A DNA stretch of 64,000 nt, taken from a bacterium (GTDB lineage: Bacteria; CAIWAD01). The position numbers were made by a program, and so were the translations under genes. The notes beneath the pieces are model-generated. The model made no database searches. It worked only from the letters and a program-made list of their open reading frames with translations, and was not told the origin of the DNA. How positions within the stretch are numbered: the stretch's first letter is position 1; each line of letters opens with the position of its first letter. Where the stretch lies: NCBI GenBank assembly GCA_030685015.1, contig JAUXWS010000076.1:1-64000 (forward strand), read 5' to 3'. Shown here one piece after another: positions 1 to 64,000 of this stretch.

Positions 1-212
1 TCCGCCCGGGCGAGCGCCTCCCGGCGGCTCGCCGGATCCCCGTAGGCCCCTTGCAATTCCGCCACCGCGCCAGCATAGCGGCGCTGGCGCTCGGCGCCCG
101 CCAGGTACTCCAACAGGGCTTGACGGACCAACTGGGACCGCGTCCGGCCGCTTCGCCGGGCCTCCGCCTCCAACTCGCCCTCCAGGGCCTCGCCCAAGCG
201 CAGACTGATCAT
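1..212 (-). CDS. Ribbon-helix-helix (CopG-type) antitoxin, cut by window edge
   Basis: Partial gene; the first 70 codons are visible and the 3' end lies off the left edge. The product begins MISLRLGEALEGELEAEARR, followed by a helix with SQLVRQAL. A short beta strand followed by two helices is the usual ribbon-helix-helix DNA-binding fold of CopG/VapB-type antitoxins. The ATG is preceded by AGGTGGTG, a good ribosome binding site. Such proteins normally repress their own promoter and neutralise a toxin encoded just downstream, which here would be outside the window. The family assignment rests on the pattern of the first 40 residues; the toxin type is unknown. It could also be a stand-alone RHH regulator. 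Confidence 0.7.
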   Translation of the reverse strand, partial: MISLRLGEALEGELEAEARRSGRTRSQLVRQALLEYLAGAERQRRYAGAVAELQGAYGDPASRREALARA

Positions 213-229
213 CACACCACCTGCAAGTC

Positions 230-283
230 ATATCGTAATGCGTATTGCGGGCGGATTGTACTACTCCCCGCAAGACACGTCAA
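230..283 (-). promoter_or_regulatory. Sigma-70 promoter and operator-like repeat of the RHH gene
   Basis: On the minus strand TTGACG (283-278) and TACAAT (260-255) are separated by exactly 17 bases, close to the consensus. Just downstream, over the predicted start point, plus-strand 234-247 contains CGTAATG followed by CGTATTG, a 7-base tandem near-repeat that could be a two-half-site operator for the RHH dimer. Autoregulation is inferred. Confidence 0.7.
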
Positions 284-458
284 GCCGGCGCTGGCGGGAG
301 CCTCCTGCACGGCCGCTCATCCGCTCCCGACCTTGCGCCAGGCCGTGGCCGCGTCCCAGTCATCCCGGATCAGTCGCACGAGTTGCCGGTCTGCCCAGGC
401 CCCTGCCGAGGTGGGTGCCACCGTCTTCGGCGGTGCGGAGTTGCGCGCCCCACGGCCG

Positions 459-773
459 CCCATCCACCCGTTTCCGCTGCGCGAGGACCTGGGCGCCTTG
501 TGGGAAAGCTACCTGGTGGTGGAGCGCCACAAGGGCCTGGATATGGCGGGCCGGCACGTCAATCGCCGGTTCTGGCGCACCCACGACCGGCAGGAGATCG
601 ACCTGGTGGAGGAAGAGGGCGGCCGCCTGTCCGGCTGAGAATTCAAGTGGAGCGCCCCGCGCCGTGACAGCGTGCCCAGCGCCTGGCGCATGGGCTATCC
701 CGACGCCGGGCACCAAGTGATCCACCGCGACAACTACCTGCCCTTCATCATCCCGAGCAATTCTGCGGTTTGA
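459..773 (+). pseudogene. 3' fragment of a DUF4143 (AAA+-associated) ATPase, with in-frame stop
   Basis: The frame reads FPLREDLGALWESYLVVERH, then RRFWRTHDRQEIDLVEE, then a TGA at 636-638, and continues in the same frame with EFKW and ends at 771-773. This is the typical C-terminal end of the DUF4143 nuclease-like domain found in ATPases of the DUF4143 family (FWRT...QEIDLVEE...EFKW), where the stop takes the place of an ordinary residue before EFKW. The N-terminal ATPase part is missing: no Walker motifs lie upstream. It is therefore a truncated relic with an internal stop. It sits between an antitoxin gene and a transposase relic, which suggests a degraded accessory island. Confidence 0.75.
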
Positions 774-902
774 GCCAATGGGCTGTCGGGACCAGGTCCG
801 ACGGCCCATCGTTGCCATCATCGGCGGGCGGGACGATCAGCGGGACCCAGTTGGATTACGTGGTAAAGCGCGTGGCTGTATCTTGAAACGTCAGGATGCC
901 TT

Positions 903-1356
903 CCCGACAAGACCAGCATCCACCTTCGGTCGCCCGAGGTGGAGGATCGTGCTGTTCCCGGCCACTTGGAAGGCGACCCCATCAAGGGCGCGGGGAACTG
1001 GTTCGCCGTCGGCACAATGGTGGCTCGTACCAGCCGGATCATCCTATCTGTTAAGGTCATGAGCGCCACAGCGGAAACTGCACTGGAAAGTTTCCGTGAG
1101 GCCTTCGCCCGAATGCCCAGCCGCTCCGCCAGACTCTCACCTATGACCAGGGCAAGGAAATGGCTTGCCATAAGGCGCTGGCCGAGGCCACAGAGCTGAA
1201 TATCTTCGCTGCAGTTCCGCATAGCCCCTGGCATCGGGCTTCAGACGAGAACAGCCATGGCCTGATCCGCCGGTTCCTCCCCAGGGGCACCGACTTGTCG
1301 CAGTACAGCCAGGAGCAATTGGACGCCTTCGAGTCGATGTTCAACACCCTGCAATG
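903..1356 (+). pseudogene. IS30-family transposase remnant (frameshifted, truncated)
   Basis: Two frames together spell the C-terminal half of an IS30 transposase. The first (903 to about 1125) reads EVEDRAVPGHLEGDPIKGAGN, the region of the DDE catalytic core. The second (about 1120 to 1356) reads TLTYDQGKEMACHKALAE, PHSPWHRASDENSHGLIRR and GTDLSQYSQEQLDAFESMFN. The shift from frame 0 to frame 2 occurs near 1115-1125, before TLTYDQG, and fits loss of one base. The N-terminal helix-turn-helix half is absent, and the product stops before the usual RPRKTLGW end. No terminal inverted repeats were found. It is an inactive relic. Confidence 0.85.
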
Positions 1357-1515
1357 AGAAGTCCATGGTTTCAAACATCCATTGAAGGTCTACTCCTCAT
1401 ACGAGAAAGTCATCACCCGAATCCGAAATGCAAGCTACGCCACCGCTGTTGCACTTGCTCCTCGAGGTCGAGGAGCTTTGCCCTAGTTCGAGAAATTGAA
1501 ATGTGGCATGCTGCC
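1357..1515. other. Short intergenic region with a hairpin
   Basis: No gene is seen. A perfect 9-bp inverted repeat (GCTCCTCGA, 1457-1465, with TCGAGGAGC, 1468-1476) lies about 40 bases beyond the stop of the response regulator and may end its transcript. There is no long T run on that strand, so the terminator role is only possible. Confidence 0.4.
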
Positions 1516-2977
<1,462 letters not shown>

Positions 2978-2988
<11 letters not shown>

Positions 2989-5488
2989 GCTGTCCCCCCG
3001 TCCTGCCGGGTAGGTCCGGGCATGGCCCGTCCGCCCCGTCCCCACTGACGTCCGCTAGCGCCGGCCAGTCCACCAGGGCCAGCGTGCCGCCCTCCACCAC
3101 CCTCTCCAGGCGCAGCGCGGCGCCATTCTGGCGCAGCACCTTGCGCGCGAAGAAGAGACCATAGCCATAGCCATCGGGTTTGGTGCTGAAGCCCGGTTCC
3201 CAGATCCGCTCGCGCAGCTCGTCGGGGATGCCCGGCCCGCTGTCCTGGATGGCCAGGCGCCAGCCGGGCGAGCCGTCCTCGCGCCGCGTCTCGTGCAGAT
3301 CCACCACCAGCGGGCCGGCGCGCTCCATGGCTTCCAGCGCATTGGTAAGCAGGCCGCCCAGAGCCAGGGCCAGACCCTCCCCGTCGCCGCGGATCCAGGC
3401 CGGCCCGGCCGGCAGGCGGAGGGCAAGATCCACCTGCGGCAGGTGGCTGGCGCCGCAATGGATCAGGGCCTGGGGCACCGTCCCGCGCAGATCCAGGCGC
3501 CCTTCCGGCTGCCGCTCACCGGCCAGCCGCATGAACTGGCGCACCAGCTGGTGCATGTGCTCCAGCTCCTCGCGCATGCGCGTCAGCACGCGCTCAAGGC
3601 CCGGCGTGCCGCCCGGGTGGACCGCCTCCACCTCGCGGCGCAGCTGGTCCAGCCCCAAGCGCAGCGGCGTCATGGGCGACTTCAGTTCGTGGGTGATCAT
3701 GCCCGCCAGGCTGCGGAACTTGCGTCCCTCGCTCGCTTCGCGTTCGGAGGTCTCGTCGAACCCGATCCAGACGCTGCCCAGCGGGCGGGGTCCGCGCTCC
3801 AGGGGCCGCCGGAACCAGCGCAACCAACGCCCGCCCGTCTCCAGCGTGCGGCTGTCCTCGGGCGCCAGGCCGTCCAGCAGGGCGGCCAGCCGGCGGCGCG
3901 TGCCCTCGTCCGCCCACAGGGCGTGGAACTCGCGGTTGGCGTAGAGCACCTTGCCGCGGGAGTCGACCAGGGCCACGGGCTGTGCGTTGTCGTCCACGAT
4001 GCCGCGCAGGAGGCGTTCCTGGCGGTGGATGCGGACTCCCAGCAGCATGAACAAAGCCAGGAGTCCGCCACCGCCGGCCCACCAGGTAGCAGGTTGCCGA
4101 CCGAGGCGCCGCCAGACCGGAACCGGCAGCAGGGCGAAGGACTCCAGCCAGTCGTCGTGCAGCACGTGCACGACGAGCCGGCCCATGCCCGGACCCTGGC
4201 AGTGCAGCAGCTCGCCCCGGGGCTGGGCCACATGGATGCGTCCGCGCGAGCGCCCATCGCGGCTCAGGATCCAGAGTTCGTCGCGCGGGGCGCGCATGGT
4301 CACATGGCCTTCCACCAAGCGGGGCCGGTGGCCATCGGCGGGCAAGGCAAGGGTCCCCGTCACGCGCAGCGGATGGATGCGACAGCGGCTGAGGCGCTCC
4401 GCATCCAGCACCAGCACCTCCGGGAACTCGGCGCCAGGCGACGTCCCGCCCCAGTCGGCGGAGATCAGGCCCGGCCAATGGTGCTTCCACAACAAGCGCT
4501 GGGTCCAGCCGTCCACCAGGGCCAGGTTGAAGGTGTCCCCCGCCTGGGGGGCGAAACGCATGGAGGTGTGGAGCAGGAGGTGGCGCTTGTCCGGCGCGAC
4601 CACCACCCCGTAGCTGTTGTGGGCGACGCCCAGGTTCAGGCCCGGGCGGAAGCCGGAGTCGGGATCGAAGGAGAGCAGCCCTCCCCAGCTGTCGTCCAGG
4701 CCGCCCAGCCTGTTGCCGTTCCTGGCGATCAGGCCTTCGCTGTAGAGGCGCGGCCGCCCGTGGACGTCCAGGGCCAGGTCCTCCGCCCGGCGGTTCTGGC
4801 TGGCGCCACAGGGGAAGAACTGGAAGCCGGGCTCAGACCCGCCCAGATCCGCCATGACCACTCCGCGCCACCCCAGGAAGTGCGCGGTCACAGAGATCAG
4901 GGCGCGCTCGCCCGCGGCGGTGGGGACGAAGAGGAAGCAGCTCAGCTCCGGCGCGTTCTGCCAGGAATGCGGATGGGTGGCCGGGGTGAAGAGCGGGTTC
5001 TGCCAGTAGATCTGGTAGTCGGATTCATGGGGCCGCCGGCGGCACAGGTTCAGGAAGATGGTGGTGGTGTCGGCCGAGGCCGTGAGCGCCGCCAGCCAGG
5101 AGCTGCCGTCGGCGCTGGATGCGGCAAAGAGCTCCGGCAGCAAATGGCGTCCGGCGAGGAAGGGTTGCAGGTTGGGCAGCGGGGTGTCCGGCTGCTGCCG
5201 GTTGATCTTGATGGAGGGCGGCAGGGATGAATGTGGGCGCGGGATCACCAGGCGCTCCTGTCGGCCGTCCCCGTCCAGGTCCGCCAGCGTGGCGCAGCCG
5301 GCGGTCCCTTCCATCATATAGGAACGGCCCTCCCAGCCCACGCCGGGCGCCAGCCAGAACTCAGCCAGCAGCCCGGCGCCGGCCGCGAAGGACAGCACGG
5401 CCAGCAGACCCAGGGCCAGGGTGCGGGGCAGGCTTTCCAGGAAGAAGCGCTGGGGACGCTGGGGCGGCATGGCTCGCTCTGTTTTCAT
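2978..5488 (-). CDS. Membrane sensor histidine kinase with large periplasmic sensor
   Basis: An 836-residue sensor kinase, the partner of the response regulator that overlaps its 3' end. A first membrane helix lies at about 18-45. About 420 residues of predicted periplasmic sequence follow, starting with a CATLADLDGDGRQERLV segment that resembles an FG-GAP/VCBS repeat. A second helix lies near 465-485 and a PAS-like domain at about 495-590 (PVALVDSRGKVLYANREF). The HisKA motif MITHELKSPMTPLRL has its phospho-acceptor His near 597. The ATPase domain has an N box (LLTNALEAME), G1 (DSGPGI) and G2 (GYGYGLFFARK). The sensor domain is unusually long and its ligand is unknown; a beta-propeller that samples the cell surface is possible. 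The start MKTERAM was taken; MPPQRPQ seven codons later is an alternative. Confidence 0.9.
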
Positions 5489-5603
5489 CGATCACAATGC
5501 AATCCGCATGCCGGGAGGACACCCTGTCTCACGTCGGTAGGGGCCTTCAGACCAATTGCGTCACTCATGCGAGGGTGCAGCCGCCTTCCCATTGGTCAAG
5601 TGC

Positions 5604-5658
5604 CTGGCACCAACTTGGCACCGACCTGGCACCGGCCTGGCACCAACCTGGCATTGAA
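5604..5658. repeat. 11-bp tandem array (TGGCACC units, 5 copies)
   Basis: TGGCA recurs at 5605, 5616, 5627, 5638 and 5649, exactly 11 bases apart; the unit is CCTGGCACCAA with one- or two-base variants. It lies between the sensor kinase start and the end of the TOBE gene. A TTGACC that could be a -35 for the kinase directly abuts it (minus 5599-5594), but no good -10 follows. On the plus strand each neighbouring pair keeps the GG and GC dinucleotides of a sigma-54 promoter at the right distance. Confidence 0.9.
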
Positions 5659-5671
5659 AAAGTGACGGGGG

Positions 5672-5881
5672 CTATTCCTTCACCGGCATGACATGCACGG
5701 CCTTCACCAGGAGGGTGACGCGATCGCCCACCTGAAGGGCCAGCTCGTCGACGGACTCGCTGGTGAGGACGGAGGCCATGGCGGCGGGCGCCTCCGCCTC
5801 GAACTTGACCAGGGACATGACCTCGCCGCGCGTCACGGAGGTGACCTTGGCGCGAATCTGGTTGCGGGCTCCAGGCTTCAT
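5672..5881 (-). CDS. TOBE-domain molybdate-binding (Mop-type) protein
   Basis: A 69-residue protein that is a single TOBE/Mop domain: MKPGARNQIRAKVTSVTRGE, then MSLVKFEA, and VGDRVTLLVKAVHVMPVKE at the end. Mop proteins (molbindins) bind molybdate or tungstate in the cytoplasm, as a store or as the sensing half of regulators. The start at 5881 has AAGGAGA eight bases upstream. No molybdate transporter or ModE-type helix-turn-helix lies next to it. It follows ynfA closely and probably shares its transcript. The length is normal for a stand-alone Mop domain. Confidence 0.85.
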   Translation of the reverse strand: MKPGARNQIRAKVTSVTRGEVMSLVKFEAEAPAAMASVLTSESVDELALQVGDRVTLLVKAVHVMPVKE

Positions 5882-5939
5882 GTGAGTCTCCTTTGCGTTG
5901 GGTTGTCCGGGTTCCGCCAGGCCTTGGGTGGCCGGCAGG

Positions 5940-6269
5940 TCAGGCGCCACGCGGCGCAAACATGATGATGGCCATGCCAGCCAGCGCAACGGCCGCCCCC
6001 ACAAGATCCCACATGGTGGGGCGCAAACCGTCCACGGCCCACAACCAGAGGAGGGCGACGCCCACGTAGACCCCACCGTAGGCGGCGTAGACGCGTCCCG
6101 CCGCCGTGGGGTGCAGGGAGAGCAGCCAGGCGAAGAGGGCCAGGCTGAGGGCCGCCGGCAGCAGCAACCAGGCGCTCCTTCCCTCCCGCAACCAGAGGTA
6201 GGGCAGATAGCAGCCGAGAATCTCCGCCACCGCGGTGAGAAGGAAGAGACCGAGAGTCTTCAGGGCCAT
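5940..6269 (-). CDS. YnfA family small membrane protein
   Basis: A 109-residue protein with four membrane helices, matching the YnfA/UPF0060 family throughout: [18 protein letters not shown] in helix one, [20 protein letters not shown] in the middle, and [18 protein letters not shown] at the end. YnfA is related to small multidrug-resistance exporters; its real substrate in most bacteria is unsettled. The ATG at 6269 lies inside the last codons of the upstream acetyltransferase fragment, so it may depend on that reading for translation. The length equals the family norm, and nothing suggests damage. Confidence 0.93.
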
Positions 6270-6457
6270 GACTGGATCCTTGCTCCTTCACCCGCCACCG
6301 GGTCAGGCTCCCGGCGCCGTTGGTGGAAGGCCGCGCGCCCCTCCGGCGGGCCCCAGCCAGACAGGAAGCCCAGCTGCTCGTCACAGGCCCAGGCGTGAAG
6401 CAGGTCAAGATCCTCCGGCTCCAGGGGCCGCAGCCGCACCCCGTCACATTCCATCAT
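6260..6457 (-). pseudogene. N-terminal fragment of a GNAT acetyltransferase
   Basis: A 65-residue frame starting MMECDGVRLRPLEPEDLDLL and continuing HAWACDEQLGFLSGWGPP, which is how RimJ/RimL-type GNAT N-acetyltransferases begin. Resemblance stops after about 45 residues, and the acetyl-CoA binding motif (Q/RxxGxG/A) is absent; the frame ends inside the ynfA start region. It was probably cut when ynfA was joined to it. ATG at 6457 was chosen because AAAGGAG lies six bases before it; the ATG at 6463 would overlap that site. It may still be translated and couple to ynfA. Confidence 0.6.
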
Positions 6458-6535
6458 GGCCATCTCCTTTCCCGCGGCGGGTCCGCCCGGCCGGCCGCCG
6501 CCTCGGGCGGCCGCGCTCCCTGAACGCGACAGCTC

Positions 6536-7765
6536 TCATGTGAAGCGGAAAACGAGGGGCAGGATCAGGCACACGATCGCGGCCCAGAGCCCGTAGGCCG
6601 GCAGGAAGCCGGTCGCGGCCCGGCGACAGGCGTCGACCCCCGTGCCGCCGCGCACGAAGCCAAGCTGGGCGCGGAAGAGCAGGGCCAAATGGGCCAGGAT
6701 GAAGAGATTGGCCCCCAGCACGACCACCCGGTTGGGCGTGAAGCCGAAGGAGGCGAGCCTGAACACGATGGCCGAGAGCGCCAGCAGGTCGATCAGGAGC
6801 GTCACCGCCAGCAGGGCCAGGTTGATGTGGTCGACCCAGCCCACCGCGTCGTCCCCGCCGCGCTCCGCGGTGGAGAGCAGGGCCATGCCCAGCACCACCA
6901 CCAGCAGCCCGTTCACCGTGATGAGGAAGGTGCGGTCGACGAAGGGGTTCTGACCGCCCACGAGGGCCGTCACGAGGTAGGTGCAGGTCATGGCGAGGAA
7001 GAGCGGCGCGAAGATGCGGGCGAGCATGGAGGCGATCCCGGTGTGACGGTGGAAGACCTTGTCGTAGAGGATGGTCGCGGCCAGGGGCACCGCCGCGGCG
7101 CCCACCACCCCGATGTTCCTGGCGTACCACTCCGCGCTGCCCGGCGTGGTCAGCTCGAAGAGCGCGATGGTGATGGCGCTGAAGACGCCGCCGCCCAGCG
7201 CGACCAGGCTGCCCAGGATGAGCAGTTCGCCGTTGTAGCGAAGGAAGCGGAGGCGCGCCTCCGTCCCACGCCAGGCCGGGCCGGTGAAGACGAAGCCCAG
7301 GAAAACCCAGTAGAGGATCGGCAGGTGGATCAGTGCCATGGCCACCGAGTCGCCGTCGCCGGGCAGCAGGCCGGCCAGGGCGCCGGCCAGCGCGGCCAGC
7401 GGCAGGCCGGCCGTCAGCCGGCCCCGCTCGCGCCCCTCCCGCCAGAAGTAGAGCGCCAGGCCAAGGATGACCCACAGGGGCGCAAAGCGCGGGTAGTACC
7501 ACTCCAAGTCGAGCCAGAAGGCGGGAACGCGCACCAGCAGACCGCCCCCCAGCGCGATGGCGAGGGCCGGGACCAGCTCCCGCAGCCCCGGGGCCTTGGT
7601 CTGGCCGGGGGCGAGCCGCGCCTCCCAGACACGCAGGACGATCTCGTCGGGCCGAATGGCGCGCGCCGCAGCCAGGGCGCGGCGGAAGTCCTTGGGCGAC
7701 TGCCGGTGCAGCGCCTCCAGCGCGGTCGGATCTTCCAATCGATCGAGGATCTGCTCCGCGTCCAT
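6536..7765 (-). CDS. Polytopic membrane protein, possibly DUF4153-like
   Basis: A 409-residue integral membrane protein of unknown function. The first 65 residues are soluble (MDAEQILDRLEDPTALEAL and following), and the rest consists of ten or more hydrophobic helices. The stretch RLASFGFTPNRVVVLGANLF resembles the conserved loop of DUF4153 proteins (YGxTxNRxxVL), so that family is a tentative call. GTG- or ATG-type alternatives lie upstream (MKQGSHQ at 7798), but ATG at 7765 has GGGGAA at good spacing. It follows the broken DUF4256 gene in the same direction. No catalytic motif is evident. Confidence 0.7.
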   Translation of the reverse strand: MDAEQILDRLEDPTALEALHRQSPKDFRRALAAARAIRPDEIVLRVWEARLAPGQTKAPGLRELVPALAIALGGGLLVRVPAFWLDLEWYYPRFAPLWVILGLALYFWREGRERGRLTAGLPLAALAGALAGLLPGDGDSVAMALIHLPILYWVFLGFVFTGPAWRGTEARLRFLRYNGELLILGSLVALGGGVFSAITIALFELTTPGSAEWYARNIGVVGAAAVPLAATILYDKVFHRHTGIASMLARIFAPLFLAMTCTYLVTALVGGQNPFVDRTFLITVNGLLVVVLGMALLSTAERGGDDAVGWVDHINLALLAVTLLIDLLALSAIVFRLASFGFTPNRVVVLGANLFILAHLALLFRAQLGFVRGGTGVDACRRAATGFLPAYGLWAAIVCLILPLVFRFT

Positions 7766-7819
7766 GGTTTCCCCGCCTTGATGCGACCCCTGCTTCATTC
7801 CGCCCCACCTGCCCCAGGC

Positions 7820-8364
7820 TCACACCACCACCCGGCCACGGAAGCCCCTGGCCGCGAAGTAGGACTCCGCGCCGTTGTGGTAGACAAAGACGCGCCCATA
7901 TCGCCGATCGCAGAAAAGGGCGCCCCCCCGGACTCTGATCTCGTCCGGGGTCCTGATCCAGCTTGAGGTCTTCCTGTCAAACTCCCCAAGCTCCTGCAGC
8001 GCCCGATAGTGCTGCTCCGTGAGCAGCTCAAGGCCCATGTCCGAGGCCGTTTCCAACGCGCATCCCTTGGGCTTGTTTTCCTTTCGCGCGTCCAGGGCGT
8101 CGCGATCATAGCAAAGCGGCGGCGGCCCATGGGGCTTTCCGGCGAGCAATCGCAGAAGACGACCCCGCCGCTCTCCTGGTCCCTTCCCACCACATCCGGC
8201 TCCCCGCCCGTGGTCTCCATCCCTTGCAGCACCGCGACTTTTGCGGGATGGGCTTCCAGCCTGGCCAGGACCAGACTCCAGTCCATCCCGCCATGACGAA
8301 TCATGTGCTGCCGGAAGCGCTCTTCCAGCGTGTTGATCAACTCCTGATGTTGGGCCGCCTTCAC
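7820..8364 (-). pseudogene. DUF4256 family protein, frameshifted
   Basis: Two overlapping frames make one DUF4256 protein. The first begins at a GTG (8364) preceded by AAGGAG and reads ELINTLEERFRQHMIRHGGM, METTGGEPDVVGRDQESGG and CDCSPESPMGRR. The second resumes with LCYDRDALDARKENKPKG, then FDRKTSSWIRTPDEIRVRGG, ALFCDRRYGRVFVYHNGAES and YFAARGFRG. The change of frame lies in the run of CGC codons at 8115-8127, where one base seems lost; the repeat-like GGCGGCGG makes a slip plausible. All other family motifs are intact, so this is either a recent mutation or a sequencing error. The function of DUF4256 proteins is not known. Confidence 0.85.
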
Positions 8365-8757
8365 TCCTCACTCTCCTTCAACCTGTTGTCCTGGCCGACT
8401 TCGCACTTCGTTCAGGGCGGAGCCGCCGGCTCCACGACGATTGTTGTGGAGGCTCGATGACGTTGGCCACGCCCGTGGCGCCAACTGACGGCCCACCCGG
8501 ATAAGGGCGCGCAAGCCTTCCACCCTGTCATTCCACATGGGATCTCCGGTTCGTGCGGCAGGTCGTGGGCCAAGGTGCCCATTCAGCGAAGGATTGGCAA
8601 GCAGAAGATGGCCGGGCACACCAAAGTGGGATCCAGCGGAATAAGCGAATCATCTTCAGTTTCACAACGAGGCTGCCGATGTATGTGGCAGGTCACATGG
8701 GCTGACGGTTGCACGTCAAGGGACGCCGCCACCCTGAATCAGACCCCCGGAGGGTTG
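8365..8757. other. Intergenic region, nothing recognised
   Basis: About 390 bases between the divergent DUF4256 and PAS-protein genes. Short open frames occur on both strands but have no family resemblance and no good ribosome binding sites. No clear promoter pair was found, although both neighbours must start here. Confidence 0.5.
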
Positions 8758-9375
8758 ATGGAGTCCTTGACCAATGTGCTCGGCCTGCGGGCCATCCTGG
8801 ACGCCCTGCCCGCCTTGGTGCTGGTGGTGGACGAGGATGTGCGTGTATTGGACAACAATCGGGCGGCCACCCAGATCCTGCTCGGTGGGCAGGATTCCCA
8901 GCTTGTGGGGCTGCGGCGGGCCGGCGACGCCATGCTCTGCATCCATGCCACCGAGACGCCGGCCGGCTGCGGGCACTCGCCCCATTGCCGCCAATGCGTC
9001 ATCCGTGGCTCGGTGGGAGAGGCCGCCCGCGGCCGCATCGTGGTGCGTCGCCGGGCGCGCATGGAGCTGCACCGCGCCGACGTGGTCGAGGAGATCTGCG
9101 CCCTGGTCACCGCCACGCCGCTCCAGTACATGGACCAGGCGCGCGTCCTGCTCGTCATTGACAACATCAGCGAGCTGACCGACATCCAGTCCTTCCTCCC
9201 CATCTGCTCCGTCTGCAAGAAGATCCGGCCGGACGAGCAGACCTGGCTGCCGCTCGAGAGCTACTTCAAGACCTACTGGGACGTGGACTTCTCCCACAGC
9301 TACTGCCCGGCCTGCCTGGAGGAGGAGCGGGGCCGCATGCTGGCGGACCATGCCGCGGGTCAATCCTCTCCATGA
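8758..9375 (+). CDS. PAS-domain sensor protein with C-terminal CxxC zinc-ribbon, no output kinase
   Basis: A 205-residue soluble protein. Residues about 10-130 look like a PAS fold (ILDALPALVLVVDEDVRVLD, then NNRAATQILL) containing a Cys-rich insert CIHATETPAGCGHSPHCRQC. The C-terminal part has the module PICSVCKKIR ... YCPACL, two CxxC pairs that probably hold a metal; this module is common at the end of PAS, GGDEF and kinase proteins in delta-proteobacteria-like genomes. There is no kinase, GGDEF or helix-turn-helix domain, so it may act through a protein partner. The ATG at 8758 follows GGAGGG at very short spacing. It converges on the AI-2E permease gene. Confidence 0.75.
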   Translation: MESLTNVLGLRAILDALPALVLVVDEDVRVLDNNRAATQILLGGQDSQLVGLRRAGDAMLCIHATETPAGCGHSPHCRQCVIRGSVGEAARGRIVVRRRARMELHRADVVEEICALVTATPLQYMDQARVLLVIDNISELTDIQSFLPICSVCKKIRPDEQTWLPLESYFKTYWDVDFSHSYCPACLEEERGRMLADHAAGQSSP

Positions 9376-9396
9376 GGTGGAGGATCCAAGGCCGAT

Positions 9397-9420
9397 CCCG
9401 CGCTGATCCCACACCGCGGG
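9397..9420. terminator. Possible two-way terminator hairpin
   Basis: CCCGCG (9397-9402) pairs with CGCGGG (9415-9420) around a 12-base loop, between the convergent PAS and permease genes. There is no T run, so this is a weak call. Confidence 0.35.
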
Positions 9421-9458
9421 AGTCATGCCCAGCCCTTCCACCTGGCCGCCGGGGAGGC

Positions 9459-10526
9459 CTACTCCTCCGCCTGCGCCATCCAGCGGCGCAGCAGGGCCTG
9501 CCCCACTGCCAGGATGGGCGGCCCGATGAAGATGCCGATGAAGCCGAAGGCGGCCACGCCGCCGAAGACCCCCAACACGATGAGCAGGAGCGAATGTCGG
9601 CTGCCGCGGCTGATGAGGTAGGGGCGCACCAGGTTGTCGATGCTGCTGATCGCCGCCAGGCCCCACACCGCCAGGAAAAGGGCGCGGCCCCAGGATCCCT
9701 CATGCAGTAGCCAGAGGCTGGCCCCGCCCCAGAGCAGGGGCGGCCCGATGGGGATGAAGGAGAGCAGGAAGGTGCCCGAGGCCAGCAGGAAGGCGCCCGG
9801 CACGCCGGCGATGAGAAAACCGATGAGGGCGACGAGGGCCTGGGCCAGCGCCGCGCCGAAGAGTCCCTGGACAATGCTGGCCACCGTGCCGTGGGTGGTG
9901 TCCAGCAGCTCGCCGCCCAGGGGGCCGGCCAGCTTCTCCAGCCAGGCGCGGAGCTGGGCGGCCAGGACATTGCCATCGCGGTAGAGGAAGAATCCGATGA
10001 AGACGGCGAAGCCCATCTGCACCAGGCCGCGTCCCACGGCGCGACCGGCCATGAGCAGCAGATCCCCGGCGGGGTCCAGGAGTCTCCTGGCCATGACAGC
10101 CGCTTCCTGGCCGCCGCTGGCCAAGTCCCGCCATTGAGCGTCCAACCAAGGTCCAAAGACGGGTGCCTCCCCCAGCCAAGCCGGTGGCTCAGCGCTGCCG
10201 CCGTCCACCAGGCTGCGCATGGTGTCCAGCATGTTGCGCGTGGCGCTCACGGCGGAGGTGACACTGTCCGCCAAGCTGGAGGCCAGCAGCGCGGTGGGGC
10301 CAAGGAATAGCACGATCATGAACACCACCATGAGCAGGGCCGCTGGTGTGGAACGACCCCGCAGGAGGCGACGCAGACCCTCGAAGATCGGCCAGCTGGA
10401 GGCGCAGGTCACCAGGGCGAAGAGGAAGGCGGGAATGAAGAAACTCAGCACCTGGTAACAGGCGATGATGACCAGCGCGATGCCGGCCAGCTGCAGCAGT
10501 TGAAGCAGTCGTTGATCCAGGTTCAT
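9459..10526 (-). CDS. AI-2E family transporter (PerM/YdiK-type permease)
   Basis: A 355-residue membrane protein with about eight helices. It starts with MNLDQRLLQLLQLAG and a helix, has the family's long soluble loop at about 140-200, and ends with the conserved block SIDNLVRPYLISRGSRHSLL followed by GVFGGVAAFGFIGIFIGPPI. This superfamily was named for an autoinducer-2 exporter, but most members carry other or unknown substrates, including Na+/H+ exchange. ATG 10526 follows GGAGGAGGG, an excellent ribosome site, so the longer frame from 10559 was rejected. Its promoter region is shared with the divergent SDR gene. Confidence 0.88.
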   Translation of the reverse strand: MNLDQRLLQLLQLAGIALVIIACYQVLSFFIPAFLFALVTCASSWPIFEGLRRLLRGRSTPAALLMVVFMIVLFLGPTALLASSLADSVTSAVSATRNMLDTMRSLVDGGSAEPPAWLGEAPVFGPWLDAQWRDLASGGQEAAVMARRLLDPAGDLLLMAGRAVGRGLVQMGFAVFIGFFLYRDGNVLAAQLRAWLEKLAGPLGGELLDTTHGTVASIVQGLFGAALAQALVALIGFLIAGVPGAFLLASGTFLLSFIPIGPPLLWGGASLWLLHEGSWGRALFLAVWGLAAISSIDNLVRPYLISRGSRHSLLLIVLGVFGGVAAFGFIGIFIGPPILAVGQALLRRWMAQAEE

Positions 10527-10549
10527 CCCTCCTCCCGGGCTGACGGCCC

Positions 10550-10614
10550 AATCTCCCAAGGAAAGACCGGGTCTGCAACGGCGGCCACTCCCATTCCCCG
10601 TCGCGCCCTACCTT
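10550..10614. promoter_or_regulatory. Divergent promoter region (permease / SDR)
   Basis: Minus strand: TTGCAG (10578-10573), 17 bases, GAGATT (10555-10550) upstream of the permease. Plus strand: TACCTT (10609-10614) upstream of the SDR, without a clear -35. Both are moderate matches; TACCTT is the -10 seen at other promoters in this window. Confidence 0.4.
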
Positions 10615-10657
10615 GCTGCGGGCGGGCCGGGGTGGTCCGCCGGAGAGGGAGTGGACC

Positions 10658-11527
10658 ATGACCCCTGAAATCGGCACCGTCCTCATCACCGGGGCGAACT
10701 CGGGCATCGGGCGCGAGATCGCCTTTCAACTGGCCGCCCGCGGCGCCCGTCTCATCCTGGCCTGCCGTGACGGCGAGGCCGGTGCCCGCGCCGTGGAGGA
10801 TATCCGCTGGGAGCACGAGCACGCCTCCGTCGAGCTGCGCCAGGTGGACGTGGCCAGCCGCGAGAGCATCCGCACCCTGGCCTTCCGTCTGCGCCGGGAG
10901 GGCCGGCCGCTGGACGTGCTGGTCAACAACGCGGGCGTGCACGTGCCGGGCCGCCGTCCCAGCCCGGACGGCGTCGAGCTGACCTTCGCCACCAACGTGC
11001 TGGGCTACTTCCTGACCAGCCTCGAACTGCTCGACCTGCTGGAGGCGGGCGCCGAGGGGCGCGGCGGGCGGCCGGCGCGCATCGTCAATGTGGCCTCCAC
11101 TTTCGCCCTGGCCCCCGACCTGGAGGACCTGCAGTTCGAGCACCACCCCTTCGACGGCAGTCGCGCCTACGCCCAGTCCAAGGCCTGCAACCGCATGTTG
11201 ACCCGCGCCCTGGCCCGCCGTGTCGTCGCCCGCGGCGTGACCGTGAACGCCATGGCCCCCGGCCTGGTGCAGACCGGGCTCTTCCGCGAAGTGGGTCCGC
11301 TGACCCGCCTGGCCCTGCGCGCCGCCGGCCTCTTCCGGGGGCGCACCGTGCAGCAGGGGGCCGACACCGCCGTCTGGCTGGCGACGGATCCCGGCCTCGA
11401 TGGCGCCACCGGTGGCTTCTACCAGCGGCGGCAGGAAGTCTCCTGCCAGTTCCGCGACGAGGAGCGTGAAGAACGGTTGTGGAGTCTGTGCGAGGAGCTG
11501 ACGGGGTCCCGGCTTGCCCCGGCATGA
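10658..11527 (+). CDS. Short-chain dehydrogenase/reductase, retinol dehydrogenase-like
   Basis: A 289-residue NAD(P)-dependent oxidoreductase of the classical SDR group. The cofactor motif TGANSGIG is at residues 11-18, followed by CRDGEAG, the NNAG motif (LVNNAGVHVPG), the catalytic Ser in NVASTF, and YAQSK as the YxxxK active site. Arg in CRD after the second strand favours NADPH. The order and spacing match retinol dehydrogenase/WW-domain oxidoreductase-like SDRs; the bacterial substrate is not predictable. ATG at 10658 is preceded by GGGAG. The gene runs towards the zinc protease gene and the two stops are six bases apart. Confidence 0.9.
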   Translation: MTPEIGTVLITGANSGIGREIAFQLAARGARLILACRDGEAGARAVEDIRWEHEHASVELRQVDVASRESIRTLAFRLRREGRPLDVLVNNAGVHVPGRRPSPDGVELTFATNVLGYFLTSLELLDLLEAGAEGRGGRPARIVNVASTFALAPDLEDLQFEHHPFDGSRAYAQSKACNRMLTRALARRVVARGVTVNAMAPGLVQTGLFREVGPLTRLALRAAGLFRGRTVQQGADTAVWLATDPGLDGATGGFYQRRQEVSCQFRDEEREERLWSLCEELTGSRLAPA

Positions 11528-11532
11528 AGGGA

Positions 11533-12930
11533 TCAGGGCGCCAGGGTGAGGACAAGGCCGCGCGCGCCGCGGGCGTCGCGCAGCAGCAGGGTGCCTGTCG
11601 CGGCGGGGGGCAGCTCCAGCCGGAAGGGTCCGGGACCGGGGCCGGGGGGGCTCCACCCGCCCACCCGCTGCCCCAGCAAATTGAAGCACTCCAGCGGAAA
11701 GGCCCCGCCCGCGAACTCAATCCATCGGTGGTGGCCTCCGGGATTGGGCCAGACGCGGAACCCGGCCCGCCAGGCAGCCTCCCACTCCACCCATTGCAGT
11801 CCGCCCGCCGCAGCCGTTGACGCATTCACCAGCAGCAGCCAATCAGGCGATTGCACGTGCAAGCGGGCGGAGTCGGCCAAGGCCTCGGGCGCGTCGCCCG
11901 CCTCCCGCAGCAGCCAGGCGCCACGCCCCGCCAACCGCAGGACACCGCTGTCCTCGAGGGGCAACGCGCGCCAGGATAGGCCGGGCAGCAGATCCATCCC
12001 CGCCGGCACGCCGCCCTCCCTCGTCAGGGCGGGCAGCCCACCGCGCGCCACCGGCGGCATGGCCGCCAGCTCCGGCACGCGCCAAGCCCGACTCTCCGCC
12101 CCGTCCCCGGCGCGCAGCAGCTCGCCCAGGGCACCGGCCAGCTCCGTGGCGGGATCCGCCTCCAGGAAATGGAGCGCCAGCGGCCAGCAGCGCTGCAGGG
12201 GGCCCGCCAGTTCGAGCGCCAAGCGGCAGGGCCGCCAGCTTCCTTCGCCGTGCAGCAGATACTTGAGCACGGCTCCGGCCCCGTATTCGCGCCAAGCGCC
12301 GGTCTGGTCCAGGGGCCGGTGCAGGTCGGCGAGGAGGGCGGGCAGGTAGCGCTCCGACCAATCGTCGTGGTCGGGGAAGACCTGGTCCTCCGCCCACACG
12401 GCGCTTGCCTCGTAAAAGGCCAGATCCCGCGTGTCGGCCCCCTGGGCGAACTGCAGGGCGTGGAACAGCTCATGGGCGCAGGTGGCCTCCAGCAACCGGT
12501 CGGGATCGCCACCCCAGCGGCTGAAGTCGTGGTCCAGCTGGATCCAGGTCAGACCCACGACCCCGCCATCGCTGAAGGGGAGCGTGGTGGCGCCGGGAAT
12601 GGGCTGGCGCAGGACAAGGACGGGATAGGCCGGGCGCGGACCCAGGGGGATCTCCCAGACCTCAGGCAGCGCCTGGTAGTGGGCATGGGCCGCCTCCAGC
12701 GCCGCCAGGATCCGCGGCACCCGGTCGGGGGCGAGAGCGCTGTCGCCCGTGGAGTTCCAGTGGAGGTGGAAGAAGCCGTCCGCGCTGGCCGTGACATGCT
12801 GGAAGTTCTCGTCGATGCGGGCGCCCTTGTCGACGGGCCGGGGCAGGAGGCAAGTCCCGGCCAGGGCCGCGGCGGGAAGGACCAGCAAGGCCAACCCCAG
12901 CAGCGGTCTTGGTGGGCGCCACCAGCTCAT
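11533..12930 (-). CDS. Secreted zinc metalloprotease with C-terminal sorting-type domain
   Basis: A 465-residue exported protein. The signal peptide is LLGLALLVLPAAALAG. The peptidase region has CAHELFHALQ, an HExxH zinc site, and downstream EASAVWAED, whose Glu is placed as the third zinc ligand of gluzincin-type enzymes. The last 80 residues resemble a degenerate type IX sorting tail (FRVWPNPGGHH, then FNLLGQRVGGW). It lacks the usual final Lys-Lys or Lys ending, so export by that route is uncertain. The ATG (12930) overlaps the TGA of the upstream RAYT transposase as ATGA, with GGAG within the transposase end. This suggests translational coupling to a transposase gene, which is odd for an exoenzyme. 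Confidence 0.8.
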   Translation of the reverse strand: MSWWRPPRPLLGLALLVLPAAALAGTCLLPRPVDKGARIDENFQHVTASADGFFHLHWNSTGDSALAPDRVPRILAALEAAHAHYQALPEVWEIPLGPRPAYPVLVLRQPIPGATTLPFSDGGVVGLTWIQLDHDFSRWGGDPDRLLEATCAHELFHALQFAQGADTRDLAFYEASAVWAEDQVFPDHDDWSERYLPALLADLHRPLDQTGAWREYGAGAVLKYLLHGEGSWRPCRLALELAGPLQRCWPLALHFLEADPATELAGALGELLRAGDGAESRAWRVPELAAMPPVARGGLPALTREGGVPAGMDLLPGLSWRALPLEDSGVLRLAGRGAWLLREAGDAPEALADSARLHVQSPDWLLLVNASTAAAGGLQWVEWEAAWRAGFRVWPNPGGHHRWIEFAGGAFPLECFNLLGQRVGGWSPPGPGPGPFRLELPPAATGTLLLRDARGARGLVLTLAP

Positions 12931-13496
12931 TCCTGGCCCACTCCTTCCCGCTCGAGGGCGTGCCGCCCATCCCATTCCGCGGGGTAACATCCCAGGTCGA
13001 CCCAGGTGGCGAAGGAGCTGAAGGGCCAATCGCGGGGGGCGCGGACCTGGCCGTGCTTGACGGGGTCGGCGTGGATGAAGTCCAGGTGTGCCCGCCAATC
13101 CTGCTCATCGCGGATGCTGTGCTCCCAGAAACGCCGCTGCCAGATGCCGCGCTCCCCCTTCTTGATGCGCGACGCGTTGAGCACGCCGCCGGGCAGGCCC
13201 TCCGAGAAACGGCGCTTGATCCAGAGCCAGCGGGACGAGTAGTCCGTGTCGCCCGGGGGCAGAGTCCACATGGTGTGGAGGTGGTCGGGCAGGACGACGA
13301 AGGCGTCCAACTCGAAAGGACGGCGCTGTTGTGTCCAGGCGATGGAGCGCAGCAGGCGCTCGTAAAAGTGAAGGAGAAGGGGGCGGCGGTCCTGCGTCAC
13401 CACCGTGAAGAAATAGGTCCCGCCCGGGATGCGCCAGCGGCGGTAGTTCACGTCGTGTCCAGCATGGTTGTGCGCCTGGTCGCCATGGTTCTCCAT
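12927..13496 (-). CDS. REP-associated tyrosine transposase (RAYT, Y1 family)
   Basis: A 189-residue HUH endonuclease of the TnpA-REP group. Diagnostic stretches are NYRRWRIPGGTYFFTVVTQD at the start, PDHLHTMW (the HUH metal site) in the middle and IWQRRFWEHSIRDEQDW then IHADPVKHG near the end, which carries the family's conserved features. These enzymes cut and join single-stranded REP hairpins and are usually single-copy, domesticated genes rather than mobile ones. The start MENHGDQ is the best ATG but has only a weak ribosome site; GTG at the codon before NYRRW is an alternative. A hairpin with a GTAG foot lies just upstream. Its stop overlaps the zinc protease start. Confidence 0.93.
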   Translation of the reverse strand: MENHGDQAHNHAGHDVNYRRWRIPGGTYFFTVVTQDRRPLLLHFYERLLRSIAWTQQRRPFELDAFVVLPDHLHTMWTLPPGDTDYSSRWLWIKRRFSEGLPGGVLNASRIKKGERGIWQRRFWEHSIRDEQDWRAHLDFIHADPVKHGQVRAPRDWPFSSFATWVDLGCYPAEWDGRHALEREGVGQE

Positions 13497-13520
13497 TCGC
13501 CTGCTTGGTCCTGGAAGCAC

Positions 13521-13579
13521 GTAGGATGGGCACGGGCGATGAGGTCGGGTTGCTCCGGCGGGAGACGTGCCCATCCTAC
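13521..13579. repeat. REP-like hairpin with GTAG foot, RAYT target candidate
   Basis: GTAGGATGGGCACG (13521-13534) and CGTGCCCATCCTAC (13566-13579) form a perfect 14-bp inverted repeat around a 31-base loop. REP elements recognised by RAYTs characteristically carry GTAG at the foot of the hairpin, as here. It lies 25 bases upstream of the RAYT start and just after the end of the secreted protein gene, where it could also end that transcript. Confidence 0.85.
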
Positions 13580-13590
13580 AAGCGCACCTC

Positions 13591-15423
13591 CTACTTGAGG
13601 AAGGTCACCCGCCGCAGGTGCTGCTCCATCCTTCCCCCCGCATCCGTGCTGACCAGGCGCACCAGATAGACGCCGCTGGCCAGCTGCCCGAAATCGAGGG
13701 CAAAGGTGTTGTCCCCGGGCCGCAGCAGGTAGGGTCCGCGACTCATCACCTGCTGTCCCAGGAGATTGTGCACGCGAATCTCCAGCCGCCCCGCCTCCCG
13801 TGCCTCGTAGCGGACCTGGGTCACCGGATTGAAGGGATTGGGCGCAATGGCCACCTGGGCCGTCGGCAGAGGTGGTGGGGGTTCGGGCGCTGCCAACCCC
13901 GGCAGCAGTTCGGAGACGGGCAGCAGCACCACGTTGTCCACCGCCGCCCCATAGGACCAGGCGCCGCGGAAGCGGAAAGCCAGGCGCAGGCTGTCCGCAC
14001 CCGCCAGGCGCGACAGGTCGAGGTCGCGGCTGGTCCAGACGGTGGAGCTCGTCGCCTGTCCCGCCAGACGCCAGCCTGTGCCGGCGCTGTCCGCCCACAG
14101 CTCCAGACAACCGCCGGCCCGGCTGTCATACACCTGGTCCCAGCCCAGCAGCAGTCCCCGGGCCGGGTCTCCCTCCGCCGTGCGCGAGACGTCCAGCCAT
14201 GGCGTGATCAGCCAGGCGTCCTGGGTCAGGGGCAGGCCCGCCGGCGTGAAGCGGCCTCGTCCGTCGCTGTTGATGTAGGCGAAACGGCTGCCCAGCGGCA
14301 CGGTGAAGTTGGCCGAGCTGGCATGGGATCCGAACTGCCAGCCCAGCGGATCGGAGGCGCCCTCGCCCACCACGCTGTCCCAGCCGGCGGCCAGGGTGTC
14401 GGACTCGAAGGTCTCGTGAAGGAGCAGGTCCTCCAGGGAGTCCGCCTCCCAGATGGCCGCCGTGAAAGGAATGACCAGGCGGGCCAATTCGCCGGCGTGG
14501 TGGAACAGGTCAAGCACGAGGGAGTCGCTGAAGCTGCCCTGATAGCGGATCGTGTCGGCGCCGTCGACCATGACGGGGAAGACGCCGGCGACCGCCCCCA
14601 GGCTGTCCTCCGGCGTGACATCAAGCGTGCCGCCCTCGCTCCAGGTGCTCGACATGACGAAGGGCGCCCGCGGCCGGTGGCTGATCGTCACCTCCAGCAG
14701 CGAATCCTCGTGCATGTTCCAGAGGCGGAAGGGACGCGTGCGCCGCTCCTCCTGCCGCAGCAGTCCGAAGTCCATCCGCTCGTAGGCCGGTTCGAGCACC
14801 CAGTTGCTGAGGGATTGCGTCCAGAAGCCGCTGGCGTCATCCACAAGCAGCACAAAGCGGTTGGGCGACACGCAGCGCACGGCGAAGTACCAGACGCCGC
14901 CGTCCTCGGGCTCCACCACGTGCTGGAACTGCTGCCATTCGGTGGGGATGTTCTCCTGGTGGCGGATGAGGGTGAAGTCCCCGCGCCGGGAGGCCAGGAT
15001 GCCCACCGCCAGCGGCACCGCCGTATGCAGCGAGAGGAACTCCACATTCTCCGGCCAGTCCGGATCCTGGCTGCGATAGTAGATGGTGAAGGTGCGGTTG
15101 GCGCTGTCGGCCCTCATGGGCGGCGTGATGAGCCAGTCGTCGCTGGGCGGGCCATCCTCGTTGAAACGCGAGCCGAGGGACCAGGAGCCGCCGCGCGGCC
15201 GGTAATGCTGGTCGACGCCGAGGCGCCCCCAGGTGGTGCCGCCGCCGTCCCCGTCCACCACCGTCCAGCCGATGCGCCACGCCTCGCTCTCAAAGCCCTC
15301 CACCAGCCGCACGTCCGTGCCGCGGGGTGTTCCCTTGCCCGCCACCTGGGCCCCGGCGGGCGGCAGGGCGAACCAGACCGCCCCCAGCAGCAGAATCGAC
15401 AGCAGCGCGACAGGTCTTCTCAT
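13591..15423 (-). CDS. Secreted protein with two choice-of-anchor J (cleaved adhesin) domains and sorting tail
   Basis: A 610-residue exported protein. The signal peptide is LLSILLLGAVWFALPPAGAQ. Two beta-sandwich modules of the choice-of-anchor J/cleaved-adhesin type follow: one early (RLVEGFESEAWRIGWTVVDG and SDDWLITPPM), one at about residues 370-540 (HETFESDTLAAGWDSV, QDAWLITPWLDVS). The last 75 residues form a type IX sorting domain with APNPFNPVTQVRY, HNLLGQQV and a final FLK. Such modules occur in surface adhesins and proteases. No catalytic domain is seen. ATG 15423 overlaps the nadC stop as ATGA, so it is probably translated with nadC; MHTMRRP at 15432 is the alternative start. Confidence 0.85.
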   Translation of the reverse strand: MRRPVALLSILLLGAVWFALPPAGAQVAGKGTPRGTDVRLVEGFESEAWRIGWTVVDGDGGGTTWGRLGVDQHYRPRGGSWSLGSRFNEDGPPSDDWLITPPMRADSANRTFTIYYRSQDPDWPENVEFLSLHTAVPLAVGILASRRGDFTLIRHQENIPTEWQQFQHVVEPEDGGVWYFAVRCVSPNRFVLLVDDASGFWTQSLSNWVLEPAYERMDFGLLRQEERRTRPFRLWNMHEDSLLEVTISHRPRAPFVMSSTWSEGGTLDVTPEDSLGAVAGVFPVMVDGADTIRYQGSFSDSLVLDLFHHAGELARLVIPFTAAIWEADSLEDLLLHETFESDTLAAGWDSVVGEGASDPLGWQFGSHASSANFTVPLGSRFAYINSDGRGRFTPAGLPLTQDAWLITPWLDVSRTAEGDPARGLLLGWDQVYDSRAGGCLELWADSAGTGWRLAGQATSSTVWTSRDLDLSRLAGADSLRLAFRFRGAWSYGAAVDNVVLLPVSELLPGLAAPEPPPPLPTAQVAIAPNPFNPVTQVRYEAREAGRLEIRVHNLLGQQVMSRGPYLLRPGDNTFALDFGQLASGVYLVRLVSTDAGGRMEQHLRRVTFLK

Positions 15424-16292
15424 GGTGTGCATGTCTCCACCAGCAGCGAGCAGTCGAAGACCCGACAACTGTGCGTCAGGGCGCCCACGGACACAAGATC
15501 GATGCCGGCCCGGCTGTAGTCCTGGATCGTTCCGGCATGGATGCCGCCACTCACTTCAAGCGGGACTCGTCCGGCGGTCAGCGCCACGGCGGCCGCCAGC
15601 CGGTCCGGCGTGAAATTGTCCAGCATGATCAGGTCCGCGCCGGCGGCGAGGGCCTGCTCCAGCTCGGCCAGGTTCTCCACCTCGACTTCGATGGGCGGGC
15701 CGGCATGCTCCCCGCCGCGATGCCGGCGCGCCGCCGCCACCGCCGCGGGAATGCCCCCCGCCGCCCGAATGTGGTTCTCCTTGATCAGGTACATGTCGTG
15801 CAGGCCCATGCGGTGGTTGTGGCCGCCGCCCGTGCGAACGGCCAGCTTCTCCAGGACCCGCCAGCCGGGAGTCGTCTTGCGCGTGTCCAGCACCCGGGGC
15901 CGGCCCCCGGTGAGGGAGGACAACTCCGCCGCGGCCGTGGCGATGCCGGACAAACGCTGCAGGAAGTTGAGGGCCGTCCGCTCGCCGGCCAGGATGGCGT
16001 GCAGCGATCCCTCCAGCTCCACGATGCGCTCCCCCGCCGTCACATGATCGCCGTCCGCCTTGCGGGCTTGGCAGGACAGGGGAGAGTCGTCGCGCACCTG
16101 GGCGAAGACCTCCGCCACCAGGGGCAGGCCGCAGAGGACGCCCGCTTGGCGGGCCTCGATCCAGGCCCGGCCCAGGACCCCGGCGGGCACGCAGGCGGCA
16201 CCGGTGATGTCGCCGGGCAGCCAGGGCGGTCCCGTCCGTCCCAGGTCCTCCTCCAGGGCCAACCGGATGAGCGGCGCGGCCGCCGCCAGCAT
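15420..16292 (-). CDS. nadC: Nicotinate-nucleotide pyrophosphorylase (carboxylating)
   Basis: A 290-residue quinolinate phosphoribosyltransferase, which makes nicotinate mononucleotide from quinolinate and PRPP in de novo NAD synthesis. Family motifs are in order: LEEDLG near the start, GERTALNFLQRLSGIAT, DTRKTTPGWRVLEKLAVRTG, GGGHNHRMGLHDMYLIKENH, EVEVENLAELEQAL, IMLDNFTP, LEVSGGI and DLVSVGALTHS. The length is typical. The ATG (16292) follows the stop of the TPR protein by one base; a GTG three codons earlier is possible. No nadA or nadB is in the window. The neighbours are not in the pathway, so the operon appears to be mixed housekeeping. Confidence 0.96.
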   Translation of the reverse strand: MLAAAAPLIRLALEEDLGRTGPPWLPGDITGAACVPAGVLGRAWIEARQAGVLCGLPLVAEVFAQVRDDSPLSCQARKADGDHVTAGERIVELEGSLHAILAGERTALNFLQRLSGIATAAAELSSLTGGRPRVLDTRKTTPGWRVLEKLAVRTGGGHNHRMGLHDMYLIKENHIRAAGGIPAAVAAARRHRGGEHAGPPIEVEVENLAELEQALAAGADLIMLDNFTPDRLAAAVALTAGRVPLEVSGGIHAGTIQDYSRAGIDLVSVGALTHSCRVFDCSLLVETCTP

Positions 16293-16293
16293 G

Positions 16294-19200
16294 TCAGTCA
16301 CGGTCCCTGTCCCTTTCCCCGGCACCTTCATGCCGTTCCAGCTCCTGACGCAGATCCTCCAGCTCGGCCAGGGCCCGGCGGCCGTGGCCCGACGGCTCGC
16401 CCTCCCGGCGCAGGATCTCCCGCAAGCTTTGCTCCGCCTGGCCCAGACGACCCATCCCGCGCCAGCAGCGCGTCGCCTCGAAGAGGGCGCTTGCTCCCCA
16501 ATCCAGACCCCCCGGTCCATCCAGGTGCGGCACCTTCTGGTACTCAAGCGCCGCCCCGGCCGGGTCGTCCTCGGCCTCCGCCACCTCGCCCAACCTAAAC
16601 TGGATCTCGGCGGCCTCCTCCTCCGATGCCTCCGCCTGCAGGGCGCGCAGGGCGGAGCGTGCCGCGGCCGTCTCGCCGCTCCTTGCCAGCAGACGCGCCT
16701 CCTCGACCCGGCGGGCCAGGATGTCAGGCGCGTCGGGGTAGTCAACACGATAACGCTCCAGCGCCCGCCGGTGGGCCGCCGGCCGCTGCAGCCGGCTGGC
16801 CAAATCCGCCAGGCGACCCAGGGCCTCGCGGCGATCCCGCCCCTGCGTCCTCTCCACGGCGGCCTCCGCCGCGGCCAGAGCGCCTGCCGTGTCGCCCGCC
16901 TCGGCCAGCAGGACAGCCCGCTCGCCAGCGGCCCGACCGGCCACGGGCTGGCCCGCCCAGCGCTTCTCCACCTCGGTGAAGGTCTTGACGGCGCGGCTGG
17001 CCTTGCCCTGGGCCTTCTGGGCGAGACCCACCCCCAGGTGCGCGGCCGGGGCCTGCGGCATGCGGCCGAGGTCGGTGACAACCAGCGAAAAGGATTTCTC
17101 CGCCTGGGCCCCATCGCCGGTCTCCAGCAATTGCAGTCCGCGGGCCAGGTTGGCGGAGGCCTTGATGCTGTCGCCCATGGCCCGGGGCGCCTGCTTCAGC
17201 AGACGCTGGAACTCCACCCGCCCCTGATCCGCTCGTCCGGCCCGGTAGAGGGCGGATACCCACTGGGCGCGCAGACCCAGGTCGGGGGAGGCGGCGGGGG
17301 CGAGCGGCTCCAGCTCCACCAGGGCCTCGCCATGACGTCCTTCCTCCACGCACAGCTCCGCCAACAGGCGGCGGGCGGGGCGGGCCGGCGGACAGGTGGC
17401 GCAAACCGCGAGCAGTGCCCGACAGGCGCCGCGGGCGTCCTCCGTCCGCTCATCGGCCTGGAAACTGCGGGCCACGCGAAGCAGAAGGCGGGCGGCGACG
17501 AGGGAGTCCGGCCCGGCGGCCGCCACCCCGCGCAGCCAGCGGCGGCGGGATTCGGCCCGGTCCCCCAGTGCCTCCAGGCTGAGCGCACTCTCCTCCAGAG
17601 CCCCCGCCAGGCCCAGTCGCATGATCGGCAGGGGCGCCGGCCACTGCTCATGTCCCGCAAGGAGACTGTCGCAGATGGCCAGACTGACGGCGGGCCTACC
17701 GTCGCGGCGCTCAGCGGCGGCCAGTTCAAGGCGGATGGAATCGGCCGCCGGGTGCCAGGCCCAGTCCCGACCCAGCCGCTCGGCCAGCCTGGCCCGCTGC
17801 GTGCCATCGCTGTCCGGCTGGGGCGCCAGCCGGCGGACCGCTACGGCGGCGGCGGCTTCCTCACCATGGCCGTCCAGGACGCCCTGCCACTGCCGGCGCG
17901 CCGCGGCCGGATCCCCCAGCGCCTCGTGAGCCGCGGCCCTGGCCAGCAGGTGGACGCCCGCCGGCCGGCGCAGGCTGTCCGTCCAGGCGATGGTCCGCCG
18001 GGCGCAGTCGGCCTGGACGCCGCTGTCGCGTCCTTGGGCCGCCAGGGCCTTGCGATAATGATTCCAGTGGAGGACCAGTTCGCCGGCCAGCTCCTCCCGG
18101 TCGCTCCGGCCTTCCCGCCGCAGGGTCTCCAACTCCAGGATGCGCGCCCGCAGATCCTCGGGGCCGGGCCGCGCCTGTCGCGCCCAGGCCTCGCGCCGCC
18201 GGTCCAGCTCATCCTGCGGCCGACCGGCCCGGCTGGGATCGGGTGAGAGGCGATCCACCTCCTCCCGCAGGGGCGATCCCGGCCAACGGTCGCGGAAGAT
18301 GCGGGCCAAGTCCTGGGCGCGGCCCCCTTGCCCCAGCGCCAGGGCTGTCTGCAGCCGCAGCAGCCCGCGATGGTCGGCCAGGCGGGGCAAGTCCTCACTG
18401 CCCGCCAGCAGTCGCTTTGCCGCCGACGCCAATCCGTGGCGGAGCAGGGCGGCGGCAAGGGGCGTCGCCTCGGGGGCGCCCGGCGGCACCTGGCTCGCCA
18501 TCTCCGCCAGCCGCTCCCAGGGGAGGGCGCTCATTCCGCTGGCCTCCTGGCAAAGGGCAAGCTGCTCCAGGCTGGTGGCCAGCAGGCGGGATTCCTGTTC
18601 ATCCAGGCGGGAGCGCGTCATCAGCGACTCCGCCGCCGCGGCCCAGCGCAGGGCGGCACGGCTGGAGTCGCCATCCAGCGCCAGGCACCAACCCAGCCGG
18701 GCCTGGACCCAGGCGTCCTGGCGGCGGCCGGCCAGCAGCGTCTCCATCGCTTCGGAGTGCCTCGCCTGGAAGGCGAGGGCGTCCGCCAGCAGCAGACGAA
18801 GACTGTCCGTCATAGTGGGCCGGTCAAGCCGGGGATCGGCCATGGCCAGCGCGGCCCGCAGGCCGCGCTCCGCCTCGGGATAGCGGCCCTGATCCAGCCG
18901 GCCCATGGCCAGCTCAAGCCAAAGTCCGCCCCGCCAGGGTGTGTCGTCGTAGTCGTCGAGCGGCCGCTGCAAGGTCAGCAGCGCCTCCTCCCGCCGCTGG
19001 GCACGGGCGTGAAGAGCCGCCAGCTCGCGCAAGGCCGACCGGTGCAGGGGGCCGGGCGCCGCCTCCCGCACCACGCGCTCCAACAGGTGGCGGGCGGCCT
19101 CCTCGCGCCCCTCCTCGAGGAGCAGGACGGCCCAGCGCCGCCTGGCCTCCAGGCCGGCTTCGCTGTCCGGATCCAGCTCCAGGGCTCGCCGCAGCAGATC

Positions 19201-19695
19201 CTGGCGGGCGGGACGATCGCTGCGGGACAGGTGCTCCTCCGCCCGCAGCAATCCGGTCAAGGCCAGGGGTGAGGCGGGGTAGCGCTCGGCGATGCGCTGC
19301 CAGGACGCCTGGGCGTCGCGGGCGCGGCCCAGCCGATGATGGCAATCACCCACGGCCAATTGCGCGGCGGGAGCCAGGGGGGAGTCGCCATGACGCACAA
19401 GCAGGCCCTGGAAGGCGGCGAGCGCTTCCGCCGTCCGTCCCTGGGCCAGCCAGGCCTGGCCCTCCATCTGCAGCACCTCGTCGCCCAGGGAGGAGGCGGG
19501 GAAGCGGTCGAGGAACTGCCGGCACTGGGCCACGGCCAGATCCGGCCGGTCATCCGCAAGGAAGAGGCGGGCGTGCCTGGCTTCGCGCTGCTCCGCCAGC
19601 GAGGCGGCCGCCCACAGCTCGCCGGCGGCCAAGAGCAGCAGGACGGCGAGCAAGAGGCCGCGGGAAGATAGGTGGGGGCGTCGTGTCATGTCCAT
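16294..19695 (-). CDS. Large exported TPR-repeat protein
   Basis: A 1133-residue protein with an N-terminal signal or anchor helix (LLLAVLLLLAAGELWAAASL) and then about 30 tetratricopeptide-like helical repeats to the end, for example DLAVAQCRQFLDRFPASSLG, RYPEAERGLRAALAMADPRL and GDTAGALAAAEAAVERTQGR. It is Ala-, Arg- and Leu-rich with no enzyme motif. TPR solenoids of this kind scaffold complexes in the periplasm or on the outer membrane, such as secretion or gliding machinery; which partner applies here is unknown. ATG 19695 is taken (second ATG at 19689). It sits between pcrA and nadC in one direction and is probably co-transcribed. Confidence 0.8.
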   Translation of the reverse strand: MDMTRRPHLSSRGLLLAVLLLLAAGELWAAASLAEQREARHARLFLADDRPDLAVAQCRQFLDRFPASSLGDEVLQMEGQAWLAQGRTAEALAAFQGLLVRHGDSPLAPAAQLAVGDCHHRLGRARDAQASWQRIAERYPASPLALTGLLRAEEHLSRSDRPARQDLLRRALELDPDSEAGLEARRRWAVLLLEEGREEAARHLLERVVREAAPGPLHRSALRELAALHARAQRREEALLTLQRPLDDYDDTPWRGGLWLELAMGRLDQGRYPEAERGLRAALAMADPRLDRPTMTDSLRLLLADALAFQARHSEAMETLLAGRRQDAWVQARLGWCLALDGDSSRAALRWAAAAESLMTRSRLDEQESRLLATSLEQLALCQEASGMSALPWERLAEMASQVPPGAPEATPLAAALLRHGLASAAKRLLAGSEDLPRLADHRGLLRLQTALALGQGGRAQDLARIFRDRWPGSPLREEVDRLSPDPSRAGRPQDELDRRREAWARQARPGPEDLRARILELETLRREGRSDREELAGELVLHWNHYRKALAAQGRDSGVQADCARRTIAWTDSLRRPAGVHLLARAAAHEALGDPAAARRQWQGVLDGHGEEAAAAVAVRRLAPQPDSDGTQRARLAERLGRDWAWHPAADSIRLELAAAERRDGRPAVSLAICDSLLAGHEQWPAPLPIMRLGLAGALEESALSLEALGDRAESRRRWLRGVAAAGPDSLVAARLLLRVARSFQADERTEDARGACRALLAVCATCPPARPARRLLAELCVEEGRHGEALVELEPLAPAASPDLGLRAQWVSALYRAGRADQGRVEFQRLLKQAPRAMGDSIKASANLARGLQLLETGDGAQAEKSFSLVVTDLGRMPQAPAAHLGVGLAQKAQGKASRAVKTFTEVEKRWAGQPVAGRAAGERAVLLAEAGDTAGALAAAEAAVERTQGRDRREALGRLADLASRLQRPAAHRRALERYRVDYPDAPDILARRVEEARLLARSGETAAARSALRALQAEASEEEAAEIQFRLGEVAEAEDDPAGAALEYQKVPHLDGPGGLDWGASALFEATRCWRGMGRLGQAEQSLREILRREGEPSGHGRRALAELEDLRQELERHEGAGERDRDRD

Positions 19696-19756
19696 CCGAA
19701 TCCGACCCTTGATTCCACTCGTCACCGGCACAAGATGAGGTCCCGCCGCCACTTCT

Positions 19757-22219
19757 TCACCCGATCAGGCGCAGCCTGGCCAGACGGGCCAGCAGTTTCT
19801 TCACCCCCACCGACTCGAAGCGCACGCTCACCCGTGTTTCGCCGCCGAGGCCGGTCAAATGGATGATGACGCCGCGCCCATAGGTCTCGTGCAGCACTGT
19901 CGCCCCGGGAAAGAGGTCCTCCGGATCCGCCAGTTCGGCCACCTGGGAGGAGGGATCCCGCACCGGCACGGCCTTGCGGAAGGGACTGTACTGGTTGAGC
20001 AAGGCCTCCCGCTCCCGGTCCAGACCCAGGCGCGGACGGCCGGCGCGGCGCCCGCCGGGGGTCGGCGCGGGCCCGGCCGGACGGGCGGGCAGACCATGCT
20101 CCTCGGGCTGGTCCAGTTCCAGCTCCCCGCCGGCGAAGCCGGGACGGATGGGCGGCGGGGGGGAGGGCGGAGGCGGAACCGGTCGTCGTTCCGGTCGTCC
20201 CGGCACGCCGCGCCCGCCGATGGGACGCAGTTGGCTCTCGCCGTCCCAGCGGGTCTGCTCGTCCCGCCAGCTGAAGCGGCTGGCCGGGGCGGCCAAGCGG
20301 CTGCCGGCGGCGGAGCGGTCCACCAGCTCCGCCGGGATGAGATCGAGGAAGGTGCTGGGCAGGGCCCCCCCCGCCTGCCCGTAGCGGCGCCTCATGCGGG
20401 CGTGGCAGAGGAAGAGGCGACGCTTGGCCCGGGTGGCGGCCACGTAGAAGAGGCGGCGCTCCTCCTCCAACTGCTCGGGCTCGTCCAAGGCCCCGGCCAG
20501 CGGGAAAAGGCCCTCCTCCAGTCCGGTGACGAAGACGACGGGAAACTCCAGGCCCTTGGCGCTGTGCACGGTCATCAGGGTGACGTGGTCCTCCTTGTCG
20601 TCCCAGGCGTCCACGTCGGCCACCAGCGCCACCTCTTCGAGAAAGCCGGCCAATCCCAGCTCGCTGTTCTCCTCGTAATGCTGGAGGGCGGCCTGCAGCT
20701 CGCGCACGTTCTCGACCCGGGGCTTGCCCTCGGGACCCTCCGCCTCCAGGTGCTCGATGTAGCGCGTCTGTTCCAGCAGCAGTTCGAGCACCTCGCTGGG
20801 CTTGCCGCTCTCCTGGAGGGCGCTCAGGTCGCCCAGGAGACGCCCGAACTCGTGCAGACGGGCCGGGGCGCCCCGTCCCAGCTCGTGCAGCAGCTCCGGC
20901 CGTTGCAGGCCCGCCACCACCTCCACCCCGGCGGCGGCGCAGATCTGGCGCAGCTGGGCCACGGTGGCTTCGCCAATGCCCCGCCGCGGCGTGTTGATCA
21001 CCCGCAGCAGGCTCACCATGTCCCGCGGATTGATCAGCAGGCGCAGGTAGGCGAGCAGGTCCTTGATCTCCCGCCGCTCGTAGAAGCGCGTTCCGCCCAC
21101 GATCTGGTAGCGCAGACCGTGGCGCATGAAGGCCTCCTCCAGGGCGCGGGACTGGGCGTTGGTCCGGTAGAGGATGGCCACGTCGCGGCAGGCGCCGCCC
21201 TGTTCGCGGTGCTCCACGATCCGCCGGCAGACGAGGGCCGCCTCCATCGTCTCATCCTCGCCCAGCAGCAGCGCAATGGGCTCGCCCCGCCCGTTCTGCG
21301 TCCACAGCTTCTTGGGATGGCGCGAAGCGTTGCGTGACACAACGGCGTGGGCCGCCTCGAGGATGGTCTCGGTGGAGCGGTAGTTCTGCTCCAGCTTGAA
21401 GACGCGGGTCTCGGGCCAGGTCCGCTCGAAATCGAGGATGTTGTGCAGGTCGGCGCCCCGCCAGCCGTAGATGGACTGGTCGTCGTCGCCCACCACGCAG
21501 ATGTTGCGGCTGTGTTGCGCGATGAGGCGGCTGACTTCGAACTGGGCCTGGTTGGTGTCCTGGTACTCGTCGATGAGGAGGAAGCGGAAGCGCTGCTGGT
21601 ACAGGTCCAGCCGCTCCGGGTGGTCGCGGAAGAGGTCGATGGGCTTGAGCAGCAGGTCGTCGAAGTCCATCGCATTGGCCTTGCGCAGCTGCAGGGCGTA
21701 TTCCCGGTAGATCTCGCTCAACCGTTCGTGGATGAATCCACTGTCGGAGGCGGCGAAGCTCTCCGGGTCCTGCATTGAGTTCTTGGCGCTGGAGATGACG
21801 GAATGCGCCCGCTTGGGATTGAGCTGGCCGCTCTTGAGGGAGAGGCGCTCCATGCAATCCTGCACGACCTTGAGCTGGTCGTCGGCGTCATAGATGGTGA
21901 AGTTGCGGCCATAGCCGATGAACTCCGCCTCGCGCCGCAGGATGCGGGCGAAGATGCTGTGGAAGGTGCCCACCCACATGTCCGCCACGCTGCCGCCCAC
22001 CAGCGCGCCGATCCGCTCCTTCATCTCGCGGGCGGCCTTGTTGGTGAAGGTGAGGGCCAGGATTTCCCAGGGCTTTGCCTGGCGCTGGTCGAGGAGCCAG
22101 GCGATGCGGCTGGTGAGCACGCGGGTCTTGCCGCTGCCGGCGCCGGCCAGGATGAGCACCGGGCCCTCCATGGCACGCACGGCGGCCTGCTGGGCGGGAT
22201 TCAGGTCGGATAGGTTCAT
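19757..22219 (-). CDS. pcrA: ATP-dependent DNA helicase PcrA/UvrD (superfamily 1)
   Basis: An 820-residue 3'-5' helicase for nucleotide excision repair and replication restart. The motifs are AGAGSGKT (I), LTFTNKAAREMKERI (Ia), IDEYQDTNQAQ (II, near residue 219), VVGDDDQSIYGWRGA (III), LEQNYRS (IV), DHVTLMTVHSAKGLEF (V) and VAATRAKRRL (VI). A Pro- and Gly-rich linker precedes a C-terminal PcrA-type tail (ATVLHETYGRGVIIHLTG), which in PcrA contacts RNA polymerase. The ATG at 22219 gives the usual MNLSDLNPAQQAAV start. It follows mltG by 70 bases in the same direction. Confidence 0.95.
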   Translation of the reverse strand: MNLSDLNPAQQAAVRAMEGPVLILAGAGSGKTRVLTSRIAWLLDQRQAKPWEILALTFTNKAAREMKERIGALVGGSVADMWVGTFHSIFARILRREAEFIGYGRNFTIYDADDQLKVVQDCMERLSLKSGQLNPKRAHSVISSAKNSMQDPESFAASDSGFIHERLSEIYREYALQLRKANAMDFDDLLLKPIDLFRDHPERLDLYQQRFRFLLIDEYQDTNQAQFEVSRLIAQHSRNICVVGDDDQSIYGWRGADLHNILDFERTWPETRVFKLEQNYRSTETILEAAHAVVSRNASRHPKKLWTQNGRGEPIALLLGEDETMEAALVCRRIVEHREQGGACRDVAILYRTNAQSRALEEAFMRHGLRYQIVGGTRFYERREIKDLLAYLRLLINPRDMVSLLRVINTPRRGIGEATVAQLRQICAAAGVEVVAGLQRPELLHELGRGAPARLHEFGRLLGDLSALQESGKPSEVLELLLEQTRYIEHLEAEGPEGKPRVENVRELQAALQHYEENSELGLAGFLEEVALVADVDAWDDKEDHVTLMTVHSAKGLEFPVVFVTGLEEGLFPLAGALDEPEQLEEERRLFYVAATRAKRRLFLCHARMRRRYGQAGGALPSTFLDLIPAELVDRSAAGSRLAAPASRFSWRDEQTRWDGESQLRPIGGRGVPGRPERRPVPPPPSPPPPIRPGFAGGELELDQPEEHGLPARPAGPAPTPGGRRAGRPRLGLDREREALLNQYSPFRKAVPVRDPSSQVAELADPEDLFPGATVLHETYGRGVIIHLTGLGGETRVSVRFESVGVKKLLARLARLRLIG

Positions 22220-22289
22220 CGTGGAGAGTCGTTCCTGCGGCTGGGCCGCGCTTGGTTGATGTCATTGTTTCAGGGCACGATGGCCGTCG

Positions 22290-23840
22290 CTACCGGCCGG
22301 CCGTGGGCCAGGGCGGATGGCCGGAACGGGCCAGGCTGTCCTGCTCCTCCCGCAGGGCAAGCTGGGCGGCCCGCTCCAACTGGCTGGGTTCATCCTCCAG
22401 CTCACCTTCCTCCAGCTGCCGGCGCAGGGCGTCCAATATCCGGCGCGCCACCAGGTGATCCTGGTAGGAGCGGGAGAAGGCGTGGCGGCCGTTGCCCAGC
22501 GATACGAAGTAGAGATAGTCACAGGCAGCCGGCTGCAGCACAGCTTGGAGCGCCACCCGGCCGGGATTGCCGATGGGTCCCGGCGGCAGACCGGGGTGCA
22601 GATAGGTGTTGTAGGGGGAGTCCAGTGAGAGGTCCCGCACATAGAGGCGGCGCCAAGCGGGCAGGAGGAACTGGACGGTGGGGTCGGCCTGCAGCTTCAT
22701 GCCGATGGCGAGGCGATTCAAGTAGACCGCGGCGATGGTGTCCGCCTCGTCCGCCACCTGGTACTCCGCCTGGACAATAGAAGCCAGCGTGCAAAGGCGG
22801 CGCAGGTCCAGGCTGTCCAACGGCCCGGGCGTGGCCAGTCCGTCCAGCACGTGCTGGAAGCGCGCCACCGCCTTGAAGAGGATCGCCCGCTCATCGTCGG
22901 CGGTGGAGAAGAAATAGGTGTCGGGGAAGAGGAGGCCGTCCAGGTCGGGAGTGCGCAGCCCCAGCAGGCGGACGAAGGAGGAGTCGCGCGTCAGTTGCAT
23001 CATGAGCAGGCTGTCCCGGCCCGTCTCGCGGGCCAGCAACCCCACCGCATCGGTTGTGCGGGCGCCTTCCGGGATGCGCACCTTGATCATGGGAACGGAG
23101 AAGACCAGCAGCTGGCGCAGCATGGCGGTGGGCGACATGTCGCTGTCCAGGATGAAAGCGCCCACCTGGATGGCACGGTCGCCGCCCAGCAGCCGGGCGG
23201 CCAGCAGCAGCCGGCGTGGTTCGTCCAAGAGCCGCAGGCGGTTCAACTCGGCGGCCACTTGGCGCAAGGTCATGCCGGGGACAACCATCACCTTGGCCAC
23301 GTTTTGCTGCCCCGCCCAGGCTGGGTCGTGGGCCAGCCAGGACCAGAGCCGGACGCCCAGCAGGACCACCACCACCACGATGGCCGTGACCACCAGCACG
23401 CGTCGCCTGAGTCGCAGGCGGCCGCGTGAAGGGGCGGGCGCCAGGGCGACGGGCGCGGCCCCTCCCATGGGCTGTCGGGACTCCTCTTCCCATTGCTGGC
23501 GCTGTGCGCGGCTGCGGGCGGTGGGCCGGGCATCCGGACGGTCTCCCGGCTGGGGAGCAGTCGACCGCCCGCCCGGGATGGGCTTCCCTTCCTGCTTGCG
23601 GGGACCGGACCGATCCCGACGGCGGTCTTTGGCGCCATCCTGGCGCGGCGTGCGGGCCGACCCTTCGCCATCGGCCTGCCGGGCATCACCGGGCCGCAGA
23701 TGGCGGGCGCGGGCACCCGGCGCGCCACTGGGATCCTGGCCCGCCGGTCTGCCCCGACCCTCCCCCTCGCGATTCGGCCGGCGTCTCCGTGGCCGACGCC
23801 GATGGGGTCGCGGGGCCTCGCTGTGCTCGTCTTCGCTCAA
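22290..23840 (-). CDS. mltG: Endolytic murein transglycosylase MltG with long basic cytoplasmic tail
   Basis: A 516-residue inner-membrane lytic transglycosylase that cuts nascent glycan strands. Residues 1-140 are a cytoplasmic Arg-, Pro- and Gly-rich tail; a membrane helix (VVTAIVVVVVLLGVRLW) lies at about 147-168; the YceG domain occupies about 180-480. It includes the catalytic block LASIVQAEYQVADEADTI, where the second acidic position of the E. coli EKE motif is kept and the first is Gln. AAVYLNRLAIGMKLQADPTV, SPYNTYLHPGLPPGPIGNPG and YLYFVS are typical. The start is a TTG that overlaps the stop of a seven-codon leader frame; no separate ribosome site is visible. The tail is long compared with proteobacterial MltG. 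Confidence 0.9.
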   Translation of the reverse strand: MSEDEHSEAPRPHRRRPRRRRPNREGEGRGRPAGQDPSGAPGARARHLRPGDARQADGEGSARTPRQDGAKDRRRDRSGPRKQEGKPIPGGRSTAPQPGDRPDARPTARSRAQRQQWEEESRQPMGGAAPVALAPAPSRGRLRLRRRVLVVTAIVVVVVLLGVRLWSWLAHDPAWAGQQNVAKVMVVPGMTLRQVAAELNRLRLLDEPRRLLLAARLLGGDRAIQVGAFILDSDMSPTAMLRQLLVFSVPMIKVRIPEGARTTDAVGLLARETGRDSLLMMQLTRDSSFVRLLGLRTPDLDGLLFPDTYFFSTADDERAILFKAVARFQHVLDGLATPGPLDSLDLRRLCTLASIVQAEYQVADEADTIAAVYLNRLAIGMKLQADPTVQFLLPAWRRLYVRDLSLDSPYNTYLHPGLPPGPIGNPGRVALQAVLQPAACDYLYFVSLGNGRHAFSRSYQDHLVARRILDALRRQLEEGELEDEPSQLERAAQLALREEQDSLARSGHPPWPTAGR

Positions 23841-23860
23841 TAGATCCGCTTGATATTCAT
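23837..23860 (-). CDS. Putative 7-codon leader peptide of mltG
   Basis: Ten bases after the predicted transcription start, ATG (23860) opens the frame MNIKRIY and its TGA (23839-23837) overlaps the TTG of mltG as TTGA. The arrangement suggests that mltG is read by re-initiation. It is too short for any family test; the call rests on position alone. Confidence 0.4.
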   Translation of the reverse strand: MNIKRIY

Positions 23861-23876
23861 GGACTTTGTCGAAACA

Positions 23877-23905
23877 AAGGTAGCTAAGGCGCTTCTGTCA
23901 GTCAA
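23877..23905 (-). promoter_or_regulatory. mltG promoter (TTGACT-N17-TACCTT)
   Basis: TTGACT (23905-23900) and TACCTT (23882-23877) are 17 bases apart on the minus strand. Read more widely it is TTTG, 20 bases, TACCTTTG, which also fits the Bacteroidetes primary-sigma pattern TTTG-N19-21-TAnnTTTG. The same -35 and -10 hexamers serve the nuo operon. Confidence 0.8.
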
Positions 23906-23975
23906 ACCAAAATCGTCCCCCTCACCGCGTCTGTCGGTTGGGTGATCGACGGATTGGACGCTGGCTAGAGGTGCG

Positions 23976-24050
23976 CCAGGGCAACACCAGGGCAACACCA
24001 GGGCAACACCAGGGCAACACCAGGGCAACACCAGGGCGACACCAGGGCAC
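23976..24050. repeat. 11-bp tandem array (CCAGGGCAACA, 7 copies)
   Basis: CCAGGG starts at 23976, 23987, 23998, 24009, 24020, 24031 and 24042, exactly 11 bases apart; five units are identical (CCAGGGCAACA) and the last two vary. The array lies about 70 bases upstream of the mltG -35 and directly after a minus-strand terminator. An 11-bp period puts each unit on the same face of the helix, as for a row of protein sites. Confidence 0.95.
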
Positions 24051-24076
24051 AAAAAGAGCCCCGACCAAGTCGGGGC
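24051..24076 (-). terminator. Rho-independent terminator with no known gene upstream
   Basis: On the minus strand GCCCCGA (24076-24070) pairs with TCGGGGC (24064-24058) around a 5-base loop, followed by TC and TTTTT (24055-24051). No coding gene precedes it on this strand: malQ is on the other strand. It may end a small RNA started in 24.1-24.4 kb. Confidence 0.75.
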
Positions 24077-24306
24077 CAAGTCCGGAACGATTCGAGCCGG
24101 CGTTGGGGATGCCGACTTGTGGACACCAGACGAAAACCAGGGGGATCGGCTCGCCCGATGCCCAGCCCAACCATTGAAGGAGAAAGTGTGAGAACAGTCA
24201 AACGACGCTCCAACATGTGCAAGGGGCGGGCCATTTGCTGCAAGATTTAACATGGAATGTCCATCAAGGGCTTGCTCTTTCCTGACCAGTTGCTCACTTG
24301 ATAAAT

Positions 24307-24343
24307 GACAAAAAATGTCCGTTTCGATGGACAAATTCTGTCC
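24307..24343. promoter_or_regulatory. Paired palindromic operator candidates (GACA-N5-TGTC)
   Basis: GACAAAAAATGTC (24307-24319) and GGACAAATTCTGTCC (24329-24343) share GACA-N5-TGTC and their centres are 23 bases apart, about two helical turns. This is the usual layout for two dimers of one repressor or activator. The regulator is unknown. Confidence 0.6.
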
Positions 24344-24640
24344 TTTGTCGCCACGGGCGCATGGGTGCATGTGGACCGATTCTCGTGAAGTGTCGTGTGA
24401 TGAAGCGATCATGGTGCTCAGCGCAAGGCGCAGGCCCGCAGGCGTTGTGGGGCTACGTCAAGGGGCTGCAACGATGCGATGAGCGCCAGGCTCGCTTCCC
24501 GAAGGGGTTGCATCACGTCCCACTTCGCATATCATTCCGAGTATTCTGCAAACAGCACCGACAATCACGGGAATTGGTCCACGAGGTCATGGCTTCAACA
24601 GGCATGTCCACAAGCTTAAGCCACCCAAGGACCGGCTTGC

Positions 24641-24652
24641 TACATTGGCGCC
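24641..24652 (+). promoter_or_regulatory. Possible -10 giving a leaderless malQ transcript
   Basis: TACATTGG (24641-24648) fits the FCB-type TAnnTTTG -10 with one change and ends four bases before the malQ ATG. No ribosome site precedes the ATG. A weak TTAAGC lies 19 bases upstream. Confidence 0.4.
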
Positions 24653-26164
24653 ATGAATACACGCCGTTCCGGAGTCCTGCTCCACCCCCTCTCCCTGCCC
24701 GGCCCCGCCGGCTGCGGCGATCTGGGCAGCACCACCGAGAAATTCCTTGACTTCCTGGCCAGTGCCGGACAAAGCTTGTGGCAGATGTTGCCGCTGGGTC
24801 CCACCGGCTACGCCGATTCGCCCTATCAGTGCCTCTCCTCCATGGCGGGCAATCCGCTCCTGGTCAGCCTGGAGTGCCTGCGCGAAGCTGGCCTGCTCAG
24901 CGAGGGCGAGAGCAGGGAGCCGGCCCTGGGGCGGCAGAACATCGCCTACGAGCAGGTGCGACCATTCCGCCTGGCCTGCCTGAACAGGGCCTGCCACAAC
25001 CTGCAGCGGCAGGCTCGCCATCCCTGGCGGGACGAATTCGAGGACTTCTTCACGCGCGAGGGCTGGTGGCTGCACGACTACGCCCTCTTCATGGCCCTGC
25101 GCGACCTGCACAACGGGGCCGGCTGGAGCAGCTGGCCGGCCGAGCACGCCCGCCGCAGGCCGGAGGCCATGCAGCGGCTCAACCAGGACTGCCAGGAGCA
25201 GATCCTGGAGCACAAATTCCACCAGTTCCTCTTCTTCCGCGAGTTGGAGAGAGTGCGGCGCCTGGCCCGGGAGCGGGGCATCCTGCTGGTGGGGGACATG
25301 CCCATCTTCGTGGCTTTCGACAGCGCCGACGTCTGGGCCTGGCGGCACTATTTCCGCGTGGACGAGCTGGGCAAACCCGTGGTGGTGGCCGGCGTGCCGC
25401 CTGATTACTTCAGCGCCACGGGGCAGCGCTGGGGCAATCCGCTTTACAACTGGGACACGATGCGCATGGACCAATGGTGGTGGTGGCGCAGCCGCTTCCA
25501 CATGCAGATGCGCCAGAGCGACGTCATCCGCGTGGACCACTTCCGCGGCTTCGAGGCTTGCTGGGAGATCCCGGGCGACTTGCCCACGGCCGAACACGGC
25601 CGCTGGGTGCAGGTGCCGGGGCGGGAACTCTTCGCGGCATTGAAGACGCACTTGCCCCACCTCCAGCTCATCGCCGAGGACCTGGGCCTCATCACGCCGG
25701 AAGTGGAGGCCCTGCGCCGGGACCTGGGCCTGCCCGGCATGAAGGTCCTGCAGTTCGCCTTCTTCACCGACGCACGCGATCCCTTCCTGCCCCACAACTA
25801 CGAGAAGGCGTGCGTGGCCTACACGGGCACCCACGACAACAACACCCTGGTCGGCTTCTTCCAGCGGGAGGCCAATGAGGCCCAGCAGGCCTGGATGCGC
25901 CGCTACCTGGGGCTGGCCACGGATGAGGAGTTGGTGGCGAAGTCCCTCGAAGCCCTCTGGCGCAGCAGCGCGGACTGGGTGGTGGCACCCATGCAGGACC
26001 TGTTGGAACTGGACGCCGAGGCCCGCATGAACCTGCCCGGCACCACGGGCGGCAACTGGGTCTGGCGCATGCCCGGCCGCTGGCCGCAGGTCAGCCTGGC
26101 CCGCGGGCTGAAGGATCTGGGAGAGCGCTTCGGGCGCAACCAGACCGCGCCCGGCAGCCGTTAG
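24653..26164 (+). CDS. malQ: 4-alpha-glucanotransferase (amylomaltase)
   Basis: A 503-residue GH77 enzyme that transfers maltosyl and longer glucan units between malto-oligosaccharides in the cytoplasm, for glycogen or maltodextrin turnover. Family motifs are in order: GVLLHPLSLPG, GDLG, WQMLPLGPTGYADSPYQ, NPLLVS, GDMPIFVAFDSADVWA, VAGVPPDYFSATGQRWGNPLYNW, DVIRVDHFRGFEACWEIP (nucleophile Asp), LIAEDLG (acid/base Glu), GMKVLQF, YTGTHDNNTLVGFF (third Asp) and LPGTTGGNWVWR. The length is typical of the bacterial short form. No glycogen gene adjoins it. No ribosome site precedes the ATG. Confidence 0.97.
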   Translation: MNTRRSGVLLHPLSLPGPAGCGDLGSTTEKFLDFLASAGQSLWQMLPLGPTGYADSPYQCLSSMAGNPLLVSLECLREAGLLSEGESREPALGRQNIAYEQVRPFRLACLNRACHNLQRQARHPWRDEFEDFFTREGWWLHDYALFMALRDLHNGAGWSSWPAEHARRRPEAMQRLNQDCQEQILEHKFHQFLFFRELERVRRLARERGILLVGDMPIFVAFDSADVWAWRHYFRVDELGKPVVVAGVPPDYFSATGQRWGNPLYNWDTMRMDQWWWWRSRFHMQMRQSDVIRVDHFRGFEACWEIPGDLPTAEHGRWVQVPGRELFAALKTHLPHLQLIAEDLGLITPEVEALRRDLGLPGMKVLQFAFFTDARDPFLPHNYEKACVAYTGTHDNNTLVGFFQREANEAQQAWMRRYLGLATDEELVAKSLEALWRSSADWVVAPMQDLLELDAEARMNLPGTTGGNWVWRMPGRWPQVSLARGLKDLGERFGRNQTAPGSR

Positions 26165-26171
26165 CCGCCGT

Positions 26172-26210
26172 CGGGCTTGGGCGATTCGCGCCCTTCATCG
26201 CCCAAGCCCG
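26172..26210. terminator. Strong hairpin between convergent malQ and FG-GAP gene
   Basis: CGGGCTTGGGCGAT (26172-26185) and ATCGCCCAAGCCCG (26197-26210) make a perfect 14-bp stem with an 11-base loop, eight bases after the malQ stop and 14 before the end of the opposite gene. It has no T run, but position and strength favour a two-way terminator. Confidence 0.65.
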
Positions 26211-26223
26211 CCCGACCCCAGCC

Positions 26224-28971
26224 CTATTCCACCACCTGCTTGCCGATGCTGGCCGTCACACAATAGAAGCAGATGGGCTGATAGTGCGGATCCCGCCATC
26301 GGGTCAACGAGGTGGTGGCCGCCAGGTTCTCCAGCCGGACGAGGCCGTAAGGCTGGCTGCTGCGATAGATGCGATACTCCACGCTGATGGGGATGCCCCC
26401 CACGCTGATGTCCACCGGGTCCCACTCCAGCGGCTCGTCCCCGTCCACCATCGGACCCGTGCTGATGGCGAAAACCGGACGGGGGATGATCAAGGGCTTG
26501 ACGGGCTGGGCTCGATCCGATTCCCGGATGACCGGACCTTCGGTGGGGCACTGCAGATTCCAATGGCAGGCCGTGGCCGTCACGCTGGACGAGGAGTGGT
26601 TCAGCAGGCCCACGTCGTGGCTCTCCACGAAGTCGCAATTCTGCAACGTCAGATCGCCGTGATCGGTCGCCAGGATCAGGTCGCGGCGATTGCCCTGGAA
26701 ATGGACGGAATCCAGCACCATCACCGCGCCGGCCTCGGCCACCAGGCCATCCTCGCAGGTGAGCACCTGGCAGCCGCGCAGTTCCAGCCGGGAAGCCCTG
26801 TTCACCACGGCCACCCCCGTGCCGCTGGTGATCACACAATCCTCCAGCAACACATCGCTGGCATCCTGGAAGCGCAGGCCTTGCGTCCCGGGCTGAAAGA
26901 GGCAATCGCGGGCCCGCAGCGTCACGCCCCGGGTCCACAGGCCCCGGGTGCCGGCCAGCAACCAGCTATGCTCGATGGAAAGGGTGCAGGCCTGCACGGC
27001 CAGGGGCTCCGGCAGTGCGTGCAGCAGGCATTGGCGGAAGCTGAGGTGTGCCCCCCGCCCCACCGTAAGTTGCAGCGTGCTGAGCAGGTTGTTGGCGGGC
27101 GTCTGGATGCCGGGCTGGGGCATCTGCGCCACCACCCCAGTGCCCCGCAATTCGAAGCGTCCTTCCACGGCCAGGGGCAGGCGCCCGCAGCAGGCCGGCT
27201 GGCAGCGGTCGTCCAGGGACAAGCTGCCCAGCGGCCCCACCCAGATGCCACCCTGGGACAGAAGTTCGCCGCTCAAGCGGAGGCTGCCCCGGACCAGTTC
27301 CAGGTCCATCAGCTCGACGTCGGCCAAATCCAGGCCGCTCTCCGGCAGGGCCACGGCCCCTCCCAGCAGGTCCGGCGTGGTGCCCGGCGGCAGCGGCTGC
27401 AAGGTGAGAGCCCCGCGCCGGCGATCCCCCAGCGGATGGGGCGGCCGCAAGTCCTGCCAGCCGGTGGGCCAAGCCACCCACCGACCGAGGCGATCCCCTG
27501 CCACCAGGTCCAGGCTGCCGTCGCCGTCCAGGTCGGTCAGGCGGGGCGGGCCGTTGGGCGCCTCGGGCAGCCACCAGTCGCGCTCCTCCACGTGGCCTGC
27601 CAGATCCACCGCCATCAACCGGGTGGCCCAGGCGTCCTCGGCGGGATCGATTGTCAACAGCAGCCGGGGACCCAGAACGGCATCCCGCACCAATTGCGGC
27701 GGCTGGACCGCCTTGCCTTCGGTCGCCACCACGAATCCCGCCAGCGGCAGAAAGGCGCCCGAGGCGTTCAAGACCTGCAGGCGCACTGCGCCGTCGTCAT
27801 GCCGGCAGAGCAGGGCCACTTCCTGGGCGCCGTCGCCGTCCAGGTCGGCCAGGGTGAACTGGCCCAGGGTGGCGGCGGGGATGGCAGCGCTCCATTTCAG
27901 GCCGTCCAGGTCCAGAGCCAGCACGGGACCGCGCCGGGCGGCCAGCACCAGGTCCGGCACAAGATCGCCGTCCAGGTCGCCACTGGCGATGGAGACGATC
28001 TCCATGTCCGGCAAAACATGGAGCAGATCAAGCTCCCCGCTCGCACCATCCAACATGTGCAGTTGCAGGCCCCCACCCTGGCGGAGCAGCATCAGCACGT
28101 CCAGGCGGCCATCTCCGTTGTAATCACCCAGGACCGGGCGGGGCCAGGCCGGCTGACCCGGAAGCGGCACGCCGGCCACGTGCTGCAGGCTGGCGTCGAA
28201 CTGGAGCAGGCTGGCCTGCTCCTGCTGCTGGACGTAGATCAGGCAATGGACACCCGCTCCGGCAATGGGCAGCAGCACGGGCGGGCCCAGGGGCAGGCCG
28301 TTGCAGGATGCCTGGGAGCACAACTGACCCGTGCGATCAAGCTCCACCAGATGTGTCTTGGTGGCGGCGAGCACGTGCTGCTCCGCGCCGCGCCGGACCA
28401 GGAGCGGCTCCGAGCGATGGGAGATGGCCTGCATCAAGTCGACGAAAGCGACGGGCCAACCGGGCAGGGTCTGGCCCTGGGCATCCAACCAGAGCAGCTC
28501 CCCCAGGTTCTGCGCTTCCCGCGCGACCCCGGCGATGCGCGCCGCCACGATCTCGCCTTGTCCGCATTCCGCCATCAGGCCCTGGCTGAAAGGCGCGGCG
28601 GCCAAGCCATCCGCGTAGGGCCAGCCGGGCAGGGCGGGGGCGGTGACGACCAGCTCGACCTCATGGCGGACGACGCCGTGGGCACCCGTCTGCGCCAGTT
28701 CCAGGCGATGGAGTCCGGCCGGCAGACCGCCGGAAAAGATCCGCGTGCCGGAGGCCACGTTGCCCACACCCTCGGCCAGCAGGGTGGGCCAACCGTCGTT
28801 GTGGTCCCACAGGATCCAGCTGCCCGTCGCGTCATCCACCTGGATGCGCACCTCCAGGTCGCCGGCGGCCAGGTGACGCGGTGGCGGCCATTCGATCCAG
28901 GTCGTCGCCCGGACCGTGCCGGCCAGGATCAGGGCCGCGACGGCGCAGCCGGCCAGGATGCGAGTCCTCAT
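26224..28971 (-). CDS. Secreted FG-GAP / beta-helix protein
   Basis: A 915-residue exported protein (signal peptide AGCAVAALILAGTVRA). Residues about 280-495 contain four FG-GAP/VCBS-type calcium loops: GDYNGDGRLD, GDLDGDLVPD, ADLDGDGAQE and TDLDGDGSLD. Residues about 560-830 look like a right-handed beta-helix (parallel repeats such as LRFQDASDVLLEDCVITSGT and VLDSVHFQGNRRDLI). The C-terminal end is fibronectin-like (EYRIYRSSQPYGLVRLENLA). It stops where related proteins carry a PNPFNP sorting tail, so anchoring is unclear. The ATG overlaps the stop of the upstream sigma-54 activator as ATGA, which ties it to that regulator. Function unknown; surface binding or polysaccharide contact is possible. 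Confidence 0.75.
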   Translation of the reverse strand: MRTRILAGCAVAALILAGTVRATTWIEWPPPRHLAAGDLEVRIQVDDATGSWILWDHNDGWPTLLAEGVGNVASGTRIFSGGLPAGLHRLELAQTGAHGVVRHEVELVVTAPALPGWPYADGLAAAPFSQGLMAECGQGEIVAARIAGVAREAQNLGELLWLDAQGQTLPGWPVAFVDLMQAISHRSEPLLVRRGAEQHVLAATKTHLVELDRTGQLCSQASCNGLPLGPPVLLPIAGAGVHCLIYVQQQEQASLLQFDASLQHVAGVPLPGQPAWPRPVLGDYNGDGRLDVLMLLRQGGGLQLHMLDGASGELDLLHVLPDMEIVSIASGDLDGDLVPDLVLAARRGPVLALDLDGLKWSAAIPAATLGQFTLADLDGDGAQEVALLCRHDDGAVRLQVLNASGAFLPLAGFVVATEGKAVQPPQLVRDAVLGPRLLLTIDPAEDAWATRLMAVDLAGHVEERDWWLPEAPNGPPRLTDLDGDGSLDLVAGDRLGRWVAWPTGWQDLRPPHPLGDRRRGALTLQPLPPGTTPDLLGGAVALPESGLDLADVELMDLELVRGSLRLSGELLSQGGIWVGPLGSLSLDDRCQPACCGRLPLAVEGRFELRGTGVVAQMPQPGIQTPANNLLSTLQLTVGRGAHLSFRQCLLHALPEPLAVQACTLSIEHSWLLAGTRGLWTRGVTLRARDCLFQPGTQGLRFQDASDVLLEDCVITSGTGVAVVNRASRLELRGCQVLTCEDGLVAEAGAVMVLDSVHFQGNRRDLILATDHGDLTLQNCDFVESHDVGLLNHSSSSVTATACHWNLQCPTEGPVIRESDRAQPVKPLIIPRPVFAISTGPMVDGDEPLEWDPVDISVGGIPISVEYRIYRSSQPYGLVRLENLAATTSLTRWRDPHYQPICFYCVTASIGKQVVE

Positions 28972-30944
28972 GGCGACGTCTCCTGCTCAAGTCCGGCCGG
29001 GCCATCCCCCAGGCGCAGCTTGCGTGAATGGATGCCGTGCTTGGCGATCTTGTACTTCAGGGCCCGGGCGCTCAGGCCCAGGTCCTCTGCCGCGCGGTCG
29101 CGGTTCCCGGCGCGGCACTCGAGGGCGTGCAGGATGAGCCGTTTCTCCAGTCCCTGCAGCGCCTCCTCCAGGTTGAGGGTGGAGTCACCCCGGATGCGCC
29201 CCAGCAGATCGGTCAGCCAGGCCTCCTGACACCCGCTCCCCTGCTGCGCCGGCGTGGCCTTCGTCCGCGGCGCGGGCAGGCCCAGGTCCTCCGCCTCGAT
29301 CTCCCGGCGCGCGGTTTGGTAGCCCCGTGTCACGGCATTGCGCAGCTCGCGCACATTGCCGGGGAAGGCGTGCTCGTTCAAGGCCTGCATGGCGTCCGTG
29401 GACAGGCACTTGTCCGTGCCATGCTGGCGGTTGAGCCGCTCCAGCATGCTTGAGGCGATGAAGTAGACATCCTCCCGCCTGTCCCGCAGCGCCGGCAGCT
29501 CCACGCGGAAGGCGCTGATGCGCATGATGAGGTCGTCTCGGAACTGGCGCTGCGCCGTCAACTCACCCAGGTCGCGGTTGGTGGCGGAGATGATCCGCGC
29601 ATTGGAGTAATGCACCTGGCCGCTTCCCATGCGCTGATACTCGCCGCTCTCCAGGAAGCGCAGGAGCTTGGGCTGGATGGAGAGCGGCAGGTCGCCGATC
29701 TCGTCCAGGAAGATGCTCCCCTCCCCCGCCAGCTCGACCAGCCCCTTGCGGTCCTGGTCGGCTCCGGTGAAGGCGCCCCGCACGTGGCCGAAGAGGGTGC
29801 TCTCGAAGAGGGTCTCGGGTATGGCCGGGCAGTTGACCGGCACGAAGGGCGCGGCGCGGCGCGGTCCGGCGTTGTGGAGGGCCCGTGCCACCAGCTCCTT
29901 GCCCGTCCCCGTCTCGCCCAGGACCAACACGGGCAGATCGGAGGCGGCCAGGGCCTGCACGTCGTGCAGGATGCGGCGCATGATCGCCGACACGGCCACG
30001 ATGCCGTGCTGGGTGATGAGGGCCTCCACCAGCCCGAAGTCGTCCTTGGCCTGCTCCTCCTGGGTCTGCAGGATCTCCTGGCAGGCCTCGCGCACCCAAT
30101 CGTCCTGCTGTTCCAGGCGTCGGCCGATCTCGAGAGCCTCGCCCGCCAGGAGGCGGGCCTCGCCGGGCATGCCGTCGCCCTGCCGGATGCGGGCCAGGTT
30201 GGCCAGGATCAAGGGCAGGTAGCGGTCCAGGCGATGCCGCCGCGCCAGATCCTGGGCCTTGTCGAAGAAGACCCAGGCCTTGTCGGGTAGATTGGCGTCC
30301 ACCATCAGCGTGCCCACGTTCAGTTCCACGCGCAGCTGCCGCTCGGGATCCGGGCCGGCCAGCTCCCGCGACCGTTCGATGTGGCCCGTGGCGGCCACGG
30401 GATCACCCAGCACGTGCCGGAGCACGCCCAGGTTCAGCTCGATGTCCGCCTCGAGCGTGCTCTCGCCCCCGGCGCGGGCCAGCTCCAGGGCCTGGGCCAG
30501 CTGGCTCTCCGCCTCTCCCAGCTCGCCGCAGCGTGTGCAGAGCGAACCCAGCAGGTTGCGGATCTGCATCTCCTCCTGGGGCCGGGTGAGGACTTCGCTG
30601 GCGAGGACGGCCCGATAGAACTGCAGGGCCGTGCCCGTCTCCCCCAGGTTCTTCGTCGCCAAGCCTGCGTTCATGAGGGCCTTGAAGCCGATCGCCCGCC
30701 ACTCGGGCCGATGCCGATGCTGGCGCACGTCGCGGTACAGGTCGAAGTAGTGGTCGCGGGCCTGCCGGTTGCGACCGCTGCGCAGCAGGGCGTTCCCCCA
30801 CAGGAGGCGCAGCTGCAGCCGGTCGCCCGGATCCGGCAGGCGCTCCAGGTCCCGCGGGAAGGCGTCCAGGGCATCCTGGAAACGACGTTCACGCAAGGCC
30901 GCCACGGAGGACAACCGGGATATGTTCTTCCGTTGACTCACCAC
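28968..30944 (-). CDS. Sigma-54-dependent activator with TPR sensor domain
   Basis: A 658-residue activator. Residues about 1-300 are TPR-like helical repeats (ALQFYRAVLASEVLTRPQEE, EAESQLAQALELARAGGEST) in place of a receiver domain. The AAA+ domain spans about 320-550, with GETGTGKE near 341, the canonical loop GAFTGA near 391, GSIFLDEIGDL and FPGNVRELRNAV. A Fis-type helix-turn-helix (NRDRAAEDLGLSARALKYKIA) ends it. It should open sigma-54 promoters when the TPR region binds a peptide or protein signal rather than by phosphorylation. GTG at 30944 is the start; no clear ribosome site. It is translationally coupled to the secreted FG-GAP protein. Target genes are unknown. Confidence 0.9.
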   Translation of the reverse strand: MVSQRKNISRLSSVAALRERRFQDALDAFPRDLERLPDPGDRLQLRLLWGNALLRSGRNRQARDHYFDLYRDVRQHRHRPEWRAIGFKALMNAGLATKNLGETGTALQFYRAVLASEVLTRPQEEMQIRNLLGSLCTRCGELGEAESQLAQALELARAGGESTLEADIELNLGVLRHVLGDPVAATGHIERSRELAGPDPERQLRVELNVGTLMVDANLPDKAWVFFDKAQDLARRHRLDRYLPLILANLARIRQGDGMPGEARLLAGEALEIGRRLEQQDDWVREACQEILQTQEEQAKDDFGLVEALITQHGIVAVSAIMRRILHDVQALAASDLPVLVLGETGTGKELVARALHNAGPRRAAPFVPVNCPAIPETLFESTLFGHVRGAFTGADQDRKGLVELAGEGSIFLDEIGDLPLSIQPKLLRFLESGEYQRMGSGQVHYSNARIISATNRDLGELTAQRQFRDDLIMRISAFRVELPALRDRREDVYFIASSMLERLNRQHGTDKCLSTDAMQALNEHAFPGNVRELRNAVTRGYQTARREIEAEDLGLPAPRTKATPAQQGSGCQEAWLTDLLGRIRGDSTLNLEEALQGLEKRLILHALECRAGNRDRAAEDLGLSARALKYKIAKHGIHSRKLRLGDGPAGLEQETSP

Positions 30945-30979
30945 TCGACTGCTGTCACACTCTGGTTGGTTGGTGCGGG

Positions 30980-31008
30980 AATATGGAGCAATGGACGGGA
31001 GTGGTCAA
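30980..31008 (-). promoter_or_regulatory. Promoter of the TPR sigma-54 activator gene
   Basis: TTGACC (31008-31003), 17 bases, CATATT (30985-30980) on the minus strand; the start point would be about 30 bases before the GTG. Confidence 0.6.
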
Positions 31009-31026
31009 GCGGAATTGTGAGGTATC

Positions 31027-31875
31027 TCAAGCCGACCGGCGCGGATCCCGCCGCAAGGGCGGATGGAGCGGGGCGGCGCCCAGCCAGAGCAGGTTGGTGT
31101 TGGCCGTGCAGCGCTCCAGGGCGGCGCGCGCCACCGGTCGCAGACCCTCTTCGGCAAAGGTCCACGCCTCGTAGCCGGCTCCATACAGCAGGTCCAGGTA
31201 TAGGGCGGGGTCCAGCCCGCCGCGCCGCATGTAGCGGGGCGAGTACTCGGAGAGGATGAGCGGGACGCGGCCCAGCAGCTCGCCCATGCCGCGCAGGACC
31301 ATCGGCTCGTAGCCTTCCACGTCCACCTTGAGAAAGCGGATGCGGACGGGGTCCAGGCCCTCGCGGCGGATCGTCTCGTCCAGGCGCGCCGCCTCGATCT
31401 CCACCTGCCCGTGCGTGTTGATGGGCAGCAGGGAATTGCGCCCCGTGTTCTTGTCGGCATAGCGGTAGAGCGTGCGCCGGCCGGCTTCATCGGAAAGGGC
31501 CAGGCGCTTTGCCGCCACCGCCACCGCCCCGTTGCCGCGCAGATTCTCCTCGAGCAGGGCGAAGGTGTCCGGGTCCGGTTCGAAGGCCAGGCCGCGCACG
31601 CCGGCGGGCAGGTGCCGGGCCAGCAGCAGGGAGTACCAGCCGATGTTGGCGCCGGCGTCGATGAAGCAGTCGCCGGGCTCCAACGTCAGGTTGGCCAGGA
31701 GGAAGCGGCTGATCCCTTCCTCGTAGACGCCGTACTTGTAGATATGGCGGCCCATCACGTCGGCGGTCTTGAAGCGGAGGACGAGGCCGAACTCATCGGC
31801 GCGGGCGCTCAGCCGGGGGCGGCGCAGCAGGTGCCGCTGGGCCAGGTAGGCGAGGGAGCGCACGCACTTGCCCAT
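31027..31875 (-). CDS. FkbM family SAM-dependent methyltransferase
   Basis: A 282-residue methyltransferase. The SAM-binding motif I is DCFIDAGANIGWYSLLLARH, then AFEPDPDTFALLEENLRGNG (motif II), and the FkbM signature FLKVDVEGYEPMVLRGM followed by LSEYSPRYM. FkbM enzymes O-methylate sugars, lipids or polyketides; in Gram-negative genomes they often modify surface glycans. No glycan cluster adjoins it here, so the substrate is open. ATG 31875 was chosen over a GTG at 31896. It lies after the terminator of the nuo-kor operon and before the sigma-54 activator promoter, so it is likely its own unit. Confidence 0.9.
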   Translation of the reverse strand: MGKCVRSLAYLAQRHLLRRPRLSARADEFGLVLRFKTADVMGRHIYKYGVYEEGISRFLLANLTLEPGDCFIDAGANIGWYSLLLARHLPAGVRGLAFEPDPDTFALLEENLRGNGAVAVAAKRLALSDEAGRRTLYRYADKNTGRNSLLPINTHGQVEIEAARLDETIRREGLDPVRIRFLKVDVEGYEPMVLRGMGELLGRVPLILSEYSPRYMRRGGLDPALYLDLLYGAGYEAWTFAEEGLRPVARAALERCTANTNLLWLGAAPLHPPLRRDPRRSA

Positions 31876-31920
31876 GGGATCCCGCTTCCCCTCCACCGTG
31901 GATCAGTGTGTCGGGCGAAA

Positions 31921-31949
31921 GCCCCGGACGCGGTGGCCGCGTCCGGGGC
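31921..31949 (-). terminator. Terminator of the nuo-kor operon
   Basis: GCCCCGGACGCGG (31921-31933) and CCGCGTCCGGGGC (31937-31949) form a perfect 13-bp stem with a 3-base loop, 11 bases after the korB stop; on the minus strand it is followed by TTTC. Confidence 0.85.
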
Positions 31950-31960
31950 GCCAGGTCGGG

Positions 31961-32845
31961 TCAGGGCAGGAAGTCGTTGACGACGTCCAGCAGTTCGGGA
32001 CTCTTGTCCTGCTTGAACGCCTCCCGCAGGCGGGCGTAACGCAGGCCGAAACTTTCCGTGTGGACGTGCCAGATGATCCCCAGCTGATAGGCGTCCCCGC
32101 TGTTGGCCACGGCCAGGGCGGACTGGAAGTCCTCATGGTTGTGCCCCACCTGGTCCAGGTAGGTCACGCCGTCGCCCTGGTAGTCCTTGTACTGGGTCTT
32201 GCCGCGGAAGGTGACGCAGGGGCTGAGCACCTGGACGAAGGAGAAGCCGCTGTGGCGGATGGCCCGCGTGAACATCTCCGTCATGTGCTTGATGTTGGTG
32301 GACACGGTGCGGGCGATGAAGGTCACGCCCGTGGCCAACGCCATCGCCACCGGATCGATGGGACGCTCGATGTTGCCCATCGTGCTCGTCTTGGTGATGA
32401 TGTCCGGCTCGCTGGTGGGCGAGAGCTGGCCCTTGGTCAGGCCATAGATGCGGTTGTCCATCAGGATGTAGGTCATGTCCAGGTTGCGGCGCGCCGCGTG
32501 CGGGAAATGGCCCATGCCGATGGCGAAGCCGTCGCCGTCGCCGCCCGCCACGATGGTGGTCACCTTGGAATTGGCCAGTTTGGTGCCGGTGGCCAGCGTG
32601 AGGGCGCGGCCGTGCAGGGCGTTGAAGCCGTAGGCCGCCACGTAGCCCGGCAAGCGGCTGGAGCAGCCGATGCCCGAGACGAGGGCCGTGTTGTGCCGCT
32701 CCAGCCCCAGGTCGGACAGGGTCTTGTAAAGGGCGTTGACCACGCCGAAATCCCCGCAGCCGGGGCACCAGACGGGCTTGAGGTCGCGTTTGTAGTCCTT
32801 GGGCGCCAGGGCGGGCCTGGGCGCCGCGCTCTCAGGCAAGCTCAT
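31961..32845 (-). CDS. korB: 2-oxoacid:ferredoxin oxidoreductase, beta subunit
   Basis: A 294-residue thiamine-diphosphate subunit. It has KPVWCPGCGDFGVVNAL near the N-terminus, SGIGCSSRLPGYVAAYGFN, HGRALTLATGTKLAN, GGDGDGFAIGMGHFPHA (the GDGD cofactor motif) and YGLTKGQLSPTSEPD. The pattern is that of 2-oxoglutarate-type KorB more than pyruvate-type PorB, but the 2-oxoacid cannot be fixed from sequence. With KorA it oxidises a 2-oxoacid with CoA and reduces ferredoxin. GGAGG lies before ATG 32845, inside korA, which it overlaps by 14 bases. No separate delta ferredoxin subunit is encoded here. Confidence 0.95.
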   Translation of the reverse strand: MSLPESAAPRPALAPKDYKRDLKPVWCPGCGDFGVVNALYKTLSDLGLERHNTALVSGIGCSSRLPGYVAAYGFNALHGRALTLATGTKLANSKVTTIVAGGDGDGFAIGMGHFPHAARRNLDMTYILMDNRIYGLTKGQLSPTSEPDIITKTSTMGNIERPIDPVAMALATGVTFIARTVSTNIKHMTEMFTRAIRHSGFSFVQVLSPCVTFRGKTQYKDYQGDGVTYLDQVGHNHEDFQSALAVANSGDAYQLGIIWHVHTESFGLRYARLREAFKQDKSPELLDVVNDFLP

Positions 32846-34625
32846 GGTGCACCTCCTTGATTTTCGCCTTCAGCTCCCGCACCGGGAGAGGCATGCCGTC
32901 CACGTAATGCAGGTCCACCAGCTTGTCGGTCGGAATGACGACCTGGGTGCGCAGATAAGTGAGGAACTGCGCGCTGTAGCTGGAATCCGACACGATCACC
33001 TTGTCGCAGGAGTCGATGAAGGCCTGCACCGTCTCGCCGTGCAGGGGCATCAGACAGCTGGGGATGAGCATGCGCGTGGCGATGCCCTCCTCCTCGGCCT
33101 GGAGCATGGCCTGGCGGGCCGGTCCCTTGGAGCTGCCCCAGACGAGCAGGCCGATGCGCGCCTTGGGATCCCCGTAGTGGCGCATGAAGCGCATTTCTTC
33201 CTTGATGAAGTCCAGCTTGCGATAGCGCTTGGCGTGCATGGTGCGGTGGATGTCCACGTCGGAGACGGGGTAGCCCAGTTCGTTGTGCTCGATGCCGCTG
33301 GCGATGTAGTCGGCGTTCTCGATGCCCGGGAAGCTCATGGGCGAGACGCCGTTCTCGGTCAGCTGGTAGCGCAGGTAGCGGGATTCGGCCAGCGCGGCGG
33401 GATCCGGGGCCAGCCGGTCGCACTTGCGGATCCAGCCCTCCTCGATCCCCTTCTCCAGCAGGTCGCGCCGGGGCACGGACTCCATGCGCTGCCCCACGAA
33501 CTGGTCGAGCAGCACGATGACGGGGATCTGGTACTTCTCGCTGATGTAGAAGGCCTGGGTCGTGATGAAGGCGCAGTCCTTCACATCCACGGCGGCCAGG
33601 ACCACGTGCGGGGCGTCGCCGTGCGTGCAGTAGCAGGCCTGCAGGAGGTCGCTCTGGCTTGTCTTGGTGGGGATGCCCGTGGAGGGGCCGCCCCGCTGCA
33701 CGTTGACCACCACCAGCGGAATCTCCGCCATGCTGGCCAGGCCGATCATCTCGCTCATGAGGGCGATGCCGGGGCCTGAGGTGGCGGTCATCGCCTTGAC
33801 GCCGGCGAAGGAGGCGCCGATGGCCATGCCGGCGGAGGCGATCTCATCCTCGGCCTGGATCATGGTGCCGTCAAAGCGGGGCAGGCGGCGCTCCAGCCAT
33901 TCCATGATGTCCGAGGCCGGCGTGATGGGATAGCCGGCGAAAAACTTGACGCCGCTCCAGAGGGCGCCCATGGAGCAGGCCTCGTTGCCCGTGAGGACCA
34001 GGTTGGCCTCGCTGGGGGTGAAGGGCGCGAAGTGGGGCAGTTCCTGGGGGAACTGCTCGAGGTAGTCCTCGGCCCACTTGCGGCCCACCGCGATGGCGCC
34101 CAGGTTTAGGTCGATCAGGTCCTGCTTCTTCTTGGAGAATCGTTTGGTGATCTGGCCGGCGATGCCCTTCTCCGGCAAGCGGAAGAAACCCTCCAGCACA
34201 CCCAGGGAGACGATGTTCTTGGTCAGCGCGTTGCCGATCCCGACGCTGGCCAGCCGGTTGAGGGGACACTTGATCCAGGTCTGGCTGCCCAGGATCTTGA
34301 TGGGCAGATCCTCGCCCGCCTTGTCGTCGGTATCGGAGATGAGCACGGCGTCGGGGGCCAGGCGGATCTCCTCGCGGAAGCGCTTGAAGTCCGCCCAACT
34401 GTAGCAGAGCAGGATCTGGGTCAGCTCGCCGATGCTGAGCAGGGGATCCATCGCCAGACGGATCTTGCAGGACGACTCGCCGCCCCGGATCTGCGGTCCG
34501 AAGCTCTTGAGCAGGAAACAATGCAGACCCTCGGCCGCCGCCGCCTTCACGATGATCTCGCCGGCGCTGATCACGCCGTCGCCACCGGAGCCGACGATCG
34601 CCAGGGTCAGGTCACGGCATTCCAC
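32832..34625 (-). CDS. korA: 2-oxoacid:ferredoxin oxidoreductase, fused gamma-alpha subunit
   Basis: A 597-residue subunit. Residues 1-195 are the gamma-like domain (IVGSGGDGVISAGEI, KSFGPQIRGGESSCKIRL). Residues about 210-590 are the alpha (pyrimidine) domain, with NEACSMGALWSGVKFFAGYP, ITPASDIMEWLERRL, QAEDEIASAGMAIGASFAG, TATSGPGIALM and NVQRGGPSTGIPTKTSQSDL. This gamma-alpha fusion is the normal form of 2-oxoglutarate:ferredoxin oxidoreductases. It follows nuoN by 64 bases without a terminator, so it belongs to the same transcript. GGAGG lies before the ATG. Ferredoxin reduced by this enzyme is the likely electron source for the neighbouring complex I. Confidence 0.95.
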   Translation of the reverse strand: MECRDLTLAIVGSGGDGVISAGEIIVKAAAAEGLHCFLLKSFGPQIRGGESSCKIRLAMDPLLSIGELTQILLCYSWADFKRFREEIRLAPDAVLISDTDDKAGEDLPIKILGSQTWIKCPLNRLASVGIGNALTKNIVSLGVLEGFFRLPEKGIAGQITKRFSKKKQDLIDLNLGAIAVGRKWAEDYLEQFPQELPHFAPFTPSEANLVLTGNEACSMGALWSGVKFFAGYPITPASDIMEWLERRLPRFDGTMIQAEDEIASAGMAIGASFAGVKAMTATSGPGIALMSEMIGLASMAEIPLVVVNVQRGGPSTGIPTKTSQSDLLQACYCTHGDAPHVVLAAVDVKDCAFITTQAFYISEKYQIPVIVLLDQFVGQRMESVPRRDLLEKGIEEGWIRKCDRLAPDPAALAESRYLRYQLTENGVSPMSFPGIENADYIASGIEHNELGYPVSDVDIHRTMHAKRYRKLDFIKEEMRFMRHYGDPKARIGLLVWGSSKGPARQAMLQAEEEGIATRMLIPSCLMPLHGETVQAFIDSCDKVIVSDSSYSAQFLTYLRTQVVIPTDKLVDLHYVDGMPLPVRELKAKIKEVHHELA

Positions 34626-34689
34626 AGCCGCATCCTCCTATAGTGGAAGCGTCAGCCGCCTGAGCCGCCGACGCCGTATGACAGGGTTG

Positions 34690-36189
34690 TCAGATCAACC
34701 GGGCGATAGAGGCGTCCGCCAGATCCACCAGCGGTTGCCAGTATACACCGAAGAACAGGGTCAGGGCACACAACCCGGCGATGAGGCCGGCATGGAGGGC
34801 GGGCAGGGGCCCCCGTTCAGCCGTCTGGGCGCCGTCCTCGAACCACATCGCCTTGACCACGCTGAAATAGTAGTAAAGCGACACAACCGAGTTGAGCACG
34901 GCCAGCGTGACCAGCCAGTACCAGCCGCCGCGCACCACCTCGCCGAAGAGGACCAGCTTGCCGATGAAGCCCGCCACCGGGGGCAGCCCCACCAGGCTGA
35001 CGAGGAAGACGGTCATGGCGAAGGCCAGGGCCGGGTGGCGGCGCCCCAGTCCGGCGAAGGCGGCCAGGTCCTCGCCGCCCCGCATCTGGCCCACGGCGTC
35101 CACCAGGAGGAAGGCCCCGTAGTTCATGAAGAGGTAGACGACGAGGTAGAACATGACGGCGGAGAGGCCCTCGGGCGTGGCCAGCACCACGCCCGTCAGC
35201 AGGTAGCCGGCGTGGGCGATGGAACTGTAGGCGAGCAGGCGCTTGACACGCGTCTGGCCGATGGCCGCCAGGTTGCCCAGGGTCATGGTGAAGGCGGCGA
35301 GGATGGCCACCAGGAAGAGCGGGTCGAAGCCGCCGGCCAGGGTGGCGGTCAGCGGCGCGCCGCCCGCGAGCGAGGGGAAGAGGAAACGGATGAGAAGGAC
35401 GATGCCCGCCGCCTTGGGGCCCACGCTGAAAAAAGTGGTCACCGGCGTGGGGGCGCCGTCGTAGACGTCGGGACACCAGAAGTGGACGGGCACCATGGCG
35501 ATCTTGTAGCCGATGCCGGCCAGCACGAGGAGGGCGGCCAGCAACAAGGTGAGGGCGTCGGCCCCGCCGTGGGCCAGCGCCTGCTGGATGCCCAGCAGAT
35601 CCAGCGTGCCGGTCAGGCCGAAGAGCCAGCTGGCGCCGAAGACGAGGGCGCCCGAGGCCATGCTGCCGAAGACCATGTACTTCAGCGCCGCCTCGCCGCT
35701 GCGCGGATCGTTGCGATCGAAGCCGGCCAGCACGTAGCTCATGATGGAGACCATTTCGAGGGCGACCACCACCATCAGAAGGTTGCGGCTGCCGGCCAGC
35801 AGGTCCATGCCCAGCACGGCGGCCAGCAGCAGGACGAGCAGCTCCCCCTGGTGCCGCAGGCGGAAGGAGGCGAGCACGATGAGGGCGGTGGACAGCGCGA
35901 AGAGCAGCTTGAGGAAGGCGGCCAGGGAGTCCGCCGCCAGCATGTCGAAGAAGATGAGGCGAGGCTCCTGGCCCAGCTGGCACCAGGCCGCCCCCGCCGA
36001 GACGAGCAGGCCGGCCACGGCGACCAGGCCGGGCAGGCGGCCGGCGGGATGGTCCCCGCTGAGGGCGCGGCCGCGGCCGACGAGCAGGTCCGCCAGCAGC
36101 ACGAGGAGCAAGGTAGCCGTCAGCGCCAGCTCGGGGATGAAGGCGCCCAGGCTGTCGATGGCATGGGCGGTGGCCTGGGTGAAGTCCAT
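34690..36189 (-). CDS. nuoN: NADH-quinone oxidoreductase-like complex, subunit N
   Basis: A 499-residue antiporter-like membrane subunit with about 14 helices, the last nuo gene of the operon. Conserved blocks are EMVSIMSYVLAGFDRND with the key Glu of helix five, AALKYMVFGSMASGALVFG, IGYKIAMVPVHFWCPDVYDG (proton-channel Lys), RVKRLLAYSSIAHAGYLL and PPVAGFIGKLVLF. It moves protons across the inner membrane. GGAG precedes ATG 36189; the gap from nuoM is ten bases. The length is normal. Confidence 0.97.
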   Translation of the reverse strand: MDFTQATAHAIDSLGAFIPELALTATLLLVLLADLLVGRGRALSGDHPAGRLPGLVAVAGLLVSAGAAWCQLGQEPRLIFFDMLAADSLAAFLKLLFALSTALIVLASFRLRHQGELLVLLLAAVLGMDLLAGSRNLLMVVVALEMVSIMSYVLAGFDRNDPRSGEAALKYMVFGSMASGALVFGASWLFGLTGTLDLLGIQQALAHGGADALTLLLAALLVLAGIGYKIAMVPVHFWCPDVYDGAPTPVTTFFSVGPKAAGIVLLIRFLFPSLAGGAPLTATLAGGFDPLFLVAILAAFTMTLGNLAAIGQTRVKRLLAYSSIAHAGYLLTGVVLATPEGLSAVMFYLVVYLFMNYGAFLLVDAVGQMRGGEDLAAFAGLGRRHPALAFAMTVFLVSLVGLPPVAGFIGKLVLFGEVVRGGWYWLVTLAVLNSVVSLYYYFSVVKAMWFEDGAQTAERGPLPALHAGLIAGLCALTLFFGVYWQPLVDLADASIARLI

Positions 36190-36199
36190 GCCCGTCTCC

Positions 36200-37714
36200 T
36201 TAGAAGGTCGTGACCAGCTCGACCAGGCGCACGGTGGCGTCGTCCATCAGGTCGATGACCGGATTGGGGTTGATGCCCAGGTAGAGCACGATGAGGCCGA
36301 TGGGCACCAGGGTGAAGAGTTCGCGCCCGTTGATCTCCGGCAGGTCGCGGTACTTCTCGTTCAAGGCTCCCAGGAAGACCCGCTTGATCATCCACAACAG
36401 GTAGCCGGCGGTGAGGATGATGCCGAGGGCGGCCAGGACGGTGAGCAGCTTCCAGGTCTGGAAGGCGCCCAGGAAGACCATCAGCTCCGAGATGAAGCCC
36501 GAGAGCCCGGGCAGGCCCATGGAGGCGAAGAAGGCGAACATGGCCACGCCCGTGTAGATGGGCATGACGACGCCGATGCCGCCGAAGCCGGTGATCTGGC
36601 GATGGTGGGCGCGATCGTAGATGACGCCCACCAGGAGGAACATCATGGCCGTGATCGTGCCGTGGTTGAACATCTGCAGGGCGGCGCCCGTCATGCCCTG
36701 GTGGGTCAGGGCGGCCAGGCCCAGCATGACGAAGCCCATGTGGGAGACGGAGCTGTAGGCCACCAGCTTCTTGAGGTCGTCCTGCGCCATGGCGCAGAAG
36801 GCGCCGTAGAGGATGTTGACCACGCCCAGGATGCCGATGGCCAGGGCGAAGTGCTGCATGGCGCCGGGGAAGATGGGCAGGCTGATCCGCATGAGGCCGT
36901 AGGTGCCCATCTTGAGCAGCACGCCGGCCAGGATGACGGAGACGGCGGTGGGGGCCTCCACGTGGGCGTCGGGCAGCCAGGTGTGGAAGGGCCAGACCGG
37001 CACCTTGATGGCGAAGCCGATGAAGAAGGCGACGAAGATCACCTTGGCGAAGTTCAGGCCGAAAATGGTGAGGGCCGGGTTGGCGAAGTCCCGCGCCTGG
37101 GCCATCAGCTGCAGGAGGTCGAAGGTGTGGCCGCCCTGGAAGTAGAGGGCCAGGATGCCCACCAGCATCAGGACGGAGCCGGCCAGGGTGTAGAGGAAGA
37201 ACTTGATGGCGGCGTACTCGCGCCGCGGCCCCCCCCAGATGCCGATGAGGAAGTACATGGGCAGCAGCATGACTTCCCAGAAGACGTAGAAGAGGATGAA
37301 ATCCAGGCTGACGAAGGTGCCCATCATCCCCGTCTCCAGCAGGAGGAAGAGGGCGAAGTAGCCCTTCACCTGCTTGGTGATCCCCCACGAGGCGAAGATG
37401 CAGAGGAAGGAGAGCAGCGCCGTGAGCAGGACCATGGGCGCCGAGAGGCCGTCCACGCCCATGAAGTATTGGATGTTGTAGCCGGGGATCCAGTCCAGGC
37501 GCACCACGTACTGGAAGCCGGCCAGGTTGTCCACCCCCACCGCGCCGCGGTCGAAGGTCTGCCAGATCCACCCCGCCAGCACCAGCGGCACCAGGGCGAA
37601 GGCCGCGGCCGTCCAGCGGATCAGGTCGTGCCGATCCTTGGGCAGGAAGGTGATGACGGCCGCACCCAGCAGCGGCACGAAGGTCATCAGCGTCAGGACC
37701 CACTGTTCCATCAT
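36200..37714 (-). CDS. nuoM: Complex I subunit M
   Basis: A 504-residue antiporter-like subunit with about 14 helices. Family blocks are FYVFWEVMLLPMYFLIGIWG (conserved Glu), EYAAIKFFLYTLAGSVLMLV, FAIKVPVWPFHTWLPDAHVE (channel Lys and His), LKKLVAYSSVSHMGFVMLG and MGLPGLSGFISELMVF. It is one of three proton channels in the membrane arm. Two ATGs lie in a row at the start; the first is used. About 40 bases separate it from nuoL. Confidence 0.97.
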   Translation of the reverse strand: MMEQWVLTLMTFVPLLGAAVITFLPKDRHDLIRWTAAAFALVPLVLAGWIWQTFDRGAVGVDNLAGFQYVVRLDWIPGYNIQYFMGVDGLSAPMVLLTALLSFLCIFASWGITKQVKGYFALFLLLETGMMGTFVSLDFILFYVFWEVMLLPMYFLIGIWGGPRREYAAIKFFLYTLAGSVLMLVGILALYFQGGHTFDLLQLMAQARDFANPALTIFGLNFAKVIFVAFFIGFAIKVPVWPFHTWLPDAHVEAPTAVSVILAGVLLKMGTYGLMRISLPIFPGAMQHFALAIGILGVVNILYGAFCAMAQDDLKKLVAYSSVSHMGFVMLGLAALTHQGMTGAALQMFNHGTITAMMFLLVGVIYDRAHHRQITGFGGIGVVMPIYTGVAMFAFFASMGLPGLSGFISELMVFLGAFQTWKLLTVLAALGIILTAGYLLWMIKRVFLGALNEKYRDLPEINGRELFTLVPIGLIVLYLGINPNPVIDLMDDATVRLVELVTTF

Positions 37715-37753
37715 CGCTCTCCTCTTGGCGCCGGAACCACGCTCCGCCGCATG

Positions 37754-40078
37754 CTACAAGACCTGCCAGATCAAGACCAGCACCACGCCGACCAGGGCCT
37801 TGACCAGGTAGCCCTGGATGTCGCCGCCTTGCATCAGGCGCAAGCCGGCGCCGGCGCTGCGCGTCATCCAGCCGGCGCCGTTCACGGCGCCGTCCACCAC
37901 CGAGTCGTCGAAGCGGCGCACCAGGCGGCTTTTCAGCTCCGTCACGGCGGCCGTGCCGTCCACCAGGCCGTCGATCACCACCCGGTCGAACCAGGCGCAG
38001 ACCTGGGCCAGCCAGAGGGTGAGGACGATGACGGTGGCGTCGTAGAGTTCGTCGAAGTACCACTTGTTGAAGAGGAATCGGTGCGTGCCGGGGAGGGCCG
38101 CCGCCACCCGCTCCGCCGAGATGCGCCGCTTGAGGTAGGTCAGCCAGGCGGCCGTGATGGAGAAGGCCACGATCAGCACGCTGATGATCATGGCCCGCAC
38201 GTGGGCCGTGTGCTCGATGTGGGCCAGATGGGCCTCGTGCTCCGCGTGGCCGGCCAGGCCGTGCCCGGCGGTGGCCGGCTCGCTGGCCGCGACAGCGGGG
38301 GCTTCAGGCGGCACGGCTTCATCGACCGCCGCTTCTTGGACAGCCGGACCCGCCGCCACGGGTCCAGGCAGCGCCTCGCCGACCATCAGGCTGTCCGGCA
38401 GCAGCAGCGCGGCGATGGCCAGACTGTCGGCGCGCGCCTGCTCCAGGGCCAGCCCGGCCTCCAGGCGGCGCGTCGCCTGCCAGGTCTCGGCGGCCTGGGC
38501 CGCGGCCGGGATCGGCGCGAGGATGGGCTGCGCCGGCTCGGGCACCAGGCGGAAGAACCAGCCGCGCCCCGCGTCGGTGGGGTTGGGCGAGTAGAAGAAG
38601 AAGAGCGACAGCACGGAGAGCACGACGAGGGGTCCTGTGATGTTCAGCTTGTTCTCGTGGAAGCGCTCCAGTTCGCCGGGCCGGCCCTGATGTTCGCCGT
38701 GGAAGGTGAGGAAGACGAGGCGGAACATGTAGAAAGCGGTGAGCAGGGCTGCGGCGAAGCCGAAGACGGCCAGGGGCCAGTGGGCGGGATGCTCCATGGC
38801 GAAGGCGAGGCTGCCCGCCAGGATGGCGTCCTTGCTGATGAAGCCGCTGGTTAGCGGCACGCCGGCCAGGGCGAGGGTGGCGAGCAGGAAAGTCCCGTAG
38901 GTGATGGGCAGCCTGCCTTTGAGGCCGCCCATGTTGCGCATGTCCTGCGGGTCCCGCTGATGGTCGTGCACCTGGTGGTAGACATGGTGCATGGCGTGGA
39001 TGATGGAGCCGGAGCCGAGGAAGAGGCAGGCCTTGAAGAAGGCGTGCGTCATCAGGTGGAGGAAGCCGGCGCTGTAGGCTCCCACGCCCACGGCCATCAC
39101 CATGTAGCCCAGCTGGCTGATGGTGGAGTAGGCCAGCACGCGCTTGATGTCCCACTGGGTGAGGGCGATGGTGGCGCTCATGAGCGCCGTGAAGCCGCCC
39201 ACGTAGGCCACCACCAGGCTGGCGTCGAAGGTGAGCAGGAAGAAGACGCGCACCAGCAGGTAGACGCCGGCCGCCACCATGGTGGCGGCGTGGATCAGCG
39301 CGCTGACCGGGGTGGGGCCCTCCATCGCGTCGGGCAGCCAGACGTGGAGCGGGAACTGGGCGCTCTTGCCCACGGCGCCGCAGAAGAGGCCGATCCCGGC
39401 CAGGGTCATCCAGAGGGAGAGGTCGGCGGGCAGGCCGTGCTCGCCGAAACCGGCCACGATGGCCTCCAGCTCGGCCAGGTTGAAGGTGCCGAACTGCCAC
39501 ATGATGACCATCAGCGCGAAGAGGAAACCCAGGTCGCCCACCCGGTTGACGACGAAGGCCTTCATGCCGGCCTCGGGCGGTCCCTTGCGCTCGAACCAGA
39601 AGCCGATGAGCAGGTAGCTGGAAAGGCCGACCAGCTCCCAGCCCATGAAGATGCCGGCCAGGTTGTCGCTGAGCACCAGCCAGAGCATGGAGAAGCTGAA
39701 GAGGCCCAGGTAGCCGAAGAAGCGGCCCTTGCGCGGGTCGTCCTCCATGTAGCCCGTGCTGAAGATGTGCACGAGGCCGCTCACCACCGTGACGACGATG
39801 AGCATGATCACGGCGATGTTGTCCAGGCGGATGCCCAGCGGCAGGGAGAAGTCCTTCACGCGGATGAAGTCCCACTGCAGCGTGTGGCTCCAGGACGGGT
39901 CGCCCGCGGGCAGCATGTGGCCCAGGAAGAGCCAGAGCGAGAGGCCGAGCGAGGCCAGGATGGCGGCGGTGGGCACGTACCAGCCCTGCCGCGGCAGGCG
40001 GCTGCCGCCGAAGACCTGGATGGCGAAGGCGGCCAGGGGCAGCAGCAGGACGAGGAGGGCGATGGTGATCGGGGTCAT
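37754..40078 (-). CDS. nuoL: Complex I subunit L with long hydrophilic insert
   Basis: A 774-residue antiporter-like subunit; most NuoL proteins have about 610-680 residues. The core is canonical: GWELVGLSSYLLIGFWF, FVVNRVGDLGFL, AQFPLHVWLPDAMEGPTPVS, ALIHAATMVAAGVYLL, IKRVLAYSTISQLGYM and AFFKACLFLGSGSIIHAMHH. The excess is an Ala-, Pro- and Glu-rich stretch at about residues 505-625 that ends in a His cluster, GHAEHEAHLAHIEHTAHV, before the long lateral helix region. The C-terminal part (FNKWYFDELYDATVIVLT, then the horizontal helix) is kept. The insert would lie in a loop outside the membrane core. It starts three bases after nuoK. Confidence 0.96.
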   Translation of the reverse strand: MTPITIALLVLLLPLAAFAIQVFGGSRLPRQGWYVPTAAILASLGLSLWLFLGHMLPAGDPSWSHTLQWDFIRVKDFSLPLGIRLDNIAVIMLIVVTVVSGLVHIFSTGYMEDDPRKGRFFGYLGLFSFSMLWLVLSDNLAGIFMGWELVGLSSYLLIGFWFERKGPPEAGMKAFVVNRVGDLGFLFALMVIMWQFGTFNLAELEAIVAGFGEHGLPADLSLWMTLAGIGLFCGAVGKSAQFPLHVWLPDAMEGPTPVSALIHAATMVAAGVYLLVRVFFLLTFDASLVVAYVGGFTALMSATIALTQWDIKRVLAYSTISQLGYMVMAVGVGAYSAGFLHLMTHAFFKACLFLGSGSIIHAMHHVYHQVHDHQRDPQDMRNMGGLKGRLPITYGTFLLATLALAGVPLTSGFISKDAILAGSLAFAMEHPAHWPLAVFGFAAALLTAFYMFRLVFLTFHGEHQGRPGELERFHENKLNITGPLVVLSVLSLFFFYSPNPTDAGRGWFFRLVPEPAQPILAPIPAAAQAAETWQATRRLEAGLALEQARADSLAIAALLLPDSLMVGEALPGPVAAGPAVQEAAVDEAVPPEAPAVAASEPATAGHGLAGHAEHEAHLAHIEHTAHVRAMIISVLIVAFSITAAWLTYLKRRISAERVAAALPGTHRFLFNKWYFDELYDATVIVLTLWLAQVCAWFDRVVIDGLVDGTAAVTELKSRLVRRFDDSVVDGAVNGAGWMTRSAGAGLRLMQGGDIQGYLVKALVGVVLVLIWQVL

Positions 40079-40081
40079 GGC

Positions 40082-40387
40082 TCAGCCCTGCAGTTCGTGC
40101 GCCTCATCCACCTGGATGCTGCGCTGCTGGCGGTAAAGGTTCATGACGATGGCCAGGGCCACGACGGCCTCGGCGGCGGCCAGGATGATGACGAAGATGC
40201 TCATCACCTGGCCCTCGATCGGTTTCGCCTGGGTGAAGCGGGAGAAGGCCACGAAGTTGAGGTTGGCGCTGTTGAGGACCAGCTCCACGCCCATGAGCAG
40301 GGCGATGGCGTTGCGCCGCGTCACCATGCAGACGATCCCCAGGACGAAGAGGATGGCGCCGATGGCCAAGTAGAAATGCAGGCTCAT
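40082..40387 (-). CDS. nuoK: Complex I subunit K
   Basis: A 101-residue membrane subunit with three helices. LAIGAILFVLGIVCMVTRRN, AIALLMGVELVLNSANLNFV (with the two conserved membrane Glu/Asn positions) and FVIILAAAEAVVALAIVM are standard; both buried Glu residues needed for coupling are present. Its ATG overlaps the nuoJ stop as ATGA. Confidence 0.97.
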   Translation of the reverse strand: MSLHFYLAIGAILFVLGIVCMVTRRNAIALLMGVELVLNSANLNFVAFSRFTQAKPIEGQVMSIFVIILAAAEAVVALAIVMNLYRQQRSIQVDEAHELQG

Positions 40388-40887
40388 CGCTCCTCCCCTC
40401 CCCGGCGGGCCAGGTGCAGGGCGCCCAGCATGGCTCCCAGCAGCAGGATGGAGGCCACTTCGAAGGGCAGCAGCCAGCTGGTCATGAAGCCCCGCCCGAT
40501 CTGGGCGGCGGTGGTCTCCGGCAGCGGCGGATAGGAGAGGGGCCAGTTGGCCCGGAAGATGGCCGCCAGCAGTAAAACGAGGAGCAGGGCGCCCAGGGCC
40601 AGCCCCTTGCCGCGCCGCGCCGCGCGGCCGGTCAGCTCGGCCGTGGGCAGGGCGGTGGTGAGCAGGATGCCGAAGAGAAGCAGCACGAGCACGCCGCCGA
40701 TGTAGACCAGCACCTGGGTGGCGGCCAGGAAATCCGCCCCCAGCATGACATAGAGGCCGGCCACGCCGAAGAAGGTGAAGAGCAGGCTGAAGCCGGCGTG
40801 CAGCAGCTTGGGCGAGAAGGCCACCCAGGCCGCCGAGGCCACCGTCAACAGCCCGAACATCAGCTCCAGCAGGATTTTAAGATCCAT
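40384..40887 (-). CDS. nuoJ: Complex I subunit J
   Basis: A 167-residue membrane subunit with five helices. The conserved region is FSLLFTFFGVAGLYVMLGAD followed by FLAATQVLVYIGGVLVLLLF, the pi-bulge helix that takes part in coupling. The frame could extend upstream through a poly-Arg stretch, but ATG 40887 matches the family start (MDLKILLELMFG) and leaves a 13-base gap to nuoI. Confidence 0.95.
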   Translation of the reverse strand: MDLKILLELMFGLLTVASAAWVAFSPKLLHAGFSLLFTFFGVAGLYVMLGADFLAATQVLVYIGGVLVLLLFGILLTTALPTAELTGRAARRGKGLALGALLLVLLLAAIFRANWPLSYPPLPETTAAQIGRGFMTSWLLPFEVASILLLGAMLGALHLARRGGEER

Positions 40888-40900
40888 CCGTCCTCCCGGT

Positions 40901-41509
40901 TCAGGCCGCGGGGCCTTCGCTGCCGCCCGCCTCCGGCGCCGGCGGGGCCTCCGGCGCCGCCTTCGCCTCCGCCTCCGCCCGTGCCTTGGCTTCCGCCGCC
41001 GCGGCGGCGGCCTGGGCGGCCTGGCGCTTCTCCTCCTCAAGCGCCTCGCGGGCCTGGCGGATCTCCCCCTCGTCCATGCGGGCGAAGGAGTAGTGCAGGC
41101 CCGTCACCTCGGCGCAGCTGTAGTCGAACTTCTCCGTCATGATGAGGCACTCCGTGGGGCAGACATCCACACAGAGCCCGCAGTAGCAGCACTTGGCCAT
41201 GTCGATGTCGAACCTGGCCAGGTGCAGGGTCTTCTTCTTGCCGTTGGAGGTCCGCCCCAGATCCACCGCCTTGGTGCTCTTCACCGTCTCGATCTCGATG
41301 CAGTCCACGGGGCAGGCCTTGGCGCAGTTCAGGCAGCCGATGCAGTCGTCGATGTTGTTGAAAAGCTCGGAGCGCGTGCGCGGCTTGGTGGTGGCCGGCT
41401 GGTGCGGCCACTGCACGGTGTTGGGCTTCTCCACCACGCGGGTGATGGTCACGCCCATGCCCTTGACCGCCGTCAGCAGGCTCTCCGCGATGTCGCCGAA
41501 GTATCCCAT
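40901..41509 (-). CDS. nuoI: Complex I 2x[4Fe-4S] subunit I with Ala/Glu-rich tail
   Basis: A 202-residue ferredoxin-like subunit of the peripheral arm, carrying clusters N6a and N6b that feed N2 in NuoB. Two motifs are present: CIGCLNCAKACPVDC and CCYCGLCVDVCPTEC. The N-terminal amphipathic segment (YFGDIAESLLTAVKGMGVTI) is normal. After about residue 150 there is a 45-residue Ala-, Glu- and Pro-rich tail, not found in E. coli NuoI. In complexes without the NADH module this subunit is the likely docking point for ferredoxin or flavodoxin, and the tail may matter for that; this is inference. Confidence 0.95.
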   Translation of the reverse strand: MGYFGDIAESLLTAVKGMGVTITRVVEKPNTVQWPHQPATTKPRTRSELFNNIDDCIGCLNCAKACPVDCIEIETVKSTKAVDLGRTSNGKKKTLHLARFDIDMAKCCYCGLCVDVCPTECLIMTEKFDYSCAEVTGLHYSFARMDEGEIRQAREALEEEKRQAAQAAAAAAEAKARAEAEAKAAPEAPPAPEAGGSEGPAA

Positions 41510-41541
41510 GTCACACGCCTTTCCGGGCCGCCGGGCGGCCG

Positions 41542-42552
41542 CTAAGCAATCACCAGTTCCCACAAGGCGCCCAGCACCAGGATGCACAAGGCCGCCGGCA
41601 CCAGGACCTTCCAGCAGACGTGCATGAGCTGGTCCACGCGCAGGCGGGGCAGCGTCATGCGGATCCAGATCTGCAACAGCACGAAGAGATAGGCCTTGCC
41701 GAAGAGCCAGAGCGGCCCGGGGATGAAGTCGAGGAAGGGCAGGGCCGGCTGCCAGCCGCCCAGGAAGAGGACGGTGGCCAGCACGCCCACCGCCAGCATG
41801 TTGGCGTACTCCGCCAGGAAGAAGAGGGCGAAACGCATCCCCGAATACTCGGTGTGGTAGCCGCCCACCAGCTCGCTCTCGGCCTCGGGCAGGTCGAAGG
41901 GCGTGCGGTTCACCTCCGCCAGGCTGGCCACGAAGTAGACAAGGAAGCCGGCCACGAGGAAGGGATTGCGGTGAAGGGCCAGCCCGTTCCAGTTCCAGAA
42001 GCCCCCCTCCTGGGCCGCGCAGATGGTCTGCAGGGACATGGAGCCGGCCGCCATCACGACAGCCAGCACGGCCAGGGAGAGGGGGATCTCGTAGCTGACG
42101 GCCTGGGCCACGCCGCGCATGGCGCCGTAGAGCGACCACTTGTTGTTGCTGGACCAGCCGGCCATCATGATGCCGGCCACGACGAAGGAGGAGACGGCGA
42201 GCACGTAGAAGGCGCCCACGTCCAGGTCGGCGGGGCTGATGCCGCGGGCCAGCGGCACCACGGCGAAGACGGCGAAACTGGCGGCGAAGACGATGTAGGG
42301 GGCCAGCTTGAAGAGCGGGCGGTCGATGCCGCGGGCGATGATGTCCTCTTTGAGGAGGAGCTTGACGGCGTCGATGGCCGTCTGGAAGATGCCCTGGGGG
42401 CCGTTCTCCATGGGACCGAGGCGGTTCTGCATCCAGGCCGAGACCTTGCGCTCCAGGTAGACCGAGACCAGCGCGTTGGCGGTGATCACGATGGCGATCA
42501 GCACGGCGCTGGCGGGAGCCCAGAACCAGAAGATCTGCGTCAGGTCCGTCAT
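41542..42552 (-). CDS. nuoH: Complex I subunit H
   Basis: A 336-residue membrane subunit with eight or nine helices that forms the quinone entry site with NuoB and NuoD. Conserved parts are YLERKVSAWMQNRLGPMENG, GIFQTAIDAVKLLLKEDI, AGWSSNNKWSLYGAMRGVAQ, AVSYEIPLSLAVL and NRTPFDLPEAESELVGGYHT (the acidic loop facing the quinone). It ends at the typical helix after WIRMTLPRLRVDQLM. ATG 42552 follows nuoD by eight bases. Confidence 0.97.
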   Translation of the reverse strand: MTDLTQIFWFWAPASAVLIAIVITANALVSVYLERKVSAWMQNRLGPMENGPQGIFQTAIDAVKLLLKEDIIARGIDRPLFKLAPYIVFAASFAVFAVVPLARGISPADLDVGAFYVLAVSSFVVAGIMMAGWSSNNKWSLYGAMRGVAQAVSYEIPLSLAVLAVVMAAGSMSLQTICAAQEGGFWNWNGLALHRNPFLVAGFLVYFVASLAEVNRTPFDLPEAESELVGGYHTEYSGMRFALFFLAEYANMLAVGVLATVLFLGGWQPALPFLDFIPGPLWLFGKAYLFVLLQIWIRMTLPRLRVDQLMHVCWKVLVPAALCILVLGALWELVIA

Positions 42553-42560
42553 GGTGTCTC

Positions 42561-43727
42561 CTAGCGGTCGATCTCGCCCAGCACGATGTCCAGCGAACCA
42601 AGGATCGCCACCACGTCGCCGATGAGGGCGCCGCGGGAGATCTCGTCGATGATGGAGAGGTTGCAGAAGGCCGGGGCCCGCACCTTGACGCGTTCCGGCA
42701 GGTTGCCGCCCGTCGAGACGATGTAATAGCCCAGCTCGCCGCGCGGCGTCTCCGTGCGGCAGTAGATCTCCCCGGCCGGCAGCTTGACGCGGCTGGGCGT
42801 CTTCTCCCGCACGTCGCCCTCGTGGGGACGCCGCTCGATCGCCTGCCGGATGATGGAGAGCGACTCCTTCATCTCGAGCACCTTCACCCAGTAGCGGTCC
42901 CAGCAGTCGCCCACCGTCCCCATCAGGCCCTCGCCCACGCAGACCTTCCACTGGAAGCGGTCGTAGATGGAGTAGGGGTCGTCCCGCCGCAGGTCGAAGT
43001 CCACGCCGCTGCCGCGCAGGCTGGGACCGCTCAGGCCCCAAGCCCAGGCCTCCTCCGGCGTGATGACGCCGATCTTGGCCGAGCGGTTGAGGAAGATCTT
43101 GTTGAAGGAGAGGAGCGGGTTCAGCTCGTGGTCGATGCGCCGCTCGAACTCGTCGCAGAAGCGCCGGATGCGGTCGTCCATCCCCTCCGGGAAGTCGTGG
43201 CTGAGGCCTCCCACCCAGATGTAGTTGTAGAGCAGGCGCGCCCCGCAGATCTCCTCGAAGAAGTCGAGGATGATCTCCCGGTCGCGGAAGCAATAGAAAT
43301 AGGGGGTGAGGGCGCCCAGGTCGAGACCGAAGGTGCCGATCGCCACCAGGTGGCTGGCGATGCGGTTCAGCTCGGCCACGATGACGCGCATGTACTCGAC
43401 CTTCTCCGGCACCTCCAGGCCCAGCATCCGCTCGCAGGCGATGGCGAAGCCCAGGTTGTTGTTCATGGAGGCCAGGTAGTCCATGCGGTCGGTGAAGGGC
43501 AGGATCTGGGGCGGGGTCAGTTTCTCGCAGTGCTTCTCGAAGCAGCGGTGCAGGTAGCCGATGTGGGGCCTGATCCCCGCCACCTCCTCGCCGTCCGTCT
43601 TCAGCTCCAGGCGCAGCACGCCGTGGGTGGAGGGATGCTGCGGCCCCATGTTGAGGATCATCAGCTCGCCGTCGGGGCCGTGGTCGGGCACCCGGCTGCC
43701 ATGGATGAACAGGTCGCGTGATTCCAT
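42561..43727 (-). CDS. nuoD: Complex I 49-kDa subunit D
   Basis: A 388-residue subunit that carries part of the quinone site. LNMGPQHPSTHGVLRLELKT holds the His-rich loop near the quinone head, followed by HIGYLHRCFEKHCEKL, DRMDYLASMNNN, GALTPYFYCFRDREIILDFF, GVDFDLRRDDPYSIYDRF and PAGEIYCRTETPRGELGYYI. It is a separate gene from nuoC, as in most bacteria outside enterics, where the two are fused. Confidence 0.97.
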   Translation of the reverse strand: MESRDLFIHGSRVPDHGPDGELMILNMGPQHPSTHGVLRLELKTDGEEVAGIRPHIGYLHRCFEKHCEKLTPPQILPFTDRMDYLASMNNNLGFAIACERMLGLEVPEKVEYMRVIVAELNRIASHLVAIGTFGLDLGALTPYFYCFRDREIILDFFEEICGARLLYNYIWVGGLSHDFPEGMDDRIRRFCDEFERRIDHELNPLLSFNKIFLNRSAKIGVITPEEAWAWGLSGPSLRGSGVDFDLRRDDPYSIYDRFQWKVCVGEGLMGTVGDCWDRYWVKVLEMKESLSIIRQAIERRPHEGDVREKTPSRVKLPAGEIYCRTETPRGELGYYIVSTGGNLPERVKVRAPAFCNLSIIDEISRGALIGDVVAILGSLDIVLGEIDR

Positions 43728-43737
43728 GAAGGGGCCT

Positions 43738-44220
43738 CTAGTCCAGCGGCATGCCGTTGTAGGTGGCGGGGGTGACGTAGTCCTTGCGCAGGGGATGTCC
43801 CTCCCAGTCGTCCGGGCAGAGGATGCGGCGCAGGTCGGGGTGGCCCCGGTAGATGAGACCCACCATGTCGAAGGCCTCGCGCTCGTGCCAGTCGGCCGTG
43901 GGCCACACCGCCGCCACGCTGGGCAGCACCGGGTCGGCGGCGTCGACGACCACTTTCACCCCCAGCTTGTGGCGGTGCCGCATGCTGAAGACGTGGATCA
44001 CGCTCCACAGCTTGTCGCCCTCGGGGCCGGGGGCGTGGACACCGGAGAGGCACATCAGCTCGTTGCAGGCGAGGGCCGGATCGTCCCGCAGGAGCAGGGC
44101 GAGGGCGGGCAGGCTCTCCCGCTCCACCAGCACCCAGGGGCTGAAGGCGTCGGCGTGCTCTTCGAGGACGGCCTCGGGCAGGGCGGTCCGGATCTGCCGG
44201 ACCAGCTCGGCGAATTCCAT
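43738..44220 (-). CDS. nuoC: Complex I 30-kDa subunit C
   Basis: A 160-residue peripheral-arm subunit. The signature is AVWPTADWHEREAFDMVGLI followed by YRGHPDLRRILCPDDWEGHP and LRKDYVTP. ATG 44220 follows nuoB by seven bases; an upstream ATG (44235) would overlap nuoB further. Confidence 0.95.
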   Translation of the reverse strand: MEFAELVRQIRTALPEAVLEEHADAFSPWVLVERESLPALALLLRDDPALACNELMCLSGVHAPGPEGDKLWSVIHVFSMRHRHKLGVKVVVDAADPVLPSVAAVWPTADWHEREAFDMVGLIYRGHPDLRRILCPDDWEGHPLRKDYVTPATYNGMPLD

Positions 44221-44227
44221 GGGTTCC

Positions 44228-44734
44228 TCAGGCATTGCGGGCGTCGGCGCCCTGGCGGGGTTTCTTGCCCCGAATGATGTCGCGCAGCAGCTCCATCCCT
44301 TCCAGCAGGGCCTCGGGCCGGGGCGGGCAGCCCGGGATGTAGACGTCCACCGGGATGATGCGGTCCACGCCCTTGAGCACGTGGTAGCCGTGCTGCCAGT
44401 AGGGGCCGCCGCAGTTGGCGCAGCTGCCCATGCTGATGACGAACTTGGGCTCCGCCATCTGCTCGTAGAGCAGTTTGACGCGGCTGGCCATTTTCATCGT
44501 CACCGTGCCCGCCACGATCATGCAGTCCGCCTGGCGGGGGGTGGGACGGAAGACCTCGCTGCCAAAGCGGGCCAGGTCGAAGCGCCCGGCGCCGGCGGCC
44601 ATCATCTCGATGGCGCAGCAGGCCAGGCCGAAGGTCATGGGCCACAGGCTGCGGGCAATCGCCTCGTTGACCAGCCACTCGGCGCTGGTGAGCAGGATGT
44701 TGCCGTCCTCGTGGCGTTCGATGGGCAGGTTCAC
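44228..44734 (-). CDS. nuoB: Complex I [4Fe-4S] N2 subunit B
   Basis: A 168-residue subunit holding cluster N2, the last electron carrier before quinone. Cluster ligands are the tandem Cys in [12 protein letters not shown], the Cys in [11 protein letters not shown] and the Cys in [13 protein letters not shown]. The start is GTG, overlapping the nuoA stop (GTGA). The length is normal. Confidence 0.97.
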
Positions 44735-45138
44735 GCCGTCCGTCCTTTCTCCGCGGCCGCGGCCCTGAGGAAGCGCCGGCTACGCACCCACTCAAGATCC
44801 CCCTTCGCCCAGGCGTAGACCAGTCCGGCGGCGAGGATGCCCACGAAGACCAGCATCTCGAGGAAGGCGAAGGCGCCCAGCTCCTTGAAGACGACGGCCC
44901 AGGGGAAGAGGAAGACCACCTCCACGTCGAAAATGATGAAGACAAGAGCCACCGTGTAGAAGCGGTTGTTGAACTGCATCCAGGGCGAGCCCACCGGCGT
45001 CTCGCCGCACTCGTAGATCTGAAGCTTGAGTTCGGTGGGATTGTGCGGGCGGATGAAGGAGGACAGGGCGAGGGCGACGACGCCGATGAGCAGGCCCATC
45101 ACCATGAAGACCAGCACCACCCCGAAGGCGAATTGCAT
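44731..45138 (-). CDS. nuoA: Complex I subunit A
   Basis: A 135-residue subunit with three helices; [20 protein letters not shown] holds the conserved Cys loop, and [20 protein letters not shown] the acidic second helix. It is the first of eleven nuo genes in the order A-B-C-D-H-I-J-K-L-M-N; nuoE, F and G, the NADH-oxidising module, are absent. It lies 14 bases after an unknown 164-codon gene with which it shares the promoter near 45.75 kb. Confidence 0.97.
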
Positions 45139-45152
45139 GCCCGCTCCTCTCC

Positions 45153-45647
45153 CTATGCGGCGGCCCGGACGCCCAGGAGCCGCAGGATCTCCCCCTGCTC
45201 CCGGGCCGCCAGACCGACCAGCATGAACTCCTCGTCGAACTCGGTGGCGGCCGGCAGGGCGCGGCATTGGTCCGCCACAATCAGCAGGGCGATCCGGCCC
45301 TGCTCCAGATCCGCCAGCAGGCGCCGCCGCCGCTCCCGGACGCTCCAGCCCCTCACCGCCGGGACGGGCGGAGCCGCCTCGGCCAGGCCGGACAACTCCA
45401 GCAGGGCCAGCAGCGCAGGCTCTTGGCTGGGAGCGGGATCAGCGCCGGCCAGGATGGCCCGCAGGCGCCAGAGCAGCTCCTCCACGTCCCTGAGCCGCTC
45501 CGTCACAGGCGCAGCTTGAACGCTGTCCAGGAGGCGCCCCAGGCTGGACAAGCGCTCCCTTTGCCCGCGCAGCAGCAGGGCCAGCAGATAGATGCCTTCC
45601 AGGGGGGAACAAGCGGCAGGAACGCGAATGCGTTGGGGGTCGATCAC
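45153..45647 (-). CDS. Unknown protein heading the nuo operon
   Basis: A 164-residue, Leu- and Arg-rich soluble protein starting at a GTG with AAAGG upstream ([20 protein letters not shown]). I do not recognise the family. It appears mostly helical, with a middle region of [15 protein letters not shown] and a C-terminal stretch [19 protein letters not shown]; no signal peptide, membrane helix or metal motif is visible. It is the first gene after the nuo promoter and only 14 bases before nuoA, so it is made with complex I. A role in assembly or in regulation of the complex is possible; nothing in the sequence proves it. Confidence 0.7.
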
Positions 45648-45713
45648 CGGCTTGCCTTTCCTGCCGCCGCAGCGGCGAACCCTTCATATCGAGGTGCGCG
45701 GCCCGACAGTCTG

Positions 45714-45760
45714 CCGAACCGGTTCGGGATGAAGGTAGCGCAGCCGCCTCCGACAGTCAA
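45714..45760 (-). promoter_or_regulatory. nuo operon promoter with palindromic operator at +1
   Basis: TTGACT (45760-45755), 17 bases, TACCTT (45737-45732) on the minus strand. The perfect 14-bp palindrome CCGAACCGGTTCGG (45714-45727) covers the expected start point, where a bound repressor would block transcription of the whole nuo-kor unit. Confidence 0.8.
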
Positions 45761-45954
45761 GAAGTTAACAACATGAACTGTTCGCTACCTGAAGAAGTCT
45801 CCCCCGGCAAGGCCCCACAGTGGCCGGATGGATCGGCCGATGGCCCCGGATCGACTGCCAGATGCGCCCGGGTGCAGGTGCGCCGGCACTATCCCTCATT
45901 GGGGAAGGCCGTCGTTCCGGCCCTGATCCATGGACACAGCAAGTGGAGGAAGCC

Positions 45955-46377
45955 ATGATTCGACGCGCCTCGGCCCATTGGCAGGGCGATCTCAAGACGG
46001 GCAAGGGCACGGTCTCGGCGGCGGGCGGTGCCCTGGACCAGACGCCTTACTCCTTCCACAGCCGTTTCGAGGACGGCCCCGGCACCAATCCGGAGGAACT
46101 CATCGCCGCGGCCCACGCCGGTTGTTTCTCCATGGCGCTATCCGGCCAGCTGGCCAGCGCCGGCCTGAGCGCGGACCACATCCGCACCAGCGCCGAATTG
46201 ACGCTGGAACGCCTGGAGGCCGGCTTCACCATCACGCGGGTCCACCTGGTCGTGCGCGCCACGGTGCCCGGGGCCAGCGCGGAGGCCTTCCACACCGCGG
46301 CGGCCAACGCCAGGAACGGATGTCCCGTCTCGCGCCTGCTCAAGGCCGAGATCACGATGGATGCCGTGCTGGAGTAA
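45955..46377 (+). CDS. OsmC family peroxiredoxin
   Basis: A 140-residue OsmC/Ohr protein of the OsmC branch, which reduces organic hydroperoxides with thiols from lipoyl or similar partners. The two redox Cys are in AAHAGCFSMALSGQ and ARNGCPVSRLL; the N-terminal RRASAHWQGDLKTGKGTVS and DGPGTNPEELIAAAH match the family. GGAGGA precedes the ATG. It diverges from the nuo operon; the 180 bases upstream contain a weak TTAACA and TACCTG pair. It is probably monocistronic, since the next gene faces it. Confidence 0.92.
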   Translation: MIRRASAHWQGDLKTGKGTVSAAGGALDQTPYSFHSRFEDGPGTNPEELIAAAHAGCFSMALSGQLASAGLSADHIRTSAELTLERLEAGFTITRVHLVVRATVPGASAEAFHTAAANARNGCPVSRLLKAEITMDAVLE

Positions 46378-46395
46378 GTGGCGGAGCGCAGCGGC

Positions 46396-47241
46396 TCAGG
46401 CGGAGGGAGTCAGGGTGCCGGGACGCCCCCCCAGCTCCGCGTAGCGGCGCTGCAAGGCCTGCAAGTCTTCCCAGGCCGGACGTTTCCACTGCTGGTTGCG
46501 CAGCAGGGCGGCCGGATGGTAGCTGGCGCGCAGGGGCCGGCCGTTGAAGACATGCTCGCGGCCGCGCATGGCGGCCAGGGTCGCCTCGCCGCCCAACAGG
46601 GCCCGGGCGGCCACCCGACCCAGGGCGAGCATGAGCTTCGGTTGCAGGAAGTGCAACTGGTGGTCGAGCAAGGTGCGGCAGGCTGCCAGTTCCCCGGGCA
46701 GGGGATCCCGGTTGATCGGCGGCCGGCATTTCAGCGTGTTGCAGATGTAGACATCCTGACGGGCGAAGCCGATGGCCGCCAGCATCTTGTCCAGCAGCTG
46801 CCCGGCCGCGCCGACAAAGGGCTCGCCTCTCAAATCCTCCTGCTCCCCGGGCGCCTCGCCCACGATGACAAGATCGGCCGTGGGCGAACCCACGCCGAAC
46901 ACACTGCATGTGCGGCTCTTGCCCAGCTCGCAGCGCCGGCAGACGGTGGCGGCCAGGCGCACCTCCTCCAGGCTCTTCCAGCTTGGCAGGAAGACGGCCG
47001 GGACCGGTGGCGGGGGTGGCGCGGGCGAGGGGCCGGACGCCGTGGCGGCGGGTCGTGCCAGGGACAGGGGCGCGGATTCCGGCTGGCCGACCACTGATGG
47101 GGCCGCCTTGGCGCGCGCCATGGCCAGCAGGCCGGCGTGGCGGAAGAGACGCGGGTCCACCCCGGGCGGCAGAGGCAGGGGTCCGAAGGGGGCCTGCTCC
47201 TCCAGCAGCTCCAACAGGCGGTCCTTGACGCGCCCGCTCAT
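46396..47241 (-). CDS. Type 4 (Fe-S) uracil-DNA glycosylase
   Basis: A 281-residue enzyme that removes uracil from DNA. The first 90 residues are a poorly conserved Pro- and Ala-rich region. The catalytic domain starts with CRRCELGKSRTC (iron-sulfur ligands), then VIVGEAPGEQEDLRGEPFVG (active-site motif A GEAPG), YICNTLKCRPP, GRVAARALLGG and ASYHPAALLRN (motif B with catalytic His). It is the family 4 thermophile-like type, common in many phyla. The ATG overlaps the coaBC stop as ATGA, and it is the last gene of the degP operon. Confidence 0.92.
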   Translation of the reverse strand: MSGRVKDRLLELLEEQAPFGPLPLPPGVDPRLFRHAGLLAMARAKAAPSVVGQPESAPLSLARPAATASGPSPAPPPPPVPAVFLPSWKSLEEVRLAATVCRRCELGKSRTCSVFGVGSPTADLVIVGEAPGEQEDLRGEPFVGAAGQLLDKMLAAIGFARQDVYICNTLKCRPPINRDPLPGELAACRTLLDHQLHFLQPKLMLALGRVAARALLGGEATLAAMRGREHVFNGRPLRASYHPAALLRNQQWKRPAWEDLQALQRRYAELGGRPGTLTPSA

Positions 47242-48461
47242 GGCCGGGCCGGCAGAAGGCGGGCGGCCTGGAGCAGGATCTCCCGCGCGGCGTCAAGTTT
47301 GTCCAGCAAGGGCAGCTCGGCGCAGGTGCCGTCCCGCGCCAGGATCGTCACCTCATTGGTGGTGGAGCCGAAGGCGGAGCCGGGACGCCGGGGATTGTTC
47401 AGGCAGATGAGGTCCAGATCCTTGCGGCGCAGCTTGTCCAGGGCCAGGGCGCGGGCCTGGGCGGAATCCTCCTCCACCTCCAGGGCGAAGCCCACATGGA
47501 CGCGCCCTTGGCGGCCGGGCAGCCCGGCCAGCGAGGCGAGGATGTCCTCGGTGGGATGGAGAACAAGTTCCCAGGCGGCTCCGTCCTTCTTGCGCTTGCC
47601 CGGATGCGATTCCGGCCGGTAGTCGGCCACCGCCGCGCACATCACCACCAGATCCGCCGTGGCGGACAGCTCCTTCATGGCCTCGGCCATGGCGGCGGCG
47701 CTGCGCACGTCGGTGCGGCAGACGCCCAGCGGCGTGGGCCAGGGGACCGGCCCGGCCACCAGGCTCACCTCGGCGCCCATGCGCTGGGCCATCCGCGCCA
47801 GGGCGAAGCCCATCCTGCCGCTGGAGCGGTTGCTGAGGACGCGCACCTCGTCGATCTCCTCCACCGTCGGGCCGGCGCTGACCAGCACGCGCCGACCGCT
47901 CAGCTCCCCGCTGCGGAGGGCGAGCCAATCCAGCCATTCAAGAATCGTCTCCGGCTCGGCCATGCGGCCGGCGCCGGTCTCTCCGCAGGCCAGCCAGCCG
48001 GATCCGGGCGGCACCAGCTGGTGCCCGTCCGCCTCCAATTGGGCGCAGGCCCGGCGGATGGCCGGATTGTCCCACATGCGGTGGTTCATGGCCGGCGCGA
48101 AGAGGATGGGCCGGTCGAAGGCGCAGAGCAGGGTGGAAAGGAAGTCGTCGGCGATGCCGGCGGCGGCCTTGGCCAGGATGTTGGCCGTGGCCGGGGCCAC
48201 CACCACATGGTCGGCCCAGGCCGACAGGTCGATGTGCTCGGCGCCGTCGACCCGGTACTCGGCGAAGGGGTCCGCCGCCACCGGGTGTCCCGACAGGGTG
48301 GAGAAGGTCAACGGGCCCACGAACTGGGCCGCATGACGGGTCATCACCACCCGCACATCGCAACCAGCGTCCACCAGCCGCCTCAGCAGCAGGCAGGACT
48401 TGTAGGCCGCGATCCCGCCGGTGACGCCCAGCAGGACCTTGCGGCTAGCGGCTCTCTCCAT
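47238..48461 (-). CDS. coaBC: Bifunctional phosphopantothenoylcysteine decarboxylase / synthase
   Basis: A 407-residue enzyme that makes 4'-phosphopantetheine in coenzyme A synthesis. The CoaC half (1-185) has LLGVTGGIAAYKSCLLLRRL, FSTLSGHPV, DHVVVAPATANILAKAAAGI, FAPAMNHRMWDNPA and the catalytic Cys in WLACGETGAGRMAEP. The CoaB half (190-405) has RVLVSAGPTVEEIDEVRVLS, NRSSGRMGFALARMA, CAAVADYRP, KKDG and LICLNNP. ATG 48461 was chosen because it fits the family start; it overlaps rpoZ by 17 bases. Confidence 0.96.
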   Translation of the reverse strand: MERAASRKVLLGVTGGIAAYKSCLLLRRLVDAGCDVRVVMTRHAAQFVGPLTFSTLSGHPVAADPFAEYRVDGAEHIDLSAWADHVVVAPATANILAKAAAGIADDFLSTLLCAFDRPILFAPAMNHRMWDNPAIRRACAQLEADGHQLVPPGSGWLACGETGAGRMAEPETILEWLDWLALRSGELSGRRVLVSAGPTVEEIDEVRVLSNRSSGRMGFALARMAQRMGAEVSLVAGPVPWPTPLGVCRTDVRSAAAMAEAMKELSATADLVVMCAAVADYRPESHPGKRKKDGAAWELVLHPTEDILASLAGLPGRQGRVHVGFALEVEEDSAQARALALDKLRRKDLDLICLNNPRRPGSAFGSTTNEVTILARDGTCAELPLLDKLDAAREILLQAARLLPARP

Positions 48462-48744
48462 CGACCGGGTCCAGGTAATCGAAAGCGGTTTTGCCATCCA
48501 GCATCTCCCGCATGGCCTGAACGGTGGGCTTGGTGAAGGCGGGCAGCTCGATCTCCTCCGGTTCCTCAGGAGCGTCCTCGCTCAGGTTGAGCGTGGCCTG
48601 ATACTCCTCGTGGATGCGGGAGAGGATGGACTTCTGGTGTTCGTTCACCTGGCGCGCGCGCAGGCCCATCACGAGGATGGCCTCGTAGACGTTCTGGTTG
48701 CGCTGCTCCAGGTCTTCCTTGGTCGTGTCATGCATGATGCGCAT
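48445..48744 (-). CDS. rpoZ: RNA polymerase omega subunit
   Basis: A 99-residue protein resembling omega: NVYEAILVMGLRARQVNEHQ corresponds to the conserved helix (F/YEAxLVAAxRARQL), followed by an acidic stretch EDAPEEPEEIELPAF and KPTVQAMREMLDG. Omega helps assemble beta-prime. Its place between gmk and coaBC (gmk-rpoZ-coaBC) is the arrangement seen in many bacteria, which supports the call. GGAGG lies seven bases before ATG 48744. It overlaps gmk by 17 bases. Confidence 0.88.
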   Translation of the reverse strand: MRIMHDTTKEDLEQRNQNVYEAILVMGLRARQVNEHQKSILSRIHEEYQATLNLSEDAPEEPEEIELPAFTKPTVQAMREMLDGKTAFDYLDPVDGESR

Positions 48745-49369
48745 GCCGTTCCTCCAGGTTGTTCGCGGCCGGCAGGAAGGCCTCCAGGCAGCCGCGCAGG
48801 GCATGATAGCTTGTCTCCAAATCATCGTTGACCACCAGGCGGTCGAAGCGCGAGGCCAGCGCCAGCTCCTCGCGGCTGCGCTGCAGGCGAATGCGGATCT
48901 GCTCCTCGCTCTCGCTGCGCCGCAGGCGGAGGCGCTCCTCCAGGGCGGCCAGGGAGGGCGGGGCGATGAAAACGAGCAGGGCCTCGGGATAGAGATGCTT
49001 GAGGGTGAGCGCCCCCTTCACATCCACGTCGAAAAGGACGTGCCGGCCGGCCTGGCGCAGACGCTCGATCTCCTCCTTCATGGTGCCGTATCGATGGGCG
49101 TGGAGGGCCTCCCACTCGGCGAAGTCGCCCCTCTCCACCCGCCGCGTGAATTCAGCCTCGTCCAGGAAGTAATACTCCCGCCCCTCCACCTCGCCCGGCC
49201 GGGGGGGGCGGGTGGTGCAGGAAACGGCGAAAGCGAAGACGGGATGTTCCTTCAGCAGGCGCTTGAGCAGAGTGCTCTTGCCCGCGCCGGAAGGCCCCGC
49301 CACGACCACAAGGCCGCCCGTCTCCCGTCCGGCGCCAGCCGGCTTCCTGTTCATCCCGGGTTGACTCAT
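48728..49369 (-). CDS. gmk: Guanylate kinase
   Basis: A 213-residue enzyme that phosphorylates GMP to GDP. P-loop VVVAGPSGAGKSTL; GMP-binding region SCTTRPPRPGEVEGREYYFL and EWEALHAHRYGT; core FDVDVKGALTLK; LID-like region LRLRRSESEEQIRIRL and DDLETSYHAL near the end. The first 18 residues before the P-loop are a variable extension. The ATG overlaps the yicC stop as TGATG. Confidence 0.97.
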   Translation of the reverse strand: MSQPGMNRKPAGAGRETGGLVVVAGPSGAGKSTLLKRLLKEHPVFAFAVSCTTRPPRPGEVEGREYYFLDEAEFTRRVERGDFAEWEALHAHRYGTMKEEIERLRQAGRHVLFDVDVKGALTLKHLYPEALLVFIAPPSLAALEERLRLRRSESEEQIRIRLQRSREELALASRFDRLVVNDDLETSYHALRGCLEAFLPAANNLEERHAHHA

Positions 49370-50247
49370 CACTCGACGTTCTGCACCTGCTCGCGGATGC
49401 GCTCCACCTCTTCCTTGATCTGCACGACCAAGTGGGTGATCGTCGTGTCCGGCGATTTGGAGCTGACCGTGTTGGCCTCGCGCACCAGCTCCTGCAGAAT
49501 GAAGCCCAATTTGGAGCCGGCCGGCTGCCCGCTGGCCAAGGTCTGGCGGAACAGGTCCACATGGCTGCGGAAGCGCGTGATCTCCTCCGAGATGTCCTGC
49601 TTGTCCAGCATGAGGGCGACTTCCATCTCAAAGCGCTCGGGGCGAAGCTCGGAACCCTCCAGCAGGCGGGCCAGCCGTTCCTGCAACTGGCGGCGGATCT
49701 CAGGCCGGTTCCGCTCCCAGGCCTGCGCCACGCCGGCGAACAACGCCTCGATGCGCGCCAGGCGCTGGATGAAATCCTCGTGGAGGGCGGCCCCCTCCCG
49801 GCGGCGCGTCTCCTGGAAAGCCGCCAGGGACTGGGCCAAGGCCTCGCGGGCCACCGCCCACAGCTCCTCGTTCTCCCCCGATCCCTCGTTGGAAGCCAGG
49901 ACGCCGTCCAGCCCCAGCAGCTCGCGGCTGCCCAGGTTGTCCGGCACTTGCAGGCGCTCGGACAATTGGCGGGCGGCGTCGCGGTAGGCGCGGGCCAGCC
50001 CCTCGTCCACCTCGACCCGGATCTGGGCCGCCGCCGTGCGTGTCACGCTCATGTAGAGACTGAGCTTGCCGCGGCTGATCGCCTGCTTGAGCAGTTCGCG
50101 GAGCGGATGCTGATAGGACAGCAGGGTCCGCGGCAGCTTGAGCCCGACTTCCAGGTAGCGGTTGTTCAGGCTGGACAACTCGGCCTGGACCAGATAGCCG
50201 GTCCCGTTGACGGCCGCCCGGCCGAAGCCGGTCATGGATTGGATCAT
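49369..50247 (-). CDS. yicC: YicC/YloC family endoribonuclease
   Basis: A 292-residue protein with the family start MIQSMTGFGRA and the end block SHVDLFRQTLASGQPAGSKL, then GFILQELVREANTVSSKSPD and VVQIKEEVERIREQVQNVE. YicC proteins of E. coli and B. subtilis are endoribonucleases involved in RNA turnover. GGGGAGAC precedes the ATG. It commonly lies directly before gmk, as here. Confidence 0.95.
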   Translation of the reverse strand: MIQSMTGFGRAAVNGTGYLVQAELSSLNNRYLEVGLKLPRTLLSYQHPLRELLKQAISRGKLSLYMSVTRTAAAQIRVEVDEGLARAYRDAARQLSERLQVPDNLGSRELLGLDGVLASNEGSGENEELWAVAREALAQSLAAFQETRRREGAALHEDFIQRLARIEALFAGVAQAWERNRPEIRRQLQERLARLLEGSELRPERFEMEVALMLDKQDISEEITRFRSHVDLFRQTLASGQPAGSKLGFILQELVREANTVSSKSPDTTITHLVVQIKEEVERIREQVQNVE

Positions 50248-50316
50248 GTCTCCCCTGACGTGAACCCGTCCCCCCGCCGAGACAGGAGGACGGGCGTGCC
50301 TCATGCGAATCATCCT

Positions 50317-51147
50317 CTACCCGAGATAGGCCTTCAAGTTCTTGCTGCGGCTGGCGTGCCGCAGCCGGCGCAGGGCCTTCTCCTTGATCTGCCGCACACG
50401 CTCCCGGGTCAGGCTGAACTTCTCCCCGATCTCCTCCAGGGTCATGGGGTGCTCGCGGTGCAGGCCGAAGTAAAGCCGCACCACTTCCGCCTCGCGATCC
50501 GAGAGGGTGGCCAGGGCGCGCTGCACCTCCGTGCGGAGGGATTCGCCCATCAGGTTGGAGTCGGGCGCCGGCTGGGACTCGTTGTGCAGGATGTCCAGCA
50601 GGCGGTTCTCCTCCCCCATGTTGAAGGGCGCGTCCATGGAGAGATGGCGACCGGAGCGCTTCATGGTGTCGGTCACCTCGAAGGCCGACATCTCCAGCTC
50701 GTGGGCGATCTCGTCAGGCGTCGGCTCGCGCTCCATCTGCTGTTCCAGATGGTTGTAGGTCTTGCCGATCTTGTTGAGGGCCCCCACCCGGTTGAGGGGC
50801 AGGCGCACCACGCGACTCTGCTCGGCCAGGGCCTGCAGGATGGACTGGCGGATCCACCACACCGCATAGGAGATGAACTTGAAGCCGCGGGTCTCGTCGA
50901 AGCGCTTGGCCGCCTTGATCAGGCCCAGATTGCCCTCGTTGATCAAGTCGCACAGGTCCAGACCCTGGTTCTGGTACTGCTTGGCCACGGACACGACAAA
51001 GCGCAGGTTGGCCTTGGTCAGCGTCTCAAGCGCGGTCTGGTCGCCCTTCTTGATCCGCTTGGCCAGCTCGATCTCCTGGTCCGCGGTGAGCAGCTCCACC
51101 TCGCCGATCTCCTGGAGGTATCGCTCCAAGGTCTGGTTCGCTCGCAC
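50317..51147 (-). CDS. rpoD: Primary sigma factor, short Bacteroidetes/Chlorobi type
   Basis: A 276-residue sigma-70 group factor. Region 1.2: [20 protein letters not shown]. Region 2: [60 protein letters not shown]. Region 3: [12 protein letters not shown] and [15 protein letters not shown]. Region 4: [36 protein letters not shown] and [18 protein letters not shown]. Region 1.1 and the non-conserved insert of E. coli RpoD are missing, as in the principal sigma of Bacteroidetes and Chlorobi. GTG start with ACGGAG six bases upstream. It is translated after degP with an 11-base gap, so the two are co-transcribed. Confidence 0.93.
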
Positions 51148-51158
51148 GGCAAACTCCG

Positions 51159-52712
51159 TTATTCCCCGAGGTCGATCGCCTCGATCGTTTTGCGGTTCCC
51201 GCGGATGATGTGCACGAGAATCGCCGCTTGCTTCTTGGTCAGTTCCTTTTCCGCACTGACAAAGTCTTTGACCGTGCGGATGGGGGTCCGATCCAGGCGG
51301 GTGATCACATCGCCCACCCGCAGCTGGCGCCGGGCCGGAGAATCACGCCGGATGGCCGTGATCACCACGCCCCGGTTCTGGCGGACCAGGGTCTCGTCCA
51401 GGTTGTAGCGACGGATTTGATTGTCATCCGCTTCCGCCACGTCCAGCCCCAACCTGTCCGGTTCCGCCACGGGACTTGGGGGAGTGGCCGGCCGTTCCTC
51501 CTTGAGGGCGGCGGCCCGGTCGGCCAGGACGAAGGTCAGGCTGCGCTCCTTGCCGTCCCGCAAAATCCGGGCCTTCACCTTCTGGCCGGGCGAAGTCTGG
51601 GCGACCTGCATGCGGAAATCGCTGACATTGACCACCGTTTTGCCGTTCCAGTCGAGGACGACGTCACCCGCCGCCAGATCGCCCGCGGCCGCGGGACCAT
51701 CGTCCTGCACGGAGTCCACGAAAATGCCCTGGGTGTCCTCGTCCAGCCGGAGGGCTTTCTTCAACTCGGCGGTCAACTCGCGGGGAACCATGCCCAGGTA
51801 GCCGCGCACCACGGCGCCGTGATCCCGCAGGTCCAGATAGACCTTGCGCGCCATATTGATGGGAATGGCGAAACCGATGCCCTGGGCGCGCGTGTTGATG
51901 GCCGTGTTGATGGCCATCACCTGGCCATGGATGTTGACCAGGGGCCCGCCCGAGTTGCCGAAGTTGATGGAGGCGTCCGTCTGCAGGAAGTTTTGGAAGA
52001 CGGGTCCGCCACCCGAGATATTGAGGTTGGCGCGGCCCGTGGCGCTGATCACGCCCACCGTCACCGACTGCTCCAGGCCATAGGGATTGCCGATGGCGAT
52101 GGCCCAGTCCCCGATACGGATGGCGTCCGAGTCCCCCAACGGCGCGGCGCGCCCGGCGGCATGGCGGGCGTCGATCTTGACGACGGCCACGTCCGTCTCC
52201 GGATCGGAGCCGATCACCTTGCCGCTCACTTCCTTCTTGTTGGAGAGGACCACGGTCAGCTCGCTGGCGTTCTCGATGACATGGTTGTTGGTCAGGATGT
52301 ACCCGTCCTCGTCGATGATGAAGCCTGTGCCCGAGCTGCTGCGCTCCTCCGGCAGATCTTGATGGAAGCGGTCGTTGGGCATGCCGAACCATTCCGGACC
52401 GAAGCCGAACCAGCCCTCGCCGCCACCGCGTCGGGCGGTCGTCACTTTGATGTGGACAACCGAAGGCAGCAAACGATCGGCCACGGCCACGAAGGGTGAA
52501 CTGCCGCGCTCGTCCACCGTCAGGGGCAGCGAGGCCGGCATGATCAGCCCGTGTTGGGCCGGGTAGCTCGGGGTGGAACGCCACAGGCCGGCCAGGCCCG
52601 ACGAGGACCAGCCTCTTCCCGATGCAAAAATTACGCCGAGAATCAGCAGAACCGTTGCCAGGATGCCGGTGAGAATGCTAGTTTTGATCAGCTTCAAGTG
52701 TTCGGTTTTCAT
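51159..52712 (-). CDS. degP: Periplasmic Do/HtrA serine protease
   Basis: A 517-residue protease-chaperone. An N-terminal membrane/signal helix ([18 protein letters not shown]) is followed by the trypsin-like domain with His in ILTNNHVIE (near 142), Asp in [10 protein letters not shown] (near 172) and Ser in FGNSGGPLV (near 256). Two PDZ domains follow, one at about 305-395 ([18 protein letters not shown]) and one at 425-510 ([20 protein letters not shown]). A Gly- and Phe-rich LA-type loop precedes the active site ([12 protein letters not shown]). It degrades misfolded envelope proteins. It is the first gene of the operon that includes the sigma factor, gmk and rpoZ. Confidence 0.95.
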
Positions 52713-52735
52713 TGCGATTTTTCCCCAGAATGACT

Positions 52736-52782
52736 AAGGTAGCGTTCCCCTTTTGTTCGGGCAACGCGGTTCGGAAATTTCC
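52736..52782 (-). promoter_or_regulatory. degP operon promoter with upstream palindrome
   Basis: TTGCCC (52764-52759), 17 bases, TACCTT (52741-52736) on the minus strand. A perfect palindrome GGAAATTTCC (52773-52782) lies just upstream of the -35 and could bind a regulator. Confidence 0.7.
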
Positions 52783-52961
52783 CTGGACACCTCAGCCATG
52801 CCCGCATGCTCGGCGGACCATCGTGTCCACGTGGCCGCACACAACCGCTTGACAGCGTGAATTGTTCCATGACGGAGCTGTGATGGCGCGGATCCATGTC
52901 GCTGAGGCGGATCCGAGGCGCTGATCGACCTTGTTGCCGCCCGTGCAGGCTGGCGGCCGTG

Positions 52962-54197
52962 CTAGTCGGGATACAGCAAGTATGGGCGCCGCAAGTCGCG
53001 CCACGCCTTGTCATCCAGCCCCAGCTTGCGGCGCAGCAACTCCATTCCCCCGCCGCCCTCCAGCGCCAGGCGGACCTGATCGGTGCCCATCGCCTTGTCG
53101 AACATGCGGCGCTGGTTGACCGACCCGCGGGAGGCCAGGGAGTCCAGCTCCTGGCTCAGAATTTCCAGCAAGGCCAATTGGGCCCCGCCTGGATCGACCA
53201 CGGACCAATCCGTGACCAGGAGGCGGATGCCCCGGCATGTTCTGCCGTTCCAGCTTCCACTGCTGGGTGTCCAGGTCCAGGGCTGGGCCCGCAGGCCGGG
53301 CAACTGCGCATCATTGAAGCGCTCCGCCAGGTGGTTGCCGTCCAGTTGGTCGCTCCCTGCCACCCAAAAGGGGGAGGCCGTGCCGATGCCAATGGAGACG
53401 GCCCCCAACTCACCCAGGGGACCGGTGATGCTCATGGCGAGGGGCGTGTCCCAGGTGGGCACGTTGGGCGAGGTGGGCACCCAGGGCAGACCCGTGTCCA
53501 CAAAGGTCATGGCGCGGGACCAGCCGCTCATGGGAATGACCTTGAGTCGGCAGCCGATGCCGAAAGCCTCGTTGAAGAGGCGGGCCAGTTCGCCCACCGT
53601 CATGCCGGGCAGATAGGGAACGGGGTAGGGCCCGATGAAGCTGGCAAAGGCCGGATCCAGGGTCAGGCCGGCCACGCGCCAGCCTCCCAGCGGATTGGGA
53701 CGGTCAAGCACGATCACCTCGACATCCGCCCGGCGGGCCCCCTTCATCACCTCGGCCAAGGTGGACGTGTAGGTGTAGGGACGCAGGCCGATGTCCTGGA
53801 TATCGAACAAGACCACGTCCAGCCCGGCCAGGAGGGTGGGCTCCACCGCCCGGCTGCCTTGATAGAGGCTGCTTACGGGCAGACCGGTCGGGCCGTGGAT
53901 CTCGTCACGCACCGTCTCGCCGGCCGGCCGGCTGCCGTCCAGCCCGTGTTCGGGGGAAAAGAGGCGCAGGAGACGGAGATCGCGCCGCTCATGAAGGCGG
54001 CGGATGGTGGAGCGGCCCTCCCCATCGATGCCGGTCTGGTTGGTCACCAGGCCCAGACGACGCCCCATGACGCAAGCGAGGGAATCCTCCAGCAACACCT
54101 CGATGCCCGGACGCACGCGGGCGGAGCTGATCGTGACGCAGCACGCCAGGAGGCCGGCGAGCACGGCCAGGACGAGCAGCATCCATGTTCGCACCAT
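52962..54197 (-). CDS. NamZ-like exo-beta-N-acetylmuramidase (DUF1343, GH171)
   Basis: A 411-residue exported protein; a hydrophobic start ending LLAC could be a lipobox, so it may be a lipoprotein. The family blocks are GRRLGLVTNQTGIDGEGRST, RLFSPEHGLDG, VLFDIQDIGLRPYTYTSTLA, VIVLDRPNPLGG, PYPVPYLPGMTVGELARLF and LPWVPTSPNVPTWDTPLAM. NamZ removes terminal MurNAc from peptidoglycan fragments in cell-wall recycling. It is read after dacB with a nine-base gap, which fits a shared role in wall turnover. The function is from family knowledge. Confidence 0.9.
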   Translation of the reverse strand: MVRTWMLLVLAVLAGLLACCVTISSARVRPGIEVLLEDSLACVMGRRLGLVTNQTGIDGEGRSTIRRLHERRDLRLLRLFSPEHGLDGSRPAGETVRDEIHGPTGLPVSSLYQGSRAVEPTLLAGLDVVLFDIQDIGLRPYTYTSTLAEVMKGARRADVEVIVLDRPNPLGGWRVAGLTLDPAFASFIGPYPVPYLPGMTVGELARLFNEAFGIGCRLKVIPMSGWSRAMTFVDTGLPWVPTSPNVPTWDTPLAMSITGPLGELGAVSIGIGTASPFWVAGSDQLDGNHLAERFNDAQLPGLRAQPWTWTPSSGSWNGRTCRGIRLLVTDWSVVDPGGAQLALLEILSQELDSLASRGSVNQRRMFDKAMGTDQVRLALEGGGGMELLRRKLGLDDKAWRDLRRPYLLYPD

Positions 54198-54206
54198 GTC
54201 GGATCC

Positions 54207-55694
54207 TCAGTTGGGGTTGGAGGCCAGCCAGGCGGCCAGGCGGACCAGGATCTCATTGCGGACGCGCAGGGCCTGTGCGGCTGACTGCTGGCCCGTGATG
54301 ATCAGGCAGAAGGCGACGCGGGGCGGGCCGCCCGTCCCCAGGTAGCCCGCCAGACTGCTTACGCCGCGCAGCGTGCCCGTCTTGGCGGCCAGGTCCACCC
54401 CTGCCGGCAGCAGCGGCGGCGAGACGCGCATGGTGCCCTCCCCCGGCCGGGGAAGCAGGGCCGCCAATTGTCCCGGATGGCGCCGCTCCATGCCGGCCAG
54501 AAGCTGCACGAACTGCCGGGGGGCCACGGCATTGTAGCGGGAGAGGCCGGAGCCGTCCACCTGACGCAGCCAATCGGTCACGCCCAGGCTGTCCCTCATC
54601 ACCTCCTGGGCCAGGAGCGCCGCCCGCTCCCAGCCTCCCTTGCCCGGCTGTGGTCGCTCGGCCGCCACGCCCTGGAAGAGGCACTCGGCGCCCAGGTTCC
54701 AGCTCTCCGTCAGCATGCTGTCCAGCACCTGGACAAGGGGGGGACCGGCATGGCGGAACCAGGCCATGCCACGGGGGAGGGCGCCGGTCCAGTTCAGACG
54801 GGGCGGGCGGGTGGTCCCGAAGACCTCCTGGGCCGCCTCGTGGCAGACGGAGCGGAAGAGGGAATCCGGGTACTCCACGTTGCAGGCCGGCTCGGGAGGC
54901 CGCACCCACCAGCGGCCCGAACGAGGCTTGAGATCGGCCGGGAGCAGGGGTGACAGGAAGACGAAGCGGTCGCGGGCGGCGGGCCAATCCCGTTCCAGGC
55001 TGGCCGGGACGTTCCGGGCGGCCGGCTCCTGGCGCAAGTCCAGCAAGGCGGAGCCGGGGATATCCCAGGCCACCGGACCGGGCTCGGCGACCAGGCTGTT
55101 GCCCTGCACCGTGAGCAGGCTGGGCCGCGCTGTGAAGGGGTCGCTGCCGTCGTCCCACATCCAGCCGGGACCCAGACGAAGCGGATCAAAGGAGTTGGGC
55201 ATGATGCGCAGCTCGCCCACCTCATCCACTCCGTCCTGCCACACGTGTTGGAAGAGGCGGACAAGATCCCGGCGCTTCAAGGTCGGGTCCCCGGCCGGTT
55301 GCACGTAAAGGGCCCCGGCCCGCCGGCGTCCCGTGTGCGGGTTCACGACGAGGGCGGCCGGATCATAGCCGGCGCGGGTGAGCAGGCGATGGCGCGGCCC
55401 CTGCAACTCATAGGCGAGGGCGGCGGTGCAGAGCTTGATGAGCGAGGCCGGCGTCTGCCGCTGCTCCGCCTGGCGGCCGTAGAGCAGGGCCCCCGTCGTG
55501 TCGGCCAGATCCAGGATGGCCAGTTGGACCAGCAGGGCCTGGCCGCCCTGGCGGTCCAACCATTGCACCAGGGAGTCGGGCAGCGCCGGCAGGGGCGCGG
55601 CGGCCATGGCGGCGGCCTGGGGCGAGGATGGGTGGTCCAGGCGCCCTCCCGCCGCCATCAACAGGCCCGGCAGCAGCCACCACCAATGGCGCAT
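54207..55694 (-). CDS. dacB: D-alanyl-D-alanine carboxypeptidase/endopeptidase (PBP4, S13)
   Basis: A 495-residue exported peptidase that trims or opens peptide cross-links in peptidoglycan. Signal region WWWLLPGLLMAAGG. The active-site Ser is in QTPASLIKL (SxxK, near 84), the SxN motif in DGSGLSRYNAVAP, and the KTG motif in LAAKTGTLRGVSSLAG near 436. The large insert between the first two motifs, typical of class C PBPs, is present. The ATG overlaps the glycosyltransferase stop by one base, and namZ follows, so the three genes form one unit. Confidence 0.93.
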   Translation of the reverse strand: MRHWWWLLPGLLMAAGGRLDHPSSPQAAAMAAAPLPALPDSLVQWLDRQGGQALLVQLAILDLADTTGALLYGRQAEQRQTPASLIKLCTAALAYELQGPRHRLLTRAGYDPAALVVNPHTGRRRAGALYVQPAGDPTLKRRDLVRLFQHVWQDGVDEVGELRIMPNSFDPLRLGPGWMWDDGSDPFTARPSLLTVQGNSLVAEPGPVAWDIPGSALLDLRQEPAARNVPASLERDWPAARDRFVFLSPLLPADLKPRSGRWWVRPPEPACNVEYPDSLFRSVCHEAAQEVFGTTRPPRLNWTGALPRGMAWFRHAGPPLVQVLDSMLTESWNLGAECLFQGVAAERPQPGKGGWERAALLAQEVMRDSLGVTDWLRQVDGSGLSRYNAVAPRQFVQLLAGMERRHPGQLAALLPRPGEGTMRVSPPLLPAGVDLAAKTGTLRGVSSLAGYLGTGGPPRVAFCLIITGQQSAAQALRVRNEILVRLAAWLASNPN

Positions 55695-57208
55695 CAGACG
55701 CGGCCCTCCGCCCGCAGTCGGCGGTTCAGCACCCGCCGTCGGACGATCGCCTCGTGCCGGATGCGCGTCTTGTTGCCGATCTTCATGTCCGCGCTGCGCT
55801 TGACGTCGGTGTTGTCCGGGTGTCGACGATAGCGGTAAAGCACCTCGTGGAGCTTGCCCGCCTCGTACTTTTCCACCACGCGGGCCACCAGGTCGTAGTC
55901 CTCGGCGAAGTCGCCGTAGCGCTCCTCGTCGAAGCCGCCCATCTCCTCGATCACGGCGCGGTGCCAGACGCGCACGGCGCCGGCGCCATCCACCCGCAGG
56001 TGGTTGTTGGGATCGTACTCGAGATGCTTGATGATCCCCAGCTCAGGGATCGGCTCGCCTTCCTCCGTGATCAACTCGTAGTAGGAGATGGCCAGGCCCC
56101 AGGTCGGGTTGGCCTCCAGGCCCCCCACGGCGGCGGCCAGGGTGCGCGGCATATACTCGTCGTCGGAGTCCAGCTGGGCCACGTAGCGGCCCGTGGCGTG
56201 GCGCACGCCCAGGTTGAGGGCGCGGGCGATGACGTTGCGGTCGTTCACCAGCAGGCGGACCCGCGGGTCGCGCGCCGCCCAGGCCTGCACCACCTCCGCG
56301 CCATCATCGGTGGAGCAGTTGTCCACGCAGAGGATCTCGACTTGGGGCCAGCCGCCCGCCAGCACGGAGGCGATGGCCCGGTCCAGGAAGCGCCCGCGGT
56401 TGTGGAAGGGGATGACCACGCTGACGCTGCCCGGCTCGCCCACGGGCGACACGGCGGCGGGCGGATGGCTCAGGTAGGCCTCGTGGCGGCGCAAATGGTT
56501 CTTGAAGGCCGTCTCGAATTCCATTTCCTCGGCCGGGCCGTAGAAGAGATAGGTGAACCCGCCCTGGGGACCCTCTCCCGGTGAAAAGACCTTGGAGGCG
56601 CCCAGTTGCCGGGCGGCCACGCTGTCTCCCTGGCGCGGGCGGATGGCGCAGAGCACGGCGCCCAGGCTTTCCCAGGGAGACTCGTCCTGCATGCGCAGGC
56701 GCAGGTCGTACTCCTGGGCCGTGTTGAAGGCCTGATCGTAGCCGCCCGCCTGGAGCAGCGCCTCACGGACGAGGAAGACCAGGGGGCCGACGTTGATCCG
56801 CTCCGTGAGGTCGCCCGGCCAGAGGCGCGGCTCCACGACCCGTTCCCCCTCCGCCGTGATCTCGCGGTAGTGCCCGTAAAAGGCGCCGGCCCGCGGCGAG
56901 GTCTTGCGTCCCAACAGGGCGCGCTCCAGGGCCTCGCGCTCCAACTCCAGGCCCTCCGGCAACTCGGCCACAAGCGGAGCCGGCCAGCGCTGGATGAGGG
57001 CGGCCTTCATCGAGGACAGGTTGCGGAACTCGTCTGTGACGAGGCGGAAACGTGGATCGCCCGCGGGCAAGGTGTCCGTGAACGGTCGGCCGTTGCTGCA
57101 GACCAGAGCCTGGAAGTCGCCCAGGCTTTGCCCAAGCAGGCTGTCGATGGTGCGGCCCAGGGCGGCGCCGCCCTCCAGCACGGGAAGGACGAGAAGGATC
57201 TGGGGCAT
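55694..57208 (-). CDS. Glycosyltransferase with two GT2-like domains
   Basis: A 504-residue cytoplasmic protein. The N-terminal half (1-215) is a divergent GT-A domain (QILLVLPVLEGGAALGRTID, SLLGQSLGDFQALVCSNGRP) without a clear DxD. The C-terminal half (235-480) is a classic family 2 domain: SVSVVIPFHNRGRFLDRAIA, ILCVDNCSTDDGAEVV, NLGVRHATGRYVAQLDSDDE with the DxD-type motif, and DFAEDYDLVARVVEKYEAG. The first half may be non-catalytic or may bind the acceptor. ATG 57208 has GAGGAG upstream and excludes an odd N-terminal stretch. Substrate unknown; cell-envelope glycan is likely given dacB and namZ. Confidence 0.88.
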   Translation of the reverse strand: MPQILLVLPVLEGGAALGRTIDSLLGQSLGDFQALVCSNGRPFTDTLPAGDPRFRLVTDEFRNLSSMKAALIQRWPAPLVAELPEGLELEREALERALLGRKTSPRAGAFYGHYREITAEGERVVEPRLWPGDLTERINVGPLVFLVREALLQAGGYDQAFNTAQEYDLRLRMQDESPWESLGAVLCAIRPRQGDSVAARQLGASKVFSPGEGPQGGFTYLFYGPAEEMEFETAFKNHLRRHEAYLSHPPAAVSPVGEPGSVSVVIPFHNRGRFLDRAIASVLAGGWPQVEILCVDNCSTDDGAEVVQAWAARDPRVRLLVNDRNVIARALNLGVRHATGRYVAQLDSDDEYMPRTLAAAVGGLEANPTWGLAISYYELITEEGEPIPELGIIKHLEYDPNNHLRVDGAGAVRVWHRAVIEEMGGFDEERYGDFAEDYDLVARVVEKYEAGKLHEVLYRYRRHPDNTDVKRSADMKIGNKTRIRHEAIVRRRVLNRRLRAEGRV

Positions 57209-57237
57209 GGGACTCCTCTGGCCTGAGGGGCTGTCAT

Positions 57238-57265
57238 GAAAGGGGGCGCCGTGGCGCCCCCTTTC
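57238..57265. terminator. Strong hairpin after the secreted beta-helix gene
   Basis: GAAAGGGGGCGCC (57238-57250) and GGCGCCCCCTTTC (57253-57265) make a perfect 13-bp stem, 19 bases after the stop of the secreted protein. The stem itself ends in TTTC. It probably ends the sigma-54-driven transcript, so the following glycosyltransferase needs its own start or read-through. Confidence 0.75.
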
Positions 57266-57284
57266 CATCAAATGCGGAAGGACC

Positions 57285-59459
57285 CTACTTGACCAGGATC
57301 ATCTTCTTCAAGTCGCTGAAGCTCGGAGTCTCCAGCTTGTAGAAGTAGACACCGCTGGCCAGGCTGGCCCCGTCGAAACTGACCGTGTAGCGGCCCGCGG
57401 CTTTCTGGCCGTTGACCAGGGTGGCCACCTTGGCGCCCAGCATGTTGTAGACGCTCAGGTTGACCTGGCCCGCCACCGGCAGCGCGAACTCGATGCTGGT
57501 GGTGGGGTTGAAGGGGTTCGGGTAGTTCTGGCCCAGGCTGTAGGCGGTGGGCAGGCGGTTCTCGACGCTGGTGTAGAACTGCACATAGTTGGCCGGATCG
57601 CTGCGGTTCTCGTGGTAGTCCACGGCCACGGCCCAGAAATACACGGGCTGGTTCTCCACCAGCTGGCCGAAGGGCAGGGAGAAGGTGGCGCTGGTCTGGG
57701 GACCCTCATAGAGCGGCACGCCGGTGTTGATGTCGTTCTGCAGGGAGCTGGTCACGATGAAGCGGTCGAAATCGTTGACCGGATTCTGGTTCCAGCTCAG
57801 GGGGAGACGGTCTTCGGTGGGCGGCCAGGCGTCATAGGCCCAACCGGCGTCATCCAGACCCGTCACCATCACGGGCACGATGTTGTCCACGGAGAAGCCC
57901 TGCATGACGGCGGAGGGGATGGGCACCGGGAAATGCACGCTGTGCGTCCCGATCATGAAGGAATGGATGTTCTCATGGCCTTCGTACTGGTCGTCGAGGG
58001 TGGCCACCTGCACGTTGTAGGTCATGCCGGGGATGCCCAGGGCGGCGACGGTGCCAGCGGAGACCCACTCGTTCTCGCCCATGCCCGGGTACTGCATCCA
58101 CACCGAGTACATGGTGGTGGGATTCATCCAGGAGCCGTCGTTGGGGCTGGCCGCGAACTGGACGACGACGTAGCCGCCCTGGTCGTTGGGCCGGTCGTTG
58201 ACCGCCAGGATGCTGGCCGGGTGCATGATCTGGAACTGGTTGAAGGGGAAGGCGCCCATGTCGGCCGGCGTGCCGTCGGGGTCGATCTCCAGCTCGCTGA
58301 CGGAGACGTCGATGATGCAGTTGACCTCGGTGGGATCGCTCAGGGACCAGTAGGAGACGTTGAAATTCATGGCCATGGGGTTCACATAGCCCGGGTTGCA
58401 GTACCAGGCCGGCAGCACCATGTCATCGGGGAAGCCCGAGTTCTGCGGATAGATGTTGGTGAAGAAGACGTTGGTGAAGCCCACACCCGTCACATCCGTG
58501 TTGGCCGGAGTGGCGAAGGTGATGAGGTTCATGCCGGACTCGAAGAGGGCGTTGGCGCCGCCCAGGAAGATGCCGCCGCTGGTCGTGCCATGGTTGTGGG
58601 AAATGGTGCTGTTGTAGACGGACAGCACGCCGCCGTCCGCCACGTAGGCCGCCGCGCCGTTGCCCACGCAGGTGTTGTGGGCGATGAGGCAATTGAAGAG
58701 GCGGACCCAGCCGCCATCCTCCACCGTGATGGCGCCGCCGTCATCCCCGGAGTGGACGTCCGTGATGGAACAGAAGGTGAGGTCCGCGTCGGCTCCTTCG
58801 CCGAAGACGATGCCGTTCCAGTCCTCGCCCACGAAGCGGATCCAGTTCCCGCGAGTGCCCTGGGCCTCCATGTCGCCCTGGATGATGAGGCTGGTTCCCG
58901 GCAGGCCGTAGACCTCCATGCCCGCCTCGATGTGCAGCAGCTCACCCGCCTCGACCGTGAAGTCCTCGGTGAGGGCGACCTGGCCGCCGGGGAAGTTGGC
59001 GAAGGTCCACTCCAACCCTGGATTGAAGGGCACGCAACCGTCCAACTCCTCCCCCGTGATGTCCACGTTCACCGGAAAGAGGGGTCCGCAGCCGTAGAAC
59101 ATGCTGAAGATGGGAGGCAGGTGGGTGAATTCGAAATGGAAGCCCGGCCCGTCGAAACTGACCCACAGCTCGTCGATGATGTAGGTCAAGGCGCAATTGA
59201 CCTGGGCATCGGCATCCGCTTGGAATGAATACACCAAGGGCTGGCCGCTCGGACCGAAAATGTTGCAATTGATGGTGTAGGTTTGGGCCGGGTTGGCCGG
59301 ATTGTACATGTGGACGGTGGCCGCGCTGGGGGCGCAGGAGTTCGGGTTCCAGCAGGCGACAGCATCCAGGTCCGACAGGTCGACGTCCCACTGGAAGATT
59401 GCAAAGGCGCTGTTGGCGCCCGCCAGGGTCAACAGCCCAAGCAGCAGGTGTTTCTTCAT
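57285..59459 (-). CDS. Secreted beta-helix protein with type IX sorting tail
   Basis: A 724-residue exported protein; signal peptide LLLGLLTLAGANSAFA. Residues about 50-130 contain a module shared with two neighbouring secreted proteins (NIFGPSGQPLVYSFQ, IFSMFYGCGPLFPV). About 160-330 is a right-handed beta-helix with pectate-lyase-like repeats (DLTFCSITDVHSGDDGGAIT, VLSVYNSTISHNHGTTSGGI). Residues 390-610 are beta-sandwich/fibronectin-like. The final 85 carry a type IX sorting domain with YPNPFNPTTSIEF, YNMLGAKVATL and the end LKKMILVK. It is read after the 188-codon secreted protein with a 14-base gap and shares its sigma-54 promoter. Function unknown; surface binding is possible. Confidence 0.85.
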   Translation of the reverse strand: MKKHLLLGLLTLAGANSAFAIFQWDVDLSDLDAVACWNPNSCAPSAATVHMYNPANPAQTYTINCNIFGPSGQPLVYSFQADADAQVNCALTYIIDELWVSFDGPGFHFEFTHLPPIFSMFYGCGPLFPVNVDITGEELDGCVPFNPGLEWTFANFPGGQVALTEDFTVEAGELLHIEAGMEVYGLPGTSLIIQGDMEAQGTRGNWIRFVGEDWNGIVFGEGADADLTFCSITDVHSGDDGGAITVEDGGWVRLFNCLIAHNTCVGNGAAAYVADGGVLSVYNSTISHNHGTTSGGIFLGGANALFESGMNLITFATPANTDVTGVGFTNVFFTNIYPQNSGFPDDMVLPAWYCNPGYVNPMAMNFNVSYWSLSDPTEVNCIIDVSVSELEIDPDGTPADMGAFPFNQFQIMHPASILAVNDRPNDQGGYVVVQFAASPNDGSWMNPTTMYSVWMQYPGMGENEWVSAGTVAALGIPGMTYNVQVATLDDQYEGHENIHSFMIGTHSVHFPVPIPSAVMQGFSVDNIVPVMVTGLDDAGWAYDAWPPTEDRLPLSWNQNPVNDFDRFIVTSSLQNDINTGVPLYEGPQTSATFSLPFGQLVENQPVYFWAVAVDYHENRSDPANYVQFYTSVENRLPTAYSLGQNYPNPFNPTTSIEFALPVAGQVNLSVYNMLGAKVATLVNGQKAAGRYTVSFDGASLASGVYFYKLETPSFSDLKKMILVK

Positions 59460-59473
59460 CTCGCTCTCCCATC

Positions 59474-60040
59474 TCATTTGGAATTGGCTTTCGGCTTCTC
59501 GATCGGGCGCCAGGCGCTGAACTGGACCTGCTCGGGCGTCAGGTCGAAGAAGCCTGGCTGGGCCTTCCACGGCGTGCTGTCGCAGTAGTGGGTGGCCTTC
59601 TCCTTCTCCTCGGCGTTGTAGACGCGGACGATGACCTGCTCCCAGACCTGGATGCGGTTGTCCGTGGGATCCCGCTCCTCGATGAAGATGGTCATCGTGG
59701 CGGCCACCATGCCGGGATCCCCGTTCATCAGGTTCTTGAAGCGCGCCTCGTTGTATTCCGGATTTACCAGGTCGATGCGGTCGTCGCCGATTGCGAAAGG
59801 CGGATCGACCTCGCCCACGACGGTGATCACCTCGATGTGGCGCTGGGTGAGGGGCTGCATGCCGCCGGGGGCGGTCAGGCGGAAGCCGGTCAGGCTGGCA
59901 TAGCCCGGCATGACCAGCGGCGTGGCGGGCATATCCTCCACCGCCGCGGGCGGGGGTGGCGGCGCCGTCTCGGCCAGCAGGGGCAGCGGCACGAGCAGGG
60001 CGGACAGAAGCCAGCCCCGCAAACCTCGCAGATCGGGCAT
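59474..60040 (-). CDS. Small secreted protein of unknown function
   Basis: A 188-residue exported protein, signal peptide LLSALLVPLPLLAETA, then a Pro-rich stretch (PPPPPAAVED). The rest shows IEVITVVGEVDPPFAIGDDR, NPEYNEARFKNLMNGDPGM and VWEQVIVRVYNAEEKEKATH, with a C-terminal VQFSAWRPIEKPKANSK. I do not recognise the family; it is mixed alpha/beta and lacks a sorting tail. ATG 60040 follows AAAGGAAAA. It is the first gene after the perfect sigma-54 promoter at 60154-60168 and is followed at once by the beta-helix protein, so it may be its partner in export or on the surface. Confidence 0.75.
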   Translation of the reverse strand: MPDLRGLRGWLLSALLVPLPLLAETAPPPPPAAVEDMPATPLVMPGYASLTGFRLTAPGGMQPLTQRHIEVITVVGEVDPPFAIGDDRIDLVNPEYNEARFKNLMNGDPGMVAATMTIFIEERDPTDNRIQVWEQVIVRVYNAEEKEKATHYCDSTPWKAQPGFFDLTPEQVQFSAWRPIEKPKANSK

Positions 60041-60153
60041 GGATGCTTTTCCTTTCGCGATTGGCTGACGCGCAAAAAATGTAAGGAATCCAGTCAACCC
60101 GACAATCTCCTGTCGTCCGAGGCAAGCTGGGTCCACCATGCCACGATGGCAAA

Positions 60154-60168
60154 GCAAGGCGCGTGCCA
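60154..60168 (-). promoter_or_regulatory. Perfect sigma-54 promoter
   Basis: On the minus strand TGGCACG (60168-60162), four bases, TTGC (60157-60154) and then T, a full match to TGGCACG-N4-TTGCW. The start would be near 60142, about 100 bases before the 188-codon secreted protein. Two sigma-54 activators are encoded in the window. Confidence 0.85.
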
Positions 60169-60185
60169 GACGATGTGTCGACCGG

Positions 60186-60848
60186 CTACTTGAGCAAGAG
60201 GAGGCGCATCGCCTCCGTGCGCCCCTTCGCCTCCAGCACCACCAGATAAAGCCCGGAGGGCAGCTCGGAGCCGCGGAACTCCGTGCGATGGATGCCGGCG
60301 GCGTGGTATCCCTCGGCCAGCACCTGCAAGCGCTGTCCCACCAAATTATACAGACTCAGTCGGGCAAGGCCGGGGGTGTCCAGACGGAAGCTGATCTGGG
60401 CGTCCGGATTGCAGGGATTGGGCAGAATCGACTCCAACGCGGCCGCCTGGGGCCGGCTGGCCGGAGTCAGGGCCGTGGCGCAGGAGGGAAAGGGATCGAA
60501 CAGGCCGGCGAAGGGAAAGGCGGGTCCAGGCGGATAGACGAGAGAGAAGGGCGCGGGCTGCCAGCTGTGGACAACGGCGCCGGCCTGCAGGTCGATGCGA
60601 TCGACGGCCCCCCCCTGCAACACGTCGTCGTAGTTGAACACCAGATGAAAGGCCAGCGGCATGCCGTCCGGCCCGAAGATGCCCGTGGCCGGCCAGGGCG
60701 CCGGATTGTCGTGGAGGAACATGGTGGCCTGCAACTGGCCGTGGCAGTCCTCGGGAATGAGCGTCGCGTCCAGGTCGATCTGCAGGATGGCCCCGGCGCG
60801 CAGGCTCGACACCCCGACGGCCAGCAGTCCGGTCAACAGGAATCTCAT
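60186..60848 (-). CDS. Secreted protein with shared N-module and sorting tail
   Basis: A 220-residue exported protein (signal peptide LLTGLLAVGVSSLRAGA). Residues about 25-120 are the module also seen in the two large neighbours: IFGPDGMPLAFHLVFNYDD and SWQPAPFSLVYPPGPAFPF. The tail (140-220) is a type IX sorting domain with a Cys variant LPNPCNPDAQISF, YNLVGQRLQVL and the end LRLLLLK. It appears to be little more than the shared module plus tail. It is read after the strong terminator of the preceding repeat protein, so it needs its own promoter, which was not identified. Function unknown. Confidence 0.8.
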   Translation of the reverse strand: MRFLLTGLLAVGVSSLRAGAILQIDLDATLIPEDCHGQLQATMFLHDNPAPWPATGIFGPDGMPLAFHLVFNYDDVLQGGAVDRIDLQAGAVVHSWQPAPFSLVYPPGPAFPFAGLFDPFPSCATALTPASRPQAAALESILPNPCNPDAQISFRLDTPGLARLSLYNLVGQRLQVLAEGYHAAGIHRTEFRGSELPSGLYLVVLEAKGRTEAMRLLLLK

Positions 60849-60897
60849 GGGTGTCTCCCCCGCTTGGTCAGTCAGAGTATCAAAGGCGCTGCGGGGG

Positions 60898-60931
60898 AAA
60901 AAGTCCGCCCCGCGCCGCGACGCGGGGCGGA
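60898..60931 (-). terminator. Rho-independent terminator of the repeat protein gene
   Basis: TCCGCCCCGCG (60904-60914) and CGCGGGGCGGA (60921-60931) form an 11-bp stem with a 6-base loop; on the minus strand it is followed by C and TTTTT (60902-60898). It lies 30 bases after the stop of the next gene. Confidence 0.93.
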
Positions 60932-60961
60932 TCGCATACCCGATTCATGAATGGGTCCGCA

Positions 60962-63900
60962 TCACTTGAGGAAGAGCACCTTGCGCACCTGGACGCCCTG
61001 TCGGCACTCCACCGCGATGAAGTAGGTGCCGCTGGCCGAGTGGCGCGGCCGCCAGATGAAGTCGTGGCTTCCCGCCGGCAGGGCTTGGTCGGCCAGCAAT
61101 GCCACCTGCCGACCCTGCAGGTCCAGCACGGCCAGGCGGACGACATCGGCCGCGGGCAGGTCCAGGCGTAGGCGCGTGGCCGGGTTGAAGGGATTGGGCA
61201 TGGGCTCGTGCAGCAGGAAAGCGGTGGGCCTCAGGCTGTTGGTGAGATCCAGGAAGCTCAGGTCCCACAGGCAGAGTTCGCCGCCGGCGTTCCAGACGCT
61301 GACGCCGTCGCTCACCTCGAGGTGCAGCTGGATGTTCTCGTCGAACCAATCGGACAGGTCGAAGCCGGCCGCCTCGCTGCTCAGCCAGGAGGAGCTGTTG
61401 GTGGGCCCGCTCCAGACCTGCACGCCATTGACATGGATGGAGACGGCCACCGTCAGGCTGCCGTCATTGGCCATGAGCAGGCCGATGGAACCGATCGCCC
61501 ACTCCGGCGCGAAGCCCGTGAGCGAGCCGGGCAAGTGGCCCAGATTGTCCACGGGTCCGCAGGCCGAGGCCTCGCCCGTCACGATGTCCAGCCACATGGC
61601 CGAGCCGCCGAGCGCCAGCGGCGGACAGCCGCCACCCGGATCGAGCTGGCACTGGTAGTCGCCCGCCGTGTTGGAGAGGAAGCGCAGCTCCACCGTCTGG
61701 CTCTGGCCGCCAGCAAGGTTGTAGGCGCCGCCCGAGACGACGGAGAAGTGCTCGCAGGCGTCCACCACGCTGCCGCTGAGGGTGCCGCCCCCCGTGTTGG
61801 TGATGGTGAAGCTCCGGAGCAAGGCGGTGCCGGGGAGGACGCGCCCGAAGTCCAGCTCCGCCACGCTGACCTCGCAGGCGGGCGGCAATTCCACCATGCC
61901 CGCGCAGGCCACTGGCCCGCAGCCCTCGCCTGTGCCCACCTGGCAGAGGTGGGTTCCCACCGTCGCGCTCTGCATCTGGATGGTGAAGGTCTGGTTCTGG
62001 CCCGCCGCCAGGCTGTAGCCGGCCTCGGAGACGATGCTGTAGGCCGGGCAATCCTCCACGACCATGCCGGCCAGCAGGCCGCCCCCCATGTTGGTGATGG
62101 TGAAGGTCCGCGTCACGGGCACGCCGGGGGCCACCGCGCCGAAGTCCAGGGCGAGGGGCTCCACCAGGCAAGCGGGCGCCAGTTCCACGGCGGCTGTGCA
62201 GGCCACGTCGGCGCAGGCTCCGCCCGTGTCCAGGAGGCAGGGATAGGGCCCCGGCTGGGCGGGGGCGGTGAAGAGCAGCTCGACCTCCTGGCTCTCCCCG
62301 GCGGCCAGGCTGTAGGCGGCGCCCGCCGTGATGGTGTAGGACGGGCAGGGTGAGGTGACGGTCCCCGCCAGCAGACCGCCGCCCGTGTTGGCAAGGGTGA
62401 AGCTCCGCGCCACGGGCGTGCCAGGCAGGACGGTGCCGAAATCGAGGGCGGCAGGATCGACCAGACAGGCCGGCAGTGGATCCGACACGCCCAGGCAGGT
62501 CAGGTCGAGGCAGCCGGCGCCCGTGTCCAGCAGGCAGGGATAGGAGGCCGGGGTCGCCGGAGCCGTGAACAACACATCCACGACCTGGCTCTGGCCGGCG
62601 CCGAGGCTGTATTCGCCGCCCGCCACAACCGAGTAGGGTGGGCAGGGCGAGGCGACACTTCCCGCCAGGACGCCATAGCCCTCGTTGGTGATGGTGAAGG
62701 CGAGCGCCACCGGCGTTCCCGGCGGCACGGTGCCGAAGTCCAGGGTGTCGGGCTCGATGGCGCAGACGGGGATGGGCGCCACCACCGTGGCGAGGCAGGG
62801 CAGGATGGTGTTGGGACAGGTGGTGCCGATGACGGGGCAGGGATAGTAGCCCGGCGTGTCGCTCTGGAAGCGCACGGTGACGTCCTGGCTTTCACCGGCG
62901 GCCAGGGAGTAGCTCTCCCCGGCGACGATGGAGTACTGGGCGCAGCCTTCCTGGAAAATGCCGGCCAGGATGCCGCCGCCGCTGTTGGTGACGACGAAGT
63001 CCAACTCGGCCACATCCCCCGGCTCCAGGATGCCGAACTGGAGCACGGGAGGGTCGATTGAACAGGAGGGCGGCAGTTCCACCTGGCCGATGCACACCAC
63101 TCCCGGGCAGTCGCCCCCCGTGTCCAGCGTGCAGACATGCTCCCCGAACACACTGGAGAGGAAGCGGACGACGACCTCCTGGCTCTCCTCCGCCGCCAGG
63201 CTGTAGGAGGCGCCGGAGAGGACGGTGAAGGCTGGGCAGTCCGAGCTGACAACGCCCTCAAGGACGCCGCCCCCAGCGTTGGTGACCGTGAGCGTGCGCA
63301 GCACGGGCGTGCCCGCCTGCACGGCGCCGAAATCCAGGCTGGTCGGCGAGACCTGGCAGATGGGCACGACGGCCACTTCCGCCGTCAGCCACAGGCCTTC
63401 GCAGGGACCGCCCACGTCCAGCCAGCACTGGACCGAACCGGGCGCCTGGCCCAGGAACTCCCCGCTCACCACCTGGCTCTGGCCGGCGCCCAGGCTGTAG
63501 ACAAGGCCATCCGACAGGACGACGGTGGCGCAGTCCTCGCTCACGGTACCGGCCAGGATGCCGCTGCCCACGTTGGTGATGGTGAAACTGAAGGGAGTCG
63601 GCACGCCCGGCAGCACCAGGCCCAGATCCAACTCGTCGTCGCTCAGCGCGCAGTCCGGTTCGCCGCAGGCCGGGTCATCGGGCCAGCAGGAACAGAGGTC
63701 GTAGGGGGCATTGTCGGGCGCCACCGATCCGTTGAAGGCCCAGTCGATGGGGAAGTTGGGGCCCGCGCTGTAGAGCACGGAGAAGTTCAGGGGCGTCCAC
63801 ACCTTCGAGCACGAGCCAGCTGTCATGCTCACCGTCGTCACCACCGGGACTGGGGGCGGGGCAGCGTCGTAGTCGAATATCAGGTGGTAGGCCAGCGGAA

Positions 63901-64000
63901 AGCCGTCGGGACCCACGATGCGGGTGGCCGGACGAGCCACATTGTCCATGGTGTTCATCACTGCGGCAAAGGGGCCGTTGTTCGGATCAAGCGGGCCGGC
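60962..64000 (-). CDS. Large secreted protein with seven choice-of-anchor D repeats, 5' end beyond window
   Basis: The frame is open to the right edge; 1012 residues are visible and the start is missing. It begins within the module shared with the two neighbours (RIVGPDGFPLAYHLIFDYD, WTPLNFSVLYSAGPNFPI). Seven repeats of about 104 residues follow at roughly residues 115-830; the consensus unit begins CxVxPxxLDFGxVxPGTPV, then FTITNxGGG, YSLAAGESQ, and has about five Cys. These are choice-of-anchor D (ASPM-SPD2-Hydin-like) Ig folds. A lectin-like region follows and then a type IX sorting tail with MPNPFNPATRLRL and the final VLFLK. Repeats in periplasm-exported proteins with paired Cys suggest disulfides. 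Function: probably a surface adhesin or stalk. Confidence 0.88.
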   Translation of the reverse strand, partial: AGPLDPNNGPFAAVMNTMDNVARPATRIVGPDGFPLAYHLIFDYDAAPPPVPVVTTVSMTAGSCSKVWTPLNFSVLYSAGPNFPIDWAFNGSVAPDNAPYDLCSCWPDDPACGEPDCALSDDELDLGLVLPGVPTPFSFTITNVGSGILAGTVSEDCATVVLSDGLVYSLGAGQSQVVSGEFLGQAPGSVQCWLDVGGPCEGLWLTAEVAVVPICQVSPTSLDFGAVQAGTPVLRTLTVTNAGGGVLEGVVSSDCPAFTVLSGASYSLAAEESQEVVVRFLSSVFGEHVCTLDTGGDCPGVVCIGQVELPPSCSIDPPVLQFGILEPGDVAELDFVVTNSGGGILAGIFQEGCAQYSIVAGESYSLAAGESQDVTVRFQSDTPGYYPCPVIGTTCPNTILPCLATVVAPIPVCAIEPDTLDFGTVPPGTPVALAFTITNEGYGVLAGSVASPCPPYSVVAGGEYSLGAGQSQVVDVLFTAPATPASYPCLLDTGAGCLDLTCLGVSDPLPACLVDPAALDFGTVLPGTPVARSFTLANTGGGLLAGTVTSPCPSYTITAGAAYSLAAGESQEVELLFTAPAQPGPYPCLLDTGGACADVACTAAVELAPACLVEPLALDFGAVAPGVPVTRTFTITNMGGGLLAGMVVEDCPAYSIVSEAGYSLAAGQNQTFTIQMQSATVGTHLCQVGTGEGCGPVACAGMVELPPACEVSVAELDFGRVLPGTALLRSFTITNTGGGTLSGSVVDACEHFSVVSGGAYNLAGGQSQTVELRFLSNTAGDYQCQLDPGGGCPPLALGGSAMWLDIVTGEASACGPVDNLGHLPGSLTGFAPEWAIGSIGLLMANDGSLTVAVSIHVNGVQVWSGPTNSSSWLSSEAAGFDLSDWFDENIQLHLEVSDGVSVWNAGGELCLWDLSFLDLTNSLRPTAFLLHEPMPNPFNPATRLRLDLPAADVVRLAVLDLQGRQVALLADQALPAGSHDFIWRPRHSASGTYFIAVECRQGVQVRKVLFLK

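Follow-up and report, generated by a model that had tools for sequence, protein, structure and literature searches.

Francke et al. (2011; PMC3162934) proposed that sigma-54 controls the exterior of the bacterial cell, with exopolysaccharide, LPS, lipoproteins, peptidoglycan and flagella as the functions named. Their text contains no match to "Bacteroid" or to "surface protein". In Porphyromonas gingivalis, the type IX machinery is under the control of PorXY-SigP, with SigP an ECF sigma factor (Kadowaki et al. 2016; PMC4800418).

In bacteria with a type IX system, a large share of the surface and secreted proteins is carried by it. In the genome analyzed here, promoters of the sigma-54 class precede a large number of genes for its cargo. 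The system of Francke et al. (2011) and the present one are alike in that comparative promoter analysis places sigma-54 promoters at flagella, envelope and surface functions, but the dominant target class here is type IX-tailed cargo. With PorXY-SigP (Kadowaki et al. 2016), the likeness is that type IX secretion has a regulatory route of its own; PorXY-SigP acts through an ECF sigma factor on the genes of the secretion machinery, whereas sigma-54 would act here on the cargo genes. The known transcriptional control of type IX secretion is that of the machinery, from which a cargo regulon would differ. Searches of the openly accessible literature gave no description of a sigma-54 (RpoN) regulon made up of type IX cargo genes. 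Such a regulon, with an enhancer code proper to it, is a new form of a known theme, and the promoter described below is a new member of an already known promoter class.

The promoter element and its locus

The window (the whole stretch of 64,000 nt that was analyzed) contains a single zero-mismatch match to the sigma-54 pattern (Table 1). The minus-strand sequence at 60168-60154 is TGGCACG-CGCC-TTGC-TT, an exact match to TGGCACGCGCCTTGC(TT). Compared with the near-consensus YTGGCACGN4TTGCW, GG occupies -24, GC occupies -12 and the spacing between them is correct. The element is intergenic: 145 nt separate the stop of the upstream gene (60186) from the ATG of the downstream gene (60040), and the C of -12 is 113 nt from that ATG, which is itself preceded by a Shine-Dalgarno-like stretch (AAAGGAAAAG). 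The preliminary description, which saw a full intergenic match at a sensible distance from its gene, is therefore correct on this point, and the orientation is the right one. The predicted transcription start is at about 60142, with a leader of about 100 nt.

Table 1. Coordinates of the features in the window
Feature	Position	Strand	Remarks
Sigma-54 -24/-12 promoter element, TGGCACG-CGCC-TTGC	60154..60168	minus	GG at 60167-60166, GC at 60155-60154
Predicted 5' leader of the sigma-54 transcript	60041..60142	minus	Start placed some 12 nt beyond the GC of -12, from the known -24/-12 geometry
Leader block TTGTCG-N16-TACATT, weakly conserved; may be a second promoter or a leader element	60078..60105	minus	
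First gene (P0001), small secreted protein, 188 aa	59474..60040	minus	Apparent signal peptide, no Pfam family
Second gene, 724 aa, type IX C-terminal sorting tail (Por_Secre_tail)	57285..59459	minus	14 nt after the first gene
Upstream gene, 220 aa, weak Por_Secre_tail	60186..60848	minus	Without a recognized activator site inside
Sigma-54 activator: TPR, AAA+ (GAFTGA), Fis-type HTH	28968..30905	minus	
Secreted FG-GAP/beta-helix protein	26224..28971	minus	ATGA overlap with the activator gene 28968-30905
NtrC-type response regulator: receiver, AAA+, HTH_8	1516..2988	minus	
Histidine kinase, partner of 1516-2988	2978..5470	minus	
Candidate second sigma-54 site of the window, CGGCATGCGGATTGC	5499..5513	minus	43 nt before the kinase-regulator operon (5470-1516); one mismatch to TGGCAYRN4TTGC

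Downstream of the element, the preliminary description had placed a gene for a small secreted protein followed by one for a type IX-tailed beta-helix protein. The secreted protein (P0001, taken as secreted from its N terminus alone) and the tail of the second protein (38.7 bits for Por_Secre_tail, with a cut-off of 27) both hold; the beta-helix is not confirmed, the Pfam search of that protein returning tail domains only.

Four other genomes serve for comparison. G001 and G002 belong to the same genus as the source genome (G000) and G003 to another genus of the same family; G004, 67% complete, belongs to another family of the same class. Orthologues of P0001 are present in all of them, with 72, 65, 38 and 32% identity in G001, G002, G003 and G004, respectively, and the order of the two genes is the same in G001, G002 and G003. 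The promoter is kept before the P0001 orthologues as TGGCACGCTCCTTGC in G001, TGGCATGGCGCTTGC in G002 and TGGCACAACATTTGC in G003, that is in 4/4 family genomes examined, with the remaining upstream DNA diverged. The intergenic position, the right orientation and the place kept before the orthologues support the view that 60154-60168 behaves as a promoter. RpoN-polymerase would sit on it as a closed complex until an AAA+ activator bound to an enhancer opens that complex, and this opening would turn on the small secreted protein and the type IX cargo protein jointly. Transcription from this element, its dependence on RpoN and the choice of activator we infer from sequence.

Sigma-54 sites and type IX-tailed genes in the genome

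With up to two mismatches allowed, the window has 32 matches to the sigma-54 pattern against 29 expected. Such counts are at chance level, so that genome-wide and comparative tests are needed. The gene for sigma-54 itself, on which the early proposal depended, is present: there is a single rpoN with an intact RpoN box, ARRTVQKYR (PF04552, 195 bits). Strong bEBP matches number 17, and the G-x-F-T-G/D-A loop is found in 15 of them. The strict pattern TGGCACGN4TTGC occurs nine times genome-wide (none in the backward control). The broader TGGCAYRN4TTGC gives 28 matches in the 3.6-Mb genome (again none backward) and, in three relatives, 86 against 8 for the backward control. Of the 28 sites, 25 are intergenic and three are antisense inside genes. 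Perfect sites precede flgB and flgF-type rod genes, so that known sigma-54 targets are recovered. A site is also present at dnaK; it is kept in all four family genomes (G000-G003), and the flgF site in three of the four. A conserved sigma-54 promoter at dnaK (L003 on G000 contig C40; L080, L116 and L143) is unusual for a general chaperone. The Rfam search of the promoter loci gave nothing relevant.

Near-matches of the forms TGGCGCGGCGCTTGC and TGTCACGGCGCTTGC, on contigs C2 and C58 (for example C58:23528-27000), were rejected as promoters. They recur as opposite-strand pairs about 50 nt apart, with several hundred bases between pairs, and represent a dispersed repeat.

The genome has 74 Por_Secre_tail matches, and SprA, the type IX outer-membrane translocon, is encoded in a single frame of 2400 aa (it is present in 5/5 genomes examined). 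Contigs were sampled as stretches around the sites and the tail genes. The preliminary description had advised scanning the genome for TGGCACG-N4-TTGC before genes with sorting tails, and the enrichment is there: 12 of the 28 TGGCAYRN4TTGC sites stand directly before a Por_Secre_tail gene, compared with 0.7 expected (P ~7e-13), and 14 of 28 when the tail may be on the second gene of the operon, compared with 1.4 (P ~1e-11), both hypergeometric P values being based on an estimated 2880 genes. Seen from the tail genes, a sense-strand site within 300 nt upstream (at most one mismatch, GG and GC kept) is found for 24/72, against 0/72 on the antisense strand and 4/79 for neighboring genes. The broader claim, of sigma-54 control over part of the surface proteome, holds across the genome at the level of sequence, with 12 to 14 of the 28 best sites at tail genes and about one third of the tailed genes provided with a site. 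On contig C18, three adjacent tailed paralogues have one site each, and a like arrangement occurs in G003.

Tail genes behind sites number at least four in G001, at least one in G002 and at least six in G003, these being lower bounds because many loci end inside the downstream gene. In G004, there are 24 sites, with flagellar genes among the targets, and 0/24 stand before a detectable tail within the stretch examined. The link between sigma-54 and tails is consequently established for the family only, and the regulon may be family-specific.

It is very probable, on this comparative evidence, that 60154-60168 is a genuine RpoN promoter of the operon formed by 59474-60040 and 57285-59459, and that it belongs to a sigma-54 set driving about one third of the type IX-tailed proteins. 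In the family, this set would also drive dnaK, genes of the flagellum and some small membrane proteins. If so, the surface proteins would be switched by activator signals and remain off unless triggered, and through the cargo regulon their expression would be coupled to that of these further targets.

Alternative readings, enhancers and activators

That the 15-base string resembles a promoter merely by chance is highly improbable. The number of window matches with two mismatches is about that of chance, and the three genome sites inside genes (out of 28) look chance-like as well, but the backward control has no match in the whole genome and the site holds its position in three other genomes despite diverged surroundings. 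On the other hand, the site could be real and the operon still be transcribed mainly from the leader block TTGTCG-N16-TACATT (60105-60078), with sigma-54 topping up. This is unlikely. The block is kept, with similar spacing, in three congeneric genomes, but its conservation is marginal (equalled by 10/200 shuffles at width 16), TTTACATT is absent upstream of the other 163 genes and the block does not match the sigma-70 consensus, no example of which turned up in a search for housekeeping promoters at the locus.

A further reading keeps the sigma-54 promoter and gives its control to one of the two sigma-54 activators of the window, for example the TPR activator. Both activators are present as had been described, one of them (28968-30905) overlapping by ATGA the gene for a secreted protein (26224-28971). 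Both are also intact bEBPs, with a GAFTGA-type loop and a Fis-type HTH, as this reading needs; however, they are 30-58 kb away from the promoter, 15 other strong bEBPs are encoded elsewhere and there is no DNA-site evidence for a link. Control by either of them is unlikely, and a tie between these activators and 60154-60168 is not supported. The candidate second site of the window makes sigma-54 self-control of the kinase-NtrC operon possible.

Upstream of many other sigma-54 promoters of the genome, the motif TGnCGGAAnTTGAACA recurs. Its distance to the -24 box is mostly 80-115 nt, and often there are two copies of it, spaced by about 20 nt. The enhancers of NtrC-type activators have similar spacing, pairing and position. 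The likeness to NtrC/NifA-type enhancers includes a partial dyad about 80-120 bp upstream, often two about 20 bp apart, and a TGT-N10-ACA-like outline. The differences are that the consensus here is TGnCGGAAnTTGAACA, a putative element, and that it is missing at the window promoter. Because the motif was discovered in the same data, a held-out test was made with a profile trained on the relatives, presence being a score above 12. The motif is then found at 10/25 intergenic sites, compared with 2/200 140-mers of the window and 6/76 upstream regions without a site. Eight of the ten positive sites are at tail genes and the other two before small membrane ORFs.

At the window promoter, the best score for TGnCGGAAnTTGAACA within 160 nt is 0.7 (true sites score above 12), and the motif is also absent at the three orthologues. 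A common-word search of the four orthologous upstream regions gives no conserved block above shuffles. Activator sites had been expected inside the upstream gene (60186-60848), where we did not observe any that could be recognized from the rest of the regulon. The window operon therefore falls within the sigma-54 regulon and outside the sub-regulon with the shared enhancer, and its promoter probably answers to a different activator or has a weak or unusual site.

For the other promoters, the assignment of TGnCGGAAnTTGAACA to an activator was by proximity and leaves many candidates among the 17 strong bEBPs. We would put at a little under even the chances that, in this uncultured family, one dedicated TGnCGGAAnTTGAACA-binding activator makes sigma-54 the master switch for much of the type IX secretome and for conserved membrane peptides of 36-50 aa (with an mRNA folded from end to end, as in type I toxins), further activators serving other cargo such as that of the window operon. 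The promoter-plus-enhancer code is testable in a lineage for which no named isolate was found.

Small membrane ORFs and candidate small RNAs

A sigma-54 promoter with two enhancer copies occurs before a conserved membrane ORF of 50 aa (MEKIFEV...ISSPVFLILLLVLCLFGM; L160:1415-1679, G000 contig C67, minus strand, site 42178-42164), with orthologues in L118 (G001), L104 (G002) and L067 (G003). In its mRNA, the 5' leader is complementary to the 3' end over about 25 nt (fold z-score -5.4), and seven pairs of the fold have changes on both sides. The predicted fold is reminiscent of type I toxin mRNAs, which are likewise folded from end to end. A second tiny membrane ORF with a sigma-54 promoter, of 36 aa (MSKVMKRRVTDFRKRVDLYFSSPLFLLLLVAAFMLM; L161, G000 contig C66, minus strand, site 7541-7527), is conserved in four genomes (also L113, L107 and L061). 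The motif SSPxFLxLL is common to the two ORFs.

Two further sites precede candidate small RNAs. In L004:1501-1700 (G000 contig C43, from 93221 onward), about 150 nt free of ORFs separate the sigma-54 site from a terminator-like hairpin downstream of it; this candidate has no Rfam match, and L065 and L131 show high conservation of its downstream part (TTTAGCTGTGTGTGACGCGACA...). In L154 (G000 contig C59), a bEBP gene lies 48 nt ahead of the sigma-54 site (113205-113219); about 190 nt beyond the site comes a terminator-like hairpin, and there is no ORF. This layout of bEBP gene, sigma-54 site and candidate small RNA is the same as in cbrB-crcZ.
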